Of a stretch of DNA of 64,000 nucleotides, positions 1 through 64,000 are shown piece after piece. A program made the translations under genes and the position numbers. Each line of letters starts with the position of its first letter. Within the stretch, counting starts at the first letter, position 1. This DNA comes from Eggerthellaceae bacterium (GTDB taxonomy: Bacteria; Actinomycetota; Coriobacteriia; Coriobacteriales; Eggerthellaceae): positions 1 through 64,000 of the forward strand of contig CAJTDS010000014.1 of the NCBI GenBank assembly GCA_910575165.1. The letters run 5' to 3'. The notes under the pieces were generated by a model that made no database searches, was not told the origin of the DNA, and saw only the letters and a program-made list of their open reading frames with translations.

Positions 1-27
1 ACGGCCCCTCGCGGGGCCGTTCTCCTT
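1..27. terminator. Terminator-like hairpin at window edge
   Basis: A perfect 8-bp stem (ACGGCCCC/GGGGCCGT, bases 1-20, loop TCGC) is followed by a short pyrimidine-rich run. It probably ends a gene lying left of the window. The stem may extend further left. Confidence 0.6.
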
Positions 28-144
28 AAATCACATCAATCTATGCAATTATTCATAGGTCATCTGCGCTTTTGTCTGATATTGACCCACACAAACTACC
101 GAAGAGCCAAAAAAAGCGATTTATTCAATTAATCGATGATTTAT

Positions 145-360
145 CTAGCGCTTTTTAAGAACGCGGCTGATAGTGATGCGCTCATCCATGAGCCTTATGA
201 GAACGGTCGGCACTTTGCATTCGCAACATGCTCCTACCAGACACGAAGCTCTCGAACCATAGTGTTCGCGCAGCGAAACGATCTCGCAGAATGAGATGAG
301 TTCTGGGATTAGCTGAATAGGCGGCTTAAAAGCCCAGGATGCCAGGTCGTCCTGGGGCAT
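145..360 (-). CDS. Possible small hypothetical protein
   Basis: A 71-codon reading frame from an ATG at 360 (a TTG at 375 is also possible). It has no clear Shine-Dalgarno sequence and no recognised domain. The C-terminus is basic (ends RVLKKR) and the middle contains a Cys cluster (ACCEC). It overlaps, in another frame, the reading frame that continues beyond the stop codon of the neighbouring GIY-YIG-like gene, so it may be only a shadow of decaying sequence. I do not recognise it. Confidence 0.2.
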   Translation of the reverse strand: MPQDDLASWAFKPPIQLIPELISFCEIVSLREHYGSRASCLVGACCECKVPTVLIRLMDERITISRVLKKR

Positions 361-436
361 CCGATGATTCTTCAAATTGCGCTGCGGTGATGTTTAGGTA
401 GCAACCGTATGCTTTGCGAAGCGCGTTGCCGAGCTC

Positions 437-847
437 CTACAAATCATCGTATTCGGTATTGTCCAACCTGAACAGTGAAACCATGAAAGAGCCTCCGCTC
501 TCGCTATCGGCGAATACCGCTTCGTTGTCATAGCATCGGAAATGTCGCTCAACTTTCTTGTAGACATCAGAGCCAATGCCGGTATGGTAGAGGTCTCTGG
601 ATTTGTTCCAGAGAACATATCCACCTGGAAAGTCATGCTCCTTCACGATCTTTATATCGTATTGATCGTCCTCTAGGTTGTAGATGCGAACGTCAGAGGA
701 GTCAAGAAACTCCTCTGCGGCGATCCACCCGTCCTGGGCCTCTGCCTTGGCAAGGGTCTCGGCAGCTGCCTTAACATCGGACACGCTGGTTGCATACCTC
801 AGGGTACCCTTGACCACTATCCCCGCAACGTCGCTCAAAAAACCCAT
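437..847 (-). CDS. GIY-YIG-like nuclease-fold protein, probably C-terminally truncated
   Basis: Protein of 136 aa starting at the ATG at 847 (MGFLSDVAG), 2 bp after the stop of the 802-aa gene, so the two are co-transcribed. The C-terminal half (from about residue 70) has a GIY-YIG-like pattern: GGYVLWN, then YHTGIG, then VYKKVERHF. Family members normally continue past this point to a helix with the catalytic Glu, which is missing here. A TAG at 437-439 ends the frame, yet the same frame stays coding-like beyond it (ELGNALRKAYG, to about base 317), which suggests a nonsense mutation or a shortened variant. The N-terminus resembles the short hydrophobic leaders of some small GIY-YIG proteins. 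The fold assignment is by eye only; activity is doubtful. Confidence 0.45.
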   Translation of the reverse strand: MGFLSDVAGIVVKGTLRYATSVSDVKAAAETLAKAEAQDGWIAAEEFLDSSDVRIYNLEDDQYDIKIVKEHDFPGGYVLWNKSRDLYHTGIGSDVYKKVERHFRCYDNEAVFADSESGGSFMVSLFRLDNTEYDDL

Positions 848-849
848 TG

Positions 850-3258
850 TTAGCTTAACCCGCTCTCCGCATTGACAATCGCCTTGACAAGAGCCTGATT
901 GCATCTCTTGAGATACTTCAGAGACTTCGAGAGCACCTTCATCTGCCTTTTTGGATCGATCGTTGTAGAGTCGGGATCACCCGAATCTTTTTCATCTGAA
1001 TCTTGATGAACGTCCTCGATGAGCTCAACAGAGCCATCAGCATGCTTCAGCGACTCTAGGGTTATCTCCATCTCCAGCACTCTTTCGTTCAGTGACGCGC
1101 GGATTCGCTTCACAGAATCGATGTCCGGGCATTTATCCAGCAAGACGTATCGACAATAGCAAAGTAACTTGGAGGCTTCTCCGAACACGAATCCATCCGC
1201 GTTCGTCATCGAAGCTATGACCTTAGATGCTCCGGTACCGCCAATAGTCCCTAACAACGCGCCGCCTCCAGCGATAATTGCTGTGCCACCAGCCATGCCG
1301 AGACCTCCGGCAGCCAGTGCGCCTCCGCCAACGAATGCTAGGCTCGCGCTGGTTAGAGCCGCGCCGGAAAGGCCCGCTACGGCCTTCCCAGCGACGAGGG
1401 GGGCGATATAGGGCGCGAATATGAAAGCTGCGACAGTGGCAGCACCGGCGACAAGCGTGGTTCCCACGAATCCAACTACTCGTTTAGCCATCTTCGCATC
1501 GATGTCGCCTTGCGCCTGTTTGAGAGCCCTGCGCATCTTTTCAAGGTCATCTTTTGTGACGATGCTTTGCGAGGCTGCGAACACATCCTGCATATACCCG
1601 CCGTTGAGCTTCAGCTTTTTGTATTCCTTGTCGTTTTCGCCGCCCAAGGGTTCGTAAGGCGTGAACAAGCTGGCTTCAAGAGCAACAAGGAAGGGCCATG
1701 GCTTGGATGGATCCTCTTTAGCAAGATCTTCGAACTGCATATATAGCTCGTCTGTATCGAGGAGGTATTCGGAAGGGATGAGCCCCCTTTCTTTAAGGCC
1801 GATCTCAAGAGCCGCTTCCCACTCCTCCAGCCATTGCAGCTTCTCGTCCTTCTTCCGAGAATGCTTCGTGCCTTCAATATCGTCAAGCACGATGGCTCTC
1901 TGGAGCGATTGGAGCAGCCTGATCTGACTTGGCCCGAGCTCCAAAGATCCGAATTCGGCAAGGGATCGCTCGTAATCCTCTTCAGCCCCGGATGAATTTG
2001 CTGAGGCCCTGTCTTTCAGCACCTCTCTGATATCGAGCACGCATGCGATGGCAAATGTGCCAAGGCCCACGAAGTTTACTCTCACAACGAACTCTGCTAG
2101 GAACTTCTCCTTGGAGCCCTTCGATGCAATGGCGGCCCTGATGGCAGCATCGGAGAGATCCACCGCAGAGAAGACGCCACACGAGATTGTGGACATCCTT
2201 GCGACGGCCTGGTTCCTGAATGGAAGAACGTCTTGAGGGTCTATACGACGCAAGTCTTGGAGGCTAGCGACCTTCAATGCCTTTATCTCATGCGTGAGCC
2301 TCCGAATGAAATAGAATGACCTGATGAGGCATTGGTTGAGGATGACCGGCTTCGCCAGTCTGCCGACCTCATGGAGGACCCCCAGCTCCGTTCTGAAGTC
2401 GAAGCGCAGGACCTCGACTATCCTTCCATCCTCGTCCCTTCGCGCGAAGAACGTCCCGTTGAACATCTTCGAGATGATCTCTCTGAACACGGAGCCATTC
2501 GTTTGCTCCATCGCTTGCCGGGCGTTCTCGAAAATCGGCAACGCTGAGAGCTGCTTTATTAGCGAGAGGATAGGGCCTGGCACGCCCGTACCTTTTCCAG
2601 GATTGCCGCTAGAGCCCGCGATGTCGCTAGCGATATGCATCACCCAGGAAACGGTGCCCAATATCACCTTCTCGTCAAAGCTCTTACCAAGGAATTGCCG
2701 ATGCGTCTCGGAGACCTCAACGATTAGGAGCCTTCCTGCGGTATCGGTGCCGATCACCTTTCCGGTGAACTGAGTGAAGATCGAGCAGATCAGGCCGCCC
2801 AAGCTGAAATGATGGGAGAAGTCTCTCAGATGATGTTGATAGCCACCTCCGAAGTCAGCGGTGTTGCCGTCTGCTGCGAACTTGAAGTTCTTCTCAAGGT
2901 ACCGTATCGCGCCAGGAAGGTCATCCCCATCGTAGTCAGCCAGCTTTGCCATGAATACGACGAAATCATTGACCTTGGAAACACCCCATTCGTTCGCTCT
3001 CTCCAGCGAGAACTTCCCGACGAAGAATGAATCGACCAGCCCGGTGACGATTCCGCATGCAACCGCAACGGTGCAATCCAATTTGTTGGCGTGATCGAGC
3101 CTTGCCTCCCAGCGAGTCTCGCCCTCCATGAGCCCTTCCTTCAAGAAGGCAGGGTTGCGGGAAAGCTCTCCTGAAGCCGGGAGAAGCTTCGTTTTGGGAA
3201 ACTCGATGCTGAAAGTGTATTCGGGTACCTCGGTGTTCTTTGAAAGTGAATCGTCCAT
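850..3258 (-). CDS. Large hypothetical protein with glycine-zipper membrane segment
   Basis: About 802 aa, function unrecognised. Residues roughly 590-685 form a long Gly/Ala-rich hydrophobic stretch (repeated GG/AxxG spacing, for example GGGALAAGGLGMAGG), a glycine-zipper-like membrane or pore segment; the rest looks soluble. The C-terminal 100 residues are acidic and helical. I prefer the ATG at 3258 because a TATAAT-like box lies at 3292-3297 on this strand, almost touching the alternative ATG at 3288, so a transcript would begin near 3285. It is followed after 2 bp by the GIY-YIG-like gene, and a small gene diverges on the other strand. Base composition is less GC-rich than the core genes, consistent with acquisition. 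A defence or toxin-like role is only a guess from location and architecture. Confidence 0.6.
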   Translation of the reverse strand: MDDSLSKNTEVPEYTFSIEFPKTKLLPASGELSRNPAFLKEGLMEGETRWEARLDHANKLDCTVAVACGIVTGLVDSFFVGKFSLERANEWGVSKVNDFVVFMAKLADYDGDDLPGAIRYLEKNFKFAADGNTADFGGGYQHHLRDFSHHFSLGGLICSIFTQFTGKVIGTDTAGRLLIVEVSETHRQFLGKSFDEKVILGTVSWVMHIASDIAGSSGNPGKGTGVPGPILSLIKQLSALPIFENARQAMEQTNGSVFREIISKMFNGTFFARRDEDGRIVEVLRFDFRTELGVLHEVGRLAKPVILNQCLIRSFYFIRRLTHEIKALKVASLQDLRRIDPQDVLPFRNQAVARMSTISCGVFSAVDLSDAAIRAAIASKGSKEKFLAEFVVRVNFVGLGTFAIACVLDIREVLKDRASANSSGAEEDYERSLAEFGSLELGPSQIRLLQSLQRAIVLDDIEGTKHSRKKDEKLQWLEEWEAALEIGLKERGLIPSEYLLDTDELYMQFEDLAKEDPSKPWPFLVALEASLFTPYEPLGGENDKEYKKLKLNGGYMQDVFAASQSIVTKDDLEKMRRALKQAQGDIDAKMAKRVVGFVGTTLVAGAATVAAFIFAPYIAPLVAGKAVAGLSGAALTSASLAFVGGGALAAGGLGMAGGTAIIAGGGALLGTIGGTGASKVIASMTNADGFVFGEASKLLCYCRYVLLDKCPDIDSVKRIRASLNERVLEMEITLESLKHADGSVELIEDVHQDSDEKDSGDPDSTTIDPKRQMKVLSKSLKYLKRCNQALVKAIVNAESGLS

Positions 3259-3343
3259 GTTACGCCAATCGTGAGATGCTTTACGCATGTATTATAAAGC
3301 CAGGGCGCAAAGCAACTGTCCCATGCACGTTCAATTGCCGACG

Positions 3344-3676
3344 ATGCCGTATGGAGCTTACAGGCGATATACCGATGACCGTTTTGGGCGATTTCATATC
3401 GCTAAGTTCGAAAGAGAGATGAAAGAAAATATGGGCTATGAGGAGCTGAAGAAAGCGCAGATTGACCAAGAGGCGGTGAAGTTCAGCGAACGACTCGCAA
3501 TCGAGAATCCCGGAATGTACTCGCCGGAGGAGATGCGAGACCTGGTCGAACGACATATAGAGGCAACCGCATTGACCGATAAGACCATGAGGGAAGACCT
3601 TGAGTCGATGCCTCCTGAGATGCAAGCGAAGATGAAGGAGATGCTCAAAAGCAGCGATGTGCCTCTTGAGGTTTGA
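3344..3676 (+). CDS. Hypothetical helical protein divergent from the 802-aa gene
   Basis: About 110 aa from the ATG at 3344 (MPYGAYRRY); ATGs at 3287 and 3419 are alternatives and none has a good ribosome-binding site. The 3287 start would overlap the divergent gene's 5' end, which argues against it. The protein is charged and predicted helical, rich in Glu, Lys and Met, with no membrane segment and no motif I recognise. It might be a small regulator or partner of the divergent two-gene unit, but nothing in the sequence proves this. Confidence 0.4.
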   Translation: MPYGAYRRYTDDRFGRFHIAKFEREMKENMGYEELKKAQIDQEAVKFSERLAIENPGMYSPEEMRDLVERHIEATALTDKTMREDLESMPPEMQAKMKEMLKSSDVPLEV

Positions 3677-3764
3677 AAGGAGAACTTCGGCGAGGACTTC
3701 TGATGTTCGTCACCCTTGCCGCCAGCTAATGAAACCGTCGCTGCAAGGTGATATCGTCACGAAG

Positions 3765-4392
3765 AATGAACAGGGGACGTGTTTTCCGTTCAAAATACTA
3801 TGATGACATTAGCCATGAATAAACAACTCTAGTGAAGAATGCACGACCTCATGCCGAGAGACGCAAGATAACGAAGCGAATCGGACTTCTACCGCATCAT
3901 CTGCAGAGGCTCTTCAAGAGCGAGGCCATAGAATCAGACACCCATCTCCTCTCGGTCATTCGATATGTTCACCGAAATCCCCTGAAGGCCAAGATCAGCG
4001 AGGAGCTTTCATTCCATTGGAGCAGCTACGACGAGATCCCGTCGTCTCGCGGATGGCCAGATGCGCGCTTCGTTCGTGTGCTTTTCGGGGATGAGAAGAG
4101 TTTCTGTTCTTTCCATAAAACCGAGGAGGAGATGTTTAGGCTCGGCGATGTTGACGAGGGTTGTAGAATAAGACTTACCGATGTTGAAGCGAGAAAGATC
4201 GCTGGCGGTGTTCTAGGGGGGAATCGATCCGACAACACTCCTTCAGACTGACCGAAATGAGAGAGATGCGGCGTGAGCGCGACTGAAAGACGCAGGTCTC
4301 TCAGTGTGTCAGATTCAACAGATCGCCGGACTATCATTGGGAACCATATCCAATATAGGAAGATGAACGAAAAAACACGTCCTCTGTTCATT
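3765..4392. mobile_element. Small inverted-repeat-bounded element around a RAYT relic
   Basis: Imperfect terminal inverted repeats bound this segment: left arm 3765-3791 and right arm 4365-4392. Read inward, both give AATGAACAG, then GGGACG or AGGACG, then a T-run and CGTTC, differing by a few substitutions and one indel. Between them lies the C-terminal remnant of a REP-associated (IS200-like) transposase. The arrangement looks like a decayed mobile element of about 630 bp. Bases 4252-4364 hold nothing else I can identify. Confidence 0.55.
3832..4251 (+). pseudogene. REP-associated tyrosine (IS200-like) transposase, C-terminal remnant
   Basis: From about codon 23 the frame reads LQRLFKSEAIESDTHLLSVI followed by RYVHRNPLKA. 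This is the conserved C-terminal part of RAYT/Y1-type transposases, normally preceded by an HUH histidine motif and followed by the catalytic Tyr helix. The HUH-containing N-terminal half (about 100 residues) is absent and no matching frame lies upstream, so this is a truncated, inactive copy. The 139-codon frame itself is open. It sits inside the 27/28-bp inverted repeats at 3765-3791 and 4365-4392, which are probably its former target or end sequences. Confidence 0.65.
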
Positions 4393-4528
4393 TTTCTATC
4401 TACCAATAGTCATCCTGATAACGATCATCAAGGGCATCCTGGTAGAGAATGTCAATCAGCTTGTCTTTCGCCTCTTTTGCAGACATATTTTTCACCTGCC
4501 TTTTTATAGAAGCGAGCATCTCTTCTCT

Positions 4529-4855
4529 TCAGCATTTCTCCTCTAATTTGTACCGTGCTTCCAATGCTGTAATATCTTCACGAAAGGCTTCAAGCGAACC
4601 CGGAATGCTCGCGAAATAAAGAGCGACCATGTGCTTGCATGCAACCCTCCTGCCCTCTGCAAACGTACAAGAACAGGTCGACTTTCTAGGATGATCTATA
4701 TCGATAGAAACTGAATAAATCTGATCGTCACTGCCTTCAACCTCACCCTCAAAGCATGATGTACCCACCTTGAAAGAAGAGTTGACTTTCCCTTTCTCGT
4801 AGTAGTCAGCACCGCGCCATGTGGAGTTATTGCTAGCACTTGAATAGAATGCCAT
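4529..4855 (-). CDS. SWIM zinc-finger domain protein
   Basis: A 108-aa protein with a SWIM-type zinc-binding motif near residues 61-75: CSC, then a short spacer, then ACKHMVALYF, matching the CxCxnCxH signature. SWIM domains bind DNA or protein and occur in SNF2 ATPases, transposases and small stand-alone proteins such as this one. The start at 4855 is supported by a strong GGGAGGGG sequence just upstream. It follows the HipA-like kinase gene by 11 bp on the same strand, so the two form a likely two-gene unit next to the guaA end. Its partner and function are unknown; a role as DNA-binding partner or substrate of the kinase is an inference from the pairing. Confidence 0.7.
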   Translation of the reverse strand: MAFYSSASNNSTWRGADYYEKGKVNSSFKVGTSCFEGEVEGSDDQIYSVSIDIDHPRKSTCSCTFAEGRRVACKHMVALYFASIPGSLEAFREDITALEARYKLEEKC

Positions 4856-4866
4856 ATTGCCCCTCC

Positions 4867-6012
4867 CTATCCCAGCACCCTCTTCGCACGTTCGCGGATC
4901 TGGTGCTCTATCATCAAAAGGCGCTTCTTTGGGAAACCCTTCGCCAACCGGCGTGTAAAACTAAAATCCAGCGCTTTGCGAACCTTGGCTCGAGTGGCAG
5001 ATGTCATTAACCGGACTGCTTCATCATAGAAATCTTCATACAGGCATGGTTTTTGCGACCGTGCATAAACAGCCAAAGCATCATCGCTACTCCAGTCATC
5101 CCCATAAGCCTGGTAAAAGAGCGAATTCCCGTGATCAAACAAGGGAGCCAGAGCAACAATCTCATTCGTCTTGTTATCAGCCAAGAATCCAAAATTCCCC
5201 AAATGCCTATCCGTATTACAAATGAGCGCATCGAAGGCCACCATGTCGGAAAGAGCCTCCTTGAACGAATCGCCCATCGCATGGCATTCAGACACGACTG
5301 ACCGCCATGCGCCACCCTTCACAACACTCGCAACAGGGACGAATGAATGCTCCTTGCTCGTAAACAGCTCACACGATGAACAAAGAATACCCTTCCAACG
5401 GTGAATACTGTAATCGATCGCATCCACCTCTATTGCGTGCGCCAGATCAGCAGCATAGTATTCAGAAAACGGCTCGAAACCGGCATTGGCAAAACCCGTG
5501 GTGCCGCCCTTATAAAGATAGATTCGCCCATCGATTCGTCGCCAGCATTTCGGAAGCATTCCGTTTGTCGTGAACTCCGGAGAAGACATGAAAGTCGGTT
5601 GAACCGAGCTGCCATATCCCGTGAAAGCCACCTGCGCCAAAAGCCTGCTGATGCGATTGTCGTAAAGGTTCACCTGCTCGAAGGTCGAATTATCACCCTC
5701 TTCAACCACCCAATAACAGTCATCAAGCGAAAGTCCCTTGCTAAGCGCAATGATTCCGAGCGGACGATTGGCGCTCAACCCGTTGCGCGCAAGAAAGGTA
5801 TTCGCAAAGGCTCTGTTTTTCGGAATATTACGACGCTTGACCCAGGTCTTCAACCCATCAGGCGAGCACTCAAGCCCGAATGGAAGCAGTTGTCGCTTGT
5901 TCTCATCGATCCAAGTGATCTCATAAGCAGCCTCAGGAGATAATACATCAGCAGAGAATCGCACGAGAGGCGTGTCGAAGTGCTTGAGAATGTATGTTTT
6001 CTTTTCAATCAT
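4867..6012 (-). CDS. HipA-like kinase-domain protein
   Basis: A 381-aa protein whose C-terminal half carries the HipA-type kinase signature: DALICNTDRHLGNFGFL (catalytic Asp and Asn) around residues 258-274 and PLFDHGNSL (metal-binding Asp) around 289-297. A candidate ATP-binding lysine is in YLYKGGT near residue 170. HipA-family kinases phosphorylate protein targets such as aminoacyl-tRNA synthetases in toxin-antitoxin systems, but this longer variant has its own N-terminal domain (residues 1-150) and no HipB-like HTH gene beside it. It starts only 54 bp after the guaA stop on the same strand, with no evident Shine-Dalgarno sequence, so read-through from guaA may express it. It marks the first island gene after guaA. 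Confidence 0.7.
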   Translation of the reverse strand: MIEKKTYILKHFDTPLVRFSADVLSPEAAYEITWIDENKRQLLPFGLECSPDGLKTWVKRRNIPKNRAFANTFLARNGLSANRPLGIIALSKGLSLDDCYWVVEEGDNSTFEQVNLYDNRISRLLAQVAFTGYGSSVQPTFMSSPEFTTNGMLPKCWRRIDGRIYLYKGGTTGFANAGFEPFSEYYAADLAHAIEVDAIDYSIHRWKGILCSSCELFTSKEHSFVPVASVVKGGAWRSVVSECHAMGDSFKEALSDMVAFDALICNTDRHLGNFGFLADNKTNEIVALAPLFDHGNSLFYQAYGDDWSSDDALAVYARSQKPCLYEDFYDEAVRLMTSATRAKVRKALDFSFTRRLAKGFPKKRLLMIEHQIRERAKRVLG

Positions 6013-6067
6013 TGAGTTTGCAGCTTATCTGCGATACTGCACTTGTAGCAAAAATGCCGCTTGCACC

Positions 6068-7048
6068 CTATTCCCACTCCACCGTGCCAACGGGCTTGGG
6101 GGTGAGGTCGTAGGCGACGCGGCAGATGCCGGGGACCTCGTGGATGATGCGGTCGGTCATGCGCTTGAGCAGCGCCCAATCGAGCTCGGGCACCTCGGCG
6201 GTCATGACGTCCACGGTGTTGATGGCGCGGATGATGGCCGGCCACTCGTAGGCGCGCACGCCGTCGCGCACGCCCGTGGCGCGCATGTCGGGAACCACGG
6301 CGAAGTACTGCCAGGCGCCAACGTTTGCCGCCTCCATCTCCTCGCGCACGATGGCGTCGGCCTCGCGCAGCGCCTCCAGGCGGTCGGCCGTGATGGCCCC
6401 TAGGCAGCGCACCCCCAGGCCCGGGCCGGGGAAGGGCTGGCGCTCGACCATGGACTCGGGCAGCCCGAGAGCGCGGCCTACCTCGCGGACCTCGTCCTTG
6501 TACAGCAGCTTCACGGGCTCGACCAGCTTAAACTGCAGGTCGTCGGGCAGGCCTCCCACATTGTGGTGCGCCTTCACGCCGTCTTTGGACTCAAGGATGT
6601 CGGGGTAGATGGTGCCCTGGGCCAGGAAGTCCACCTCGTCGCCCACCTTGCGGGCCTCTTCCTCGAACACGCGGATGAACTCGCCGCCGATGATCTTGCG
6701 CTTGGCCTCGGGCTCGTCCACGCCGGCCAGCAGGCTTAGGAAGCGGTCGGTGGCGTCCACGTAGACCAAATTCGCGTCCATTTGGTTTTCGAACACGTCG
6801 ATAACCTGCTCGGACTCGCCCTTGCGCATGAGCCCGTGGTTCACGTGCACGCATACCAGGTTCTTGCCGATGGCCTTGATGAGCAGGGCCGCCACCACGC
6901 TGGAGTCCACGCCGCCGGAAAGCGCCAGCAGCACCTTGCCGTCGCCGACCTGCTCGCGGATGGCTGCAACCTGCTCTTCTATGAACGCGGTTGCCAGCTC
7001 GGGGGTGTTGATGCGCTGCATGTCGTCGGGACGGACGTTGGGATCCAT
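6068..7048 (-). CDS. guaA: GMP synthase, ATP-pyrophosphatase subunit (stand-alone, no glutaminase domain)
   Basis: A 326-aa protein that amidates XMP to GMP using ATP. The PP-loop SGGVDSS is near residue 43, and the C-terminal dimerisation part is complete, with PFPGPGLGVRCLG and the terminal TVEWE. The glutamine amidotransferase domain that precedes this module in ordinary bacterial GuaA is absent; the ATG at 7048 with GAGGAGGT upstream is the real start. The architecture is that of archaeal-type subunit B, which needs a separate glutaminase or ammonia. No glutaminase gene is in this window. The end of the gene is the boundary with the accessory block to the left. Confidence 0.9.
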   Translation of the reverse strand: MDPNVRPDDMQRINTPELATAFIEEQVAAIREQVGDGKVLLALSGGVDSSVVAALLIKAIGKNLVCVHVNHGLMRKGESEQVIDVFENQMDANLVYVDATDRFLSLLAGVDEPEAKRKIIGGEFIRVFEEEARKVGDEVDFLAQGTIYPDILESKDGVKAHHNVGGLPDDLQFKLVEPVKLLYKDEVREVGRALGLPESMVERQPFPGPGLGVRCLGAITADRLEALREADAIVREEMEAANVGAWQYFAVVPDMRATGVRDGVRAYEWPAIIRAINTVDVMTAEVPELDWALLKRMTDRIIHEVPGICRVAYDLTPKPVGTVEWE

Positions 7049-7182
7049 GGGACCTCCTCGGATGCGGGTTTGCTTTGCTTCGGCGATTATAGCGAAAGGG
7101 GAGTGGCCGTTCGCGAAGTCCACGGCATCGCCGCAGGCGGGCGCTGCAGAGCGGTGGCAGGGCAGGGCGGGGGCCAGGGCGC

Positions 7183-8079
7183 TTAGGCGCTTAGTCGCTG
7201 CCTGCTCACGGCACGGAACAGCTCGTTCATCTCCTTCTCGTGAAGCGACCCCTTCAAGCGTACGAAGCACACGTCGTGGCTCATGGGGGTGTCGGGCAGC
7301 TCGACGACGCGCAGCGAGCCGTCGATGCACTCCTGCTCCACAGCCGCCTCGTAGACGAAGGAGATGCCCAGGTCCTCGGCGACGAATATCTTGATGATGT
7401 CCAGGCTCTCCACGGTGCAGATGCCGGCGAAGGCGTCGGTGGAGAGGTTGCGTGCGGCCAGGGCGTGGACGAGCACCTCCCGGCTGCCGCTCCCCGCCTC
7501 GCGCAGGATGAGCGTCTCGCCCAGCAGGTCTTCCAGCCGTCTTGGCTCCCGGGCGAAGCGGTGGTTGCCGGCGCAGACGGCCACGAAGCGCTCGGTGCAG
7601 AGGTTCTGCCACAGATATGACGATTTGTCGAAGAAGCCTTCGGTGAAGGCGCAGTCGATCTCGTTGGCGTCGAGCATGTCCAGCACGGCCCGGGTGCCCC
7701 CCGAGCGCACGGTGACGGAGATTTCCGGATGCTCGCGCAGATAGCGTCCTAGCGGCGCGGCAACCAGGTACTCGCCGGCGGTGAGCGTCATGCCGATGCG
7801 CAGCGGGATGGCCGAGCCGCTGGTGGAGGCGCTCATCTTGTGGCGCAGCAGCTCCTCGTCGTGGGCGATGGCGGAAAGCCCCTGGTAGGCGATGCGTCCC
7901 GCAGCCGTGAGCGAGAGCTTGCGATGGCGGTAGCTGAACAGCTTGACGCCGTAGCTGCGCTCGAGGTTGGCGATCTGCTGGGTGACGGCGGGCTGGGTCA
8001 GCGACAGCTCCTCGGCCGCGCGCGTGTAGTTCAGCGTGCGGCATACGGTCAGAAACGTCTTCACGCGGAAGTCGAGCAC
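7183..8079 (-). CDS. LysR-family transcriptional regulator
   Basis: A 298-aa LysR-type regulator: N-terminal winged HTH (FLTVCRTLNYTRAAEELSLT then QPAVTQQI, residues 9-38) and a substrate-binding effector domain from about residue 90. The start is a GTG at 8079 with GGAGG seven bases upstream. It is divergent from the TDT-family transporter gene and shares a 215-bp intergenic region with dyads and a repeated ACCATAACAC element, so it most likely regulates the transporter and itself. The co-inducer is unknown. Confidence 0.88.
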   Translation of the reverse strand: MLDFRVKTFLTVCRTLNYTRAAEELSLTQPAVTQQIANLERSYGVKLFSYRHRKLSLTAAGRIAYQGLSAIAHDEELLRHKMSASTSGSAIPLRIGMTLTAGEYLVAAPLGRYLREHPEISVTVRSGGTRAVLDMLDANEIDCAFTEGFFDKSSYLWQNLCTERFVAVCAGNHRFAREPRRLEDLLGETLILREAGSGSREVLVHALAARNLSTDAFAGICTVESLDIIKIFVAEDLGISFVYEAAVEQECIDGSLRVVELPDTPMSHDVCFVRLKGSLHEKEMNELFRAVSRQRLSA

Positions 8080-8093
8080 GGGCGGTCCTCCTT

Positions 8094-8152
8094 ACCATAA
8101 CACGAGTCGGATAACCATAACACATGCTTATGCATTTCCAAGAAATGATAAG
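8094..8152. promoter_or_regulatory. Candidate LysR operator region
   Basis: Two direct copies of ACCATAACAC at 8094-8103 and 8114-8123 (20-bp period, about two helical turns) are followed by a dyad, CTTATGCATTTC at 8127-8138 with GAAATGATAAG at 8142-8152 (one-base bulge). The region lies between the divergent LysR gene and the TDT transporter, where LysR proteins normally bind. Confidence 0.5.
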
Positions 8153-8294
8153 TTCACACTTCGCCAACCTTGCGGCATACTTTCGACCCGTTGCTCCTGC
8201 GGAACGCTGCGACCACTCCGGCGTCCCGCGGCCGAAGCAGCGAGAGGGACGTTGCGGGCAGCCGCAATCTGAGACGAGAGACGAGAGGAATCCC

Positions 8295-9272
8295 ATGGAC
8301 TCGATCATCAAGAAGCTTCCGATTCCCGCAGCCGGCGTGGCGTTGGGGCTTGCGGCGCTGGGCAACCTGCTGGCGCCCTACGGCGAGGTAGTGCGCATCC
8401 TGTGCGGCGCCCTGTCCTTGAGCCTGGTGGGGCTGCTTGCGGCCAAGCTGGTGCTGTACCCGTCGCTGATTCGCAAGGACATGGAGAACTCCATCTTCGC
8501 GAGCGTGTCGGCCACCTTCTTCATGGCTCTCATGCAACTGGCCGGCTACCTGGCCCCTGCCGCGCAGGTTCCGGCCTTCGCGCTGTGGTGCGCCGCTGTG
8601 GTGGGCCATCTTGCGCTCATGACCTGGTTCAGCGTTCGCTTCATCGGGCGGTTCAAGCTGGCCGAGGTGTTCCCAACTTACTTCATCTGCTACGTGGGCA
8701 TCATCGTGGCGTCGGTCACCTCGCCGATCTTCGGCATGCAGGATTTGGGCCGCGTGCTGTTCTGGTTCGGGTTCGCCTGCTACGCGGTGCTCTTCGCCGT
8801 GATTACGCTGCGCTACGTCAAGCACAGCATCCCCGAGCCGGCGCGTCCGCTGTTCTGCATCTACGCGGCGCCCATGAGCCTGTCCATCGCCGGCTACCTG
8901 TCGGTCACGGCCGACCCCAACCTGGTGTTCCTGACGGTGTTGGCGGTGCTGGCCCAGGTGCTGTTCGCCGTGGTGCTCACCCAGCTGCCCAAGTTCGTCG
9001 CGGGCGGGTTCTACCCCAGCTTCGCCGCCATGACCTTCCCCTTCGTCATCACCGCGACGGCCTTGGGAATGGTACTGGACGCCATGGCCGCGGCCGGGGT
9101 GGCGCTTCCCTTGGCCGAGGCGCTGCGGGTGCTGGCGGGCGCGGAGACCCTGTTCGCCGCAGGCATGGTGTTCTTCGTGCTCGGACACTACGTGCGCTTC
9201 CTGGCCTCGGCCCTGAAGCCCGCCCCGGCGCCTGCCGCCGAGCCCGCCATCGAGGTGCTTCCCGCCGAGTAG
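8295..9272 (+). CDS. TDT-family (TehA/Mae1-like) anion/dicarboxylate transporter
   Basis: A 325-aa, highly hydrophobic protein with about ten predicted membrane helices, length and helix pattern typical of the tellurite-resistance/dicarboxylate transporter (TDT, SLAC1-like) family. The N-terminal MDSIIKKLPIPAAGVALGLA, an early IPxxxxGLxxG-type helix, matches the family. The start at 8295 is preceded by GAGAGGAA. The substrate cannot be read from sequence; family members export malate, sulfite or other small anions. It is divergent from the LysR gene, which probably controls it, and is followed by a strong terminator. The C-terminal tail is Ala/Pro-rich and cytoplasmic-looking. Confidence 0.75.
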   Translation: MDSIIKKLPIPAAGVALGLAALGNLLAPYGEVVRILCGALSLSLVGLLAAKLVLYPSLIRKDMENSIFASVSATFFMALMQLAGYLAPAAQVPAFALWCAAVVGHLALMTWFSVRFIGRFKLAEVFPTYFICYVGIIVASVTSPIFGMQDLGRVLFWFGFACYAVLFAVITLRYVKHSIPEPARPLFCIYAAPMSLSIAGYLSVTADPNLVFLTVLAVLAQVLFAVVLTQLPKFVAGGFYPSFAAMTFPFVITATALGMVLDAMAAAGVALPLAEALRVLAGAETLFAAGMVFFVLGHYVRFLASALKPAPAPAAEPAIEVLPAE

Positions 9273-9325
9273 CACGCGAACGGCGCGCGGCAGCCGAGCC
9301 CCTCCCGAAGAAAACCGACAACATG

Positions 9326-9360
9326 CGGCCGCCTGCATCGGGCGGCCGCTTTGCTTTTTA
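9326..9360 (+). terminator. Rho-independent terminator after the TDT transporter
   Basis: The GC-rich stem GCGGCCGCC/GGGCGGCCGC with a short loop is followed by TTTGCTTTTT. It ends the transporter transcript. Confidence 0.8.
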
Positions 9361-9377
9361 AGGGGCGGAGAGGTAGC

Positions 9378-9494
9378 GTGGGGGTGTTTCCCCGCCTGGT
9401 CTCGGCAGAAGCGGCCGCGATGCCTTCCGGAAGCAGGTGGCGCGGGGGCGCTTGCGCGCCTGGCCTTAACAGAAACGGCCGCATTGCTTTCCGG
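9378..9494. repeat. Two imperfect 53-bp direct repeats
   Basis: Copies at 9378-9430 and 9442-9494 (period 64 bp) match at 40 of 53 positions by my count, both ending CCTTCCGG or CTTTCCGG after CAGAA-CGGCCGC. The terminator just upstream also contains CGGCCGC plus TTGCTTTT, so this may be a local expansion of terminator-like sequence. Confidence 0.5.
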
Positions 9495-9510
9495 GGGGGC
9501 GGGGAGGGGC

Positions 9511-10470
9511 CTAGGCCGAAGCGGTGTCGGCCTCGTCGTCGAGGGCGGTTGTCGCGTCGGGGCTGCGGCGCCGGCCCAGCTTGGCTGCGATCTGCGGTCC
9601 GAGCTCGCTCAGCACCACGGCGCAGAAGATGAGCCCGAAGCCGAAGACCATGCGCGCCGTCAGCAGCTCGCCCTGCAGCAGCACCGAGGCCACCACTCCG
9701 AACACCGACTCCAGGCACAGCAGAAGCGATCCCTGGGCCGGGGGCACGTGGGCCAGGCCGACGTTTTGGAGCACGTAGCACAAAGCCGAGGCGAACACCA
9801 CCAGGTAGGCCAGGTTCAGCAGGAAGTCGGGGCTGGTCACGGCCGAGAGCGCGGGTGCGGGTTCGGTGGCGAAGCCTAGCGCCAGCCCCATGAGGCCGCC
9901 GAAGAGGAACTGGTAGACGGTGAGGGCCAGCACGTCGTGGCGCTTCGAATAGCGCGAGATGGCGATGATCTGCGCCGCGAAGAAGAAGGCGCACAGCAGC
10001 GTCATGGCGTCGCCGAAGCCCACGGAAAGCGTCTCGGCGGAAAGGGAGACGCATCCGATGCCCACGATGCACAGCACGGCGGCACCCAGGTTGGCCACGG
10101 TGGGGCGGTTCTGCCCGAGCGCCCACATCATGAACGGCACGATGACGCAGTAGGTAGCGGTGAGGAAGGCGTTCTTGCCGGCCGAGGTGTCGGTGAGCCC
10201 GATGGTCTGCACCCAGAACGCCAGGAAGGTGACGAGCGCCAGCACGAAGCCGGCTTTCAGGCATTCCCTGTTGAGGGCGCCTTTGAGGTGCTTGTGGAAC
10301 ACGGCGGCCATGAGCAGGGCGGTGAGCGTGAAGCGCACGCCGATGAGCTGGGCCGGAGCCAGCACGTCCACGGAGTCCTTCATCACCACGAAAGCGAACC
10401 CCCAGATGACGGTGGCGGCCACCAGCATGAGCTTGTAGACGATAGGCGGTATGTTTCGCGTGCTTCCCAT
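9511..10470 (-). CDS. EamA/DMT-superfamily permease
   Basis: A 319-aa protein with ten predicted membrane helices in two EamA repeats. Typical family features are the first-helix IWGFAFVVMKDS and the C-terminal repeat containing PPAQGSLLLCLESVFGVVAS, the position of the conserved P..a....llEPv motif, with Glu kept. DMT permeases export amino acids or other metabolites; no substrate can be inferred. The C-terminal 25 residues are hydrophilic and acidic. It is a single-gene unit, convergent with the TDT transporter. Confidence 0.85.
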   Translation of the reverse strand: MGSTRNIPPIVYKLMLVAATVIWGFAFVVMKDSVDVLAPAQLIGVRFTLTALLMAAVFHKHLKGALNRECLKAGFVLALVTFLAFWVQTIGLTDTSAGKNAFLTATYCVIVPFMMWALGQNRPTVANLGAAVLCIVGIGCVSLSAETLSVGFGDAMTLLCAFFFAAQIIAISRYSKRHDVLALTVYQFLFGGLMGLALGFATEPAPALSAVTSPDFLLNLAYLVVFASALCYVLQNVGLAHVPPAQGSLLLCLESVFGVVASVLLQGELLTARMVFGFGLIFCAVVLSELGPQIAAKLGRRRSPDATTALDDEADTASA

Positions 10471-10519
10471 AGGCGCGTATTATAGGGCAGCGGCGCCTGC
10501 GCCTGTCAACCGACGCGAA

Positions 10520-10550
10520 GCGGCCCGGCTGCCAGTGGTAGCCGGGCCGC
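10520..10550 (-). terminator. Hairpin terminator downstream of the EF-hand gene
   Basis: The 11-bp stem GCGGCCCGGCT/AGCCGGGCCGC (9-nt loop) sits just past the stop of the EF-hand protein on the minus strand. There is no long T-run. Confidence 0.6.
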
Positions 10551-10582
10551 GGTTCACGCACCTGCCTGCAGGTGGGAGGGGC

Positions 10583-10921
10583 CTACTTGTCGGTCTTGCG
10601 CTCCACCTTCTCGGCCACATCGTGCACGGCGCCGAGGAATCCTTCCTTCAGATGCTCGAGGCCCTCCTTGGCCTTGCCGGCCACCTCGTCGACGGTCACT
10701 TTGCCGTCGCCGTCGGTATCGAGCGACTTCTTGGCGGCGTCGACGGCACCCTGGGCCATGTCCTTGGCCTTCGAGGCCGCGTCGGTGGCGGCTTGCTTTA
10801 CCTGCTCGGCGGCGTCCCCTGCGGCGTCCTTGGCGGAAGCGGCTGCGGACTGGGCTGCGGCTTTCGCGCTCTCTGCGGCCTTGGCGGCCTCGGCCTTCGC
10901 CTGATCAGTTTCGGTAGTCAT
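10583..10921 (-). CDS. Ala/Lys-rich helical protein with one EF-hand
   Basis: A 112-aa protein from the ATG at 10921 (AGGAGG upstream). Residues 5-65 are a low-complexity Ala/Lys/Glu coiled or amphipathic helix resembling LEA-like or apolipoprotein-type repeats. Residues 66-77 are a canonical EF-hand loop, DTDGDGKVTVDE, which should bind calcium. A short charged helical tail follows. There is no signal peptide or membrane segment. It is a single-gene unit with its own terminator. The function is unknown; a stress or calcium-responsive structural role is only a possibility. Confidence 0.7.
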   Translation of the reverse strand: MTTETDQAKAEAAKAAESAKAAAQSAAASAKDAAGDAAEQVKQAATDAASKAKDMAQGAVDAAKKSLDTDGDGKVTVDEVAGKAKEGLEHLKEGFLGAVHDVAEKVERKTDK

Positions 10922-11078
10922 AGTGTCCTCCTGAGTCCGGGTTGCAGGGGCGGCACACGCTTGCGCACCCATGCTGTTGGACCAATCATATCCGTGCCAC
11001 GGGCTCGACGATGAGCGTCCCGCCATTGTTTTCCGAGTCGTTCGGGCCCCGTTGTCGTTCCGTTAGCGTTTTCGCGCC

Positions 11079-11846
11079 CTAGGAAAGGCAGCACGCGGCC
11101 AGCAGCGTCGCCGCAGTTAGAAACGCTATCTTGTCGAAGGCGGCCGTAGCGAACGCAGGAGCTGTCCGCACGTCGGAATAGCAGCGCGACTCCATGGCGT
11201 ATACGATGTCGTCGGCCCGGCGCAGGGTGGTCTCGAGCAGCGTCCGCAGCAGCCCGAGCATGCGGGGCAGCGGGTTTCGCCGCACCTGGGCGCAGCGGGC
11301 GGCTTGGGCATCGGCGATCTCGCGGTAGCTGTCGAACAGCAGCGGCAGCATGGTGAAGGTCAGCTCAACGGCGGTGGCCACGCGGGCTTCGGCGACGAAG
11401 GGCACCGAGCGCAGCAGCCATTCTATGGCCTGCTTGAGGGAGAGCAGGGTGGTGGTGGCCATCATGAGCGTGCACAGCGCCAGCACGAGCAGCATCCTCA
11501 GCGCGAAGGCACCGCCGTCCAAGGCCCCCTCCACCGTGGCCCCCAGCGCTCCCGCGACGGGAAGAGGGGTGCCCGGCGTGACGAAGAGTTTCGTGGCGAA
11601 AACCACGGCGACGAGCACGGCGAAGGGCGCCGACCGCGCCAGCAGCGCGCCTGACGGGATGCTGGCAAGGGCGAAGGCCCCTGCCGTTGCGGCCAGAAGC
11701 AGCGCGAACTGCCACCAGGTGCTTGCCAGGGCTGCGGCGACGCCGAGGCAGGCAAGGCATCCCACCTTGAGGCGCGGATCCATGGCGTGCACCGGGGAGT
11801 CGTTCGGAAGGTAGTGGAAGAGGGCGGGGGCCGCCGTTCTAGCCAT
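11079..11846 (-). CDS. bioN: ECF transporter transmembrane (T) component, biotin module
   Basis: A 255-aa CbiQ/EcfT-family integral membrane protein with five or six helices. The cytoplasmic coupling motifs are recognisable near the C-terminus: AAR-C in DAQAARCAQVRRN and the second motif MESRCYSD (classical forms AxxxRG-type, with Gly replaced by Cys in both). It couples ATP hydrolysis by the ATPase to substrate release by BioY. The start at 11846 overlaps the ATPase gene by 8 bp, the third cistron of bioY-bioM-bioN. The Arg-Cys variant of the coupling motif is worth noting. Confidence 0.85.
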   Translation of the reverse strand: MARTAAPALFHYLPNDSPVHAMDPRLKVGCLACLGVAAALASTWWQFALLLAATAGAFALASIPSGALLARSAPFAVLVAVVFATKLFVTPGTPLPVAGALGATVEGALDGGAFALRMLLVLALCTLMMATTTLLSLKQAIEWLLRSVPFVAEARVATAVELTFTMLPLLFDSYREIADAQAARCAQVRRNPLPRMLGLLRTLLETTLRRADDIVYAMESRCYSDVRTAPAFATAAFDKIAFLTAATLLAACCLS

Positions 11847-12612
11847 GGCGGCTGTCCTCCCCGCAGCAGAGCCAGCTGAGCTGCTCGAGCCGCAGCCCGC
11901 CGGACAGGGGGTTGCGCACGTCGTGGCGCTCCAGGCACGGCGCGACGTCCTGCGGGCTCCCGTCGGCTACCACGGCGCCCTGGTGGAACAGGACGAGCCT
12001 GTCGGCGTGGGCGAGCAGCTTGTCCAGCTGATGGGATATGACGATGATCGTGGTGCCGCGTTCCCGCATCCGCACCAGCTGCTCGAGTACCTGGCGAACG
12101 CCGCTGTAGTCGAGCCCCGAGAACGGCTCGTCGAACAGGACGACCCGCGGGTTCATGGCCAGCACCCCCGCTATGGCCGCCCGGCGGCGCTGGCCTCCGG
12201 AGAGGGAGTGGGGCGGCGTGTCGCGGCGCTCCCACAGGCCCACCGTGCGCAGCGACTCCTCGACCCGTCGGGCCACCTCGGCGGCGGGAAGGTTCAGGTT
12301 CTCGGGCCCGAAGGCCGTGTCCTGGGCCACGGTCTGGCCGACGAACTGGCTCTCGGCGTTCTGGAACACCAGCCCCACGGCCTGGCGCGCCGCGGAAAGG
12401 TCGTCGAAGATGGACCGGCCGTCCAGCAGCACCTCGCCCTCCGTGGGACGGTAGAGCCCGTTGAGGTGCCGGGCGAACACCGTCTTGCCCGACCCGTTGG
12501 CGCCCGCCAGCACCGTGAAGCTGCCGGGCTCGAAGGCGATGGTGACCCCGCGCAGCGCCTCGGTGCCGTCGGGAAACCGATGGTGCAGGTTACGCGTTTC
12601 CAGCCGGCACAT
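11839..12612 (-). CDS. bioM: ECF transporter ATP-binding (A) component, biotin module
   Basis: A 257-aa ABC ATPase. Walker A GANGSGKTVF (residues about 35-44), Q-loop GLVFQNAESQ, signature SLSGGQRRR, Walker B VVLFDEPFSGLD and H-loop VISHQ are all present and look catalytically intact. The start is set at 12612 because GGAAGG lies 8 bp upstream; an ATG at 12621 would leave no spacing. It overlaps the end of bioY by 23 bp and the start of the T component by 8 bp, so the three genes are tightly co-translated. Confidence 0.88.
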   Translation of the reverse strand: MCRLETRNLHHRFPDGTEALRGVTIAFEPGSFTVLAGANGSGKTVFARHLNGLYRPTEGEVLLDGRSIFDDLSAARQAVGLVFQNAESQFVGQTVAQDTAFGPENLNLPAAEVARRVEESLRTVGLWERRDTPPHSLSGGQRRRAAIAGVLAMNPRVVLFDEPFSGLDYSGVRQVLEQLVRMRERGTTIIVISHQLDKLLAHADRLVLFHQGAVVADGSPQDVAPCLERHDVRNPLSGGLRLEQLSWLCCGEDSRHG

Positions 12613-13189
12613 CGGCGTCATCCTTCCGGAGCGCGGGGGCAACGCGGGAGGCAAGGGGGGCGGCCAGCGCGGTCGCCAGCGCTATCTTCACCACGATTCC
12701 GGGGATAAAGGGGGTGAGCCCGGCTGCCAGGGCGGCGGTCCAGTCGATGCCCATCTGGAACTTCAGCCAGGGCACCCCGAAGGCGTAGAGGGCCGCGTTG
12801 CCGACGACCAGGGCGAGCAGCATGGCCAGCGGCCTGCGCCCTGCCTTGACCGCGATGGTCCCGACGATCACGGCCATGAGCAGGTACCCTACCAGGAAGC
12901 CGCCCGTGGGGCCCGCTAGCACCGCCAGCCCTGCTTTTCCGCCGGCGAACACCGGAAGCCCCAGGGCGCCCAGGGCGATGTAGAGCGCCACGGAGGCCAG
13001 GGCGCGCTTCGGGCCCAGGAACAGGGCGGCCATCATGACGAAGAAGTCGGCGAAGGCGATGGGTACGGGCCCGATGGGTATGCTGATGTAGCCGCCCACG
13101 ATGATGAGGGCGGTGAACAGGGCGCAGTATACCGTGCCCTTCAAGCTCTCGTGGGTGGGCGCGGAGGTGCGTGCGGGGGTTTCGCTCAT
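12590..13189 (-). CDS. bioY: Biotin transporter substrate-capture protein BioY
   Basis: A 199-aa S-component of a biotin ECF transporter with about six membrane helices. Family signatures include GPVPIAFADFFVMMAALFLG near the first helices and GLPVFAGGKAGLAVLAGPTG followed by GFLVGY, the conserved biotin-binding region. The start at 13189 has AGGAGC 6 bp upstream. It heads the bioY-bioM-bioN operon, which begins downstream of a BirA-type operator, so expression should be repressed when biotin is plentiful. Confidence 0.93.
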   Translation of the reverse strand: MSETPARTSAPTHESLKGTVYCALFTALIIVGGYISIPIGPVPIAFADFFVMMAALFLGPKRALASVALYIALGALGLPVFAGGKAGLAVLAGPTGGFLVGYLLMAVIVGTIAVKAGRRPLAMLLALVVGNAALYAFGVPWLKFQMGIDWTAALAAGLTPFIPGIVVKIALATALAAPLASRVAPALRKDDADVPAGNA

Positions 13190-13291
13190 GGGGCGCTCCT
13201 TGTCTTCGTGCTGGCTTGCGGGGCGTCTGCGGACGGCTCGAGCCGCGTTGCGTGCGGCGTCGGGCTGCAAACCTTAAAGGAGTCCCCGGAT

Positions 13292-13326
13292 AATGTAAAC
13301 CAAATTCATCATTGAAGGTTGACAAT
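13292..13326. promoter_or_regulatory. BirA (biotin repressor) operator
   Basis: AATGTAAACC at 13292-13301 and GGTTGACAAT at 13317-13326 form an inverted pair separated by 15 bp, matching the known BirA consensus TTGTAAACC-N14-16-GGTTTACAA closely. It lies about 100 bp upstream of bioY and upstream of the divergent WYL regulator, so it could affect both. Confidence 0.85.
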
Positions 13327-13445
13327 CCCTGAGCCTTCTTTACCAAGCGCCGAGCGCGGGTACAATTCGTACCCATGGGGAAGCCGTCCGCCGGGGTTTC
13401 GGCGGGCGCCTTCGACGTTGGGAGCGCATGCGGACGAGGAGGGTC

Positions 13446-14429
13446 ATGGCCTACAACAACAAGGCGAAGCTGAAGACGCTGTACCTGCAGCGCATCCTGG
13501 AGGAGGAGACCGACGCCGAGCACGGGCTTTCCATGCGCCAGCTCATCGAGCGGCTGGACGGCTACGGCATCAAGGCCGAGCGCAAGAGCGTGTACCGCGA
13601 CCTGGACGCCCTGCGCGAGGCCGGGGCCGACATTCGCACCTACCAGCGCAATCCGATGGAGTACGCCCTGGTGAAGCGCACGCTCAACTTCGACGACATC
13701 ATGCTTCTGGTGGACGCCGTGCAATCGTGCCGCTCGCTCACCGAGCGTCAGGCGCGGCTTCTGACCACCAACCTGAAGCTGTTCGCGAGCGACCACCAGC
13801 GCGCGCTGCTGGACCGCAGCATCCACGTGAGCGGGCGGGCGCGCACGGCCAAGGAGAGCGTCTTCGGCAGCATCCATCTCATCCACGAGGCGCTGCGCAC
13901 GGGGCGGAAGCTGTCGTTTGTGTACTACCGGCGGGGGACCGACGGCGTGCGGCGCCCCACGCGCGACGGGGCGGCCCGCGTCGTCTCGCCGGTGCAGGTG
14001 TCCTTCTCCGAAGGCTTCTACTATCTAGCGGCCGTCGAGGAGGCGTCGGGGCCGGTCCGCCAGTACCGTATCGACCGCATGGGCAAGGTGGCGGTTGCCG
14101 ACGAGGCCGCGGCGGTAGACCGCGAGGTGGTCCGCAGCTGGGAGCAGCTTGGCGACTACGAGCGGTTCGGCCAGTTCGCAGGCCCGGCGGCCGGGGTGAC
14201 GCTGGCGGTGCGCTCGGACAAGGTTGAGCTTGTGACCGACCGGTTCGGGGAGGCGGCCGCCTTCTCGCCGCTGGACAACGGGCATGCGCGGGCGCTCGTG
14301 CACGTGCGCGTGAGCCCCCAGTTCTTCGGTTGGGTGGCCGGCATGGAGGGCCTGGTGCGGATCGTGGGCCCGGAAAGCGTTCGGCGGCAGTACCGGGACT
14401 ACCTCGAAGGCCTGCTGGAGCAGCTGTAG
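13446..14429 (+). CDS. WYL-domain transcriptional regulator
   Basis: A protein of about 327 aa: N-terminal winged HTH (YLQRILEEETDAEHGLSMRQ, then KSVYRDLDALREAG with a recognition-helix pattern) and a WYL effector domain (about residues 140-220; SFVYYRR, VSPVQVSFSEGFYYLAA), then a WCX-like C-terminus. An in-frame ATG at 13428 is an alternative start; both have short spacing to purine-rich sequence. WYL regulators sense nucleotides or other ligands. It is divergent from the biotin transporter operon and shares its control region, but no functional link is established. Confidence 0.82.
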   Translation: MAYNNKAKLKTLYLQRILEEETDAEHGLSMRQLIERLDGYGIKAERKSVYRDLDALREAGADIRTYQRNPMEYALVKRTLNFDDIMLLVDAVQSCRSLTERQARLLTTNLKLFASDHQRALLDRSIHVSGRARTAKESVFGSIHLIHEALRTGRKLSFVYYRRGTDGVRRPTRDGAARVVSPVQVSFSEGFYYLAAVEEASGPVRQYRIDRMGKVAVADEAAAVDREVVRSWEQLGDYERFGQFAGPAAGVTLAVRSDKVELVTDRFGEAAAFSPLDNGHARALVHVRVSPQFFGWVAGMEGLVRIVGPESVRRQYRDYLEGLLEQL

Positions 14430-14590
14430 CCGCTCTTGTCCCCGAAAGCCGCCGGCTGCGAAGCGCGCCCAAGTCAACCGATTCGCAACGGCGCCTTTCC
14501 AGGTTGATAGACGTTGTGCCCGCCGGTCAGCGAACGACGGCGCGCCTTCCTATACTTTTCCCAAACGAAAGCACGGTCGGAGGAGAGGCT

Positions 14591-16144
14591 ATGGAAGGCG
14601 GGAAGCAGACGGCAGGGGATCTGGCCCGGAAAGCGGAGGAAGCACTGCGCCAAGCCGCGTCGAAGGCGCGCGACTTCGAGCGGGCCGATGCGGCCGAGGC
14701 CGAGCGCGAATGGCGCGACCAGCTTGCCAACGACACACGGGAGCTCAAGGCCGACGCTGCCCGCGACGCCGCCGAGGCCCGCCGCGTCGTCGAGGACATC
14801 CGCCACCCCGGCCGGCTCGCGAAGGCTGCAGAGGAGCGCGTGTGCGAAGCAGGGGAGGGCCTGGAGCATGCCGCCAAGGTGGCAGCGGACCCTGCCGAGC
14901 TCGTGGCCGACGCCAAGGAAGCCGCCTTGCGTCGCAAGGAGCGCTTCGCCGAGACTTCGGCCGAGATAGCCTCTGAGCTTACGAGCCCCTCCGATGCGAA
15001 GCGGCTGCCCGTGGTGCTGAAGGTGTTCGGAGGCCTGCTCATCGCCGGCTGCGTGTACCTGCTGCCGTTCATCGGGCACGCCATCTGGGACAGCGCCGCC
15101 ATGCTGCGAAGCGGCGCCATGAGCCAGGACGGCATCTCCACCATCGTGGTGACGTTTCTGCACCTTGCCGCGATGCTCTTGCTGGCGGTCACCTTCATCG
15201 TGTTCGGCGTGCGGCTCATCCGCAACCAGCGCCGGTGGGCGGCCGTCCTGTCCTATGGGCTCTACGTGCTCATGGTGCTGGGGGCCTTGTGCTCCATCAT
15301 GCTGCGCGGCATCAGCTCGCACCTGGTGTTCTACCTGGTGGCGCTGGTGGTGGTCGTCGCGTTGCAGTCTTACCTGGATCCCACCCTTCTGGAGGAGCGC
15401 CGCCGCCATCGCAAGCAGCGCCAGCTGGAGGAGCGCAAGGAGGGCGAGGAGGGCGTGCTCGGGCGCGACCTCACCGGCAAGGGGTATATCGCCCTGAACT
15501 TCTTCAACCTGTTCTGGATCTTCGTGGTGGCCTCCATGGTGGGGCTTCTGGTGGAGGAGCTGTTCCACTACTTCGTGGTGGTGCCGGGGCAGTGGCAGGA
15601 CCGCGCGGGGCTGCTGTTCGGGCCGTTCTCGCCCATCTACGGATGCGGCGCGGTGCTGATGACCGTGTTCCTGAACCGCTTCCACAAGAGCAACCCCGTT
15701 GTCATCTTCTTCGTGGCGGCGGTCATCGGCGGTGCCTTCGAGTACTTCACCAGCCTGTTCATGCAGTACGCCTTCGGCGCTGTGGCCTGGAACTATACGG
15801 GCATGTGGCTTTCCATCGGGGGGCGCACCTGCGGGCTGTTCATGGCCATGTGGGGGCTTTTGGGGCTCGCGTGGATCAAGCTGCTGCTGCCCTTCGTGCT
15901 GCACGTGGTGAACCTGATCCCCTGGAACTGGCGCTACGGCATCACCACGGTGGCCGCGGCGCTCATGCTGGTGGACGCCGTGATGTCGCTGCAGGCCCTG
16001 GACTGCTGGTACATGCGCCTGTCCCACGACCCGGTGCAGACGCCCATCCAGCAGTTCTACGCCGAGCACTTCGACGATGCCTTCATGGCCGACCGCTTCC
16101 AGAGCATGACCATCGACCCGGGCAGCGCCGTGCGCAACGGCTAG
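14591..16144 (+). CDS. CmpB-family (putative ABC-type IV permease) membrane protein with long helical N-terminus
   Basis: A 517-aa protein. Residues 1-135 are a soluble Ala/Glu/Arg-rich helical region; residues about 140-260 contain several helices; the C-terminal part (about 300-480) matches the putative ABC-transporter type IV (CmpB, formerly DUF1113) domain, with GPFSPIYGCGAV, the AAVIGGAFEYFTS helix, and WLSIGGRTCGLFMAMWG. The start at 14591 has GGAGGAG upstream. Despite the family name no ABC ATPase is adjacent and function is unproven. Its stop shares a CTAG tetranucleotide with the convergent XRE gene. Confidence 0.7.
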   Translation: MEGGKQTAGDLARKAEEALRQAASKARDFERADAAEAEREWRDQLANDTRELKADAARDAAEARRVVEDIRHPGRLAKAAEERVCEAGEGLEHAAKVAADPAELVADAKEAALRRKERFAETSAEIASELTSPSDAKRLPVVLKVFGGLLIAGCVYLLPFIGHAIWDSAAMLRSGAMSQDGISTIVVTFLHLAAMLLLAVTFIVFGVRLIRNQRRWAAVLSYGLYVLMVLGALCSIMLRGISSHLVFYLVALVVVVALQSYLDPTLLEERRRHRKQRQLEERKEGEEGVLGRDLTGKGYIALNFFNLFWIFVVASMVGLLVEELFHYFVVVPGQWQDRAGLLFGPFSPIYGCGAVLMTVFLNRFHKSNPVVIFFVAAVIGGAFEYFTSLFMQYAFGAVAWNYTGMWLSIGGRTCGLFMAMWGLLGLAWIKLLLPFVLHVVNLIPWNWRYGITTVAAALMLVDAVMSLQALDCWYMRLSHDPVQTPIQQFYAEHFDDAFMADRFQSMTIDPGSAVRNG

Positions 16145-17211
16145 GATCGGATTTGCGATGACCCAGCTTCCGGCACCGGGGCATGCTCGTCTAGGAGAAC
16201 GCTCGTGAGCAGGCCGACAATGCCGCAGATTAGCCCTCCGATAGGCCAGGGGAGCCAGAAGTAGGGCAGCACGTGGTCAGAGACGTTCTTGAAGTCGGCT
16301 TGGGCCATGGGCACGAACAGCAAGCACAGCGCGATGGCGGTAGCCAGCAGCATGATGGCGCCGCAAAGCGAACCTGTGATGCGGCTCTTGCGCTGCAGCG
16401 CGCTGACGCGGGCCCGCTGCTCGTCGGTGAGGTCGGCGCGGGCTAGCTCAGAGGGGGTGATCTCCTCGGCGGTGGCCTCGTTGTAGCCCTGGATGTTCAC
16501 ACGCCCCAGGCTCATGGAGCCGTGGATGATGAACCATACCCCTACGGCTACGGTTCCAAGGATGATGGTAGGGGCGAAGATCTCGACCGCGGGATAGGGA
16601 TCGAGCGCGATGGCTGCGCCTATACCCATGGCGAGAACGATGATGCCCACGAGCAGCTGCCAGGTGAACTCACTTCTAGCCTCCTGCTTGTCCTGCTCGG
16701 TGTAGAAGTCCTCCAGGTAGGGGTGTGCCCTGCAGAAGGCCGAATAGGTGAGGCCGGCCGGAACCAGGAAGGAAAGCCCGGCAGCGACGCCGAGTATGAT
16801 GAGCAGAAAGCCCAGAGCGCACGCGATGTTCTCGGGGATGTAGAGGCTGTTCTCCCCGAGGGCGAACAGAAGGCAGCCGGCGCTGACGCCCGAGCAGATG
16901 GCGGCGACGCCCGTGGGGATCTTGCGGCCCAGGGAGCGCATGGTCTCGTCGTAGCCGAACAGGTCCACCGGGGCTTGTGCCGTTTCGAAGACGGTGCGCG
17001 GCGTCTGGTCGGTCATGTCGCCGGTCACCAGGTCGTCCAAGGTGCATTCGAACAGCTGGCAGAGCGCTATGAGCTTGTCCATCTCGGGATAGGTGGTGCC
17101 CGACTCCCATTTCGCCACCGACTGGCGGCTCACCCCCAGCCGCACGGCCAGCTGCTCCTGGGTGAGCTTGTGGGCGGCGCGAAGGTGCAGCAGGTTCTCT
17201 CTGAAGGCCAT
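16141..17211 (-). CDS. XRE-family HTH regulator with membrane domain
   Basis: A 356-aa protein: residues 1-65 are a Cro/cI-type HTH (LTQEQLAVRLGVSRQSVAKW, then ESGTTYPEMDKLIALC); residues about 95-350 hold several membrane helices, four clear ones between 100 and 225 plus two near the C-terminus. Such membrane-tethered XRE proteins often respond to envelope or growth-phase signals; the ligand is unknown. The start is the ATG at 17211 with GAGGAGA upstream. The promoter region (17212-17300) contains two tandem copies of CTTTCCGTGCCGGT (about 17236-17262). It ends tail-to-tail with the CmpB gene, overlapping by 4 bp. Confidence 0.8.
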   Translation of the reverse strand: MAFRENLLHLRAAHKLTQEQLAVRLGVSRQSVAKWESGTTYPEMDKLIALCQLFECTLDDLVTGDMTDQTPRTVFETAQAPVDLFGYDETMRSLGRKIPTGVAAICSGVSAGCLLFALGENSLYIPENIACALGFLLIILGVAAGLSFLVPAGLTYSAFCRAHPYLEDFYTEQDKQEARSEFTWQLLVGIIVLAMGIGAAIALDPYPAVEIFAPTIILGTVAVGVWFIIHGSMSLGRVNIQGYNEATAEEITPSELARADLTDEQRARVSALQRKSRITGSLCGAIMLLATAIALCLLFVPMAQADFKNVSDHVLPYFWLPWPIGGLICGIVGLLTSVLLDEHAPVPEAGSSQIRS

Positions 17212-17433
17212 GGTCTCCTCGTTTCTAGTGGTCGTCTTTCCGTGCCGGTTCTTTCCGTGCCGGTCGCCGCAAACCATAGGCAAGAGGGCGGTTGCCCGCC
17301 ACCAACCAGCGGGTGCTAATTGGGTGATTCTAGCGCACCTGGCGGTTGCAGTGCCTGCTCAAAGCAGCAATTCTGCGATTGAACAGAGCGGGGTGTCCGT
17401 AATGGGCACCGTGCGCGCAGGGTTGCGTCACGC

Positions 17434-17464
17434 AAAAAGGGAGGGGCTGCAAGAGCCCCTCCCC
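17434..17464 (-). terminator. Rho-independent terminator of the DUF5692-like gene
   Basis: On the minus strand GGGGAGGGGCT pairs with AGCCCCTCCC across a 5-nt loop and is followed by TTTTTGCG. It lies 50 bp past the stop at 17515. Confidence 0.85.
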
Positions 17465-17514
17465 GGCGAGTCGTTCGATGTCGGGCGATGCGATCGCCGC
17501 GGCTTCAAGCGAGC

Positions 17515-18654
17515 TTACTCGCGCTTGTTGGTCTCAACTTCCACCACGGTGCCCTCGGCGTCCTTGGCCACGTACACGTAGCCCACGGTGCCTTCCACGG
17601 GGATGGCGTTGTAAGCAACCATCTCGGCGATCTCGGCGGGAGTGGCGCTCTTGGGCTCGGTCTCAAGCAGGTAGGCGGTGTCGGCGCGACGGGCCATGGC
17701 CTCCTTGAAGTCCTTTGTGCCCACGAACACCTCCTGCTTGTAGGGGTTCACGCCCAGCTTCTTGCTGCGGTAGACGATGTAGGCCAGCGCGGCGATGTTG
17801 GCCACAAGGGCCACCAGCGACACGGCCAGGTTCACGTTGGGGTTGTTCACGGAGTTCGCAGCGAAGATGGAGTCGTTGGCGAACATGGGGACCATCTGGC
17901 AGAACATGCACCACATGGCCAGGGTGAACGCGCGGTTCTGGATCCAGCCGCCCTTGTTCCACAGAAGACCGGCGATGGTGGGGGCGAGCAGCAGCGCGAT
18001 GCCGCAGTACCAGGAGTGGGTGGGCAAGCAGTTGTAGGTGTAGCAGAAGTTCCACAGGTCGTAGGCGATGATGAACACCCAGGTCATGTCAGCCCAGATC
18101 ATGTCCTGGCGCTTCTTGGAGATGTAGATGCCGAACCAGCCGGTCATGCACAGGATGTTCAGGATGCCGGCGATGCCGTTGAACACGTTGTGCCAGCCGC
18201 CGTAGAGGGTGACGCCCTCGGAGGAGACCCAGGTGGTTCCGAAGGCGCGGAAGGCGCTCTCGAAGTCGCTGACCACGGCGATCAAGATGTTGATGGCCAC
18301 GATGACGAAGGGGAAGGCCTTGAACCAGTGGGAGCGGCCGATCTTGCCCCAGGAGTACTTGAGAGCCATGAAGCCGATGCAGCCGGCAAGGGCCGCGTAG
18401 ACCTTGGCGTAGTGGAACCAGCTGTTCATGTCGGTGTGGGTGGGGTTGGTAAGCGCCCATTCGGCGCCCATGCCCGCGCCCACGGCGATGGCGATGCAGT
18501 ATACGGTCATGACGCCGGCCACGCCGAAGAACATGATCATGCCGCCGGCCTTGGTGCGGCGGGCGAACTCGTTGAGCAGGATGAGCGCGACGAGCACCAT
18601 GGCCAAGCCAAGCCACTGGTACAGCGCGTTCGGGCCGTATACGTCGAATAACAT
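17515..18654 (-). CDS. DUF5692-family integral membrane protein
   Basis: A 379-aa protein with about nine to ten membrane helices in residues 1-290 and a hydrophilic C-terminus. It resembles the DUF5692 family, common in Eggerthella relatives (N-terminus MLFDVYGPNALYQWLGLAMV, then NEFARRTKAGG). Function is unknown; the many helices and its place opposite a respiratory-reductase operon suggest a transporter or quinone-side membrane protein for the same substrate, which is inference. The start at 18654 has AAAGGAGGAG upstream. A strong terminator follows. Confidence 0.65.
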   Translation of the reverse strand: MLFDVYGPNALYQWLGLAMVLVALILLNEFARRTKAGGMIMFFGVAGVMTVYCIAIAVGAGMGAEWALTNPTHTDMNSWFHYAKVYAALAGCIGFMALKYSWGKIGRSHWFKAFPFVIVAINILIAVVSDFESAFRAFGTTWVSSEGVTLYGGWHNVFNGIAGILNILCMTGWFGIYISKKRQDMIWADMTWVFIIAYDLWNFCYTYNCLPTHSWYCGIALLLAPTIAGLLWNKGGWIQNRAFTLAMWCMFCQMVPMFANDSIFAANSVNNPNVNLAVSLVALVANIAALAYIVYRSKKLGVNPYKQEVFVGTKDFKEAMARRADTAYLLETEPKSATPAEIAEMVAYNAIPVEGTVGYVYVAKDAEGTVVEVETNKRE

Positions 18655-19076
18655 GACTCCTCCTTTAACTGACCGGCTGCAAGCTCGCAACGATTGGACC
18701 ACTGCCCCGTCCGCTTTCCGGCTCCGCATCCGATCGGTGCAGGCTCTTCGCGGCGCTGTTGGTCGGTGCCCCAAGCGCTCCGGCTCGCCTGATTGCCCTC
18801 TGCAATCAACATCGGCAACCATACAGGTAATTGAATTCACAGTCAATACATAATAATCAACAGATTGATAGCAAAGCATGAAAGAGAAACTCATAGAAAA
18901 AAGTCCTTGATATTCGGGATAAACGTTGATACGATGCGCAAATAGAAAGTTCACTGAAGTAAATAAAACTAAACATGGAAAAAGAAACGTAACGATGACA
19001 GAGGCGCAAGAATAGCCGAACGGGCGTGCCGAACATCGAAGCGAACGAGGGAAACCGAAGCGAGCAAGGAGGGAAG
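18655..19076. promoter_or_regulatory. AT-rich divergent control region with dyad
   Basis: A 422-bp gap between the DUF5692-like gene and the cytochrome operon. The stretch from about 18825 to 19010 is strikingly AT-rich for this genome, and holds a perfect dyad ATCAA-CAGA-TTGAT at 18856-18869. It probably contains both divergent promoters and regulator sites. No ORF here looks real. Confidence 0.5.
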
Positions 19077-19670
19077 ATGGACGAGACGAGAAACGGAAAG
19101 GCGGCAAGCGAGAGGCGGCAGCGGCGCCGGTGGCCGGTAGTGGTGGCCGCGGTGGCCGTGGTGCTTGCGGCCGCGGGCGCGGGGTTCTGGGTGTGGCATG
19201 AGCAGCCGTCGTTCTGCAACGCGGTCTGCCACGAGCCCATGGACGCCTACGTGGAGGGCTACTACGTCGACGCGGACCAAATGGCCTACGCTCACCAAGC
19301 GGCAGGCACCAGCTGCCTTCAGTGTCATGAGGCCAAGATCGACGAGCAGATCCACGAGGCGACGGTGTGGCTTGCCGGCGACTTCGACACCGACGAAGAG
19401 GGGCATCTGACCCGCGTGGGCGTGCGCTCCGACGCGGCCATGTGCGCCACAGCCGGTTGCCACGACATGGAGCAGGTGGCGGCGGCGACGCAGGACTGGG
19501 GCGGCCAGGAGGGCGCGAACCCCCACGACTCGCACCAGGGCTATGCGCTGGACTGCAGCAGCTGCCATACAGCCCACGGCCAGTCGGTTATGTACTGCAA
19601 CACCTGCCACGATTTCGCGGTGCCGCAGGGGTGGGCCGAGCCACGCTCCAGCGAGCCGGCAACCAGATAG
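19077..19670 (+). CDS. Membrane-anchored multihaem cytochrome c (NapC/NrfH-like electron donor)
   Basis: A 197-aa protein with one N-terminal membrane anchor (residues about 20-41) after a basic RRQRRRW segment, then an exported domain with five candidate haem sites: CNAVCH (C47, CX3CH), CLQCH (C80), CATAGCH (C123, CX4CH), CSSCH (C160) and CNTCH (C174). Extra His residues could be distal ligands. It likely takes electrons from menaquinol and passes them to the FAD reductase encoded two genes downstream. The start at 19077 has AAGGAGGG upstream. It is the first gene of a four-gene operon. Confidence 0.85.
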   Translation: MDETRNGKAASERRQRRRWPVVVAAVAVVLAAAGAGFWVWHEQPSFCNAVCHEPMDAYVEGYYVDADQMAYAHQAAGTSCLQCHEAKIDEQIHEATVWLAGDFDTDEEGHLTRVGVRSDAAMCATAGCHDMEQVAAATQDWGGQEGANPHDSHQGYALDCSSCHTAHGQSVMYCNTCHDFAVPQGWAEPRSSEPATR

Positions 19671-19679
19671 GGGGAGACC

Positions 19680-20186
19680 ATGAGGAAGGAAAAGCGGGCG
19701 GCGGCTCTGAGCGTGCTCGCCGCGGCTGCCCTGGGCCTGACCGGATGCGGTGCATCCTTCGAGGGCTCCGGATCGAAGGACGCGGCGTCGGCCGAGCAGC
19801 TGGCGCTGCATGCCGATGACCCCTGGGCCGTCGAGGTAGTTGCCGATTCGCAGGCCAAAGCCGAGGGCAACCTGCGCGACGGCGTGTACACCGGCACGGG
19901 CCGGGGCATGGAGGGGCTCATCACCGTGACGCTGCTGGTGGACGACGGGCGCATCACGTGCCTGGAGACCGCTCAGGAGGGCGAGAGCCAGAGCCGCGGC
20001 GGCTTCGAGGCCATCCGCGACGGGAAGTACGCGCAGATGATCGAGGCGGCCCAGGGCTCGGACTTCGATGCCATAGCGGGAGCAACCATCACCACGGCGG
20101 GCGTGCGCCAGGCGGTGGACGACGCCCTGGCCCAGGCCGAAGCGGCGTCGGGCAGCGCCGCGAAGGAGGGAGCGAGCCATGAGTAG
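19680..20186 (+). CDS. FMN-binding-domain lipoprotein
   Basis: A 168-aa exported lipoprotein: signal peptide with lipobox LTGC (Cys23), then an FMN-binding domain from about residue 65 (DGVYTGTGRGMEGLITVTL). The flavinylation motif AGATITT is at 133-139, with Thr138 the expected site of covalent FMN attachment by an ApbE enzyme. It should relay electrons between the multihaem cytochrome and the FAD reductase outside the membrane. It starts 9 bp after the cytochrome gene and overlaps the reductase gene by 8 bp. An apbE gene lies about 4 kb downstream. Confidence 0.85.
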   Translation: MRKEKRAAALSVLAAAALGLTGCGASFEGSGSKDAASAEQLALHADDPWAVEVVADSQAKAEGNLRDGVYTGTGRGMEGLITVTLLVDDGRITCLETAQEGESQSRGGFEAIRDGKYAQMIEAAQGSDFDAIAGATITTAGVRQAVDDALAQAEAASGSAAKEGASHE

Positions 20187-22023
20187 CAAAACCGTGCGAA
20201 CCGGCGGCCTGAGCCGCCGCGACTTCCTGGCGGGCGGCGTGCTGGCGGCAGCTGGCGCCGCCGCAGCCACGGTGTTGGGACCTGCGACGGCAACGGCTGC
20301 CGAGGGGCGGCTGGGCGACTGGTCAAGCGTCGGCGGCGAGGTGTCTGTGCCTGCAAGCGAGGCCACCAACGCCAGCGCTTCCGACGGCACCTACCGCGAG
20401 CACAACGCCGAGGCGTTCCCCGCCGACGACGCAACGCCCATCCCTCCGCGCAAGGTACCGGCGAACTGGGACTACGAGTGCGACATCTGCGTGGTGGGCG
20501 CCGGCGGGGGCGGCCTTAACGCTGCGGCTCGCGCTGCCGAGCTAGGGGCGGACGTCATCTGCGTGGAGGCCCTGGGCCTGCATGGCGGCAACGCCCAGGA
20601 AGCGGGCATGTGCGGTATCCTGGGCGGGTACTCGGGGCAGAACGCCAAGCAGTTCGCGTTCCCCAGCTACCCCTTCGACCCGAAGGCCCTCACGGACTGG
20701 GCCATGGACGAGTACCACTACGCAGCCGACCCCAAGCTCATCTACAAGATTGCCTGCGAGGGCGGAAAATCCCTGGACTGGATGGCCGACTGCGGCGTGC
20801 AGTGGCGCCTGGGCGAGGTGCCGGTGTACGTGGCGCCGAAGAACTCCACCTTGGACCACCATGTGCTGAAGATGAAGGACGCCACCGACGCCATGTTCGC
20901 CTACGGGCAGCGCCACGGTGTGGACTACAAGTTCCAAAGCCCGGCCGTGGCCCTGGTGCAGGACGACGGCGGGCGCGTGGTGGGCGTGGTGGTCAACGAG
21001 GACTTCGCCGACGAGCGCTACATCCACGCGAAGAACGCGGTCATCCTCACGGCCGGCGGCTTCTGCAACAACAAGGCCCTGCTTGACAAGTACATCCCCA
21101 CGGCGGCCATGGGCTGCGCGTCGAGCTACCTGACCGCCAGCGAGACCGGCGAGTGCTTCCGCATGGGGCTGGGCGTGGGTGCGGACGTATCTGGCTTCAA
21201 TAGCTCGGCCTCCTTCGACGGGGGCGTCGACTGGCAGGCCGAAGGCGGCACCTGGGCGCGCTTCCTCTACGACGGCATGACCCAGCTCTCGCGCCAGCCG
21301 TGGCTGACCATCGACCGCTGCGGCAACCGCCTGCGCTACATGGACTCGCGCGTGGGAGAGGACGGGGCCAACGCCATCTACGCGCTGGGGGATCTGGCCA
21401 CCATCCAGATGACGCCTCCGGGGCACCGCTCCTACATCGTCTTCGACGCGAACTACGAGGACCATCTGGCCGGGTTCGCCCAGGAGCACTGCCGCAAGCT
21501 CATCACGCCCGACCTGGAGCAGATCGACAAGGTGCCGCCCCATTACCGCGATTGGCACCACGGCGTGCAAGACGCCATAGACGCCGACGTGCTGAAGCGC
21601 CGCGACACGCTGGAGGAGCTCGAGGTCGACCTGGGCCTTGCCGAGGGCGTGCTCACCGAGGCCGTGGCGAAGTGGAACGAGGCCTGCGAGCGCGGCGAGG
21701 ACGACTTTCTGTACCCCATGCCGCCGGAGTGGCTGCACGCCATCACCACGCCGCCCTTCTACGGCTGCCGCATAGGAGGCAACCTCTACGGCACCAAGGC
21801 CGGCCTGCTCATCAACGACCAGATGCAGGTGGTGGGCGTGAACGGGCGCGTCATCCCGGGCCTGTACGCCGGGTGGCACACGGCCGGCGGCGCGTGCGGC
21901 GAGAACAGCTACATCGGCGACCCCATCCTGGGCTCGCTCATGGGCGACGTGGGCCTGGCGTTCTGCGGAGGCTACCTCTGCGGAACGAGCGCGGTCGACA
22001 ACGAGATGGGAGGCGTGGCATGA
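20179..22023 (+). CDS. Tat-exported FAD-dependent reductase (fumarate reductase/flavocytochrome c superfamily)
   Basis: A 614-aa protein with a Tat signal (SRRDFLAGG, residues 12-20) and a pre-FAD linker, then an FAD-binding Rossmann motif VVGAGGGGLNAAARAAELGA near residue 100 and the C-terminal GGA/AGWHTAGGACGENSYIG region typical of the superfamily. These enzymes reduce double bonds of organic acceptors (fumarate, urocanate, cinnamates) as terminal respiratory oxidases. The substrate cannot be read here. It is translationally coupled on both sides (8-bp overlap upstream, ATGA overlap downstream). Together with the cytochrome and FMN lipoprotein it forms a complete exported electron chain. 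Confidence 0.88.
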   Translation: MSSKTVRTGGLSRRDFLAGGVLAAAGAAAATVLGPATATAAEGRLGDWSSVGGEVSVPASEATNASASDGTYREHNAEAFPADDATPIPPRKVPANWDYECDICVVGAGGGGLNAAARAAELGADVICVEALGLHGGNAQEAGMCGILGGYSGQNAKQFAFPSYPFDPKALTDWAMDEYHYAADPKLIYKIACEGGKSLDWMADCGVQWRLGEVPVYVAPKNSTLDHHVLKMKDATDAMFAYGQRHGVDYKFQSPAVALVQDDGGRVVGVVVNEDFADERYIHAKNAVILTAGGFCNNKALLDKYIPTAAMGCASSYLTASETGECFRMGLGVGADVSGFNSSASFDGGVDWQAEGGTWARFLYDGMTQLSRQPWLTIDRCGNRLRYMDSRVGEDGANAIYALGDLATIQMTPPGHRSYIVFDANYEDHLAGFAQEHCRKLITPDLEQIDKVPPHYRDWHHGVQDAIDADVLKRRDTLEELEVDLGLAEGVLTEAVAKWNEACERGEDDFLYPMPPEWLHAITTPPFYGCRIGGNLYGTKAGLLINDQMQVVGVNGRVIPGLYAGWHTAGGACGENSYIGDPILGSLMGDVGLAFCGGYLCGTSAVDNEMGGVA

Positions 22024-22787
22024 ACGGCATAGAAAAGATTGCGCGGCCCTTCGGGTACCTGTTCGGCTTGGCGCTGGTGGTGGCCCTGCTCGGACGCATC
22101 GGCCTGGGGGTGGCGGCCGCCACGGGCGTGCTGGCCTTCGACTACATCTCCGCCTCCGGCGTGGCCATCTTGGACGTCGTCTGTTCCATCCTCACCGGCT
22201 CGGCTTTCGTGGCCTTCCTGTTTGCGGCAGGGCTGGCGCTGGTGGTTTCCACGGCGGGGCCTGTGCTTTACGGGGCGCTCTACGCCCGCGGCGACGCGCC
22301 TGCCAAGGCTTCGACGGCCTTCCTGTGGGGTTGGGCCACGGCGCTTGCGGCGCTGGCGTGCCTGGTGATCCTGGCGCTGGGCATCCTCTCGCCGGTGCAG
22401 GTGGGGTCCATGAGCTCCAAGCTGCCGGGGACGGCGGTCATCGTGCTGGGGGCCGTGGCCTTCGCGGCGTTTCTAGGGACCCTTCTGGGTGCTGCGTCCA
22501 TGGTGCTGTGCGCCTGCATCGAGCGCTCTCGCGCCCGGGGCGGTTTGGGTAGGCGCCTGCTCGTCGCCTGCGCCGGCTGCGGTGCCGTGGTGATGGTGCT
22601 TACCCTGGGCACGTTCTCGGCGCTGGGCGGCGTCTCCGTCGACGTGGCCGCGCTTGGCGGTTGGGCTGTGGCCGACGTGGTGGCGAACCTGGCCATGCTT
22701 TTTTGCGCCCGCGCCCTTGCCGCCAGGGCCCACGATGCCGTGGGGGCCGAAGGCGCTTCCAACCGTGCGAAGGTCGCCTCTGCGTAG
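22020..22787 (+). CDS. Integral membrane protein of the reductase operon
   Basis: A 255-aa protein with about six predicted membrane helices, no recognised motif, and start and stop arranged as ATGA with the reductase gene. The C-terminal 20 residues are hydrophilic. Position as last gene of the cytochrome/FMN/FAD operon suggests a membrane partner such as a substrate transporter or assembly factor; this is inference. A bidirectional terminator follows. Confidence 0.65.
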   Translation: MNGIEKIARPFGYLFGLALVVALLGRIGLGVAAATGVLAFDYISASGVAILDVVCSILTGSAFVAFLFAAGLALVVSTAGPVLYGALYARGDAPAKASTAFLWGWATALAALACLVILALGILSPVQVGSMSSKLPGTAVIVLGAVAFAAFLGTLLGAASMVLCACIERSRARGGLGRRLLVACAGCGAVVMVLTLGTFSALGGVSVDVAALGGWAVADVVANLAMLFCARALAARAHDAVGAEGASNRAKVASA

Positions 22788-22813
22788 GGTTTCGCGCGGA
22801 CACCCCTTGGAAC

Positions 22814-22850
22814 GAGGCGCTCCGAAGCCGTTGCGGTTTCGGAGCGCCTC
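22814..22850. terminator. Bidirectional terminator
   Basis: A long stem GAGGCGCTCCGAAGCC/GGTTTCGGAGCGCCTC with a very small loop lies between convergent genes ending at 22787 and 22879, so it can serve both. Confidence 0.75.
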
Positions 22851-22878
22851 TTCGCGTGCGCGCAAGCGTTGGGGCCGC

Positions 22879-23823
22879 CTACGCTTCCTGCAGCAGGTCG
22901 AAGGTCTCCTGCTCCCGGGCCTGGCGCTGCGCCTCCAGGTCGGCCACCACTACATGGCCCACCTGCTCGATGGCGTCGCGCTGCTCGGGCGTGAGGTTGG
23001 CCCACAGCTTCGTGGCGGCCAGCTCGTTGATGGTGGCGCTGATGAGGAAGCTCTCGTACACGCCCTCCTCGGTAAGACCCACGTACACCGCTTTCTTGTC
23101 CTTGGGCGAGCGCAGGCGTCTTACCCAGCCTTTGGCGGCGAGCCTGTCCACCGCTCGGGCGGCGTTCACCGGCGAGAGGTGCAGCGATTCGGCCAGAGCC
23201 CCTATACGTTCGGGCCGGTCAGTCTCGCCCAGACGCTGGACGATGCGGCATTCGTTGAACGACGCCCCGGTTGCCTGCTTGAGGGTGCGCTCGGTCTCGG
23301 ACCGCACCAGCTCGATGGCCACGAGCGAGCGCGTGGCGGGGAAGCGCTTCGCTGCGGCTGCGTTCAGGGGCGGCTCTATCTGGGCCGCCGCCGAAATGGA
23401 CGCTTCCAGGATGGTGCGGTAGGCGGGGTTCTCGGTGGGAAATCCTGCGTAGAGGCTGCGCACGATGGACTCGTTCACGGAGGCCACGTGCGCTTCGCCG
23501 GCGTCCGTGACCGACAGCATGCGCGTGCGTCCGTCGCCTTCGCCCACTTGGCGCAGGATGTAGCCTTGGGCCTGCAGGGCGTCGGCTGCCTGGGTGACCA
23601 CGTTGGGCTTGAGCCCCAGAACCTCGCCGAGCCTGCCTTGGCCTACGGGACGGCCCGCCTGCAGCAGCTTCGTGAGCATGCGGTACTGGGTGACGTTGAG
23701 CTCGCTCGCCTCGGTAAGCCCCTTCACCAGGGCTTCGTGGGCCATCTCGAAGGCGATGAAATAGGTGGAGTCAAGGTTGAACCGGTCTTTCGACGGTGCC
23801 TGGTTCGGGGGGACGGGTGTCAT
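22879..23823 (-). CDS. Double MarR-domain transcriptional regulator
   Basis: A 314-aa protein with two MarR-like winged-helix domains in tandem: residues about 20-140 (VTQYRMLTKLLQAGRPVGQG, NVVTQAADALQAQGYILRQ, then GDGRTRMLSVTDAG wing) and about 165-290 (SPVNAARAVDRLAAKGWVRR, SPKDKKAVYVGLTEEG wing). A single polypeptide thus mimics a MarR dimer. The start at 23823 is chosen because GAGG lies five bases upstream; the ATG at 23838 has none. It is convergent with the reductase operon, whose regulation by this protein is plausible but unproven. Confidence 0.8.
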   Translation of the reverse strand: MTPVPPNQAPSKDRFNLDSTYFIAFEMAHEALVKGLTEASELNVTQYRMLTKLLQAGRPVGQGRLGEVLGLKPNVVTQAADALQAQGYILRQVGEGDGRTRMLSVTDAGEAHVASVNESIVRSLYAGFPTENPAYRTILEASISAAAQIEPPLNAAAAKRFPATRSLVAIELVRSETERTLKQATGASFNECRIVQRLGETDRPERIGALAESLHLSPVNAARAVDRLAAKGWVRRLRSPKDKKAVYVGLTEEGVYESFLISATINELAATKLWANLTPEQRDAIEQVGHVVVADLEAQRQAREQETFDLLQEA

Positions 23824-24003
23824 GGGTGCCTCGTTCATCTGCGCTTTACGCCGAGTGCGGGGTGTCGGATCGCTTCGTTCGCACCCGATGCGCATCGGCT
23901 GAATGATAGTTCATTGCTGTAAGAAACAGTATACGCCTGGTTGGGCGCGAAAACCCGAGAAAGTGCCGATAACCCATGGTTTACGGGTTCGGCCGCCGCT
24001 TCG

Positions 24004-25062
24004 TCAGGACCAGGCCGGGGTGATGAGCCCGTCGCGGTCGACGAAGAACGCCTGGTCGATTTCGGGATGGCGGTGCACGAGGGCTATGCCGCGCTCCGTG
24101 CCCAGGGCCAGCAGCGTGGTGGAGAACCCCTCGGCGTCGATGGAGCGCTCGGCCAGCAGGGTGACGCCGGCCACGTCGGTGTCGGCGGGCATGCCCGTGC
24201 GAGGGTTCAGGATGTGGTGGTAGGTTCGGTCGTCGCTGCCGGTGAAGGTGCGCTCGTAGATGCCGCTCGTCACCGCCGAGCCGTTGGCAAGGGGCACGGC
24301 GCCGATGAGCTGCTCGGGATTGCGCGGGTCGCGCACGCCCACCCGCCACGGCTCGCCGGAGGGCTTGCTGCCGTGCACCGCCACGTTGCCGCCCAGGTTC
24401 ACGATGAGCCCGTCGAAGCCGTAGGGCTCCAAGGCCTCCACCAGGGCGTCCGCGATCCAGCCCTTCGCGATGCCTCCCACGTCGAGCATGGCCTGCGGGT
24501 CCGCCATGCGCACAAGGCACGTCCCGCTGTCCGCCTTCTCACCCTGCTCTGCGGCGGGCTCCTGCCACAGCTCAACGTTTCGCCAGTTCACATGCTTGGC
24601 CGCCTCGGCTAGAGCCTTTGGGTCGGCCACCTTGCCCGCGTGGAAGTCCCACAGGCGCACGAGCGGCCCCACGGTGATGTCGAAGGCGCCCTCGCCCTGC
24701 TCGCAGTAGCGCAGGGCCTTGGACACCAGGTCGTAGGTGAGCGGGTCGACGGCCACGGGCTGCCCGGCGGCGCCGTTGATGCGCGAGATGTCGGAATGGG
24801 GAAGCGTGCGGCTGAACAGGCGCTCGTAGGATCGGCAGAGGCGGATCGCTTCGAGGAAAGCGGCTTTGCAGGCTTCGGGTTCGCCGTAGGCCTCTACGTC
24901 CACCACGGTGTTGAACGCCAGGAAGCGAACGCCCGCCGGCTTGCCGTCGGCAGCCTCGCGGAACTGGGCGAAGCTCTCGTCGGGGATGGGGTCGAGCGGG
25001 CGGTTCCCTGCGGAGGCGATGCCTTTCGGCTCGCCGGCGTTTCTGTCGGCTGCTGAGTTCAT
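24004..25062 (-). CDS. apbE: FAD:protein FMN transferase
   Basis: A 352-aa ApbE-family enzyme that attaches FMN through a phosphoester to Thr of FMN-binding domains. Motifs seen: LDVGGIAKGWIADALVEAL (FAD binding), GGNVAVHG, HHILNPRTGMPA, and AEGFSTTLLALGTERG (metal/FAD site). There is no evident signal peptide or lipobox, unlike many exported ApbE proteins. The likely client is the FMN-binding lipoprotein of the nearby reductase operon. A TATACT box lies only 7 bp before the ATG with no Shine-Dalgarno sequence, so a leaderless transcript is possible. Confidence 0.85.
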   Translation of the reverse strand: MNSAADRNAGEPKGIASAGNRPLDPIPDESFAQFREAADGKPAGVRFLAFNTVVDVEAYGEPEACKAAFLEAIRLCRSYERLFSRTLPHSDISRINGAAGQPVAVDPLTYDLVSKALRYCEQGEGAFDITVGPLVRLWDFHAGKVADPKALAEAAKHVNWRNVELWQEPAAEQGEKADSGTCLVRMADPQAMLDVGGIAKGWIADALVEALEPYGFDGLIVNLGGNVAVHGSKPSGEPWRVGVRDPRNPEQLIGAVPLANGSAVTSGIYERTFTGSDDRTYHHILNPRTGMPADTDVAGVTLLAERSIDAEGFSTTLLALGTERGIALVHRHPEIDQAFFVDRDGLITPAWS

Positions 25063-25207
25063 GGCGCCAAGTATACGCCAAGGGCCGTCCCGGCGCGCAG
25101 CGCGGCGTCTCGCACCCAAGAACTGCCCATCTCCGCGTCCGAGCGTCGCCGAATCGGCGGCTCGTGCAACGCAGCGGCTGCGCAAGGACTCATAGGCACG
25201 TGCCGCT

Positions 25208-25271
25208 GCAGCCCGCACAATTGGCACTTTGGGAAGAAAATCGTACGTAAGGTGCCGATTGTGCGGGCTGC
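25208..25271. repeat. Large near-perfect inverted repeat
   Basis: Arms of 20 bp at 25208-25227 and 25252-25271 (GCAGCCCGCACAATTGGCAC against its complement, one mismatch) flank a 24-nt loop. It lies in the gap between apbE and the endonuclease IV homologue (25063-25335), which is otherwise empty. It could be a binding site pair, a REP-like palindrome or a transcription end. Confidence 0.7.
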
Positions 25272-25335
25272 GATGGTTCAGCTGCGGGTTTGCGGGCACG
25301 CGTGACGCGCAAGCGCGAGCCGAACCTTGCAAGTT

Positions 25336-26196
25336 CTAGCGCGCGCCGGCCCGCGCCTGGTCGTAGGCCTTCTGGAAGCGGGCGATGTCGCGCTCGTAGG
25401 TAACCAAGGTCGAGCGGGGCTCCTCCAGGTAGAAGGCGGCATGGGCCAGACGCGGGTCCGCAGCGAGGGCGGCCAGGGCGTCGAAGCCGATCGACCCTTC
25501 GCCGATGGGGGCGTGCCGGTCCACTCGGCTGCCCAGCGCCTCCTTCGAGTCGTTCAGGTGCACGGCCAGCAAGCGTCCAAGGCCCACGGTGCGGTCGAGG
25601 TCGTCGAGCACCCCCTGCAGGTTGCCGACGATATCGTAGCCGGCAGCCCAAACGGCGCTTGCGTCCAGGCATACGCCCAGCTTGTCCTTCAGCTTCACGC
25701 CGTCGATCATGGCGGCCAGCTGATCGAAGCGCCAGCCTACCTGGTGTCCCTCGCCGGCCATGGTGTCAAGCAGCACGGTGGTTGTCTGCGTGGCCGCAAA
25801 GGTTTTGTTCAGCGCGTCGCTCACGTTGGCTACGGCCTCGTCAGCGCTGCATCCGGGGGCGCTGCCGGGGCGCACCAGGTAGTACTGCCCGGGTATGTCC
25901 TCCAGGCGCGCCAGGTCCTCGGCCAGCACCATGAGGGTGAAGTCGCGCCGTTTCACGTCGGTGCTCGCGGGCTCCACGTCGTAGGGGGCGTAGCCGCAGA
26001 TGCGGGCTATGCCGTGCTGGGCGGCATAGGCCTTGTAGGCCTCGATGTCCTTCGGGTTGATGGCGCGCACGGCGCCACCCCGGGGGTTGCGGGTGAAGTA
26101 CTGGAAGGTGTTTGCTCCGATGGATACGGCCTCGCGGGCCATGAACAAGTAGCCTTCCTTGGTGGACAGATGGCATCCGATGGTGAGTATGGGCAA
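25336..26196 (-). CDS. Endonuclease IV (AP endonuclease family 2) homologue with altered metal site
   Basis: A 286-aa TIM-barrel protein, standard length for endonuclease IV, aligned by eye to E. coli Nfo. Conserved ligands: HLNDSK (His216), SRVDRH (Asp229, His231), LEEP (Glu261) and CLDAS (Asp179). Substituted: His69 is Tyr (CGYAPY), His109 is Arg (LVRPGS), His182 is Ala (DASAVWAAGYD), and Glu145 is Asp (LLDTMAGEG). Three of nine zinc ligands are therefore gone and one is conservatively changed. The fold is certain; AP-endonuclease activity is doubtful, and it may be a sugar-isomerase-like or non-catalytic paralogue. Confidence 0.85.
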   Translation of the reverse strand: MPILTIGCHLSTKEGYLFMAREAVSIGANTFQYFTRNPRGGAVRAINPKDIEAYKAYAAQHGIARICGYAPYDVEPASTDVKRRDFTLMVLAEDLARLEDIPGQYYLVRPGSAPGCSADEAVANVSDALNKTFAATQTTTVLLDTMAGEGHQVGWRFDQLAAMIDGVKLKDKLGVCLDASAVWAAGYDIVGNLQGVLDDLDRTVGLGRLLAVHLNDSKEALGSRVDRHAPIGEGSIGFDALAALAADPRLAHAAFYLEEPRSTLVTYERDIARFQKAYDQARAGAR

Positions 26197-26319
26197 CGCT
26201 CCTTCGAAATCGCGGGGACCGACCTGTCTACAGTAGGTCAGCCCCCAGGCGAGGAGAAGCGCCGCATGTTCGCCGTCACCGTTCGGTTATCCCCCAAGCG
26301 CCCGCCTGTTGCCGCGGGC

Positions 26320-27120
26320 TTACGGGCGCTGGCCCATGCCGCCTTCCAAGGTGAGGGTCTCGCCGCTCATGAACTTGAAGTCGGGGTTAGCCAGCTGCAC
26401 CACCACGCGCCCGATCTCTTTCTCCACGTCGCCGTAATGGCCCATGGGGGGCATGTGCACGTTGGCCTTGAAAGCGTCGGGGTAGGCCTCCTGGAAGTCT
26501 TCCAGGGCCTTGGTCCAGGCCAGAGGGCAGACGACGTTCACGTTGATGCCGTCGGGGCCCCACTCGGTGGCCGCCACGCGGGACAGGCCGCGGATGCCCT
26601 CCTTGGCGGCAGCGTAGGCGCACTGGCCGTAGTTGCCGAAGAGGCCGGCGCCGCTGGCGAAGTTGATGACGGAGCCCTTGGTCTTTTTCAGGTGCGGGTA
26701 GCAGGCCTGCATGTAGTAGAAGGTGGCGTAGAGCCCGGAGTAGACGGCCAGGTCGAACTGGTCGGTGCTGTGGTCGGCCAGGGTCACGCCGGACGCAGAG
26801 GCCTGGGCGTTGTTCACCAGCACGTCGATGCGGCCGAACTCCGCCATGGCCTGGTCGATCACGTTCTGCACCACGGCCTTGTTGTCGGCGCCGGCGTTCA
26901 CGTCGGCCTGGACGGTGAGCACCTTGATGCCGTAGGCGGCCTCGAGCTCCTCCTTGGCCCCCTGCAGCTTGGCGACGTTGCGGCCGGTGATGACGAGGTT
27001 TGCGCCCTCCTTGGCGTAGGCGATGGCGATGCCGTAGCCGATGGCCCCGGGCGATCCGTCCTTGAGTTTGGCTACGCCGGCCCCGGTGATGATGGCGGTC
27101 TTGCCTGTCAGAAAGCCCAT
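26320..27120 (-). CDS. Short-chain dehydrogenase/reductase
   Basis: A 266-aa classical SDR. The cofactor motif is TGAGVAKLKDGSPGAIGYGI (an expanded glycine loop), then NNAQ, Ser in NFASGAG, and the catalytic YAAAK tetrad residues in GQCAYAAAKEGIRG. The C-terminus LTLEGGMGQRP fits a substrate-cap end. The start at 27120 has AAGGAG upstream. The expanded glycine loop resembles bile-acid or steroid SDRs, but the substrate is not determinable. It follows oleate hydratase on the same strand after a hairpin, so it is probably a separate transcript. Confidence 0.85.
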   Translation of the reverse strand: MGFLTGKTAIITGAGVAKLKDGSPGAIGYGIAIAYAKEGANLVITGRNVAKLQGAKEELEAAYGIKVLTVQADVNAGADNKAVVQNVIDQAMAEFGRIDVLVNNAQASASGVTLADHSTDQFDLAVYSGLYATFYYMQACYPHLKKTKGSVINFASGAGLFGNYGQCAYAAAKEGIRGLSRVAATEWGPDGINVNVVCPLAWTKALEDFQEAYPDAFKANVHMPPMGHYGDVEKEIGRVVVQLANPDFKFMSGETLTLEGGMGQRP

Positions 27121-27245
27121 GGATGCTCCTTCGGTCGGTTTTCGTTCGGACTGTTTCAGTGTAGCGCTGATGGGCGCCCGCAGGCCGAGGCGCCCTCCCA
27201 GCGGCCGAATGCGCAGCGCGGGGGATCGGCCCGTGCGAGGGGACG

Positions 27246-27282
27246 GGGCGCCCGCAAGGCTCATCCGCGCTTGCGGGCGCCC
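27246..27282 (-). terminator. Hairpin between oleate hydratase and the SDR gene
   Basis: The 13-bp perfect stem GGGCGCCCGCAAG/CTTGCGGGCGCCC has an 11-nt loop and no T-run. It is positioned to end the oleate hydratase transcript. Confidence 0.6.
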
Positions 27283-27305
27283 TCCGCGCTCGATTACGGT
27301 CGCCC

Positions 27306-29228
27306 CTAGTGGATGCCGGGCCAGACGGCGCCGGTGGCGGGTTCGGGCACGTCGGCGTTGTCGGGGGTGGTCTCCACCACACCGAAGGCCTTCAGCAGCC
27401 CGTAGATGTCGGTGTGCTCGATGGCCTTCAGCCCCTGGCTCATCAGCAGCTTCTCGATAAGGCTCATGTTCATGCTGGTGGCAGGCTTGCCGTCGCGCAG
27501 CAGCACCGTTGCGTTGAGCAGCGAGCGCAAATCGAAGTAGCTGTTCCACACTTCGGGCACGCCGCGGTCGATGTCAAGCAGCGTGTAGACGGCCTCCATG
27601 CCCGTGCGCATGGAGTACTCGGTGGTGAAGATGGTGTCGCGGGGCGTTTCGGCGAACTGGCCGATGAAGGCGAAGTTCACAGCCCCCTGCGGCACTACGT
27701 CGGGGCGGTCGCCTTCGGCGCGCGGCATGAAGAAGGCGGTGATGTAGGGCATCATGCAGGGCACGGTGTTGGCGCTATGCTCGGCCAGCTCGCCGATCTG
27801 CTCCTCGGGCACGCCCAGGTGGTAGAGCCATTCCTCGCAGATCTCGCGGCCGGTGCACTCGCGCATGGGCTTTCTCACGTAGTCGCCGGGCCTGTCGGTG
27901 AACAGGCTGTACACCCATACGCACACGGTGCCCGGCTTCTGGTCGCGGAACTGCGGCTGGCGGTTGATGGTCCAGGACAGAAGCCAGCTGGAGTCCTTCA
28001 CCGACACGATGCCGCCGGTGACCACCTTGCCCGAGAGCGGGTCGCGGTGGCAGATGCGCTCGATGTAGGGCAAGATCTTGTCGTCCAGGGTGGTGATGGT
28101 AGCGCTTTCCCAGTTGCTCAGCTCGGGGGTGCTGCAGAACTTCTCGGGGTGGCCGAAGGCGGGGCTTTGCGCGGCGATGCGCTTCCACAGGTCCCAACCG
28201 TCGCCGTCGGTGAGCTCGGGTGCGAAGGCGGCAGGCGTGTCCTGGTCGCCGAACGTGGAGTGGGCAACGCAGCTGCCCGGCGTGATGAACACCAGGTCGT
28301 TCTCGGTGAGGTCTATGGTCTGGCTGGGCGCGCTCGCTTGTGAGGGCGCGTCGGCTGCGGCGGGCACGCCGGTGGCCCGGTCGCGGGATGCCTGGCCGTC
28401 CTCGCGGCGGAACACGATCTGGGTGGCAAGCTTGCGGTCGTTGTCGGCCGCTTCGCTGCACGAGAAGAAGACGTCGGTCACGTGGGTGTCGAACTGGAAG
28501 TCGACCCCGTGCGCTTCCAGGTAGCGCTGCATGGGCAATATCATGGACTCGTACTGGTTGTAGCGGGTGAAGCGCAGGGCCGAGAAGTCGGGCAGGCCGC
28601 CGATGTGGTGCACGAAGCGGTTGATGTAGCGCTTCATCTCAAGGGCGCTGTGCCAGTTCTCGAAGGCGAACATGGTGCGCCAGTACAGCCAGAAGTTGCT
28701 CATCAGCACCTCGTCGGAGAAGTACTCGGTGATCTTCTTGTCCTGCAGCTCCTCCTCGGGGGTGTAGAACAGGGTGAGTATCTCCTTGCAGCCGGCGTCC
28801 GACAGCCCGAAGGTGCCGTCGGTATGGGCGTCCTGACCGCGGCCTTCCGTGGCGCGGCACAGGGAGTAGTTGGGGTCCTGCTTGTTCAGCCGGTAGTAGT
28901 AGTCCAGCACGCTTAGGCTCTCGTCCTCGATGGAGGGGATGTCGCGGAAGAGGTCCCACATCACCTCGAAGTGGTTGTCCATCTCGCGGCCGCCGCGCAT
29001 GGTGTAGCCTAAGTTGGCGTAGTCCCAGCCGTCGCAGGCGCCGCCGGCCCGCGGGTCGCGCTCCAGGATATGGATGTGCTCGCCCGGCATCTGGCCGTCG
29101 CGCACCAGGTAGCAGGCGGCGGTGAGCCCCGCCAGGCCCGACCCTATGATGTAGGCGTGCTTGTCCTCCACGCCCTCCGGCTTCACCGGACGCGCGAAAG
29201 CCTCGTAGTTTCCGCTGGAATAGTACAT
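27306..29228 (-). CDS. ohyA: Oleate hydratase
   Basis: A 640-aa FAD enzyme of the myosin-cross-reactive antigen family, full length. It hydrates the cis-9 double bond of oleate and related fatty acids to 10-hydroxy acids, a detoxification of unsaturated fatty acids. Seen: N-terminal MYYSSGNYEAFARPVKPEG, FAD motif GSGLAGLTAACYLVRDG, GGREMDNHFEVMWDLF, and the C-terminal FIGQFAETPRDTIFTTEYSM region. The start at 29228 has GAAAGGAAG upstream. It contains an Ala/Ser/Pro-rich insertion at about residues 290-315 that may be a disordered loop. It is a monocistronic unit. Confidence 0.93.
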   Translation of the reverse strand: MYYSSGNYEAFARPVKPEGVEDKHAYIIGSGLAGLTAACYLVRDGQMPGEHIHILERDPRAGGACDGWDYANLGYTMRGGREMDNHFEVMWDLFRDIPSIEDESLSVLDYYYRLNKQDPNYSLCRATEGRGQDAHTDGTFGLSDAGCKEILTLFYTPEEELQDKKITEYFSDEVLMSNFWLYWRTMFAFENWHSALEMKRYINRFVHHIGGLPDFSALRFTRYNQYESMILPMQRYLEAHGVDFQFDTHVTDVFFSCSEAADNDRKLATQIVFRREDGQASRDRATGVPAAADAPSQASAPSQTIDLTENDLVFITPGSCVAHSTFGDQDTPAAFAPELTDGDGWDLWKRIAAQSPAFGHPEKFCSTPELSNWESATITTLDDKILPYIERICHRDPLSGKVVTGGIVSVKDSSWLLSWTINRQPQFRDQKPGTVCVWVYSLFTDRPGDYVRKPMRECTGREICEEWLYHLGVPEEQIGELAEHSANTVPCMMPYITAFFMPRAEGDRPDVVPQGAVNFAFIGQFAETPRDTIFTTEYSMRTGMEAVYTLLDIDRGVPEVWNSYFDLRSLLNATVLLRDGKPATSMNMSLIEKLLMSQGLKAIEHTDIYGLLKAFGVVETTPDNADVPEPATGAVWPGIH

Positions 29229-29745
29229 AGCGCTTCCTTTCCGTCTTTCCTGCACGAGGGGGCTCCGAATCGTCCGGCCTACCCCGGAAAAGATGCTAGG
29301 CCAGCCGGCTGCAGGGTTCCACAGGGGGTACGAAGTCATTGACGAAGCGATGACGAGATGAAACGCGCCACGTGCGTCGGCGTCGCGCATAGAGCAGGCG
29401 GAGGATGGGTGCCGGGAGCGCGTGTCGGGGGGCGGGGATGCCAGGGGCGTGCGAGGGGAGGTGCATGGTGCAGACCTGGCACCTCCCTGCCTCTTAGCGA
29501 CTGGCGTTTCTGCTGACCTTTCGCGGGGCACCTTAAGGTTCTTAAGGTGCATGGAGAAAAGCTTGCGGTTCGTTAAGCCTTCGGGGCTTCAAGGGGAAGT
29601 GCGATGACAAACAGAGGGCTGAACAGCGGATAAGCCCATAATGATGACGAAGTTCCCGATGGTTTAGCCAAGGCGGCCCCTCTTGGGCGAGCGCTTGACC
29701 TGCCGGTTGGGAGACGGGTTGGTGCTTCGGGCCAGGAGGAAGATG
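29229..29745. other. Long intergenic region with two hairpins
   Basis: A 517-bp gap between divergent genes. It contains GGGAGGTGC at 29456-29464 pairing with GCACCTCCC at 29479-29487 (14-nt loop), and GCACCTTAAG at 29528-29537 pairing perfectly with CTTAAGGTGC at 29541-29550 (3-nt loop). No convincing ORF. It may hold operators for fatty-acid control or a small RNA. Confidence 0.4.
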
Positions 29746-30576
29746 ATGCGGGAACGGGTGGGAACGGACGGCGGCGCTTCGGCGCTACGGTGCGCCGCGG
29801 TGCCGCTCGCTTGCCCCGGCGGCCGTGCGCTGTGCATGTCTTCGGAGGACGCGCGGGAAGGTGGCGCCGGCCTTACCGCGGCGGCGGTTCCCGTTGCCTT
29901 GGCCGCGCACCTGCTTGCGCAGCGAGCGCTTCGCCGGGGTGCCTACGTCGCCTGGCGGCTGTCCTGCCTTCAGGAAGGGCTCGTGGCCGTGCTGGCGGCG
30001 GGCGGTATGGCCACCAGGGACTTCCGTCGGTCGCTTCTGATGTACTTCTGCCTGTTCAGCATCGTGGGGCACTGGATGGAAGTGGGGTTTTGCCTGCTGG
30101 TGAAGTGGGGCATCCTGCTGGGGACCTACGACCCAGCCTCGGCGGTGTGGCGCAACTTGCTGAACCCGTTTCCCATCTACGGGGTGGGGATGGTGGCTTG
30201 CGCGCTGGTGCTGTTCCCAGCCCTGGCCAAGATTCGGCGGACCGTGGGCGGCTTCGGGCTCGCCCTGCTGCTGAGCTTCGCGCTGAACACGCTCGTGTGC
30301 TCGGGGCTTGAGCTGGGGCTGGGCCTGCTGCAGAACCAGCCGGACCCGAGCGGGGTGTACCCGCTGTGGGACTACACGTCCATGCCCTTCAACTTCATGG
30401 GGCAGATCTGCCTGCAGAACTCTCTGGCCTTCGGCGCAGTGTCCTCGCTCATGGCCTGGGTGGCGTTCCCGGTGCTGCACATGGCCTACCTGCGTTTGCC
30501 CGAGCATGTCAAGCGCATCTGCGCCACGGTGGTGGCGACGCTTTTCCTGCTGGCGGGGTGCCTGTATGCGGTATGA
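29746..30576 (+). CDS. CmpB-family membrane protein
   Basis: About 276 aa; the C-terminal two-thirds match the putative ABC-transporter type IV (CmpB) domain with five to six helices: YFCLFSIVGHWMEVGFCLLV, then LNPFPIYGVGMV and LLLSFALNTLVCSGLELGLG. The N-terminal 60 residues are Ala/Gly-rich. The start is at 29746, with an adjacent ATG at 29743; AGGAGG is 6 bp upstream of the former. It is the second member of this family in the window (the other at 14591), with lower similarity and no long helical N-terminus. Function is unknown. Confidence 0.6.
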   Translation: MRERVGTDGGASALRCAAVPLACPGGRALCMSSEDAREGGAGLTAAAVPVALAAHLLAQRALRRGAYVAWRLSCLQEGLVAVLAAGGMATRDFRRSLLMYFCLFSIVGHWMEVGFCLLVKWGILLGTYDPASAVWRNLLNPFPIYGVGMVACALVLFPALAKIRRTVGGFGLALLLSFALNTLVCSGLELGLGLLQNQPDPSGVYPLWDYTSMPFNFMGQICLQNSLAFGAVSSLMAWVAFPVLHMAYLRLPEHVKRICATVVATLFLLAGCLYAV

Positions 30577-30678
30577 GGGCGCCTCGCGTCCCCAGCGGCC
30601 TGCGCGGCCGTGTGCTATAGTTCCACCGAGCGAAGCGCAGGGAAGGCTTCGGCAGGTCGCGAACGGGAGGGACAAGCC

Positions 30679-31914
30679 ATGGGCAACCAGGACAATCGCA
30701 AGGTCTACGAGGACATACGGGCCCATGGGCACCTCATCGATTCGGACATCCTGTCACGCATCATGGGCGGCATCGTGGAGCTGGACGGCGAGTACGAGGT
30801 GCTCTCGTTGGACATAGGCCGCGGCAACGAGAACCCCTCCACCATGGTCATGCGCGTCTTCGGGCGCGACGAGGCGCACTTGGCTTCCATGATGGGCATG
30901 CTGCACGCCCTGGGCGTGGTTCCCGTGCACTCGTGCGACGCGACGACGCAGCCGGCCCCCGCCGACGGCGTGTTCCCCGAGGGCTTCTACGCCACCACCA
31001 ACCTGCCGACCCAGGTGCGCCTGGGCGGCCAGTGGCGCGATGTGCCCAACGAGGAGATGGACCTGGGCTTGGTCGTCAGCCCCGACGGCGAATCGGTTGC
31101 GGGCGTGCCCGTGGCCGAGGTGCGCGCAGGGGATGCGGTGGTGGTGGGCCAGGACGGCATCCGCGTGACGTTCCAGGAGCGCCCGCGCCAGAAGGAGGCC
31201 TTCGAGTTCATGAACTCCACAGCCTCAAGCGAGAAGCCGAAGTCCCAGATCATCCGCCAGGTGGCCTCGCTTCTGCGCGAGGTGCGCGAACGGGGGTGCG
31301 ACGTGGTTGCCGTGGTGGGGCCCGCCATCGTGCACACCGGCGCCGCCGGCGACCTCATCCGCCTTGTTCGCGGCGGCTACGTGACGGTGCTCTTCGGGGG
31401 CAACGCCGTTGCCACCCACGACATCGAGTCAGCGCTCTTCGGCACGTCGCTGGGCATCGACCTGTCCACGGGGCTTTCGGTTCCCTCGGGGCACGAGCAC
31501 CACCTGCGGGCCATCAACCGCATCCGCGCCTGCGGCTCCATCGCCGGCGCTGTGGAGCAGGGCGTGCTGACCGAAGGGCTCATGCACGCGCTCGTGGAGA
31601 CGGGCACCCCCTTCGTGCTGGCGGGCTCCATCCGCGACGACGGCCCGCTGCCCGACGTCATCACCGACACCGTGCGCGCCCAGGAGGCAATGCGCCCGTG
31701 GTGCCAGAAGGCCGGGGCGTGCCTGATGATGTCCACCATGCTGCACTCCATCGCCACGGGCAACATGCTGCCGGCCTCGGTCACCACCATCTGCGTCGAC
31801 ATCAACCCGGCCGTGGTCACGAAGCTGGCCGACCGCGGCAGCTTCCAGACCGTCGGCATCATAACCGACGTGGGGTTGTTCCTGAAATCGCTCGCCGACG
31901 AGCTGGGCTGCTAG
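30679..31914 (+). CDS. LOR/SDH-domain protein (TIGR00300 family; archaeal-type ornithine cyclodeaminase-like)
   Basis: A 411-aa protein of the family that shares a region with lysine-oxoglutarate reductase/saccharopine dehydrogenase bifunctional enzymes. Recognisable blocks: GHLIDSDILSRIMGGIVELD, then DEAHLASMMGMLHALG, and a C-terminal nucleotide-binding half with VVAVVGPAIVHTGAAGDLIRL and LFGGNAVATHDIESALFGTS. Archaeal relatives convert ornithine to proline with release of ammonia. The start at 30679 has GGGAGGG upstream. It is convergent with carbonic anhydrase and shares a CTAG stop overlap. Confidence 0.8.
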   Translation: MGNQDNRKVYEDIRAHGHLIDSDILSRIMGGIVELDGEYEVLSLDIGRGNENPSTMVMRVFGRDEAHLASMMGMLHALGVVPVHSCDATTQPAPADGVFPEGFYATTNLPTQVRLGGQWRDVPNEEMDLGLVVSPDGESVAGVPVAEVRAGDAVVVGQDGIRVTFQERPRQKEAFEFMNSTASSEKPKSQIIRQVASLLREVRERGCDVVAVVGPAIVHTGAAGDLIRLVRGGYVTVLFGGNAVATHDIESALFGTSLGIDLSTGLSVPSGHEHHLRAINRIRACGSIAGAVEQGVLTEGLMHALVETGTPFVLAGSIRDDGPLPDVITDTVRAQEAMRPWCQKAGACLMMSTMLHSIATGNMLPASVTTICVDINPAVVTKLADRGSFQTVGIITDVGLFLKSLADELGC

Positions 31915-32516
31915 GGCATCTGGAGGAAGTCCACCACGCCGCAGTGGGTATGGTAGATGGCGCCGGCCATGCGCAGGGCGCCAACTTCCTCAAGCTGGGC
32001 GAGGGCGGGGTGTGCCCGCAGTTCGGCTATGGCTGCCCGCGTGTTCAGCACGCTGGCCTCGTAGGGGTCGCTCGCAGCCCCGATGGCCTCCGCGATGCGG
32101 CCCGTGACCGAGGCGACGTCGCCCGCCTCGCCGTCCAAGGCCGCCTTGATGGCGCCGCAGTGCGTATGCCCTAGCACCAGCAAAAGCGAGGTGTGCAGGT
32201 GCTTGCAGGCGTAGATGGCGCTGGCGGCCTCAACGGGCCCCACCACGTTGCCCGCCACCCGCACGACGAAGAGCTCGCCCAGGCCGGTCATGAAAATGTG
32301 CTCGGGCACCACGCGCGAGTCCGAGCAGGCGATCACCGTGGCGAAGGGCCGCTGGCCGTTCTCGAACAGATCCTGGATGCGCTCAGGCGACAGGTCGCGC
32401 TCGTGGTCGAGGGCCTCCACGTAGATGCGGTTGCCCTCGCGCAGGCGCCGAAGGGCCGCATCGGGCGATACGTGGGCGTCGCCGTCGAAGTCGTCGGCGG
32501 TGTAGTCCATGGCCAT
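31911..32516 (-). CDS. Beta-class carbonic anhydrase
   Basis: A 201-aa enzyme interconverting CO2 and bicarbonate. Zinc and dyad residues are present: CSDSR (Cys, Asp, Arg), then HTHCG (His and Cys) about 60 residues later, and VVRVAGNVV between them. The length is standard. The start at 32516 (MAMDYT) lies 2 bp past the aminotransferase stop, so the two are co-transcribed and possibly translationally coupled. It may supply bicarbonate or balance the pH of a linked reaction. Confidence 0.93.
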   Translation of the reverse strand: MAMDYTADDFDGDAHVSPDAALRRLREGNRIYVEALDHERDLSPERIQDLFENGQRPFATVIACSDSRVVPEHIFMTGLGELFVVRVAGNVVGPVEAASAIYACKHLHTSLLLVLGHTHCGAIKAALDGEAGDVASVTGRIAEAIGAASDPYEASVLNTRAAIAELRAHPALAQLEEVGALRMAGAIYHTHCGVVDFLQMP

Positions 32517-32518
32517 GG

Positions 32519-33712
32519 CTAGGCCCCCAGCTCCTCGCGGATGCATTCGGCCAGGCGCCGGATGCCGTCGCGGATGGTGTCCTCGTCGGCGTTGGTGAAG
32601 TTCAGGCGCATGGTGGAGCGCGAGCCGGGCTCGGCGTAGAAGGGCGCTCCCGGCACGAAGGCCACGTTGCGCGCGAGCGCCTTGTCGAACAGCTCCATGG
32701 TGTCCACGGACTCGGGCAGCGTCACCCACAGGAACATGCCGCCTTCGGGAACGGTGTAGGAGACGTCGGCGGGGAAGTACTCGGCCATGGCCTCCACCAT
32801 GGTTCGGGCCTGGGCGCCGTACAGGTCGCGGATCTTCACCAGGTGCTCGTCCAGGCTGTTGTGGGTGAGGTAGTCGTAGACCACGTACTGGGAGAACACG
32901 TTGGTGTGCAGGTCGGCGGCCTCCTTGGCGATGGAGACGTTGCGCAGAAGCTCGTGGTCCTTGGTGAGCAGGTAGCCCATGCGGAAACCCGGGGTGACCG
33001 TCTTCGAGAACGATCCCATGACCACGCCGTGGGGCAGGTTCGTGCCGCCGATGTAGGGAAGCGACTCGCCCTCGAAGCGCAGCTCGCCGTAGGGGTCGTC
33101 CTCCACCACCACGATGTTGCGCCCGCTCAGCGCCTCGCGCACCTGGCGACGCCCTTCGGCGGTGTAGGTAAGGCCGGTGGGGTTCTGGAAGTTGGGGATG
33201 AGGTAGATCATCTTCGCCCCGGCGTCGAGGGCGGCATTCAGCTCGTCGATGTCGAGCCCCTCGTCGGTGAGCTCCACTTCGTAGAACACCGGCTGGTTCA
33301 AGGCGAAGGCCTGGATGGCCGCAAGATAGGTGGGCTTCTCCACGATGACGCCGTCGCCCTTGTCCAGCAGCACCTTGCCCAGCAAATCCAAGATCTGCTG
33401 CGATCCGGTGGTGATGAGCACGTCGTCGGCTACGTAGTCGGTGCCGAAGCGGTGGTTGTAGCGGTCGGCCACCCACTGGCGCAGCTCGTCGATGCCGGCG
33501 GTGGCGGAGTACTGGAAGGCCTTGGCTCCCTGCTCGGCAACGACCCGCTCCATGGATTCCAGAAGCTTTTGCTGGGGGAACGAGATGGGGTTGGGAAGCC
33601 CTCCGGCGAAGGAGGTGACTTCCGGGTCGGAGGCGGCCTTCAGGATGCTGCGGACGAAGGAGGGGGGAGTGGCCTTGATGCCGTCGGAGAGCAGCTCGTC
33701 GATGTCGTTCAT
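32519..33712 (-). CDS. PLP-dependent class I/II aminotransferase (2-aminoadipate/MocR-type fold I)
   Basis: A 397-aa fold-type I aminotransferase without an HTH domain, resembling LysN-like 2-aminoadipate or aromatic aminotransferases. Seen: FAGGLPNPISFP near residue 40, the PNFQNPTG motif, VEDDPYGELRFEG, and the PLP-lysine segment GSFSKTVTPGFRMGYL (Lys about 233). The C-terminal Arg region STMRLNFTNAD binds the substrate carboxylate. The start at 33712 has AGGAGAAGGG upstream. It is the first gene of an aminotransferase-carbonic anhydrase pair. Confidence 0.88.
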   Translation of the reverse strand: MNDIDELLSDGIKATPPSFVRSILKAASDPEVTSFAGGLPNPISFPQQKLLESMERVVAEQGAKAFQYSATAGIDELRQWVADRYNHRFGTDYVADDVLITTGSQQILDLLGKVLLDKGDGVIVEKPTYLAAIQAFALNQPVFYEVELTDEGLDIDELNAALDAGAKMIYLIPNFQNPTGLTYTAEGRRQVREALSGRNIVVVEDDPYGELRFEGESLPYIGGTNLPHGVVMGSFSKTVTPGFRMGYLLTKDHELLRNVSIAKEAADLHTNVFSQYVVYDYLTHNSLDEHLVKIRDLYGAQARTMVEAMAEYFPADVSYTVPEGGMFLWVTLPESVDTMELFDKALARNVAFVPGAPFYAEPGSRSTMRLNFTNADEDTIRDGIRRLAECIREELGA

Positions 33713-34044
33713 GGGAAATCCCTTCTCCTGTCGTGCGCGATGTCGTGCCGTGGTGCCTGCCATGAGGCGAACGGTCGGCGTTCCATTATCCGTCAACGAA
33801 CGCCCAAGGGGCGCGGCTCCGAAGGATTTGCAGGATTTCTTGACGTGGGCGCTCGTTGCGCTTCGGGCAATGAGGGGCGAGGTGGCGCATCAGTTTGCGT
33901 CCGAATCGCACGGTTTTGGTACTGTTGTCTGCGGCTAACAGTACCAAAACCGTTCAATCCGGCCCGAAACAGCCGTTTTCGCCGAGTTGATGGTGCCAAA
34001 ACCGTTCAATCCGGCCCGAAACTGTTGTGTTCGTCGGGCAAGCG
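33713..34044. repeat. Intergenic region with inverted and direct repeats
   Basis: A 332-bp gap between the aminotransferase start and the ABC exporter stop. It holds a perfect 16-bp inverted repeat (CGGTTTTGGTACTGTT at 33911-33926 with its complement at 33937-33952, 10-nt loop). Two 29-bp direct repeats, 33942-33970 and 33994-34022 (period 52 bp, one mismatch), each contain CCAAAACCGTTCAATCCGGC. It looks like a REP-type intergenic element. No ORF is supported. Confidence 0.7.
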
Positions 34045-35928
34045 TTACTCGCAGCCTTCGAACTGGGAGTTGTACAACTGCGCGTAGAAGCCGTCTTGGG
34101 CCAGCAGCTGCTCGTGGGTGCCCTTCTCCACGATGTCGCCGTCGCGCAGCACCAGGATGACGTCGGCCTTCCTGATGGTCGAGAGCCTGTGGGCGATGAC
34201 GAAGCTCGTGCGCTGGGCCATGAGCGTGTCCATGGCGTCCTGGATGAGCGCTTCGGTGCGGGTGTCCACGTTGGAGGTGGCCTCGTCCAGGATGAGCACG
34301 GGACGGTCGGCCAGCACGGCGCGGGCTATGGTCAGCAGCTGACGCTGGCCCTGGCTTACGTTGGTGGCTTCCTCGTTGATGCGGAAATCGTAGCCGCCGG
34401 GCAGCGTCTCCACGAACTCGGCGCAGCGGGCGATGCGGGCGGCCTGCTCCACCTCCCCGTCGGTGGCGTCCAGGCGCCCGTAGCGGATGTTCTCGCGGAT
34501 GGTCCCCTCGAACAGCCATGAATCCTGCAGCACCATGGCGAAGTTCCGCCGCAGCTCGGCGCGGTCCCAGTCGCGCACGTCGATCCCCTCCACGCTGATG
34601 CTGCCCTGCTGTACGTCGTAGAAGCGAAGCAGCAGCTTCATGAGCGTGGTCTTGCCCGAGCCGGTGGGCCCGACGATGGCCACGGTGGAGCCCGGATCCA
34701 CCTCGCAGGTGAAATCCTTGATGACCGGTGCGTCGGGCTGGTAGCCGAAGCGCACGTGGCTGAAGCTCACCCGGCCCGTGCGCGCGCCCGGCAGCCGGGG
34801 GTGCGCAGGCTCGCCCTCCTCCGGCGCCTCCAGGAACTCGAAGACGCGCTCTGCGGCGGCGGCCATGGCCTGCAGCGTGTTCGAGACGTTGGCCAGCTGG
34901 GTGATGGGCTGTGTGAAGTTCTGCACGTACTGCATGAACGCCGAGATGTCGCCGATGGTCACGCGGCCCGACACCGCCAGCATGGCGCCTACCACCACCA
35001 CGCCCACGTAGCCCATGTTGGACACCAGCTTCATGAGCGGCATCATCATGCCCGAGAGGAACTGGCTTTTCCAAGCGCTCTCGTAAAGGCGCTCGTTCTC
35101 TTCCTGGAAGCGCGACACCGCTTCGTCGGCCTTGTCGAAGAGCTGGATGACGTCGTGGCCGGAAAAGTCCTCCTCCACGATGCCGTTGACCACGCCCAGC
35201 TGCTTCTGCTGGCGGACGAACCACTTCTGCGAGAAGCGCACGATCACGCCCACCACCAGCAGCGATGCCGGCACCGTCAGCAGCGTGACCAGGGCAAGCT
35301 GCCAGGAGATGGAAAACATCATCACGGTGACGCCGATAATCTGGGTAACGGAGGTGATGAGCTGGGTGACGCTTTGGTTGAGGGACTGGGAGAGGGTGTC
35401 CACGTCGTTGGTGATGCGCGAGAGCACGTCCCCTTTGGCGTGGTCGTCGAAGTAGGAGAGCGGCACGCGGGAGATCTTCCGGGCGATCTGGTCGCGCATC
35501 CGCAGGCAGATCCTCTGCGTGATCCCGGTCATGATGAACCCTTGCGCCAGCTGGGCGCCCGCGCTTGCCAGGTACAGTCCCAGAAGGACGAGCATGATGC
35601 GGGCGATGCCGTCGAAGTCGATGCCGCCGCTGCCGTTCACCTTCGCCACCAGGCCCTCGAACACCTTAGTGATGACCTTGCCCAGGATATCGGGGCCCAC
35701 CACGGAGAAGGCCACTGAGGCAACGGCCAGCACGATGGCTGCCGCCAGGCCGACCGCATGGGGCTTGAGGTAGCCTGTCAGCCGGGCCAGGGAGCCTTTG
35801 AGGTCCTTGGGCTTCTCGATGGGTCTGCCCGCCGGTCCGCGCCTGCCCATGGGACTGTGGCCTCCCATGGGGCCGCGGGGCCTCGACTGCCCGCCGGCGA
35901 CGTTTGCTACGCTGTCGGTGCGGCTCAT
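34045..35928 (-). CDS. ABC exporter half, consensus-site subunit
   Basis: A 627-aa transporter: N-terminal six-helix domain (about residues 55-355) after a Gly/Pro-rich leader, then an ATPase with Walker A GPTGSGKTTLMKLL, signature VSQGQRQLL, Walker B ILDEATSNVD with catalytic Glu, and H-loop AHRLSTI. In heterodimeric exporters of the TM287/TM288 type this corresponds to the TM288-like partner carrying the intact Walker B/H-loop. The ATG at 35928 is chosen over the TTG at 35934 because AGGAGG is 9 bp upstream. It overlaps the partner gene by an ATGA junction. Confidence 0.9.
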   Translation of the reverse strand: MSRTDSVANVAGGQSRPRGPMGGHSPMGRRGPAGRPIEKPKDLKGSLARLTGYLKPHAVGLAAAIVLAVASVAFSVVGPDILGKVITKVFEGLVAKVNGSGGIDFDGIARIMLVLLGLYLASAGAQLAQGFIMTGITQRICLRMRDQIARKISRVPLSYFDDHAKGDVLSRITNDVDTLSQSLNQSVTQLITSVTQIIGVTVMMFSISWQLALVTLLTVPASLLVVGVIVRFSQKWFVRQQKQLGVVNGIVEEDFSGHDVIQLFDKADEAVSRFQEENERLYESAWKSQFLSGMMMPLMKLVSNMGYVGVVVVGAMLAVSGRVTIGDISAFMQYVQNFTQPITQLANVSNTLQAMAAAAERVFEFLEAPEEGEPAHPRLPGARTGRVSFSHVRFGYQPDAPVIKDFTCEVDPGSTVAIVGPTGSGKTTLMKLLLRFYDVQQGSISVEGIDVRDWDRAELRRNFAMVLQDSWLFEGTIRENIRYGRLDATDGEVEQAARIARCAEFVETLPGGYDFRINEEATNVSQGQRQLLTIARAVLADRPVLILDEATSNVDTRTEALIQDAMDTLMAQRTSFVIAHRLSTIRKADVILVLRDGDIVEKGTHEQLLAQDGFYAQLYNSQFEGCE

Positions 35929-38252
35929 CGGCAATCACCTCCTTCCGGGGCTGCTTCATCCTGCGCGTCGTCTATGCCCAGTTCGGTGGCGGAAAGCTGG
36001 GAGAGTGCGATCTCGCGGTAGGTGGCGCAGGAGCCGAGCAGCTCTCGGTGGGTGCCCCGGCCGACCACCGTCCCGTTCTCCATCACCAAGATCTCGTCGG
36101 AGTGCATGATGGTGGCCACGCGCTGGGCCACCATCACCACCGCCGCGTCGCCCGATGCGCCCCTGAGCGCTTCCCGCAGCTTGGCGTCGGTAGCGTAGTC
36201 GAGGGCGGAGAACGCGTCGTCGAACACGAGGAACTCCGGCTCGGCCGCAAGGGCGCGGGCGATGGAGAGCCGCTGGCGCTGGCCGCCCGACACCGTGGTG
36301 CCCGCCTGGGAGACCGGCGTCCGGTAGCCCTGGGGCTGCCGGTCCACGAACTCGGAGGCCTGGGCGGTGGCGGCCGCCTGCTCCATCCGGGCGTCGTCCA
36401 TGGACTCGTCGGCGAACTTGATGTTCGACTCTATGGTGCCCGAGAACAGGAATCCCTGCTGGGGCACGTAGCCGATGCGTCGCCGCACGTCGCCCACGTT
36501 CATGGAGCGCACGTCCACGCCGTCTATGAGCACGGTTCCCTCCGTGGCGTCGTACAGGCGCGGGATGAGCTTGACCAGGGTGGATTTTCCCGAGCCGGTG
36601 GAGCCGATGATGCCAAAGGTCTTGCCCGGGGCCGTTTTGAAGCTCACATGGCTGATGACGGGCCGTTCGGCGTCCGGGTAGCGGAAGGTCACGTCGCGAA
36701 ACTCGACCACGCCCCGCGGCCCGTCGTCGGAGGGCCGCACGGGATGGGTCGGGCTGGTGATGGACTGCGAGCAGTCGATGACGGCGCCCACGCGCTCGGC
36801 GGCCACCTGCGCGCGGGGCAGCATCACGGCCACCATGCCCAGTATCATGAAGCTCATGACAATCTGCATGGCGTAGGTGATGAAGGCCATCATGGTGCCC
36901 ACCTGCAGGGTGCCCATGTCGACACCGTGGGAGCCTACCCATACGATGAGCAGGGCCAAGACGTTCATGACGAGCATGATGACGGGCATCATGAAGGCCA
37001 TGGCGCGGTTGACGAACAGCTGCGTGCCCATGAGGGTGCGCGACGCGTCGTCGAAGCGGGCGAGCTCGGAATCCTCGCGGCCGAAGGCGCGGATGGGCAT
37101 GAGGCCTTCGAGCATGTCGCGGGAGACCAGGTTCAAGCGGTCCACCAGCGACTGCATGCGCTTGAACTTCGGCATGGTGACGCCGAAGAGCACCCCCAGC
37201 ACCGCCAGGATGACCAGAAGGCCCACGCCGACGATCCACTCCATGCCCGAGCGGGTAGCCGTCACCTGGATGAAGGCGACGATGCCCATGATGGGGGCGA
37301 GCATAATCATGCGCAGCAGCATGACGGCCACCATCTGTATCTGCTGGATGTCGTTGGTGGTGCGGGTGATCAGCGACGCCTGGCTGAACTGCCCGATCTC
37401 GGCGGGGGAGAAGCCCATTACGCGCCCGAACAGCGTCTTTCGGGTGTCGCGGGCGATGGAGGCGGCAGTTCGGGAGGCCACGAAGCCCACGGTCACGGTG
37501 GTGACGAGCGTGCCCAGGCACAGCCCGAACATGATAAGCGCGATGCGTCCCAGGTAGGCGAACTGCACGTCCTGAAGATCGATGCCCTGGGCCTCGTACT
37601 CCCTCTGGACGAAGGCGACGGCGCGCTGGGAGAGCATGGAGGCCGACATGCCGCCCATGGCATCGCTCAGGGCGCCCGCCGCCCGCACCAGCTCGTCGCG
37701 TCCGACGATGCCGGCGTCGTAGAGCTCTCGCACGCCGTCCAAGGTGAGCTTGCCATCGCTGGCCTCCAGGACTTGCTGGAAGGCTGCGAGCTCCTTCGCG
37801 CCCTCGGGCGCCGCCGCTGCCTTCTGGGGGTTCGCAGAGGAAAGCACGCCTCCCAGGTCGGTCCCGCCGAGCCGGGAGGGGTCGACGCCCTCCTCCAGGG
37901 AAAGGGACACGCATTCGGGAAGCGTCATGATGCGCGCGATGGCGCCGGTATCCGACGCCGCCTGGGCCTCGGTGCCCGTGTAGGCACGGATGCCGTCGCC
38001 GTTCGCAGGGCCGTAGGCGCTCTCAACCGCCTGCGCGTCGTCGACGGTCATGAACATCTGCAGGTTGGAGAGTTCGTCTTCGCGGATGGTTTCCGGAACG
38101 GGGCTCGCTATACCTCCCTGCTGCAGGCCCACGTCGACGATGTCGCTCATGTAGGTGGGCAGGGACAGCTCCAGCGTGGCCTGCACCGCCAGCAACACGG
38201 CGCAGGCAAGCACGGCGAGGGCATGCCCCTTGAAGAAGCGCAGGAGCTTCAT
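35925..38252 (-). CDS. ABC exporter half, degenerate-site subunit with large extracellular insertion
   Basis: A 775-aa transporter. After the first helix (residues about 8-30) there is a hydrophilic insertion of about 185 residues (about 48-233) before the second helix, probably extracellular. The ATPase has Walker A GSTGSGKSTLVKL and signature VSGGQRQRL, but FDDAFSALD replaces the catalytic Glu by Asp and AQRVATI replaces the H-loop His by Gln, exactly as in TM287-type subunits. It pairs with the downstream subunit (ATGA overlap) and overlaps the upstream MarR gene by 4 bp. Confidence 0.9.
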   Translation of the reverse strand: MKLLRFFKGHALAVLACAVLLAVQATLELSLPTYMSDIVDVGLQQGGIASPVPETIREDELSNLQMFMTVDDAQAVESAYGPANGDGIRAYTGTEAQAASDTGAIARIMTLPECVSLSLEEGVDPSRLGGTDLGGVLSSANPQKAAAAPEGAKELAAFQQVLEASDGKLTLDGVRELYDAGIVGRDELVRAAGALSDAMGGMSASMLSQRAVAFVQREYEAQGIDLQDVQFAYLGRIALIMFGLCLGTLVTTVTVGFVASRTAASIARDTRKTLFGRVMGFSPAEIGQFSQASLITRTTNDIQQIQMVAVMLLRMIMLAPIMGIVAFIQVTATRSGMEWIVGVGLLVILAVLGVLFGVTMPKFKRMQSLVDRLNLVSRDMLEGLMPIRAFGREDSELARFDDASRTLMGTQLFVNRAMAFMMPVIMLVMNVLALLIVWVGSHGVDMGTLQVGTMMAFITYAMQIVMSFMILGMVAVMLPRAQVAAERVGAVIDCSQSITSPTHPVRPSDDGPRGVVEFRDVTFRYPDAERPVISHVSFKTAPGKTFGIIGSTGSGKSTLVKLIPRLYDATEGTVLIDGVDVRSMNVGDVRRRIGYVPQQGFLFSGTIESNIKFADESMDDARMEQAAATAQASEFVDRQPQGYRTPVSQAGTTVSGGQRQRLSIARALAAEPEFLVFDDAFSALDYATDAKLREALRGASGDAAVVMVAQRVATIMHSDEILVMENGTVVGRGTHRELLGSCATYREIALSQLSATELGIDDAQDEAAPEGGDCR

Positions 38253-38830
38253 CGGCCCTCCTTCTGCGGTAGGTGCTGGTCCTGGGCAAGCTCGGCGAGA
38301 TGCTTGAGTACCCGCACGCCGTCCCGGGCGTCTTCGGGGCCCAGCCGCTGGAGCATCCATGCGGTGCGCCGAAGCACGGCCTGCTCATGGGCGTCCGTTA
38401 CCGAGCGCCCCTTCTCGGTGAGGCTGACCACCACGCCCCGGGCATCGCTATCCGAGGTTCGCTTCTCCACGTAGCCCTTCGTCTCCAGCGCAGTCACGAT
38501 GTTCGAGATGCGCCCCTTGCTCAGGCCCGAGCACGCAGCGAGCGCCCCCGGGCTTGACTGCCCGCCTTGGCGCGCGAGCAGCCCGAGCACGATGGGCGTG
38601 CCGCGCGTTGCGTCCATGAGGTCGCCGGGCAGCTTCGGATGGGGCGGGGGCGGAAAGGAGGATGCGTCCTGCGCATCGTCCGGGCGGGGGATGACGTGCG
38701 GGGGATGCGCCAGGGGCGGTCGGTGCCCGCCGGGGCCCGGATGGCGGTGCAGCAGGGGCACGAGCCCCATGACCTCGCGGGCGAGCTCTTCGTAATCGAC
38801 GGTTTCGGACGGATCGGCCTGTTTGCCCAT
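38249..38830 (-). CDS. MarR-family repressor of the ABC exporter operon
   Basis: A 193-aa MarR-type winged HTH: LLARQGGQSSPGALAACSGL, then SKGRISNIVTALETKGYVEK recognition helix and SDARGVVVSLTEKG wing. An unusual His/Pro-rich segment (residues about 28-65, RHPGPGGHRPPLAHPPH) precedes the HTH and might bind metal. It is the first gene of a three-gene operon with both ABC subunits (4-bp overlap), preceded by a dyad that is its likely operator. Function: drug- or metabolite-responsive repression of the exporter, inferred from context. Confidence 0.82.
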   Translation of the reverse strand: MGKQADPSETVDYEELAREVMGLVPLLHRHPGPGGHRPPLAHPPHVIPRPDDAQDASSFPPPPHPKLPGDLMDATRGTPIVLGLLARQGGQSSPGALAACSGLSKGRISNIVTALETKGYVEKRTSDSDARGVVVSLTEKGRSVTDAHEQAVLRRTAWMLQRLGPEDARDGVRVLKHLAELAQDQHLPQKEGR

Positions 38831-38848
38831 AGCGGCTTGCTTTCTACT

Positions 38849-38878
38849 CGATACTATTTTCGGCGCTAGATAGTATCG
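38849..38878. promoter_or_regulatory. Dyad operator of the MarR/ABC operon
   Basis: CGATACTAT (38849-38857) and ATAGTATCG (38870-38878) are perfect 9-bp inverted arms with a 12-bp spacer, 19 bp before the MarR start codon; a half-match TAGATACC follows at 38881-38888. Placement fits autoregulation. Confidence 0.7.
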
Positions 38879-39067
38879 CTTAGATACCAGTCATGCAACC
38901 TCTGTTTTCGAACCTTCACGAATCTGTAGGGAAGACGGCGCCGCGGAAGGCGTTGTCCCGAAGCGGCGCGACGGAGCGCAAGCCAGGCTGGAGGCTCGTC
39001 TGCTCAGGGCCGAAGCTATAGTATCATTTTGGCTTCGAAAGCCTGCGAGTTCGGGAAAGGGGTGCCC

Positions 39068-39868
39068 ATGCGCAGCAAGGAGATGGCGAAGTTGGCCGGC
39101 GTATCCGTGCGTACGTTTCGTCATTACCACAGCCTTGGCCTGATGCCGGAGCCCGAGCGCTCTGCCAACGGTTACCGGGATTACTCGCCGGCAGATCTGG
39201 CCAGGCTTCTGAGGATAAAGCGCCTCGCCTCCCTGGGCTTTCCGCTGTCGCAGGTGGGAAGCCTGCTCGAGGATATCGATGACGAGTCGTCGCAAGCGGG
39301 TTGCGCTTTGCAGGGACGCACGGCCCAATCGGCCCTCGACGAGCTCGATCGCGAGCTCGAGCTGCAGATAAAGGCCCTTGAGCGGCAGCGGAAGATCGTG
39401 GCGCAGCTGAAGAGCGAGGGGCTGTCGCCCGACGTTCCCGTTCGCTTCGGCCGGCTGCTGCAGCGCCTGCAGCGGTTCGAGAGCGTTTCCCTGGCGTCGG
39501 GGGACGAGCGGATGGCTCTGCTGCTGGCAGGGCACCTCTACACCGATTCCGAGATGAGCGAGCTGGAGCGCGTCGTCGACGCCTTGGAGGACGAGTCGGT
39601 GGCAAGCCGGCTTGCCGAGGTCGACCGCCGCTGCATGGCGCTGGCGCCCGATGCCTCGAAGAAGGAGCGGGACGCCGTCGTGGAGGATGCCCTGTCCGTG
39701 CTGCGCCCCTTGCTGGAGCGCTTCGACGCAGCCAACTGGTCCGGGGAGCAGACCGAGCGCGACAGGCTTCTCGACGAGGCGGCGAACGAGGGCCTCAACG
39801 CCGCCCAGCGGGATGTCACGGGCCGCATCGAGGAGGCCATAGCCGCACTGCTCTTGACGGCTCCATGA
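39068..39868 (+). CDS. MerR-family activator
   Basis: A 266-aa MerR-type regulator: winged HTH at residues 3-70 (MAKLAGVSVRTFRHYHSLGL, then NGYRDYSPADLARLLRIKRL), a dimerisation coiled coil (about 85-125) and a C-terminal effector domain of the TipA-like (TipAS) size. The start at 39068 has AAAGGGG upstream. It is immediately upstream of, and co-oriented with, the MFS transporter, whose promoter has the long spacer expected for MerR control. It likely senses a drug or other compound that the pump exports. Confidence 0.85.
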   Translation: MRSKEMAKLAGVSVRTFRHYHSLGLMPEPERSANGYRDYSPADLARLLRIKRLASLGFPLSQVGSLLEDIDDESSQAGCALQGRTAQSALDELDRELELQIKALERQRKIVAQLKSEGLSPDVPVRFGRLLQRLQRFESVSLASGDERMALLLAGHLYTDSEMSELERVVDALEDESVASRLAEVDRRCMALAPDASKKERDAVVEDALSVLRPLLERFDAANWSGEQTERDRLLDEAANEGLNAAQRDVTGRIEEAIAALLLTAP

Positions 39869-39884
39869 TTCGTTCACAGCGTGC

Positions 39885-39915
39885 TTGACCCCGACGCTGC
39901 GTCATAGTTTTTACT
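39885..39915 (+). promoter_or_regulatory. MerR-type promoter of the MFS gene
   Basis: -35 TTGACC (39885-39890) and a weak -10 TTTACT (39910-39915) are separated by 19 bp, the over-long spacing typical of MerR-activated promoters. The spacer contains the dyad GACGC-T-GCGTC. It lies between the regulator stop and the transporter start. Confidence 0.65.
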
Positions 39916-39948
39916 GACTTCCCGCGAAATCGAAGGGAAGGAAGCCCT

Positions 39949-41274
39949 ATGAATGCGAATGTCTCGAACCGCGCCCGCGCCGTTTGCCCGCGCTATCTGC
40001 TCTCGTGCGCGTTCTCGCTGTTGGGAAACTCCGTGGCCGGCGTGATTCTGCCGCTGGTTCTGCTCGCCACAACGGGCGATGCCCTGGCTGCGGGAACCCT
40101 GGCACTCATCTGCGCCGCGCCCCAATTCTTCATAGGGCTCGCGGGCGGGGCCCTGATAGACCGTTTCAACCGCAGGGACGTCTCCGTGGTCTCCGACGTT
40201 CTGTCAGCGGCGAGTGTGGCGATGCTTCCCGTGGTCGATATGGTATGGGGTCTGTCCTTCGGCTGGTTCGTGGTTCTCGGCTTGGTGGGCGCTGTGGGCG
40301 ACATCCCCGGCATGACGGCTCGGGACGCGCTTCTGCCCGCCGTATGCGAGCGGGATGGCAGGAGCCTGCAGCGGTTCATGGGGCTTACCCAGTCCCTCGA
40401 TTCGCTCACGGTCATCGTGGGGCCGGCGCTGGCAGCACTGCTTCTGGGTGCTTTCGGCGGTCCGAACGCTCTGTGGTTCACGGCCGCGATGTCCCTGGCT
40501 GCTGCCATCATCACGCTTACGATCCCGCGGTCCGTGGGCAACGTGGGGCCCGCGATAGCCGAGGGGCGGGAAGGGAAGGCAGGCTGCAGCCGGACGAATC
40601 TGGTCCGGGCCGCGCTTGCTTCCCTCTCCGACGGCGTGCGCATCCTGTTCAAGGGGGATGCCCTGCTGCGCGCCTCCATGATGCTCACGTTCGGCATCGT
40701 CATGGTCATGGGCTCGTTTCAGGGGCTCGTCCTGCCGGTGCACTTCACCGCCCTGGGCTCCCCCGAGCTGCTGGGCTTCGTGCTGTCGGCCGTGTCTGCC
40801 GGGATGCTGGTCAGCTCGCTTGCCTACTCGGCCCTGGCCCACAGGCTGCGCCGCCGGACCTGGTTCGCGCTCTCGCTTGCAGGCATGGCCGCAGGCATCG
40901 TCGCCCTGGGTCTGCTTCCGGACTTCCCCTTGCTCGTGGGCGCTGCGGTTCTGGTCGGGCTTTCCGCCGGCCCGGCTTCGGCGCTGTTGGGCTTCTTCGT
41001 GTTCGACCGCATTCCCGCTCAGAACCGCGGGGCGGCTCTCGGGACCCAGAACTCGCTCATGCTGGTGGCTGCGCCCTTGGCCGTGTTCGCGACATCCGCG
41101 GTGGTCGAGGGGATGGGCCGGGGAGTTGCTGGGGTGGTCCTGGGAGTCGCTTGGCTGGCCGTCACGCTGTGGGCGCTTTGCACGCCCAGCCTGCGGGACC
41201 TTGGGGATGTTGCCGAGACGGACGGACGCAGCGCTGCCGCGCCTCGCGAGGGCATCGAAGGCGAGGCAGCCTAG
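39949..41274 (+). CDS. MFS efflux transporter
   Basis: A 441-aa protein with 12 predicted membrane helices, similar to the MFS-3 macrolide/multidrug efflux type. The loop motif after helix 2 reads GGALIDRFNRRDVSVVSDVL, a DRxnRr-type motif A. An amphipathic loop (about residues 195-220) separates the halves. The start at 39949 has GAAGGGAAGGAAG upstream. It is controlled by the preceding MerR gene and ends tail-to-tail with the condensation-domain gene, sharing CTAG. The substrate is unknown. Confidence 0.88.
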   Translation: MNANVSNRARAVCPRYLLSCAFSLLGNSVAGVILPLVLLATTGDALAAGTLALICAAPQFFIGLAGGALIDRFNRRDVSVVSDVLSAASVAMLPVVDMVWGLSFGWFVVLGLVGAVGDIPGMTARDALLPAVCERDGRSLQRFMGLTQSLDSLTVIVGPALAALLLGAFGGPNALWFTAAMSLAAAIITLTIPRSVGNVGPAIAEGREGKAGCSRTNLVRAALASLSDGVRILFKGDALLRASMMLTFGIVMVMGSFQGLVLPVHFTALGSPELLGFVLSAVSAGMLVSSLAYSALAHRLRRRTWFALSLAGMAAGIVALGLLPDFPLLVGAAVLVGLSAGPASALLGFFVFDRIPAQNRGAALGTQNSLMLVAAPLAVFATSAVVEGMGRGVAGVVLGVAWLAVTLWALCTPSLRDLGDVAETDGRSAAAPREGIEGEAA

Positions 41275-43055
41275 GCGCTGAAGAGCTTTCGCAGCTCGCC
41301 GCCGAGCTGCTTGCGGGCGAGCAGGCAGATCAGCAGAAGCAGCAGGAGCGTGCAGAGGACGCTTGCGACGGCGAAGGCTGGCTGCTCGACCAGTCCCGTG
41401 GCCAGGGTGGCAAGCGGAACGAGTCCGAGCGCCAGGTCGTAAAGAAGGTACTTGGCGTGGGCCTTGACGAAATCGCTGCGGAACCGGACGACCATCGCCG
41501 CGTTGACCAAAAGCGCCACCATGTTCAGGAGCGGGACCGCGTAGGTTGCGGCGAAGGGGCTGCCTGTGGCGGCAAGGAAGGCGAGGGACACGGCCGCGAG
41601 CACCAGGTAGGATCGCTCGAAGGTGCGGGGCAGGTCGGGGGAGTGCACCACGATGTTGCGGGCGAACAGACAGCCCAGGACCACAGCTGCACAGGAAACG
41701 GCAGTGACCAGGGGATCGGCGCCGCATCCGACGCAAAGGGCCAGAACCGCCGCAAGTGCGACGAGGGCCGCTGCCGCAAGCGCGCGCCTGGCGAGCCTCT
41801 TCGGGCGCACGGCGGTGCCCTCTCCGTCGCCCACGATGCTCAGCCGTCCCTCCACCCCCATCTGCTCGAAGGTCGCGAGGAGGGCCTCGACCACATCGTG
41901 GCGTGCGAAGACGCTCGATATGCCGATGCTCAGGACGTCGTCGAAGGTGCAGACGATGAAGTTGAGGCCGCGGGTGGAGGTGAGGATGTTCACCTCGCGG
42001 ACGTAAGGGTCGGTGGCACCCCCCAGCTCGATGCGTCCCAGGCTCGACATCGTGGTGGTCACCTCGCGGGCGGCCATACGCTCGGCGAACGAGAGAGCGG
42101 CGTCCTTGACGAACAGGGGCGCGATGCGGATGAGCGGGTTCTTCTCGATCTTCACCATTCGGTTCATGCGGCGCTTCAGTGCGTCGGGCTGGGTCTCGCT
42201 CGTCATCTGGGCCTGCACGTGACGGGCTATCTCCTCGAGCGGCTCGTCGTCGCTTCCGGGCGCGTAGTCCACGAAGGCAAGGCCGAAGAAGTTGCGGGTG
42301 GTTTGCGATCCGAAGAGGGCGCGCAGGTCGACGGGGACGTCCATGCGGATGGAGCGGGCGCGCTCGGATTCGGGCATGGTCGAGCGGATGGCGACGATGA
42401 CGGCGGCTATGAGCAGGGCCGTCACGCGCACGCCCATGGCTTTGGCGATACCGTGGACCTGGCCGGCTGAAAGATGGTACTCGAAGAACGCAGGGTCGGA
42501 CTCGTCGCGCCATCCTCGCAGATGGTAGACTTTCCTGCTGGGGCTTTTGCCGGCTTTCTCCGGCTCGAAGTGCCTGGTGAAGCTGTCCTCGTTTCTCCGT
42601 TCCCGGGACACGGCGGGAGAGGGGCTCGCATCCTCGGCGCCGTAGCGCACCCGGACGTAGGCGCCCAGGAGTTCGCGGAAGAACTCCAAGGTGCCGCGGC
42701 CGTCCGAGATCATGTGCGAGACCTCAAGGTTGATGCGGTCCTGGAGAAAGGTTACCCGAAACAGCGTGCTGGAGCTTCCCGTATGAAGCCCTGCGCAGAT
42801 GGAAGGCGATTCCGGCTGCACCGCCGGGGTGCTTTGCGCGGTTTCCAGGTAATGCCAGAACATGCCGCTGCGCAGCCGCACGTTGAAGCCGGGATGGTTC
42901 TCGACGGCAAGGTCGAGGGCCCTCTGCAGCGCGTTGGGGTCCACGGGATCGACCATGACGGCACAGAAGCGGAACACCGTCTGCTGCGCGCGGCCTGCTT
43001 GGGAGGAGTAGAACTTCCCGACGTTGTCTAGTCTGTACCAAGCAGCGTCAGCCAT
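41271..43055 (-). CDS. Condensation/acyltransferase-domain protein with membrane C-terminus
   Basis: A 594-aa protein. Residues 1-400 resemble the condensation/alcohol-acyltransferase superfamily (PapA, WES/DGAT and NRPS C-domains); the active-site motif is SHMISDGRG near residue 110 (HxxxDG). The last 170 residues contain about five to six membrane helices, as in the condensation plus DUF6320-like architecture. The likely reaction is transfer of an acyl group to an alcohol or amine at the membrane. It overlaps the upstream HSL-family hydrolase gene by 28 bp, so the two are probably functionally coupled in ester-lipid metabolism; the product is unknown. Confidence 0.7.
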   Translation of the reverse strand: MADAAWYRLDNVGKFYSSQAGRAQQTVFRFCAVMVDPVDPNALQRALDLAVENHPGFNVRLRSGMFWHYLETAQSTPAVQPESPSICAGLHTGSSSTLFRVTFLQDRINLEVSHMISDGRGTLEFFRELLGAYVRVRYGAEDASPSPAVSRERRNEDSFTRHFEPEKAGKSPSRKVYHLRGWRDESDPAFFEYHLSAGQVHGIAKAMGVRVTALLIAAVIVAIRSTMPESERARSIRMDVPVDLRALFGSQTTRNFFGLAFVDYAPGSDDEPLEEIARHVQAQMTSETQPDALKRRMNRMVKIEKNPLIRIAPLFVKDAALSFAERMAAREVTTTMSSLGRIELGGATDPYVREVNILTSTRGLNFIVCTFDDVLSIGISSVFARHDVVEALLATFEQMGVEGRLSIVGDGEGTAVRPKRLARRALAAAALVALAAVLALCVGCGADPLVTAVSCAAVVLGCLFARNIVVHSPDLPRTFERSYLVLAAVSLAFLAATGSPFAATYAVPLLNMVALLVNAAMVVRFRSDFVKAHAKYLLYDLALGLVPLATLATGLVEQPAFAVASVLCTLLLLLLICLLARKQLGGELRKLFSA

Positions 43056-44038
43056 GCGTCGTCCTTGTCCTCGGGAATGGACTCGTCGTTCAGGAAGCCC
43101 TCGATGATCTTGTAGGTGTCGCGGACGAAGCCGAGCACGGTGGGGTAGAGGAAGTAGCCGTGCACTGCATCGAGCATGCGCACGCATGTCACCTGGTTGC
43201 CGTCCATTTCCAACCGGGCGGCGTAGGCTTCCCCCTCGTCGCGCAGCGGGCAGTACTCCGCGGTGACGACCAGGGTGCGTGGCTGGTCCGAGAGATCGGG
43301 TGCCAGAAGCGGTGCGAAGTAGGGGCTCTCGTAGTCCGCCGGCTTGGCCAAGTACATGCCGATGTAGCCCTCCACGTCCTTGCGGGTCAGCAGGTAATCC
43401 TCGCCGTTTTCCCGCAGCGACTCGAAGATCGACGTCTCGCTGTGATCGTCGTAGGTAAGCGGGTAGAGCAGCACCTGGGTGCGGCAGGCGAAGTCGCCGC
43501 GGTCCCGGGCCAGCAGCGACACCACCGCGGCGAGGTTGCCGCCAGCCGAGTCGCCGAACAGCACGATGCGCTCGGGTTCGACGTCGGGCAGGATCTCCTT
43601 TGCGAACAGCTGGCACGCCGCAGCGTAGCAGTCCTCCACGGCCGTGGGGAAGCGGTGTTCCGGCGAGCGACGGTAGTCCACGGCCACGACGCGGCGCTGC
43701 AGCTTCACGGCCATGCGCATGCAGGTGTCGGCGTAGAAGTCGACGGTGCCGTTGGCCCAGCCTCCGCCGTGGAAGAGCAGGATCGTGCCTTTGTGGTCCT
43801 CGCTTACGTGCAGCCCCGACTTAAGGGAGAAGCCTATGTCGAGCGGCGTGAACACCTTCAGGGGGATGGCGTAGCCGTCGCGGGCGGTCGCGACGGCCTC
43901 GTCGATGCGGCATCGGGGGTCCGCGATGGTGAGCAGGCCGCTTACCTCCTCGGCCACGCGTTGGGCTCGGTAGTCCTCCGTTATGTCTCCGCGCATCTTC
44001 GTGATTGCCTTCACGGCCGCCAATGCTACCTTGTTCAT
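43028..44038 (-). CDS. Alpha/beta hydrolase, HSL (hormone-sensitive lipase-like) family
   Basis: A 336-aa esterase/lipase-type hydrolase. The oxyanion motif is HGGGW (near residue 90), the nucleophile elbow GDSAGG (Ser near 165), with acid and base candidates in AEYCPLRDEG and DAVHGYF. This is the arylacetamide deacetylase/HSL family, which cleaves short or medium acyl esters. The start at 44038 has AGGAA upstream. It is the first gene of a two-gene unit with the condensation-domain protein. Confidence 0.88.
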   Translation of the reverse strand: MNKVALAAVKAITKMRGDITEDYRAQRVAEEVSGLLTIADPRCRIDEAVATARDGYAIPLKVFTPLDIGFSLKSGLHVSEDHKGTILLFHGGGWANGTVDFYADTCMRMAVKLQRRVVAVDYRRSPEHRFPTAVEDCYAAACQLFAKEILPDVEPERIVLFGDSAGGNLAAVVSLLARDRGDFACRTQVLLYPLTYDDHSETSIFESLRENGEDYLLTRKDVEGYIGMYLAKPADYESPYFAPLLAPDLSDQPRTLVVTAEYCPLRDEGEAYAARLEMDGNQVTCVRMLDAVHGYFLYPTVLGFVRDTYKIIEGFLNDESIPEDKDDAWLTLLGTD

Positions 44039-44325
44039 AGGTTCCTGCGCTTTCCTGGCACGGTCGGTCCCAAGGCCCTCGGTCTTCTACGGGCTATGAT
44101 ACCCCATCGGGCAGGCGCCATCCGGTTCGGTCGGCATCCTGTAACGCGGGCGATCCTTCTCACTCGACCTCCGCACTGCGGATGTCCGGAGGCGCCTTTG
44201 GCCGATTGGGAGCCGTGGCCCAGGCGCGGCCGTGATAATCTTTACACGATTTTGCCTTGGCGCCGACGCGTCCGACATGGGCCCGTAGCGCCGTGTTTCC
44301 CTGAATCGCCCAGAGAGGAAGTCCT

Positions 44326-46158
44326 ATGTCCCGCCTTGTTGTAGAGGCCCCGGAAGCGGCGCGGGTTCGGCAGGATGCCATCGCCGAATTCGCGGCCCGT
44401 CGGCTCACCTCGCTGCCGCCCGAGCAGTGCCCGGTGGATTTCACTGCCTCGCTCGTGCGCCTGTTCCTGTCGGATTCGTGCGGGAAGTGCACGCCGTGCC
44501 GCGCGGGGCTCGCAACCGCCTCGTCGCTTCTGGACGGTATTCTGCGGGGGGAGGGCTCGCCCGAGGATATCCGGGCACTTGACCAGGTTGCCCGCACCAT
44601 GTACGCGGCCTCCGACTGCGCCATAGGGTTCACGGCCGGCAAGGCGCTGCTGGACGCCCTCGACGGTTTCGCCGGCGACTTCGCGTGCCATGTGGAGCAC
44701 GACCGCTGCTCCTGCAAGGCCAAGCCCGCGGCTCCTTGCACCCAGACCTGCCCGGCCCATGTGGACGTCCCCGGCTATATCGCCTGCATTCGGGCGGGGC
44801 GCCTCGACGACGCCCTGCGCGTGATCCGCAACGACAACCCGCTGCCCACGGTGTGCGGCTACGTGTGCGAGCATCCCTGCGAGCTTACCTGCCGCCGGTC
44901 GTTCCAGGACGACGCCGTGAACATCTGCGGATTGAAGCGCTACGCGGCCGACCATGCGCAGTGGGGCCCGGCGCCGGCGTGCCTGCCCTCCACGGGCAGG
45001 GCCGTGGCCGTGGTGGGCGGAGGACCTGCGGGCCTTACTGCTGCCTACTACCTGCGGCTGATGGGCCACGCGGTCACCGTCTTCGACCAGCGCGAGAAGC
45101 TGGGCGGCATGGTGCGCTACGGCATCCCCGACTACCGGCTTCCCCAGCAGCGGCTCGACGCCGACATTGACTTCATCCTGAGCACCGGGGTTTCGGCGCA
45201 CACCGGCTGCACCGTTGGGCAGGACGTTTCCTTCGACGAGTTGGCCGGCGGCTTCGACGCGGTCTACATCGCCATCGGCGCCCACAGCGACAAGAGCCTG
45301 GGGCTTGAGGGCGAGGACGCTCCCGGCGTGGTGTCGGCCGTGGAGTTCCTGCGCGGCGCCGGCAGCGGAAGCCCCATGGATTTGGCCGGCAAGCGCGTGT
45401 GCGTGGTGGGCGGCGGCAACGTGGCCATGGACTGCGTCCGCACGGCCAAGCGCCTGGGCGCGTCGTGGGTGGAGTGCGTCTACCGCCGCCGTATAGCCGA
45501 CATGACCGCCCTTGCCGAGGAGATAGAGGAGGCCCAGGCGGAAGGCTGCCAGATCACCCAGCTGGCGGCGCCGGTGGGCATACAGCTGAACGCCGCCCGC
45601 GAGGTGGCCGGGCTTATAGTGCAGCCCCAGGTCATCGGGGCCGTGGGCCGCGGCGGCCGGCCGGCTCCCTATGCGGCCGACGTTTCGACGCGCACCATTT
45701 CCTGCGACGTGATCGTGGTGGCCGTCGGCCAGGCCATCGACAGCTCCGCCTTCGCCCACGTAGTCAAGACCGACCGCGGATGCATCATCGCGCGGGAGGA
45801 CGCCTCCGTCGCCGACGCCCCCGTGCCGCTGTACGCGGGAGGAGACGCGGTGAGCGGGCCGGCGACCGTCATCAAGGCCATCGCCGCCGGCAAGGTGGCG
45901 GCGGCCAACATCGACGAGGCGCTCGGCTTCGCCCACGATGTGTTCGACGAGGTGGACATCCCGCCGGCTCGCCCGGCCATCGGAGCGTGCGGTCGCGTCA
46001 ACCTGAAGGACGTGGCCTTCGCCGAGGCGGCCTGCACCTTCGACCTTGCCAAGATCGGCATGTCCGCCCAGGAGGCGGCCCAGGAGGCCAGCCGCTGTTT
46101 GCGCTGCGACCATTACGGCTTCGCCGCAACACGCACCGAGGAGGTATCCGCATGGTAA
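44326..46158 (+). CDS. NuoF-type Fe-S domain fused to GltD-like FAD/NAD(P) oxidoreductase
   Basis: A 610-aa protein. Residues 1-120: NuoF C-terminal [4Fe-4S] module (SCGKCTPCRAG, then SDCAIG), lacking the FMN/NADH part. Residues about 125-215: the GltD/dihydropyrimidine-dehydrogenase N-terminal Fe-S domain (CTQTCPAHVDVPGY and CGYVCEHPCELTCRR). Then FAD (VVGGGPAGLTAAYYL) and NAD(P) (VVGGGNVAMDCVRTAKRL) binding domains, ending in CLRCDHYG. It should pass electrons between NAD(P)H and the adjacent [FeFe]-hydrogenase, whose start it overlaps by 7 bp. The start at 44326 has GAGAGGAAG upstream. Confidence 0.88.
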   Translation: MSRLVVEAPEAARVRQDAIAEFAARRLTSLPPEQCPVDFTASLVRLFLSDSCGKCTPCRAGLATASSLLDGILRGEGSPEDIRALDQVARTMYAASDCAIGFTAGKALLDALDGFAGDFACHVEHDRCSCKAKPAAPCTQTCPAHVDVPGYIACIRAGRLDDALRVIRNDNPLPTVCGYVCEHPCELTCRRSFQDDAVNICGLKRYAADHAQWGPAPACLPSTGRAVAVVGGGPAGLTAAYYLRLMGHAVTVFDQREKLGGMVRYGIPDYRLPQQRLDADIDFILSTGVSAHTGCTVGQDVSFDELAGGFDAVYIAIGAHSDKSLGLEGEDAPGVVSAVEFLRGAGSGSPMDLAGKRVCVVGGGNVAMDCVRTAKRLGASWVECVYRRRIADMTALAEEIEEAQAEGCQITQLAAPVGIQLNAAREVAGLIVQPQVIGAVGRGGRPAPYAADVSTRTISCDVIVVAVGQAIDSSAFAHVVKTDRGCIIAREDASVADAPVPLYAGGDAVSGPATVIKAIAAGKVAAANIDEALGFAHDVFDEVDIPPARPAIGACGRVNLKDVAFAEAACTFDLAKIGMSAQEAAQEASRCLRCDHYGFAATRTEEVSAW

Positions 46159-47930
46159 ACGTGACCGTTGACGGCAAGGCCCTGGCCGTTGCCGAGGGGA
46201 GTACCATCCTGCAGGCGGCCGCCCAGGCCGGCATCGCCATCCCCACCCTGTGCTACTTCGCCGACCTCAACGACATCGGCGCCTGCCGCGTGTGCGTGGT
46301 GGAGGTGAGGGGCGAGGATCGCCTGGCCGCCGCCTGCAACACCGCGGTGCGCGAGGGCATGGAGGTGGTCACCGAATCGGAGGCCATCGCCGAAGCGCGC
46401 GCCACGGCGCTGCGCCTGCTGCTCTCCCAGCACGACCTCAACTGCGCCTACTGCTACCGAAACGGCACCTGCAAGCTGCAGGGGCTGCTTCTGGAGTACG
46501 GCGTGGCCGAGCGTGACGGGTGGGGCAACGTGGTGGAGACGGGCCAGCCCCGCTTCGCCAAGCAGCTTCTGCGGGGGCGACGGGCGAAATGGCCGGCCGA
46601 TGCCATCGTGCAGCGCGACACCAACAAGTGCGTGAAGTGCGGGCGCTGCATCGCGGCTTGCGACAAGCTGGAGAACATCGGCGTGTGGAGCTTCGTCGGC
46701 ACCGGCGCCTTCTCCAACGTGGGCGTGGCCGACGGACTGTCCATGCGCGAGGCGGGCTGCGTGGCCTGCGGCCAGTGCATCACCCATTGCCCCACCGGGG
46801 CGCTCACCGAGCGCGACGACGTGGAGGCCCTGAAGGCAGCCATCGCCGACCCGCATATCACCACCGTGGTGCAGATCGCCCCGGCCACCCGCACCTCCTG
46901 GGGCGTGGGGCTGGGAGCCGACGACGGCGCGCTGGACGTGGAGGTCATGGTGGCCGCCCTGAAGCAGCTGGGGGTTGACTACGTGTTCGACACCTCCTTC
47001 GCGGCCGACCTGACCATCATGGAGGAGGGCACCGAGCTTCTGCACGGCTTGGGGGCCGGCGAGCCCGACGAGAACGGCATCACCTGGCCCTTGTTCACCA
47101 GCTGCTGCCCCGCCTGGGTGCGCCGCGCCAAGGACCGCCATCCCGACGCCTTGGCGCACCTGTCGTCGGCGAAGAGCCCCATGATGATGCTGGGCGCGGT
47201 AATCAAGACCTGGTTCGCCCGGAAGCAGAACCTGGACCCGGCGAAGATCTACTCCGTGGCGATTATGCCCTGCACGGCGAAGAAGCACGAGACGAGACTG
47301 CCCATGGAGTCGAACCCCGGCATCCCGGACATGGACGGCTCGCTTACCACGCGCGAGCTCGTCCGCTGGGTGCGCTCGTCGGGTATCGACGTGGGGGCCC
47401 TGGAGCCGCAGCCGCTGGACAACCCCCTGGGAGCCTACACCGGCGCCGGCGTGATCTTCGGCACCACCGGCGGCGTCATGGAAGCGGCCCTGCGCACCGC
47501 CTACTTCGTGGCCACCGGCCAGCTACCGCCCCCCGACGGCTTCGAGTTCGCCGCGTCGCCCCACGGCGGCTGGGTGGAGGCGACGTTTATCATGGGGGAG
47601 TCGTCGGTGCGCTGCGCCGTGGCCCACGGCCTCTCCAACGCCGAGGCTCTGCTGGACGCCGTGCGCGCCGGCAAGGCGGAGTACGACTTCGTCGAGGTCA
47701 TGGCGTGCCCGAGCGGCTGCGCGGGCGGCGGCGGACAGCCCATCGACGGCACGGAAAGCGAGCGCGGATTGGAGCGCGGGCAGACCCTGCGCAAGCTGGA
47801 CAAGACCAAGCTGCCGCTTCGCTACTCCCATGAGAACCCCCAGGTTCAGGCGCTCTACAGCGAGTACTTCGGCGAGCCGTGCTCGGAGCTGGCGCATCAT
47901 CTGCTGCACACCGTGCACGTCGCCGACTAG
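46152..47930 (+). CDS. hydA: [FeFe]-hydrogenase, group A type
   Basis: A 592-aa catalytic hydrogenase. N-terminus: [2Fe-2S] domain (CYFADLNDIGACRVCVVEV), a His/Cys [4Fe-4S] segment (HDLNCAYCYRNGTC) and two [4Fe-4S] motifs (CVKCGRCIAAC, CVACGQCITHCPTGA). H-cluster motifs: TSCCPAW, MPCTAKKHE and MACPSGCAGGGGQP are all present, so the active site looks complete. Domain order is that of trimeric NAD-linked or bifurcating HydA. Its electron-input partner here is the upstream NuoF/GltD fusion rather than HydB/HydC. Maturases HydEFG are not in this window. Confidence 0.93.
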   Translation: MVNVTVDGKALAVAEGSTILQAAAQAGIAIPTLCYFADLNDIGACRVCVVEVRGEDRLAAACNTAVREGMEVVTESEAIAEARATALRLLLSQHDLNCAYCYRNGTCKLQGLLLEYGVAERDGWGNVVETGQPRFAKQLLRGRRAKWPADAIVQRDTNKCVKCGRCIAACDKLENIGVWSFVGTGAFSNVGVADGLSMREAGCVACGQCITHCPTGALTERDDVEALKAAIADPHITTVVQIAPATRTSWGVGLGADDGALDVEVMVAALKQLGVDYVFDTSFAADLTIMEEGTELLHGLGAGEPDENGITWPLFTSCCPAWVRRAKDRHPDALAHLSSAKSPMMMLGAVIKTWFARKQNLDPAKIYSVAIMPCTAKKHETRLPMESNPGIPDMDGSLTTRELVRWVRSSGIDVGALEPQPLDNPLGAYTGAGVIFGTTGGVMEAALRTAYFVATGQLPPPDGFEFAASPHGGWVEATFIMGESSVRCAVAHGLSNAEALLDAVRAGKAEYDFVEVMACPSGCAGGGGQPIDGTESERGLERGQTLRKLDKTKLPLRYSHENPQVQALYSEYFGEPCSELAHHLLHTVHVAD

Positions 47931-47966
47931 GCGCGGGCGCATCCGAAGAGTGAGGAAGAGAGCGCG

Positions 47967-48998
47967 ATGAAGAGATTGACGAGGGCCTTGCTGGCCGCGA
48001 TGCTGCTGGCGGCGCTGGGGCTGTGCGGCTGTTCGACGGGTTCTGCCGGCTTGCAGCAGCCTGTCGAGATGGACGGGGCGGGCAGCGCCTCCGAGGGCGA
48101 TGCCGACGCCGCAGCGCAGGCCGACGAGCTGCGCATCGGGTCCATGAAAGGCCCCACCTCCGTGGGCCTGGCATCCATGATGCAGCAGGGCCAAGGGCAG
48201 TTCACCGTGGTTGCCGCCGCCGACGAGCTGACGGCGCTGTTGCTCCAAGACGAGCTGGACATCGCGCTCGTGCCCGCCAACGTGGCCGCCCTGCTGTTCC
48301 AGCGCACGGAAGGCCAGGTGCAGGCCATCGACGTCAACACCCTGGGCGTGCTCTACGGCGTGTCGCTGGACGGCTCCGTGGCCTCAGTGGGGGACCTGCG
48401 CGGGCGCACCGTGTACATGACGGGCAAGGGCACCGTGCCCGAGTACACCCTCCTCGCCCTGCTGGAGGCGGCGGGCATGGGCGCCGGCGACGTGACGGTG
48501 CAGTTCTGCGCCGAGCCGGCCGAGGTGGCGGCGCAGGTGGCCCAGCACGACGACGCCGTGGGCATCCTGCCGCAGCCCTACGCGACGGCCGTCACGGTCC
48601 AGAATCCCGACGTGAGGGAAGTGCTCGACCTCACCGAGCAGTGGATCGAGCTTACCGGCGGCGAGCGGGGGGACTTGGTCACCGGCGTGACCGTGGCGAA
48701 GACCTCCGCCGTACAGGATCACCGCGACGCGATCGATACGTTCCTGGCCCGCCACGGCGAGTCGGCGGCGGCAGCCAACGCCGACCCCGCCTCCATCGCC
48801 GCCACCGTGGCCGAACTGGGGATCATCGACAGCGAGACGTTGGCCGAGAAGGCCATCCCGCGCTGCAACGTCGTGTGTCTGGTGGGCGAGCCCATGCGCC
48901 AGGCGCTTTCGGGCTACCTGGAAAGCTTCTACCGGCAGAGTCCCGAAGCGGTGGGCGGCGTCCTTCCCGACGCCAGCTTCTACTACGCCGCGCAGTAG
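47967..48998 (+). CDS. ABC substrate-binding lipoprotein (NitT/TauT, NMT1-like)
   Basis: A 343-aa exported protein with a lipobox near residues 19-22 (GLCGC), then a periplasmic-binding fold of the NMT1/THI5-like or SsuA type: RIGSMKGPTSVGLASMM, DELDIALVPANVAALLF, and VEYxxL-type GTVPEYTLLALLE. Such proteins bind small organic or sulfonate-like ligands; specificity is unknown. It starts 36 bp after hydA with GAGG upstream and is followed by its cognate fused permease-ATPase, so it appears to belong to the hydrogenase operon. Confidence 0.85.
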   Translation: MKRLTRALLAAMLLAALGLCGCSTGSAGLQQPVEMDGAGSASEGDADAAAQADELRIGSMKGPTSVGLASMMQQGQGQFTVVAAADELTALLLQDELDIALVPANVAALLFQRTEGQVQAIDVNTLGVLYGVSLDGSVASVGDLRGRTVYMTGKGTVPEYTLLALLEAAGMGAGDVTVQFCAEPAEVAAQVAQHDDAVGILPQPYATAVTVQNPDVREVLDLTEQWIELTGGERGDLVTGVTVAKTSAVQDHRDAIDTFLARHGESAAAANADPASIAATVAELGIIDSETLAEKAIPRCNVVCLVGEPMRQALSGYLESFYRQSPEAVGGVLPDASFYYAAQ

Positions 48999-49028
48999 CC
49001 GTCAGGCCGAGGCGGGCGATTCAGGGCG

Positions 49029-50471
49029 ATGAGGCGTGCAACTCACAAGGACAATCAAAGGGCGGGCGAGGGCTCGAAGGCGGCTTTTGCCCTGTCGGCC
49101 CTTGCCTGGGTGGCGCTGTGGGCTGCGGCGGCCGCGGTCGTGGGAAACTCGCTGCTGCTGGCGGGCCCTGGCGAGGTGCTGCGGGCTTTCGCCGAAACCG
49201 CCCTTGCGGGCGATTTCTGGCGGGCCGTGGGCCGGACGAGCGTCCGCATCCTGTCCACGATGGCCGCAAGCGCGGCGGCCGGGACCGTCCTTGGCCTGGC
49301 TTCCGCCCGCTTCCGCTTGCTGGGCACCTTCCTGGCCCCGCCCTTGCAGGTGATGAAGAGCGCCCCGGTGGGCTGCGTCGTGGTCGTCGTGCTGGTGATG
49401 TCGGGGTCGGCCGGGGCCCTTGCGGCCATCGTGGCCTTCGTGGCGCTGCCTCCCTTCTACGTTGCTGCCCTGGACGGCTGCGCTGCCCGCCCCCTCCTTG
49501 CCGAACAGGTGTTTCGCCGTGCGGGAGCGGGCCGGCTGCGCGTGTTTCTCAGCTGCACGTGGCCGGCTATGCTGCCCTTCTTCCGCGCCGCGGCCAAAAC
49601 CGCCGTGGGGCTTTCCTGGAAGGCGGGCATCACGGCGGAGCTGCTCTGCGTGCCCCTGGGGTCGGTGGGGGCTGCGGTGTACGCCTCGAAGCTTACCCTG
49701 GACATGCCGTCGCTGCTCATGTGGACCGTCGTGGTCATGGCCTTGGGGTGGGCGAGCGAGAAGGCGCTGCTTTGGCTGCTTGGCCTTACGGGCGCAAGCC
49801 CGCGGTGGGCGGTGCGCCTGGCACGGCGTCACGTTGCGGCGGGCGGGCAGCCCCCTGCGCCCCTGGAGGTCGACCGCGCGACGTTCGGCTACGGGGATGC
49901 GCCGGTGCTGAGCGATGTTAGGCTGACGGTCGGCCCCGGTGAGCGGCTGTGCCTCATGGCGCCCACCGGCGCGGGCAAGACCACGCTCGTCTCGCTGCTT
50001 GCGGGCATGGGGAGGCCGCAGAGTGGCAATGTGAGCGCCCCGGCGCTGTTGGGCATCGTGGCCCAGCGCGACACGCTGGTGGAAACGCTGACCTCTTTCG
50101 AGAACGTGCAGCTGGTCTGCGGCGAATCGGTGCCGCCAAAGCGGCTTGCGGAGGAGCTGTCCTGCCTGCTTCCCGGCGGTGCGCTCCATCGGCCGGCATG
50201 CGAGCTTTCGGGCGGCACGCGCCGGTTGGTCCAGATCGCCCGCGCGCTGTACGGCCCCGGCTGCGCGCTGGTGATGGACGAGCCCTTCGCGGGGCTTGAC
50301 GAGCAGGCCAACGAGCGGGCGTGCGCCTTCATCCTGGCCCATCAGGGCGGCAGGGCCCTGCTTGTCACCACGCACCATGCCGCCGACGCCGAGCGGCTGG
50401 ACGCTTCGGTGGCGACCTTGGACGGCGTGTCGACGCGGTCGTGTGCGGGCCGTGTAACGCTTTGCGGATAG
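49029..50471 (+). CDS. Fused ABC permease-ATPase (NitT/TauT family)
   Basis: A 480-aa single polypeptide. Residues 1-255: a six-helix permease domain of the SsuC/TauC type, EAA loop around FRRAGAGRLRVFLSCTWPAM. Residues about 275-480: an ABC ATPase with Walker A APTGAGKTTL (first Gly replaced by Ala), signature LSGGTRRLV, Walker B ALVMDEPFAGLD and H-loop VTTHH. The ATPase is short, about 200 residues. These two parts are separate proteins in most relatives. It serves the lipoprotein gene 30 bp upstream. The Shine-Dalgarno sequence is weak. Confidence 0.85.
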   Translation: MRRATHKDNQRAGEGSKAAFALSALAWVALWAAAAAVVGNSLLLAGPGEVLRAFAETALAGDFWRAVGRTSVRILSTMAASAAAGTVLGLASARFRLLGTFLAPPLQVMKSAPVGCVVVVVLVMSGSAGALAAIVAFVALPPFYVAALDGCAARPLLAEQVFRRAGAGRLRVFLSCTWPAMLPFFRAAAKTAVGLSWKAGITAELLCVPLGSVGAAVYASKLTLDMPSLLMWTVVVMALGWASEKALLWLLGLTGASPRWAVRLARRHVAAGGQPPAPLEVDRATFGYGDAPVLSDVRLTVGPGERLCLMAPTGAGKTTLVSLLAGMGRPQSGNVSAPALLGIVAQRDTLVETLTSFENVQLVCGESVPPKRLAEELSCLLPGGALHRPACELSGGTRRLVQIARALYGPGCALVMDEPFAGLDEQANERACAFILAHQGGRALLVTTHHAADAERLDASVATLDGVSTRSCAGRVTLCG

Positions 50472-50571
50472 GTCACCCATAGGCAACAGTCCCGTATCCT
50501 TTTCAACCCAACCCGCAGGAAACCACTAGGCTTCTCCCTGACGTGGAACAAGTTTGAAGGAGACGCAGGTC

Positions 50572-51006
50572 ATGGGACGAAACGTCCGAGTCATAGTGGT
50601 GGGGTGCGGCGCCTTCGGGTCCGCCGTGGCCCGGTCGCTGTCCTCAGGCGGCAACGAGGTGATCGCGGTGGATATGCGCGAGGAGGCCTTCGATCAGCTG
50701 GGCGATGACTTCGATGGCGAAACCGTCACCGGCGACGGCAGCAGCGCGCTGCTTCTGCAGGAGTGCGGGGTTGAGCGTGCGACGCATCTGGTGGCCGCCA
50801 CGGGCCATGACGCCACCAACCTTCTGATAGCCGAGCTCGCAAGCGAGGTGTTCGGCGTGCGCCACGTGCTGCCGGTGGTGGACGACGAGTCCCTGGTGGA
50901 GGTCTTGGAGGACCGGGGCATCGAGCCTCTGTGCCCCCATCGCATCTGCGAGGAGGAGTTCTTCCGCCTGTCCAGGCTTGCGCGGGGGACGGGGGGCCTG
51001 CGATGA
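50572..51006 (+). CDS. TrkA-N (RCK) NAD-binding protein, first half
   Basis: A 144-aa protein consisting of a single RCK-N Rossmann domain: VVGCGAFGSAVARSLSSGG dinucleotide motif, then VDMREEAFDQLGDDFDGETV with the adenine-binding acidic residue. There is no RCK-C domain. It gates the TrkH channel with the following TrkA-like gene, which it overlaps by ATGA. The start is the ATG at 50572 (GAAGGAG 9 bp upstream) rather than an upstream TTG. First gene of the K+ uptake operon. Confidence 0.85.
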   Translation: MGRNVRVIVVGCGAFGSAVARSLSSGGNEVIAVDMREEAFDQLGDDFDGETVTGDGSSALLLQECGVERATHLVAATGHDATNLLIAELASEVFGVRHVLPVVDDESLVEVLEDRGIEPLCPHRICEEEFFRLSRLARGTGGLR

Positions 51007-51521
51007 AGGTGGTTATCGTGGGAGGGCGCTCCCGGGCCGACTACCTGATGGGGGCGCTTGCCGATGTGGCGGACAAGATCGTGGCGGTGAACAACGACCG
51101 GGCCTTCTGCGAGTACCTGTCCAGCCGCCATGACGAGGACGTGGTCTGGGGCGACGGCACGAAGCGGGTCGTGCTGGAGGATGCCGGCGTGTCCGGGTTC
51201 GACGTGGTGGTGGCCCTTACGGCCTGCGACGCCGACAACCTTGCCATCTGCCAGGTGGCGAAGCGCTTCCTGGGCATCCGCTACCAGCTGTGCATCGTGG
51301 CGAACCCCGAGAACGTGAGGGCGTTTCGGCGCCTGGGGGTGACTGCGGCCATCAGCGGCACGGCCACGCTTGCCCAGGCCATCCGCGACGCCATGGCCGA
51401 AGCCCGCGAGAGCGCCCCCGGGGCGGGCGAGGGCGCTGCGCTCGAGCGGAGCCTTGCCGACGCCGGATCGACCGGCTCGCTGCGGGGCTCATGGCATCTG
51501 CTGAGGAAGGGACGGGCGTGA
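51003..51521 (+). CDS. TrkA-N (RCK) protein, second half
   Basis: A 172-aa protein: one RCK-N-type Rossmann domain with a degenerate nucleotide loop (VVIVGGRSRADYLMGAL, lacking the GxGxxG spacing), then a C-terminal low-complexity tail (residues about 130-172) with no recognisable RCK-C. With the preceding gene it corresponds to the two halves of a classical TrkA split into separate chains without RCK-C domains. It is coupled to trkH by a TGATG junction. Confidence 0.78.
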   Translation: MKVVIVGGRSRADYLMGALADVADKIVAVNNDRAFCEYLSSRHDEDVVWGDGTKRVVLEDAGVSGFDVVVALTACDADNLAICQVAKRFLGIRYQLCIVANPENVRAFRRLGVTAAISGTATLAQAIRDAMAEARESAPGAGEGAALERSLADAGSTGSLRGSWHLLRKGRA

Positions 51522-53059
51522 TGTCCGGCGCATCCCGCGCTGCGGCCGAGCTGCTCTCCCCGGGAATCCTCGACGTCTTTCCCGGCCGCGGATCGGGCTC
51601 ATTCTCCCCGGTGGCCCGTTACGTCGGCACCGCCACCATGTTCATCGGCATGGCGGCCTTCGTGCCCCTGGCGGTGCTGTGGATTCGTCCCGACGAGGTG
51701 TCCTTTGCCCCGTGCTTCATCTTCCCCGGCCTGTGCGCCATGGCCTTGGGCTACCTGCTGCGTTTCGCCACGGAGAAGGCGGCCCGCGGGTTTCGCCTGT
51801 CCAGGCGGCAGGCGGCCGTGTGCACCTTCCTGGTGTGGCTGCTGGCTACCGTCGTCTACGGCGCTCCCTTCGTGATGGGGGGCCTGCTCACTCCCGACCA
51901 GGCGTTCTTCGAGGCGGCAAGCGGGCTTACCACCACGGGTTTGAGCGTGGTCGACGTGGGCTCGTGCCCCGACATCTTCCTGTTTCACCGCAGCCTCACC
52001 TGCTATCTGGGCGGCGTGGGGCTGGTGCTCATCCTCACCTGCGTCGTCACGCAGACGGGGGGTCTTGGGGTGTACAACGCCGAGGGGCACACCGACCATC
52101 TGCTGCCGAGCACCGCGAAGACCGCCCGGCTGATCCTGCTCATCTACACGGGTATCATAGCCGCGGGCGCTGCGGCCTACGTCGCTGCCGGCATGACTCC
52201 TTTCGACGCGATCAACATCTCCATGTGCGCGGTGTCCACGGCCGGCTTCGCCACCCACCCCGAAAGCCTCGCCTTCTGGCAGAGCCCGCTCATAGAGTTC
52301 ATAACCATCGTGCTCATGATAGCCGGCGGCATGAACTTCCTTCTGCTGTTTTTGCTGTTGGAGCGCAAGTTCAAAGCGTTTCTCACCCACATAGAGACCC
52401 CGCTGTACTTCGGCATCATAGCCATGGCCACCGTGGTGGTGTCGGCCTTCTTCCTGGTCCAGGGCGTCAGCGCCGATGCGGGCCAGGCGTTTCGCGACGG
52501 GGTGTTCCAGGTGGTGTCCGTGCTCACGTCTACGGGGTTCCAGACCATCCCCTCCTTCGTCGACCTGGGCCCGGCGCTTCTGTTCGTGTTCATGCTGCTG
52601 ATGTTTTGCGGTGCCGAGGCGCGCTCCACGTCGGGCGGCATCAAGGTCTACCGCGTGGCGGTGGCCTCCCTGGGACTTAGCCAGTCGCTTCGGCGCCAGT
52701 ACGGCAGCAATCGCATCACCAGCATCAAGATCAACCGCTTCGGCAAGAGGTCGGTGCTCACCGATGCCGAGGTGTCCGAGGCGCAGACGTTCGTGGCGCT
52801 CTACCTGCTCGTGTTCGCGGCGGGCACGTTCCTGTTCATCCTGTGCGGGGCCACGCTTCAGGAGGCTGCCTTCGACTTCGCCTCCTGTCTGGGGAACACC
52901 GGCGTGGGAACGGGCTTTCTAAACCCCGCGTCGGGCCCGGTGCCGCTGATCATAGGGGCCTTGGGCATGCTGTTGGGGCGTTTGGAGATCATCCCCATGT
53001 TCGTGGGCGCCTCTGCGTTGCTCTCGTTTGCGGTAGGAGGGGTTCGTCATGGAAGGTAG
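51521..53059 (+). CDS. trkH: TrkH/KtrB-family potassium transporter
   Basis: A 512-aa channel-like K+ transporter with four M1-P-M2 repeats. Selectivity-filter loops can be seen: SGLTTTGLSVV, CAVSTAGFATH, SVLTSTGFQTI and CLGNTGVGTGF. About ten to twelve helices. It moves K+ into the cell under control of the two upstream RCK proteins. The start at 51521 overlaps their stop (TGATG). It overlaps the KdpD-like gene by 11 bp, so all four genes form one operon. Confidence 0.9.
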   Translation: MSGASRAAAELLSPGILDVFPGRGSGSFSPVARYVGTATMFIGMAAFVPLAVLWIRPDEVSFAPCFIFPGLCAMALGYLLRFATEKAARGFRLSRRQAAVCTFLVWLLATVVYGAPFVMGGLLTPDQAFFEAASGLTTTGLSVVDVGSCPDIFLFHRSLTCYLGGVGLVLILTCVVTQTGGLGVYNAEGHTDHLLPSTAKTARLILLIYTGIIAAGAAAYVAAGMTPFDAINISMCAVSTAGFATHPESLAFWQSPLIEFITIVLMIAGGMNFLLLFLLLERKFKAFLTHIETPLYFGIIAMATVVVSAFFLVQGVSADAGQAFRDGVFQVVSVLTSTGFQTIPSFVDLGPALLFVFMLLMFCGAEARSTSGGIKVYRVAVASLGLSQSLRRQYGSNRITSIKINRFGKRSVLTDAEVSEAQTFVALYLLVFAAGTFLFILCGATLQEAAFDFASCLGNTGVGTGFLNPASGPVPLIIGALGMLLGRLEIIPMFVGASALLSFAVGGVRHGR

Positions 53060-53897
53060 GATGCTTGTGCAGGGTTCCCGACAGGCAAGGCTCAGGCGCA
53101 TAGGGCGCAACCTGGGCATCGTCGCACTGCTCTACGGCGCCGGCATGGCGGCCGTGTGGGGGTTCTCCCTCATGGACATCAGCCCGCTTGTGGTGTTTCC
53201 CGTGTTCGTGCTGGGCATCCTTATCGCCAGCCTGGAGTCCGATTCGGGGCTGTGGGGGGCGCTTCTGGGGTTGGGGTACCTGCTGTCCTACGACTTCCTG
53301 TTCACGGCGCCGATCTACCAGTTGAAGGTGCTCGGGCGAAACGACATGGTGGCGCTGGCCATATTCCTGGTGGTGGCGTTCATCATGGGGGTCGTCACCC
53401 ACCGCATGCGCCGGCAGGTGGCTGCGGCCGAGCGCACCGCGGCGGCGCTGCGCAGGCTCAACCGATTCGGGGCCGAGCTGATCGACAGCGCCAGCGCCGA
53501 GGAGGCCATCGCGGCAGCCGAGGGCTATCTGACGGCGACGCTAGGATGTCCTGTGGCGCTCACGCTGGGCCGTCCGGCGCTCGAGCAGGGCCAGGCGGCG
53601 TTGGAGTGCTACGAGCAGCACTGCGCCACCGGCTGCGGCGAGCTTGGGTATCGGGGATGCCGCGAGAAGTACCTGCCCTTCGGCATAAGGGGCCGCATCC
53701 TGGGCGTGGCGGCCATCGACTGCTCCCAGGCCGACCTCGACCAGGCGGACCTGTCCCTTGTCACGTTCGTACTGGCTCAAACCCAGCTGGCCGTGGAGCG
53801 AAACAGGGCGGAAGCGGGGGAGGATGCTGCCGTCGGCGGCGCGGAAGGTGCGCTCGATGGCGCAGGAGATGCGGCTGCGCGCGCTTCCGTCCGGTAG
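53049..53897 (+). CDS. KdpD-like DUF4118/GAF sensor without kinase domain
   Basis: A 282-aa protein: four membrane helices of the KdpD DUF4118 type (residues about 20-115; includes SYDFLFTAPIYQLKVLGRND), a linker helix HRMRRQVAAAERTAAALRRL, then a GAF-like domain (about 130-255). It lacks both the N-terminal Usp/KdpD nucleotide domain and the C-terminal histidine kinase domain. It probably senses K+ or osmotic state and modulates the operon's transporter rather than signalling by phosphotransfer. The last 25 residues are Ala/Gly-rich. Last gene of the K+ operon. Confidence 0.78.
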   Translation: MEGRMLVQGSRQARLRRIGRNLGIVALLYGAGMAAVWGFSLMDISPLVVFPVFVLGILIASLESDSGLWGALLGLGYLLSYDFLFTAPIYQLKVLGRNDMVALAIFLVVAFIMGVVTHRMRRQVAAAERTAAALRRLNRFGAELIDSASAEEAIAAAEGYLTATLGCPVALTLGRPALEQGQAALECYEQHCATGCGELGYRGCREKYLPFGIRGRILGVAAIDCSQADLDQADLSLVTFVLAQTQLAVERNRAEAGEDAAVGGAEGALDGAGDAAARASVR

Positions 53898-53928
53898 CGC
53901 AGGGGGGAGGGCGTCCTTCGCGCGCCTT

Positions 53929-55629
53929 CTAGGACTCGGGTTTCTCGGCTTCTCGCTTCGCGGGCTCCTCGCCGAGCAGCGAGCGGGCGTGGGCGATGGC
54001 CTCGTCGATGCAGCTGCAGAAGTGCTCCTCGCCTACGAGCTCCACGAACCCGGCGCGTCTCATGGTCTTCAGGGGCTGCTCGTTTACATGGGAGAAGATC
54101 AGGCTCACGCCGTGGGCCTTGCAGTACTCGTAGAGGTTCTCCAGCGCGTTCATACCCGTGGCGTCCAGGGAGGGCACGCCGCGCATGCGGATGATCAGGT
54201 ACTTCGTGAACTCCTTCACCGAGATGTCTGCGATGCGCTCGGTCATGCCGAAGAACATGGGCCCGTTGATCTCGTAGACGCGCACGCTCTTCGGAAGCTC
54301 TCGCAGATGCGTCACCTCGGAGTTCTCGTCGCAGTAGTACTTCCAGCCCTTGACCTCGGTCTCCTCGCTCACCATCTTCATGAACAGTACCACCGTGATG
54401 AGCATTCCCACGCCGATGGCCACCACCAAATCGAAGACGATGGTCAGCGCGAAGGTGAGCAGCAGCGTTGCCACGGCGCCCTTCGACGCGGTCTGGCACA
54501 GGTGCACGAAGTTTCGCCAGCCGGACATGCCGTAGGCCACGTAGAGCAGGATGGCGGCGATGGTGGGCATGGGGATGAGCGCGGCGTAGGGCATGAGGAA
54601 CACCAGTACCAGCGCCAGCACCAGCGCGTGCACCATGCCCGAGATGGGCGTGCGCCCGCCGGCCTTCACGTTGGCGGCGGTGCGCGCGATGGCGCCGGTG
54701 GCCGGGATGCCCCCGAACAGGACCGAGGCGATGTTGCCGATGCCCTGGGCGCACAGCTCGGTGTTGGCGCGGTGGTGGGAGCTGATCATGGAGTCGGCCA
54801 CCACGCAGGACAGCAGCGACTCGATGGCGGCCAGGATGGCTATGGTGACCCCGTTGGCGAACTGGTTGCGGAACAGCCCGATGTCGAGCTGGGGCAGCTG
54901 GAATTCGGGAAGGCCGGCGTTGATGACGTACAAATCCCCGATGGTGCACACGTCCAGCCCAAGGCCGTGAACCAGGCCGATGCCGACGAACAGCGCCACG
55001 AGCGAGCTGGGGATGCGGCTGCTTAGGCGGGGGAAGAGGAACAGCACGACCAGGCAGATGACGCCCACGAGGCAGGCCTGCATGTTCACGGTGGAGATGT
55101 TGGCGGCCAGGGCGGTCAGCTTCTCGGTGGTCTCCACGGTGGCAGTGCCGGCGGGGTAGGTAAGGCCCAGCAAATCCTTCAGCTGCCCGATGGTGAGCGT
55201 GACGGCGATGCCGGCGGTGAAGCCGGTGGTGATGGTGTAGGGGACGTAGCGGATGACGGCCCCCATCTTGAACAGGCCCATCAGGATGAGGATGATGCCG
55301 GCGATGATGGTGGCGGCTACCAGTCCCTCCATACCGTCGGTGGCCACGATGCCGGCTACGATGGTGGCGAAGGCGGCGGTGGGACCGGATATCTGCACGC
55401 GGCTGCCGCCCAGAAACGCGATGAGGAAGCCGGCGATGATGGCGGTGTAGAGGCCCTGCTCGGGGGAGACGCCCGACGCGATGCCCAAAGCGATGGACAG
55501 CGGCAGCGCCACTACGGCAACTACGATGCCTGCCACGATGTCCTTCGGGATCTGCTCCTTGAGCTCCTGGGGGCTGGAATGCTTGATGATGCTGAAGAGG
55601 ATCGGCTTGATCTTGTCGCGCTGCTGCAT
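53929..55629 (-). CDS. SulP-family anion transporter with STAS domain
   Basis: A 566-aa transporter: 12-14 membrane helices (residues about 25-430, with LPLSIALGIASGVSPEQGLY and SGPTAAFATIVAGIV family motifs) followed by a C-terminal STAS domain (about 445-550; GPMFFGMTERI, GVPSLDATGMNALENL). SulP proteins carry sulfate, bicarbonate or dicarboxylates; the substrate is unknown. It is convergent with the K+ operon. The C-terminal tail is acidic and Lys-rich. Confidence 0.92.
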   Translation of the reverse strand: MQQRDKIKPILFSIIKHSSPQELKEQIPKDIVAGIVVAVVALPLSIALGIASGVSPEQGLYTAIIAGFLIAFLGGSRVQISGPTAAFATIVAGIVATDGMEGLVAATIIAGIILILMGLFKMGAVIRYVPYTITTGFTAGIAVTLTIGQLKDLLGLTYPAGTATVETTEKLTALAANISTVNMQACLVGVICLVVLFLFPRLSSRIPSSLVALFVGIGLVHGLGLDVCTIGDLYVINAGLPEFQLPQLDIGLFRNQFANGVTIAILAAIESLLSCVVADSMISSHHRANTELCAQGIGNIASVLFGGIPATGAIARTAANVKAGGRTPISGMVHALVLALVLVFLMPYAALIPMPTIAAILLYVAYGMSGWRNFVHLCQTASKGAVATLLLTFALTIVFDLVVAIGVGMLITVVLFMKMVSEETEVKGWKYYCDENSEVTHLRELPKSVRVYEINGPMFFGMTERIADISVKEFTKYLIIRMRGVPSLDATGMNALENLYEYCKAHGVSLIFSHVNEQPLKTMRRAGFVELVGEEHFCSCIDEAIAHARSLLGEEPAKREAEKPES

Positions 55630-55814
55630 GGTGTGGGCTCTCCGGTCGTCTTGTACGGGGCGTCCTCGCGCGCGGCCTGCACGGATGCGGCCTGCGGGAA
55701 GACGCGAAGGCGGATTCTACCGCTGTTGGGCGGCGCGCGGCGCGAAACGGCGAAACGTCTAGGGGAGCGGCTGCGCACGGCGGCTGCGGCGCGCGGCGCG
55801 GTGCCCTTGGGACG

Positions 55815-55843
55815 GGAAAGGCCCGCACGGAGCGGGCCTTTCC
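55815..55843 (-). terminator. Hairpin terminator downstream of the second FAD reductase
   Basis: The 12-bp stem GGAAAGGCCCGC/GCGGGCCTTTCC with a 5-nt loop is 30 bp past the stop at 55873. It has A/T runs within the stem rather than a free T-tail. Confidence 0.65.
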
Positions 55844-55872
55844 GGGGAGGGTGAGAGGATGGATGGGGAGGG

Positions 55873-57624
55873 TTAGGCCTGAATGTCGCCGGTCAGGAAG
55901 CGGACCGCATGGCGGCCGAAGGTGATCTGACGGCCCAGGCAGTTGCCCACCAGGTACACCGGGTAGTTGCCCGAGTAGTAGCTTCCCGAGCAGGTTCCCA
56001 CGGCGCACAGGCCCTCGATGGGGTTGGCGTCGGCGTCGAGCACCTGGGTGTCCTTGTTGATGCGCAGGCCGTCAAGGGTGGTCAGCAGCGCGCCGCCGAA
56101 CCAGGCGCCGTAGAAGGGAGCAGTGCGGATGGCGGACAGGCGGTAGGCCTCCTTGCCCATGTCCACGTCCTCGCCGGCGTCGTAGAGCTCGTTGTAGCGC
56201 TCGATGGTGGCCAGGAACTGCTCCTTGGCTTCGCCTTCGAATCCCAGCTTGTCGGCCAGCTCCTCAAGGGTGTCGGCCTTCATCATGAGCCCCGTGTCGA
56301 TGTACTTCTCGGTGTAGGCCTCGTCGACGGTCTTGTCCTTCAGCGTGCGCTTCCAGGTGCCGGCCGAGCATCCCTGGCTCTTGAAGCGCTGCACGTCCTC
56401 GGGGGCGTTGGCGTCCATGATGAGCGCCCACACGCCGCCGGGATGGTTGCTGGCCGCATGGCAGATGGCGTCGTAGTTGCAGCTCTCGTTGGCGATGCGC
56501 ACACCGTTGCGGCTCACCTTCAAGAACGGCTGGCTGCCCAGGTTGAACTGGCCGCCGGTGGCGAACATCGCGTCGGGGCCGTCGCTGGTGTAGCCCGCGT
56601 CCACGCCCGGCTCCACGATACCGCGGTCGAAGATCATGGCGGCCGGGGTCTTGTCCATGTCGGCGCCGGCCCACAGTGCGGCCTTGATGCCCATGCCGGT
56701 GTTGTTCTGGTTGTAGTTGGTGCTGGTCACGCAGGCGGGAACGATGGGGTTCAGGGCACGCACCATGTCGGCGTTGGCCGGGTAGCCGCCCGTGGCCAGG
56801 ACCACGCCCTTGCTGGCGTTCACGCGCACGTAGCCATCGGCGGTGTCGAAGATGGCGCCTTCCACGCGCCCGCCGTCCTGACGGATAAGCTTGACCAGGT
56901 CGTAGCCGTAGTCCACCTCGTGGCCCATCTGGCCCAGAATCTCGGTCATGGCTTCCACGTGGGCGATGTTGCGGCCTTCGCCGTTCAGGAACGTGTGGCA
57001 CTCGGGAGGCATGTAGTAGATGGTACCGCCCGCATCGCCCTCGCCGCCGTTCTCCACAGCGACGGTCACCTCGCAGGCACCCAGCTTATCCTCGTAGAAC
57101 GCCTGGAGCCACTCTACCGTGGGACCGCTCTCCTCGACCCAGGTCTTGGCCACGGAGGCGTCGTTCTTGAAGGAGGCGTAGCGGTTGAGCTCGTTCAGGA
57201 TACGGCCCTTGTCGATGGTCTGGCCCGTGAGCTCGCTGGTGAAGCGGGAGTTCACCGCGCCCACGTCGAAGTGGCTGGCCGCAGGCTCGGTTCCCTTCTC
57301 AGCCAGGATGAAGTCCACGCCCAGGTCGGCTGCGGTGGCGGCGGCCATAATGCCGGACATGCCTGCGCCCACGATGAGCACCTCGCAGTCGCGGGTGCTT
57401 ACGATCTGGTCGTCGGAGATCTCCGGCGCGGTGCCCAGCCAGTCGTTGGCCGGCGCCGCTGCGGGAGCGGCTGCGGCGCCGGCTGCGGGGGCGTCGGGCT
57501 CGGCCACGGCGTCGGTCTGCGCCTTGGGGGCGCATCCGGCCAGTCCCAGCGTGGCGATGGCCCCTGCGGCGGCGGCCCCGGTCAGAAACCCGCGGCGCGA
57601 GATGCCGGAAGTGCTGTTCGTCAT
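55873..57624 (-). CDS. Tat-exported FAD-dependent reductase lipoprotein
   Basis: A 583-aa protein: signal with SRRGFLTGAA (twin-arginine) and lipobox LAGC (Cys about 31), a Pro/Ala linker, FAD motif LIVGAGMSGIMAAATAADLG near residue 85, and C-terminal GSYYSGNYPVYLVGNCLGRQ. It is the same superfamily as the reductase at 20179 but a different subgroup, without an adjacent cytochrome gene. The terminal acceptor is unknown. The start at 57624 has GAGGAGGG upstream. It is divergent from the LuxR-type membrane regulator, which is likely its controller. Confidence 0.88.
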   Translation of the reverse strand: MTNSTSGISRRGFLTGAAAAGAIATLGLAGCAPKAQTDAVAEPDAPAAGAAAAPAAAPANDWLGTAPEISDDQIVSTRDCEVLIVGAGMSGIMAAATAADLGVDFILAEKGTEPAASHFDVGAVNSRFTSELTGQTIDKGRILNELNRYASFKNDASVAKTWVEESGPTVEWLQAFYEDKLGACEVTVAVENGGEGDAGGTIYYMPPECHTFLNGEGRNIAHVEAMTEILGQMGHEVDYGYDLVKLIRQDGGRVEGAIFDTADGYVRVNASKGVVLATGGYPANADMVRALNPIVPACVTSTNYNQNNTGMGIKAALWAGADMDKTPAAMIFDRGIVEPGVDAGYTSDGPDAMFATGGQFNLGSQPFLKVSRNGVRIANESCNYDAICHAASNHPGGVWALIMDANAPEDVQRFKSQGCSAGTWKRTLKDKTVDEAYTEKYIDTGLMMKADTLEELADKLGFEGEAKEQFLATIERYNELYDAGEDVDMGKEAYRLSAIRTAPFYGAWFGGALLTTLDGLRINKDTQVLDADANPIEGLCAVGTCSGSYYSGNYPVYLVGNCLGRQITFGRHAVRFLTGDIQA

Positions 57625-57777
57625 GTTTCCCTCCTCGTTGCGGCCCGTTTCCGGGCGCTGGTGTTCGGGGCATCGTTTCCGTAGGTGCGAGCGCATCTGC
57701 GCGGCCGCTGCAAGCCGCGATGCCCACGGTTCGGCTTGCGGAAGGCATTCTGCCAGCGCGCCGGATCGCCCGTCGCC

Positions 57778-57830
57778 CCCCACCGAGGGGCATTTGAGCC
57801 GAAAAACCCATACCCCACCGTGGGGCATTC
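57778..57830. promoter_or_regulatory. Paired operator-like repeats between reductase and LuxR regulator
   Basis: Two direct copies of CCCCACCG(A/T)GGGGCATT lie at 57778-57795 and 57813-57830, start to start 35 bp. Each contains a GC-rich dyad CCCC-...-GGGG. Related GGCATTC (57744-57750) and its complement GAATGCC (57869-57875) flank them. The likely binding site is for the adjacent LuxR regulator. Confidence 0.55.
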
Positions 57831-57896
57831 TGGGGTTTCGCGAATGATTTGCGTTGGAGATGGCGATAGAATGCCCTATGAGAAGAGAGGAGCCTC

Positions 57897-59383
57897 ATGG
57901 CCACACCTACTTCATCCGACGGCGTCGAGCCGGCCGGTCCCGGTCCTGCTGTAGCGCCTGCCTTGGTTGCCCTGCGCTGCTTGGTCGCCCTGGTGCTGCT
58001 CATGGCGTCGGGCGGCGTTATCAATGGGACGATCTACGCCAGCATGGCGTCGTTCTTCGCTGTAGGGCGAGAAATCGCCACCTGTGCCAATGCTCTTGCG
58101 TTCGTCCTTTTGGCCGTGGTCGCCCTGCGGCGTCCCTCGCTGCTCGACGGGCGGGCGGTCACGGCGGCGGTTGCCGTGGCGGTTGTTGCGGGGGCTCTGT
58201 GCATGGCTGCCGGCGTCTCCTTGCGCAATCCGCCTCTTCTGCTCGCCGGGCTTTTGTGCCGCTCTGTCAGCTCGGCATGGGTCACCGGTGTGTTCACTGT
58301 GGCTCTCAGCACCCTTCCCACGGGTCGCGGCGTGCTGCTGGTCACCGCCGGGGGCGCTGTGCTCTCCGGTGCCGCGGGTCTCCTCATCCCCGCTGGCTGC
58401 TCCGTTGCGGTGGCCTGCGCGATTCTGGTGGCTTGCACGCTCGTGCCCTTGGCGCTGGTGCAGGGTATCGCTGATCCTTCGCTTGCTTGCATCCGCCAGG
58501 GCGGGGGCATCGCCATGCGCGACCTCAAGGGGTTCGCCCCCTTCGCGCCCCTTATGCTCTGTATGTTCCTCATGGCCGTGGCCTCCGGTTACGCCATCGC
58601 CTTCAACCAGCAAAACGACGCTCCCGTGGTCAACCTTGCGGGCGATGCCATCGTGGCCGTCGTGTTCGTCGGGCTGCTGGCGGCCAGTCCGCGCAAGAGC
58701 GAGGACTTGCTGTTCACCCTCTCCGTTCTGCTCGTGGTGGCCGGATACCTCGTCGCCCCTTACGAGCTCGTTTCCGCCGGCGGGTTCGCCAATGCTTTGC
58801 TGGGCGCCGGAAGGGATTGCTTTCATCTGCTTCTATGGATTCTGCTTGCCTTCGTCGGACGGCGCAACCTCTTCATGCTGCTGCCTGTCGTGGGGTTCGT
58901 GCGGGCGGCGAGCAGCCTTGGGACCGACGTGGGGCCGTCGTCGGCCATGCGACGAACCGGCTGATCGCAAGCGACCCTCAGCTCGCCAGCATCGTCGCCA
59001 GCGTCATGCTCTTCGGTTTCGTGGCTGTACTCTGGACGAGCTTCCGGCGGTTCAGCTTCACCGACGCCGTGAACGAGGTGAGGCTGGTTACCTCGCCTGA
59101 GATCGAGGGAATCGGCAGCCGTATCGACGATGCCTGCCGCGTCCTGGGCAAGCAGTGCGGCCTCACCCCGCGCGAGACCGAAATACTGGTTCTTCTGGCC
59201 AAGGGGCGCGACGGTAAGTTCGTCGCCGAGAAGTACGTGCTGTCCTACCAGACGGTGAAGACCCACATCAAGCACCTTTACGCGAAGCTGGGCGTCCATT
59301 CGCGCCAGGAGCTCATCAACCTGGTCGACCAAACCCAGGTCGCCATGGTCGCCGGTACGGCCGAGAAACGGGCGGAGGGGTAG
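57897..59383 (+). pseudogene. Membrane-anchored LuxR-family regulator, frameshifted
   Basis: Residues 1-345 form an MFS-like membrane module of 10-12 helices (frame from the ATG at 57897, GAGAGGAG upstream). At a G run (58931-58934) the frame reads on to a premature stop at 58962-58964. One base earlier the other frame continues naturally into the final helix, a linker and a LuxR HTH (LTPRETEILVLLAKGRDGKF, then SYQTVKTHIKHLYAKLGVHS) ending at 59383. A single missing G explains it: true mutation, phase variation or sequencing error. Such 12-TM LuxR proteins commonly flank reductase genes in these bacteria. Confidence 0.8.
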
Positions 59384-59406
59384 GGAACCGGTGCGGATTC
59401 TGCCTT

Positions 59407-60234
59407 CTAGGCGAGGCTTTCCAGGAGCTGGTCGATGGCGGCGTTCACGGCTGCGGGATTGTCGCAGTTGGAGTTGTGCCCGGCGTTTGGAATCCAGCGC
59501 ACCGGGTTGCCCGTGTTCCTCTCCCATGCGCGGTTGTAGCGCTTGGCCGAGCCGGCGCGGTCCTTCTGGCCGCAGAGGATCAGAAACGGGCAGTCGATGC
59601 GGTAGGGGCGGTCCGCGGCGACGGCGTCGGCCAGGATGCGGTAGCCGTGGGCGGCGAGCTCGCAGTACTCGCGCTTGGTGTAGTCCCGCATCATCTCGCT
59701 CATGAGGGCTTGCCCGTACTCCGTGGTGGAGTTGTTGTTGGCCCCCAAGCTTACCAGGCTCTTCCAGGGGAACGAGAGGAACATGAGCTTGACGTGCCGA
59801 AGGGCGGCGAGCTCCCAGCCCGTGTAGTAGCTGCGCTGCAGGGGGCACGAGTCGACGGAGACGAAGCCGCAGGCCTGGCCGGGGAAGAGGTCCATGAACG
59901 CCTGGGCAGTGTAGCCGCCCATGGACTGCCCCACGAGCACGGGGCGGCCGGCGCCTTCCTGGGCGAGTATCCCATGCAGGTAGCGGGCCAAATCGTCCAT
60001 GGTCCAGGCAAGCGCGAAGGGCCGCGAGAGCCCGTGCGACGGGGCGTCCCATGTAAGCACGTTCGCGCGGCCGGCGAAGTGCTCAACCTGCTTGTCGAAG
60101 AGCCGATGGTCCGCCGTGAGCCCCGGCAGGAAGACAAGCCAGGGCAGGGAGGGGTCCGCGGTCTGGCTGACCCAGTAACGGATTGCGCCAAGCGGCGTCT
60201 CGTAGGTGCGCTCGGCGAGCAGAGTGGGGGACAT
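59407..60234 (-). CDS. Alpha/beta-fold hydrolase
   Basis: A 275-aa hydrolase of the AB_hydrolase-1 type. The nucleophile elbow is GQSMGG (Ser about residue 99), the oxyanion region is LPGLTADHRLF, the acid candidate is in CGQKDRAG, and the catalytic His is in NAGHNSN near residue 250. The substrate is unknown; family members include esterases, dehalogenases and peroxidases. The start at 60234 has GAAAGGA upstream. The stop lies 23 bp from the LuxR gene end; the two are convergent. Confidence 0.88.
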   Translation of the reverse strand: MSPTLLAERTYETPLGAIRYWVSQTADPSLPWLVFLPGLTADHRLFDKQVEHFAGRANVLTWDAPSHGLSRPFALAWTMDDLARYLHGILAQEGAGRPVLVGQSMGGYTAQAFMDLFPGQACGFVSVDSCPLQRSYYTGWELAALRHVKLMFLSFPWKSLVSLGANNNSTTEYGQALMSEMMRDYTKREYCELAAHGYRILADAVAADRPYRIDCPFLILCGQKDRAGSAKRYNRAWERNTGNPVRWIPNAGHNSNCDNPAAVNAAIDQLLESLA

Positions 60235-60420
60235 GGGGGTCCTTTCAGGTTGCTGGGCGAGAGACGGCAGGTTGGGTTGGTGCCTTGGTGGGAGGATACC
60301 ATAGATGGGGACGTACTGCGCGGTGCCAGAGGGGCTTTTGGCTTTCGGGCTTGTTGCCGAGTGCATCGAGGCTTCTGGTGACGAGAGTCTCTTGCGTGCA
60401 AAAAAATCTAACGCGGGGAA

Positions 60421-60915
60421 TGCGGACGGAAAGTTGGACCGCCCAGGCGGCCTGGGAGGGCGTCAGCATGCGTGATAGTGAGACAGTGAGTCTGTTCCTG
60501 CTTGCCAGGGGGGCATGGGCGTCGCGGACTTCGCCGCCATCAGTCGCGGGTGTGCCAGGAACTGAGCTGTCGGCAGGCTTCACCACAGCTTCACGGGCGC
60601 GCCGCGCCGCCCGAGCCGCAGAACGGAGGTCTCGTCCGTAGGTGCGAGGAGAACGGCCTGGTGCGCTCGACATCGGCTAAGGGGTGCAGTCCGGACAACG
60701 CCGCCTGCGAGGGGTTCTTCGGCCGGCTCAAGAACGAGTTCTTCTACCACAGGGACTGGTGCGACGTCTCCCTGGAGGAGTTCGTCGCCAAGCCGGACGG
60801 TTGCATGGAGTACTACCGCGAGGGGCGGATAAAGCGCTCGCTGGGGTGGCTGAGCCCGAATGAGCACAGGAGGAGTCTCGGCTACAGGCGTAGCCGGTAC
60901 GAGAAATCGTCCGCA
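60421..60915 (+). mobile_element. IS3-family element, internally deleted
   Basis: Terminal TGCGGACG (60421-60428) and inverted CGTCCGCA (60908-60915) look like IS ends. Near the left end (60469) a frame begins MRDSETVSLFL, typical of IS3-type OrfA N-termini. At about 60640 the sequence becomes the end of OrfB: KGCSPDNAACEGFFGRLKNE and an RRSLGY terminus. Most of OrfA and the DDE core are gone and frames shift between parts, so it is a non-autonomous relic of about 500 bp. Confidence 0.7.
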
Positions 60916-60936
60916 CCCCCTCCCTTTTTTGTGTGA
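60652..60936 (+). pseudogene. IS3-family transposase OrfB, C-terminal fragment
   Basis: About 95 codons in frame: CEENGLVRSTSAKGCSPDNA, then FFGRLKNEFFYHRDW, then the terminal helix ending SPNEHRRSLGYRRS. This contains the last conserved Glu-bearing part of the integrase core (the E of DDE in the KNEFF region) but not the two catalytic Asp residues. It is open only because of fusion to unrelated upstream sequence. Inactive. Confidence 0.75.
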
Positions 60937-60956
60937 GAAAAGGTTTTGATTCTCGC

Positions 60957-60977
60957 AACTATTCCCACTCAATAGTT
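60957..60977. other. attP/att-like recombination core
   Basis: AACTATT and AATAGTT (7-bp perfect inverted arms) flank the 7-bp centre CCCACTC. Twelve bases of it (CTATTCCCACTC, 60959-60970) are identical to the guaA 3' end at 6068-6079. This is the core-type layout used by tyrosine recombinases, with the centre as crossover region. Confidence 0.6.
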
Positions 60978-61037
60978 AGAAAATATCTCCAGTTTGTTCT
61001 ATTTGCATCCAGTCTCAAAATCTGCCGCGAATCCATG

Positions 61038-61104
61038 GGGTCAAATTTGGGTCACGGTTTTTCGGGTCATCCGAGGCGTTTTCGTGGGTCACGGTGGGTC
61101 ACGG
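61038..61104 (+). repeat. Cluster of GGGTCA direct repeats (arm-site-like)
   Basis: Five direct copies of GGGTCA in about 70 bp: at 61038, 61049, 61064, 61086 and 61096, three extended to GGGTCACGG. Arrays of this kind next to an att core resemble integrase arm-binding sites. The surrounding 60937-61232 stretch holds no convincing gene and no integrase remnant. Confidence 0.55.
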
Positions 61105-61232
61105 CAAACTGCGAGCAGTAACTAATGGCCATATGGACATTATATTTCAGGGGAGGGTGGGGTAGAGGAAACTCTGCAAAACCCTCCCCTAGCAAGTTAG
61201 AGCAGAGACACGAGAAGTTCCTTCGCTCCTCC

Positions 61233-61406
61233 TCAAGAAAGCTCATGTTGTTCGGTTTGGTTGTAGTAGTTGCAAAGGCAGCCATAGCTATACATGTCCT
61301 CTTCGTACGTGCAGGTCGAAACCAGTCCGCTTTCGGTAAGCATCTCGGGCATCGTGAGCACGAGCGGCTTGATCTCGTCGAGTAGGGATCTTACCCTCGC
61401 CGCCCA
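61233..61406 (-). pseudogene. Probable C-terminal fragment of an unknown gene
   Basis: About 57 codons on the minus strand with natural-looking protein sequence (LLDEIKPLVLTMPEMLTESG, then YSYGCLCNYYN near the end) but no start codon at the N-terminal side: a TGA lies just upstream. Another frame upstream (QLASRLNVSVGGEGK) could be its earlier part, offset by one base. I do not recognise the family. It probably is a remnant of an element gene. Confidence 0.3.
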
Positions 61407-61470
61407 CGCTCACATTGAGCCTGGATGCCAGCTGTCCCCGCATTCCCAGTGCCGCCGCGTGCTGCCGCGT

Positions 61471-61502
61471 TATAATGCTGCAAACGCATTTGTATTGCAT
61501 TT
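61471..61502 (+). promoter_or_regulatory. Promoter and possible autoregulatory dyad before the RHH gene
   Basis: A perfect TATAAT at 61471-61476 is the -10 box; no good -35 is visible. Just downstream TGCAA (61479-61483) and TTGCA (61495-61499) form an inverted pair, 45 to 20 bp before the start codon, where a ribbon-helix-helix protein could bind to repress its own operon. Confidence 0.4.
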
Positions 61503-61520
61503 CGAGCGATGGGAGCGCAG

Positions 61521-61733
61521 ATGCCTGACAGCTACAAGGAGCTCATCAAGGGCAACCCCGACGAGACCGAGATCAGGAGCTTCCTGGTAAACGGCGACCA
61601 GGTCTCCGTGACCCTGCGCATCCCCGACACCCTGCGCGACGCCGCCAAAGAAGAAGCCAACCTTCGGGGCATGAGCTTCTCCGCCTTCGTGCGCACCTGC
61701 ATGATTGAAGAGCTCGCGAAGAAGGGGGCATAG
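61521..61733 (+). CDS. Ribbon-helix-helix family small protein
   Basis: A 70-aa protein (an ATG at 61509 is an alternative; GGGAG lies 6 bp upstream of 61521). Residues 29-66, VSVTLRIPDTLRDAAKEEAN then LRGMSFSAFVRTCM, fit a CopG/Arc-type ribbon-helix-helix: a beta strand, then two helices. Such proteins act as antitoxins or autorepressors. The next gene starts 5 bp later, so this may be the regulator of the chimeric helicase/restriction ORF. Confidence 0.65.
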   Translation: MPDSYKELIKGNPDETEIRSFLVNGDQVSVTLRIPDTLRDAAKEEANLRGMSFSAFVRTCMIEELAKKGA

Positions 61734-61737
61734 AGGC

Positions 61738-64000
61738 GTGAAGTCGCTAAACAACGTAGGCGCGGAGCGCCTGGGAGACGCCCTCGGCGAATCCATCGAC
61801 GACGGCGCGAAGCTGTCGACAATCAGCTCTTATTTCACCGTGTTCGCCTACGGGGAGCTCAAGGAGGAGCTCTCCAAGGTCGACGAGGTGCGCTTCCTGT
61901 TCAGCGAACCCACCTTTATCAAGCGTATGGCCGACTCGAAGGAGCCGCGCGAGTTCGAAGTAGCCCGCCGCGCGCGCGAGGTCGGCGTCGGCGGCTCGGG
62001 GCTCGAGCTCACACTGCGCAACAACCTAAACCAGCGCGCGCTCGCCCGAGAATGCGCCGAGTGGATCCGCGAGAGGAGCGTCTTCAAGTCCGCCAAAACG
62101 TCCGGCGCCATTCAGCCGGGCGGCACCTACGTGGTGGAGAACCCCTCAGGTGACGACCACGCCTTCATGGGCGCCGCCGTGAACTTCACCCAGGAGGGCC
62201 TCGGCTACGAGCGCCGCCCGGGAACCGTTACCTGCGTGAGCCACTTCGAGAATGCAACGGAGGCCATCGGCCTCAAGATGATGTTCGAGTCGGTCTGGGA
62301 CAACCCCGCCATGGTCGAGGGGGTCACCGCGCAGGTGGCCGCCCAGGTCGAGATGCTCTACCGCGAGAACCCGCCCGAGTTCATCTATTTCCTGACCCTG
62401 TACCATCTGTTCCGCGACTTCATGGAGGACGACGAGGACAACGGCATCCGCCCCGGCTTTAAGTTCGAGGAGTCCGTGGTCTGGAACAAGCTCTACGACT
62501 TCCAGAAGGACGCCGTCGTGGGCGCCATCCGAAAGCTGGAGAAGTACAAGGGCTGCATCATCGCCGACCCGGTGGGCCTGGGCAAGATCTACGAGGCGCT
62601 CGCCGTTATGAAGTACTACCAGGAGCGCAACGATCGCATCCTCGTGCTGTGCCCAAAGCGCCTGCGCGACAACTGGACCCTGTGGACCCAGGACAACGAC
62701 GTCTCGTTCGTTTTCAGCCACTCCGCGCTCAAGGAGGGCTGGGACAACCCCAACGTGTTCCAGATCTGCACGCTCGTCGAGACAAAGGACAACCTGACCA
62801 AGCGCCAGAAGATCGGCCGCGGTCTGCGCCTGTGCGTGAACCAGAACGGCGAGCGCCTGTACGACCCCGAGGCGAACGTGCTCACCGTCATCGCGAACGA
62901 GAGCTACGACGAATTCGCCAACGGCCTGCAAAAGGAGCTCGAGGCGGATGACTTCAAGTTCGGCGTCATCACACCGGAGAGCTTCACGAAGGTCACGGTC
63001 AAGAGCCCCGAGGGCGTCGAGGTGCGCCTGGGCTACGAGAAGTCCAAGCAGGTCTACGACCACCTCGTCGCGACCGGCATGGTCGACGACAAGGGCGCGG
63101 TGACGCCTGAGCTGAAGGCGGCCGCCGAGGAGGGCAAGGTGGAGCTTCCCGCCGTGCTCGAGCCTGCCAAGGAGCAGGTCGAGGCGATCATCATCCACAA
63201 GTCCCAGAGGGTCCAGATCCACGACAAGGCCAAGGAGGTCTCGGTCGAGCTGCAGAAGGACGTCACGCTCGACCCTGCGTTCCAGGCCCTGTGGGACCGC
63301 ATCCGCCGGCGCACGCGCTTCCAGGTCGAGGTCGACTCCGGAAAGCTCATCGAGCATGCCATCGAAGCTATCGACGGCATGCTCGCCGTGCGCCCGCCCC
63401 AGGTGACGAGCGAGCGCGCCTCGCTGGGCATCGACGACGCGGGCGTGAGCGCCGAGGGCACGGGCACCTCCGTGGTGTCCGTTTCGGGAAAGGTGAAATA
63501 CGACCTTCCCGACCCGATCGCAGAGCTTCAGGACGCCGTCGGGCTCACCCGCGGCACCATCAAGGCGATCCTCGAGGGCTGCAGCCGCTTCGACGAGTTT
63601 GAGATCGACCCCACGACCTTCCTCGCGCAGGTCGGCGACAAGATCAACCGCGTGAAGAACGACCTCATTGCCCAGGGCATCAAATACGTGCGCCTTCCCG
63701 AGGACGAGTGGTACACCAAGCGCGACCTCGAGCTCGACGACTACACGGCCTACCTTGGGCAGAACGCATGGAAGCCGGATATGGCAAGCAAGAGCCTGTA
63801 CAACTACGTGGTCTACGACTCGGCGGGGGTCGAGCGCTCCTTTGCCGAGGCTCTCGACAAGCAGGAGGAGGTGCTCGTGTTCGCGAAACTGCCCTCGGCG
63901 TTCAAGATCGACACGCCGCTCGGCAGCTACAACCCCGACTGGGCGTACGTCGAGGAGGCCGACGGCGAGCGCCGCGTCTACTTCGTGACCGAGACCAAGG
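61738..64000 (+). CDS. Chimeric PLD/SNF2-type N-terminus fused to type III restriction (Res) C-terminus, partial
   Basis: Open from a GTG at 61738 to the window end (over 750 codons). Residues 1-220: phospholipase-D-like domain, degenerate HKD (DDHAFMGAAVNFTQEGLG). Residues 240-318: SNF2-type helicase start (LYDFQKDAVVGAI, ADPVGLGKIYEALAV, where ADEVGLGKT is expected, then LVLCPKRLRDNW). At about base 62690-62705 the frame switches to a type III Res subunit: FVFSHSALKEGWDNPNVFQI, KRQKIGRGLRL (motif VI), then the nuclease end with YNPDWAYV and VTETK. Helicase motifs II-V are missing, so ATPase activity is unlikely. Confidence 0.75.
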   Translation, partial: MKSLNNVGAERLGDALGESIDDGAKLSTISSYFTVFAYGELKEELSKVDEVRFLFSEPTFIKRMADSKEPREFEVARRAREVGVGGSGLELTLRNNLNQRALARECAEWIRERSVFKSAKTSGAIQPGGTYVVENPSGDDHAFMGAAVNFTQEGLGYERRPGTVTCVSHFENATEAIGLKMMFESVWDNPAMVEGVTAQVAAQVEMLYRENPPEFIYFLTLYHLFRDFMEDDEDNGIRPGFKFEESVVWNKLYDFQKDAVVGAIRKLEKYKGCIIADPVGLGKIYEALAVMKYYQERNDRILVLCPKRLRDNWTLWTQDNDVSFVFSHSALKEGWDNPNVFQICTLVETKDNLTKRQKIGRGLRLCVNQNGERLYDPEANVLTVIANESYDEFANGLQKELEADDFKFGVITPESFTKVTVKSPEGVEVRLGYEKSKQVYDHLVATGMVDDKGAVTPELKAAAEEGKVELPAVLEPAKEQVEAIIIHKSQRVQIHDKAKEVSVELQKDVTLDPAFQALWDRIRRRTRFQVEVDSGKLIEHAIEAIDGMLAVRPPQVTSERASLGIDDAGVSAEGTGTSVVSVSGKVKYDLPDPIAELQDAVGLTRGTIKAILEGCSRFDEFEIDPTTFLAQVGDKINRVKNDLIAQGIKYVRLPEDEWYTKRDLELDDYTAYLGQNAWKPDMASKSLYNYVVYDSAGVERSFAEALDKQEEVLVFAKLPSAFKIDTPLGSYNPDWAYVEEADGERRVYFVTETK

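Follow-up and report, generated by a model that had tools for sequence, protein, structure and literature searches.

An Open Chimeric Reading Frame in an Eggerthellaceae Genome as the Probable Remnant of an In-Frame Deletion in a Type III-Like Restriction Operon

The window considered here is a stretch of 64,000 nucleotides from an Eggerthellaceae bacterium, and its right end lies inside a long open reading frame. The frame starts at a GTG codon at position 61738 of the + strand and runs uninterrupted past the window end at 64000 to a stop at 64146 on the same contig (C14); 754 of its 802 amino acids fall inside the window. Upstream lies a + strand gene of 74 amino acids (61509-61733) resembling the CopG/ribbon-helix-helix family (Pfam DUF6290/CopG, below cut-off), which is the first gene of the operon discussed below. 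A fragment of an IS3-type transposase (rve_2/rve_3) is found at 60502-60936, about 0.6 kb upstream of the operon start. Past the window, a DUF4238 gene is followed by the Gabija genes gajA (574 amino acids) and gajB (486 amino acids) at contig positions 65073-68254 (L002:11073-14254 in locus numbering), and a pair comprising a Gp49-like toxin-type gene and an HI1420-type antidote gene lies downstream of Gabija (L002:16285-16887).

The frame is a true chimera, as the original prediction had proposed, and profile scans split its halves cleanly. Residues 1-314 match SNF2 and HKD+Snf2 (C3a139) models, with Pfam PF00176 at residues 264-314, and residues 309-754 match the type III restriction model REase_III (PDLC03647) from profile position 494 of 989 onward (6e-126). 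Residues 1-318 are PLD-SNF2-like and the protein is type III Res-like from about residue 320. The parts follow one another on the + strand: an N-terminal PLD-like domain (residues 1-207; 61738-62358), the start of SNF2 RecA1 with the region of motifs Q, I and Ia (62458-62690), the junction (62691-62701), the Res helicase motif V region HSALKEGWDNPNVFQI (62719-62766) and motif VI KRQKIGRGLRL (62800-62832), both placed by alignment to EcoP15I Res (4zcf_C), the end of Res RecA2 with the helical spacer (62833-63789; PDLC03647 match and AF2 model), and the C-terminal PD-(D/E)XK nuclease domain (63790-64000, continuing to 64146; PF19778 RE_endonuc, 4.8e-25). The catalytic D...ETK residues of the nuclease domain (NPD at 63931-63939, ETK at 63991-63999) are conserved as in relatives.

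The N-terminal domain is PLD-like in its fold but lacks the catalytic signature of a PLD nuclease, so the PLD assignment made earlier holds for the fold and not for the H-x-K signature. The AF2 model of residues 1-207 is mostly at pLDDT 70-93 (except a loop at 62-98); its best Foldseek match is SauUSI (PDB 7clg; E 1.2e-5), a PLD-containing ATP-dependent restriction enzyme, and PLDc_2 matches are found in distant relatives of the domain. H-x-K is absent from the chimera and from 19 of 19 aligned relatives, and because the signature is missing throughout the alignment, the domain may lack nuclease activity in the intact proteins as well. The same signature is missing from the PLD-like domain (residues ~118-172) in all aligned members of the helicase family, including loci L043, L046 and L049. 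In one genome (G011, locus L030), the PLD-coding part is far more diverged from window positions 61738-62355 than the rest: amino-acid identity over the whole SNF2 half is 77%, there is no close DNA match before nucleotide 619 of the fusion, and DNA identity to the window is 94-95% outside the PLD-coding part. This pattern suggests that the N-terminal domain may have been swapped by recombination.

Both helicase motors are incomplete in the chimera. In intact relatives, motif I (ADSVGLGKT), motif II (DESH) and motif III (SATP) of the SNF2 motor are invariant in 18 sequences; the SNF2 part kept here ends before DESH, so that motif II and everything after it are lost. The Walker A motif itself (62563-62589) reads ADPVGLGKI and carries two changes, S278P and T284I, at residues that are invariant in relatives including G162, which has the normal ADSVGLGKT. 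The original prediction had seen the GLGKI alteration and missed S278P. On the Res side, motifs up to IV are lost, whereas V and VI are kept: motif V (EGWDNPN) holds the equivalent of EcoP15I Asp509, assigned to that motif (PMC4490356), and motif VI (GRGLR) holds the equivalents of Arg534 and Arg537, matched to motif VI (PMC4490356). An earlier description of motifs II to V as absent is thus right for SNF2 from motif II onward and for Res up to motif IV, but not for Res motif V.

Compared with PLD(HKD)+SNF2 helicases (PADLOC C3a139), the chimera shares the PLD-like domain at the N-terminus and the beginning of RecA1, but it lacks the complete SNF2 core from motif II onward and has GLGKI rather than GKT in Walker A. 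Its C-terminal 60% corresponds to type III Res (EcoP15I Res, PDB 4zcf; PADLOC REase_III PDLC03647), with which it has motifs V and VI, the helical spacer and the endonuclease domain in common; RecA1 and motifs I-IV are missing, so that the complete SF2 motor (I-VI) of a type III restriction enzyme is not present.

The predicted structure of the chimera is confident in the terminal regions, whereas most of residues 208-394 are modelled with very low confidence; the Res part from residue 410 on is mostly at pLDDT 70-90. In the SNF2 segment (residues 241-318), block-mean pLDDT is about 23-49 in the chimera versus about 72-88 in an intact homologue, which was modelled at similar alignment depth and shows the expected strands there. 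The low confidence fits a broken motor core, although a mixed-fragment alignment could also depress it.

Relatives encode the two halves as separate full-length reading frames of about 1,080-1,100 (PLD-SNF2) and 1,010-1,050 (Res) amino acids, on one strand and usually 6-8 kb apart. They belong to one operon with the order CopG-like, PLD-SNF2, DUF4391 (PF14335), Mod (PF01555, MTase_III) and Res, headed in the closest loci by the small CopG-like gene, whose reading frame is 96% identical in L132, L134 and L042 and 45-58% identical in L049, L136 and L137. The closest intact loci (93-94% DNA identity) are in Coriobacteriia-related genomes, and the operon also occurs in Mobiluncus. The SNF2 part of the chimera matches L132, L134, L140 and L141 at 93-94% DNA identity. 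The set of PLD-SNF2, Mod and Res was found in 21 of 80 Res-containing loci from very different phyla (also in Bacillaceae, Clostridia, Bacteroidales and Methanobrevibacter), and the intact arrangement is therefore old and widespread. It recurs at L043:2446-11458 and in 20 further loci, many with DUF4391. None of the annotation tools applied here named the set as a whole; a literature search for DUF4391 with type III systems returned one paper, an incidental one. This intact operon is the parent of the chimera, and its two ends alone are kept in the window.

Several related genomes carry a ribosomal protection gene of the Tet(M/W/O/S) family inside the same operon, at more than one position. 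It lies inside mod in L132, L133 and L141, after a truncated mod in L037, and after SNF2 codon ~292 in L042/L143, and it is also found in L142; the insertions break either PLD-SNF2 or mod. The operon seems to have received genes of this family repeatedly.

The closest collinear intact locus is that of genome G162 (L140), from the same order, which has the same flanks, including the downstream DUF4238 and Gabija DNA. Its left alignment extends from 344 bp upstream of the chimera start to the junction (L002 7394-8701, 93.0%), and its right alignment extends from the junction through Res, DUF4238, GajA and GajB (L002 8691-14342), with 93.3% identity ungapped over 5.65 kb. Relative to this locus, the window shows a net deletion of 7,485 bp. 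The left and right alignments share 11 bases, at window positions 62691-62701, inside the interval of about 62690-62705 first proposed for the junction. These bases form an imperfect direct repeat, GGACAA[C/G]GACG, whose copies in L140 are GGACAACGACG at the SNF2 site and GGACAAGGACG at the Res site (10 of 11 positions match). At the one position where the copies differ, the window carries the SNF2 base, which places the switch within the last GACG, the exact core of the repeat. Among SNF2/Res breakpoint pairs drawn at random, 0.04% have a 10/11 match across the breakpoint and 2.6% have an exact match of 4 bp. The natural reading of the aligned sequences is a deletion between short direct repeats. 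An in-frame deletion fusing two defence genes had been foreseen, and both the collinear G162 locus and the repeat at the breakpoint bear it out; the two genes do not adjoin each other, being the first large gene and the last in the same operon.

That an intact operon was misjoined at two places, or a region collapsed, during assembly is highly unlikely. The assembly is a draft of 41 contigs, which leaves room for such errors, but the exact match at the junction is 4 bp (10/11 imperfect), far below usual assembly overlaps and too short to have misled an assembler. Neither half has a second copy in its own genome, whose completeness is scored at 99.7%. The missing 6.6-7.5 kb was not found in the remaining sequence, where the deleted DNA gave nothing beyond a 39-base match. 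A misjoin with the missing part placed elsewhere in the assembly was rejected because that part was not found there.

A real deletion agrees with the distribution of the fusion. Compared separately, as had been suggested at the outset, the two halves have separate best matches and no full-length homologue, the outcome expected of a fresh fusion. No full-length homologue besides that of its own genome was found among 397 genomes of the order, and none occurs in 72,556 plasmid records, in the fetched loci, in viral contigs (exact degenerate junction scan) or in a genome-collection scan of the best 80 of more than 580 relatives. A new domain family was rejected on these grounds, and with it the original suggestion of a new domain combination. 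The intact operon is already widespread in relatives, and the fusion was found here alone.

An intact frame and conserved D...ETK residues are the counterpoints to reading the chimera as a deletion remnant. Compared pairwise with relatives, both halves have a dN/dS of about 0.1, only slightly higher than the 0.06-0.10 between intact copies, so most of the divergence arose in intact genes. The codon changes unique to the chimera lineage comprise 10 nonsynonymous and 23 synonymous, versus 15 and 115 in five other lineages, and the nonsynonymous share is accordingly higher (10/33 versus 15/130; Fisher p 0.011). Four amino-acid changes of the chimera lineage fall at residues invariant in distant relatives. 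S278P is chimera-specific at the protein level but stands outside this count, since G162 has a synonymous codon difference at that position. These comparisons, based on Nei-Gojobori distances and parsimony counts only, suggest relaxed constraint on the chimera lineage, although the events are few and some may predate the fusion. If the excess is neutral change after the fusion, about 12 substitutions have accumulated; the probability that these leave the frame stop-free is about 0.65-0.70 (from counts made before L140 was added). Since such a number of neutral changes usually leaves no stop, the open frame is no sign of function. Frame conservation was rejected as proof of selection for the same two reasons, and the open frame is less striking for a dead gene than was first supposed, as most of the divergence predates the fusion.

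The biochemistry of type III systems points in the same direction. Type III cleavage requires ATP hydrolysis and a Mod2Res1 complex (PMC4490356). The PF01555 methylase model has no match in the whole genome carrying the chimera, whereas control genomes do match, so even an active Res would be without a type III Mod partner. With neither an intact ATPase nor a Mod partner left, restriction activity of the chimera is not expected.

It is extremely unlikely that the chimera is a functional new enzyme, with PLD and PD-(D/E)XK nuclease domains on one chain, motor-less or acting with other subunits. An open frame and conserved nuclease residues would suit such an enzyme, but its PLD signature is missing, its Walker A motif is altered, its helicase remnant is predicted to be unfolded, its lineage shows an excess of amino-acid change and the type III Res from which it derives depends on Mod and ATP. 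The genomes, plasmids, loci and viral contigs examined also yielded no second occurrence of the fusion. There is a similarly slight chance that an expressed chimera still acts, for instance by binding or nicking DNA without a motor or as a decoy for anti-restriction proteins; if its domains do still act, a single deletion step would have given rise to a new defence protein.

Somewhat less improbable, but still unlikely, is a real deletion that has been kept because the in-frame join carries translation through to DUF4238 and Gabija without polarity, the protein itself being idle. The upstream CopG-like gene and promoter-side DNA are retained at about 94% identity, DUF4238 starts at L002 10148, just past the chimera stop at 10146, full-length GajA and GajB come next, and the intact G162 locus has the same downstream gene order. 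Yet one join in three is in frame by chance, GajAB may have a promoter of its own, and a role in avoiding polarity requires no special selection.

The chimera is very probably the remnant of an in-frame deletion of about 7.5 kb in a type III-like restriction operon, and probably inactive. The deletion is best read as recent. A single event inside the CopG, PLD-SNF2, DUF4391, Mod and Res operon, between the imperfect 11-bp repeats in its first and last large genes, would have removed the SNF2 motor past motif Ia, DUF4391, the whole of Mod and the Res motor up to motif IV. Judged from the repeat, it may have occurred by replication slippage or by short-repeat (RecA-independent) recombination; deletion by way of a tet cassette, as in relatives, was rejected because its own genome holds no trace of a cassette in a search made without a positive control. 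Transcription would presumably proceed from the kept operon head, restriction activity would be absent, and the protein, if made, would join a PLD-like domain to a Res spacer and nuclease through a broken motor and would most likely be inert and drifting.

So read, the locus offers a clear-cut case of restriction-operon loss: one deletion between short repeats takes the methylase and both motors together. With all three lost at once, no unprotected active nuclease should remain. It is also a caution: a chimeric frame that stays open within a defence island gives little support to the idea of a new domain architecture.
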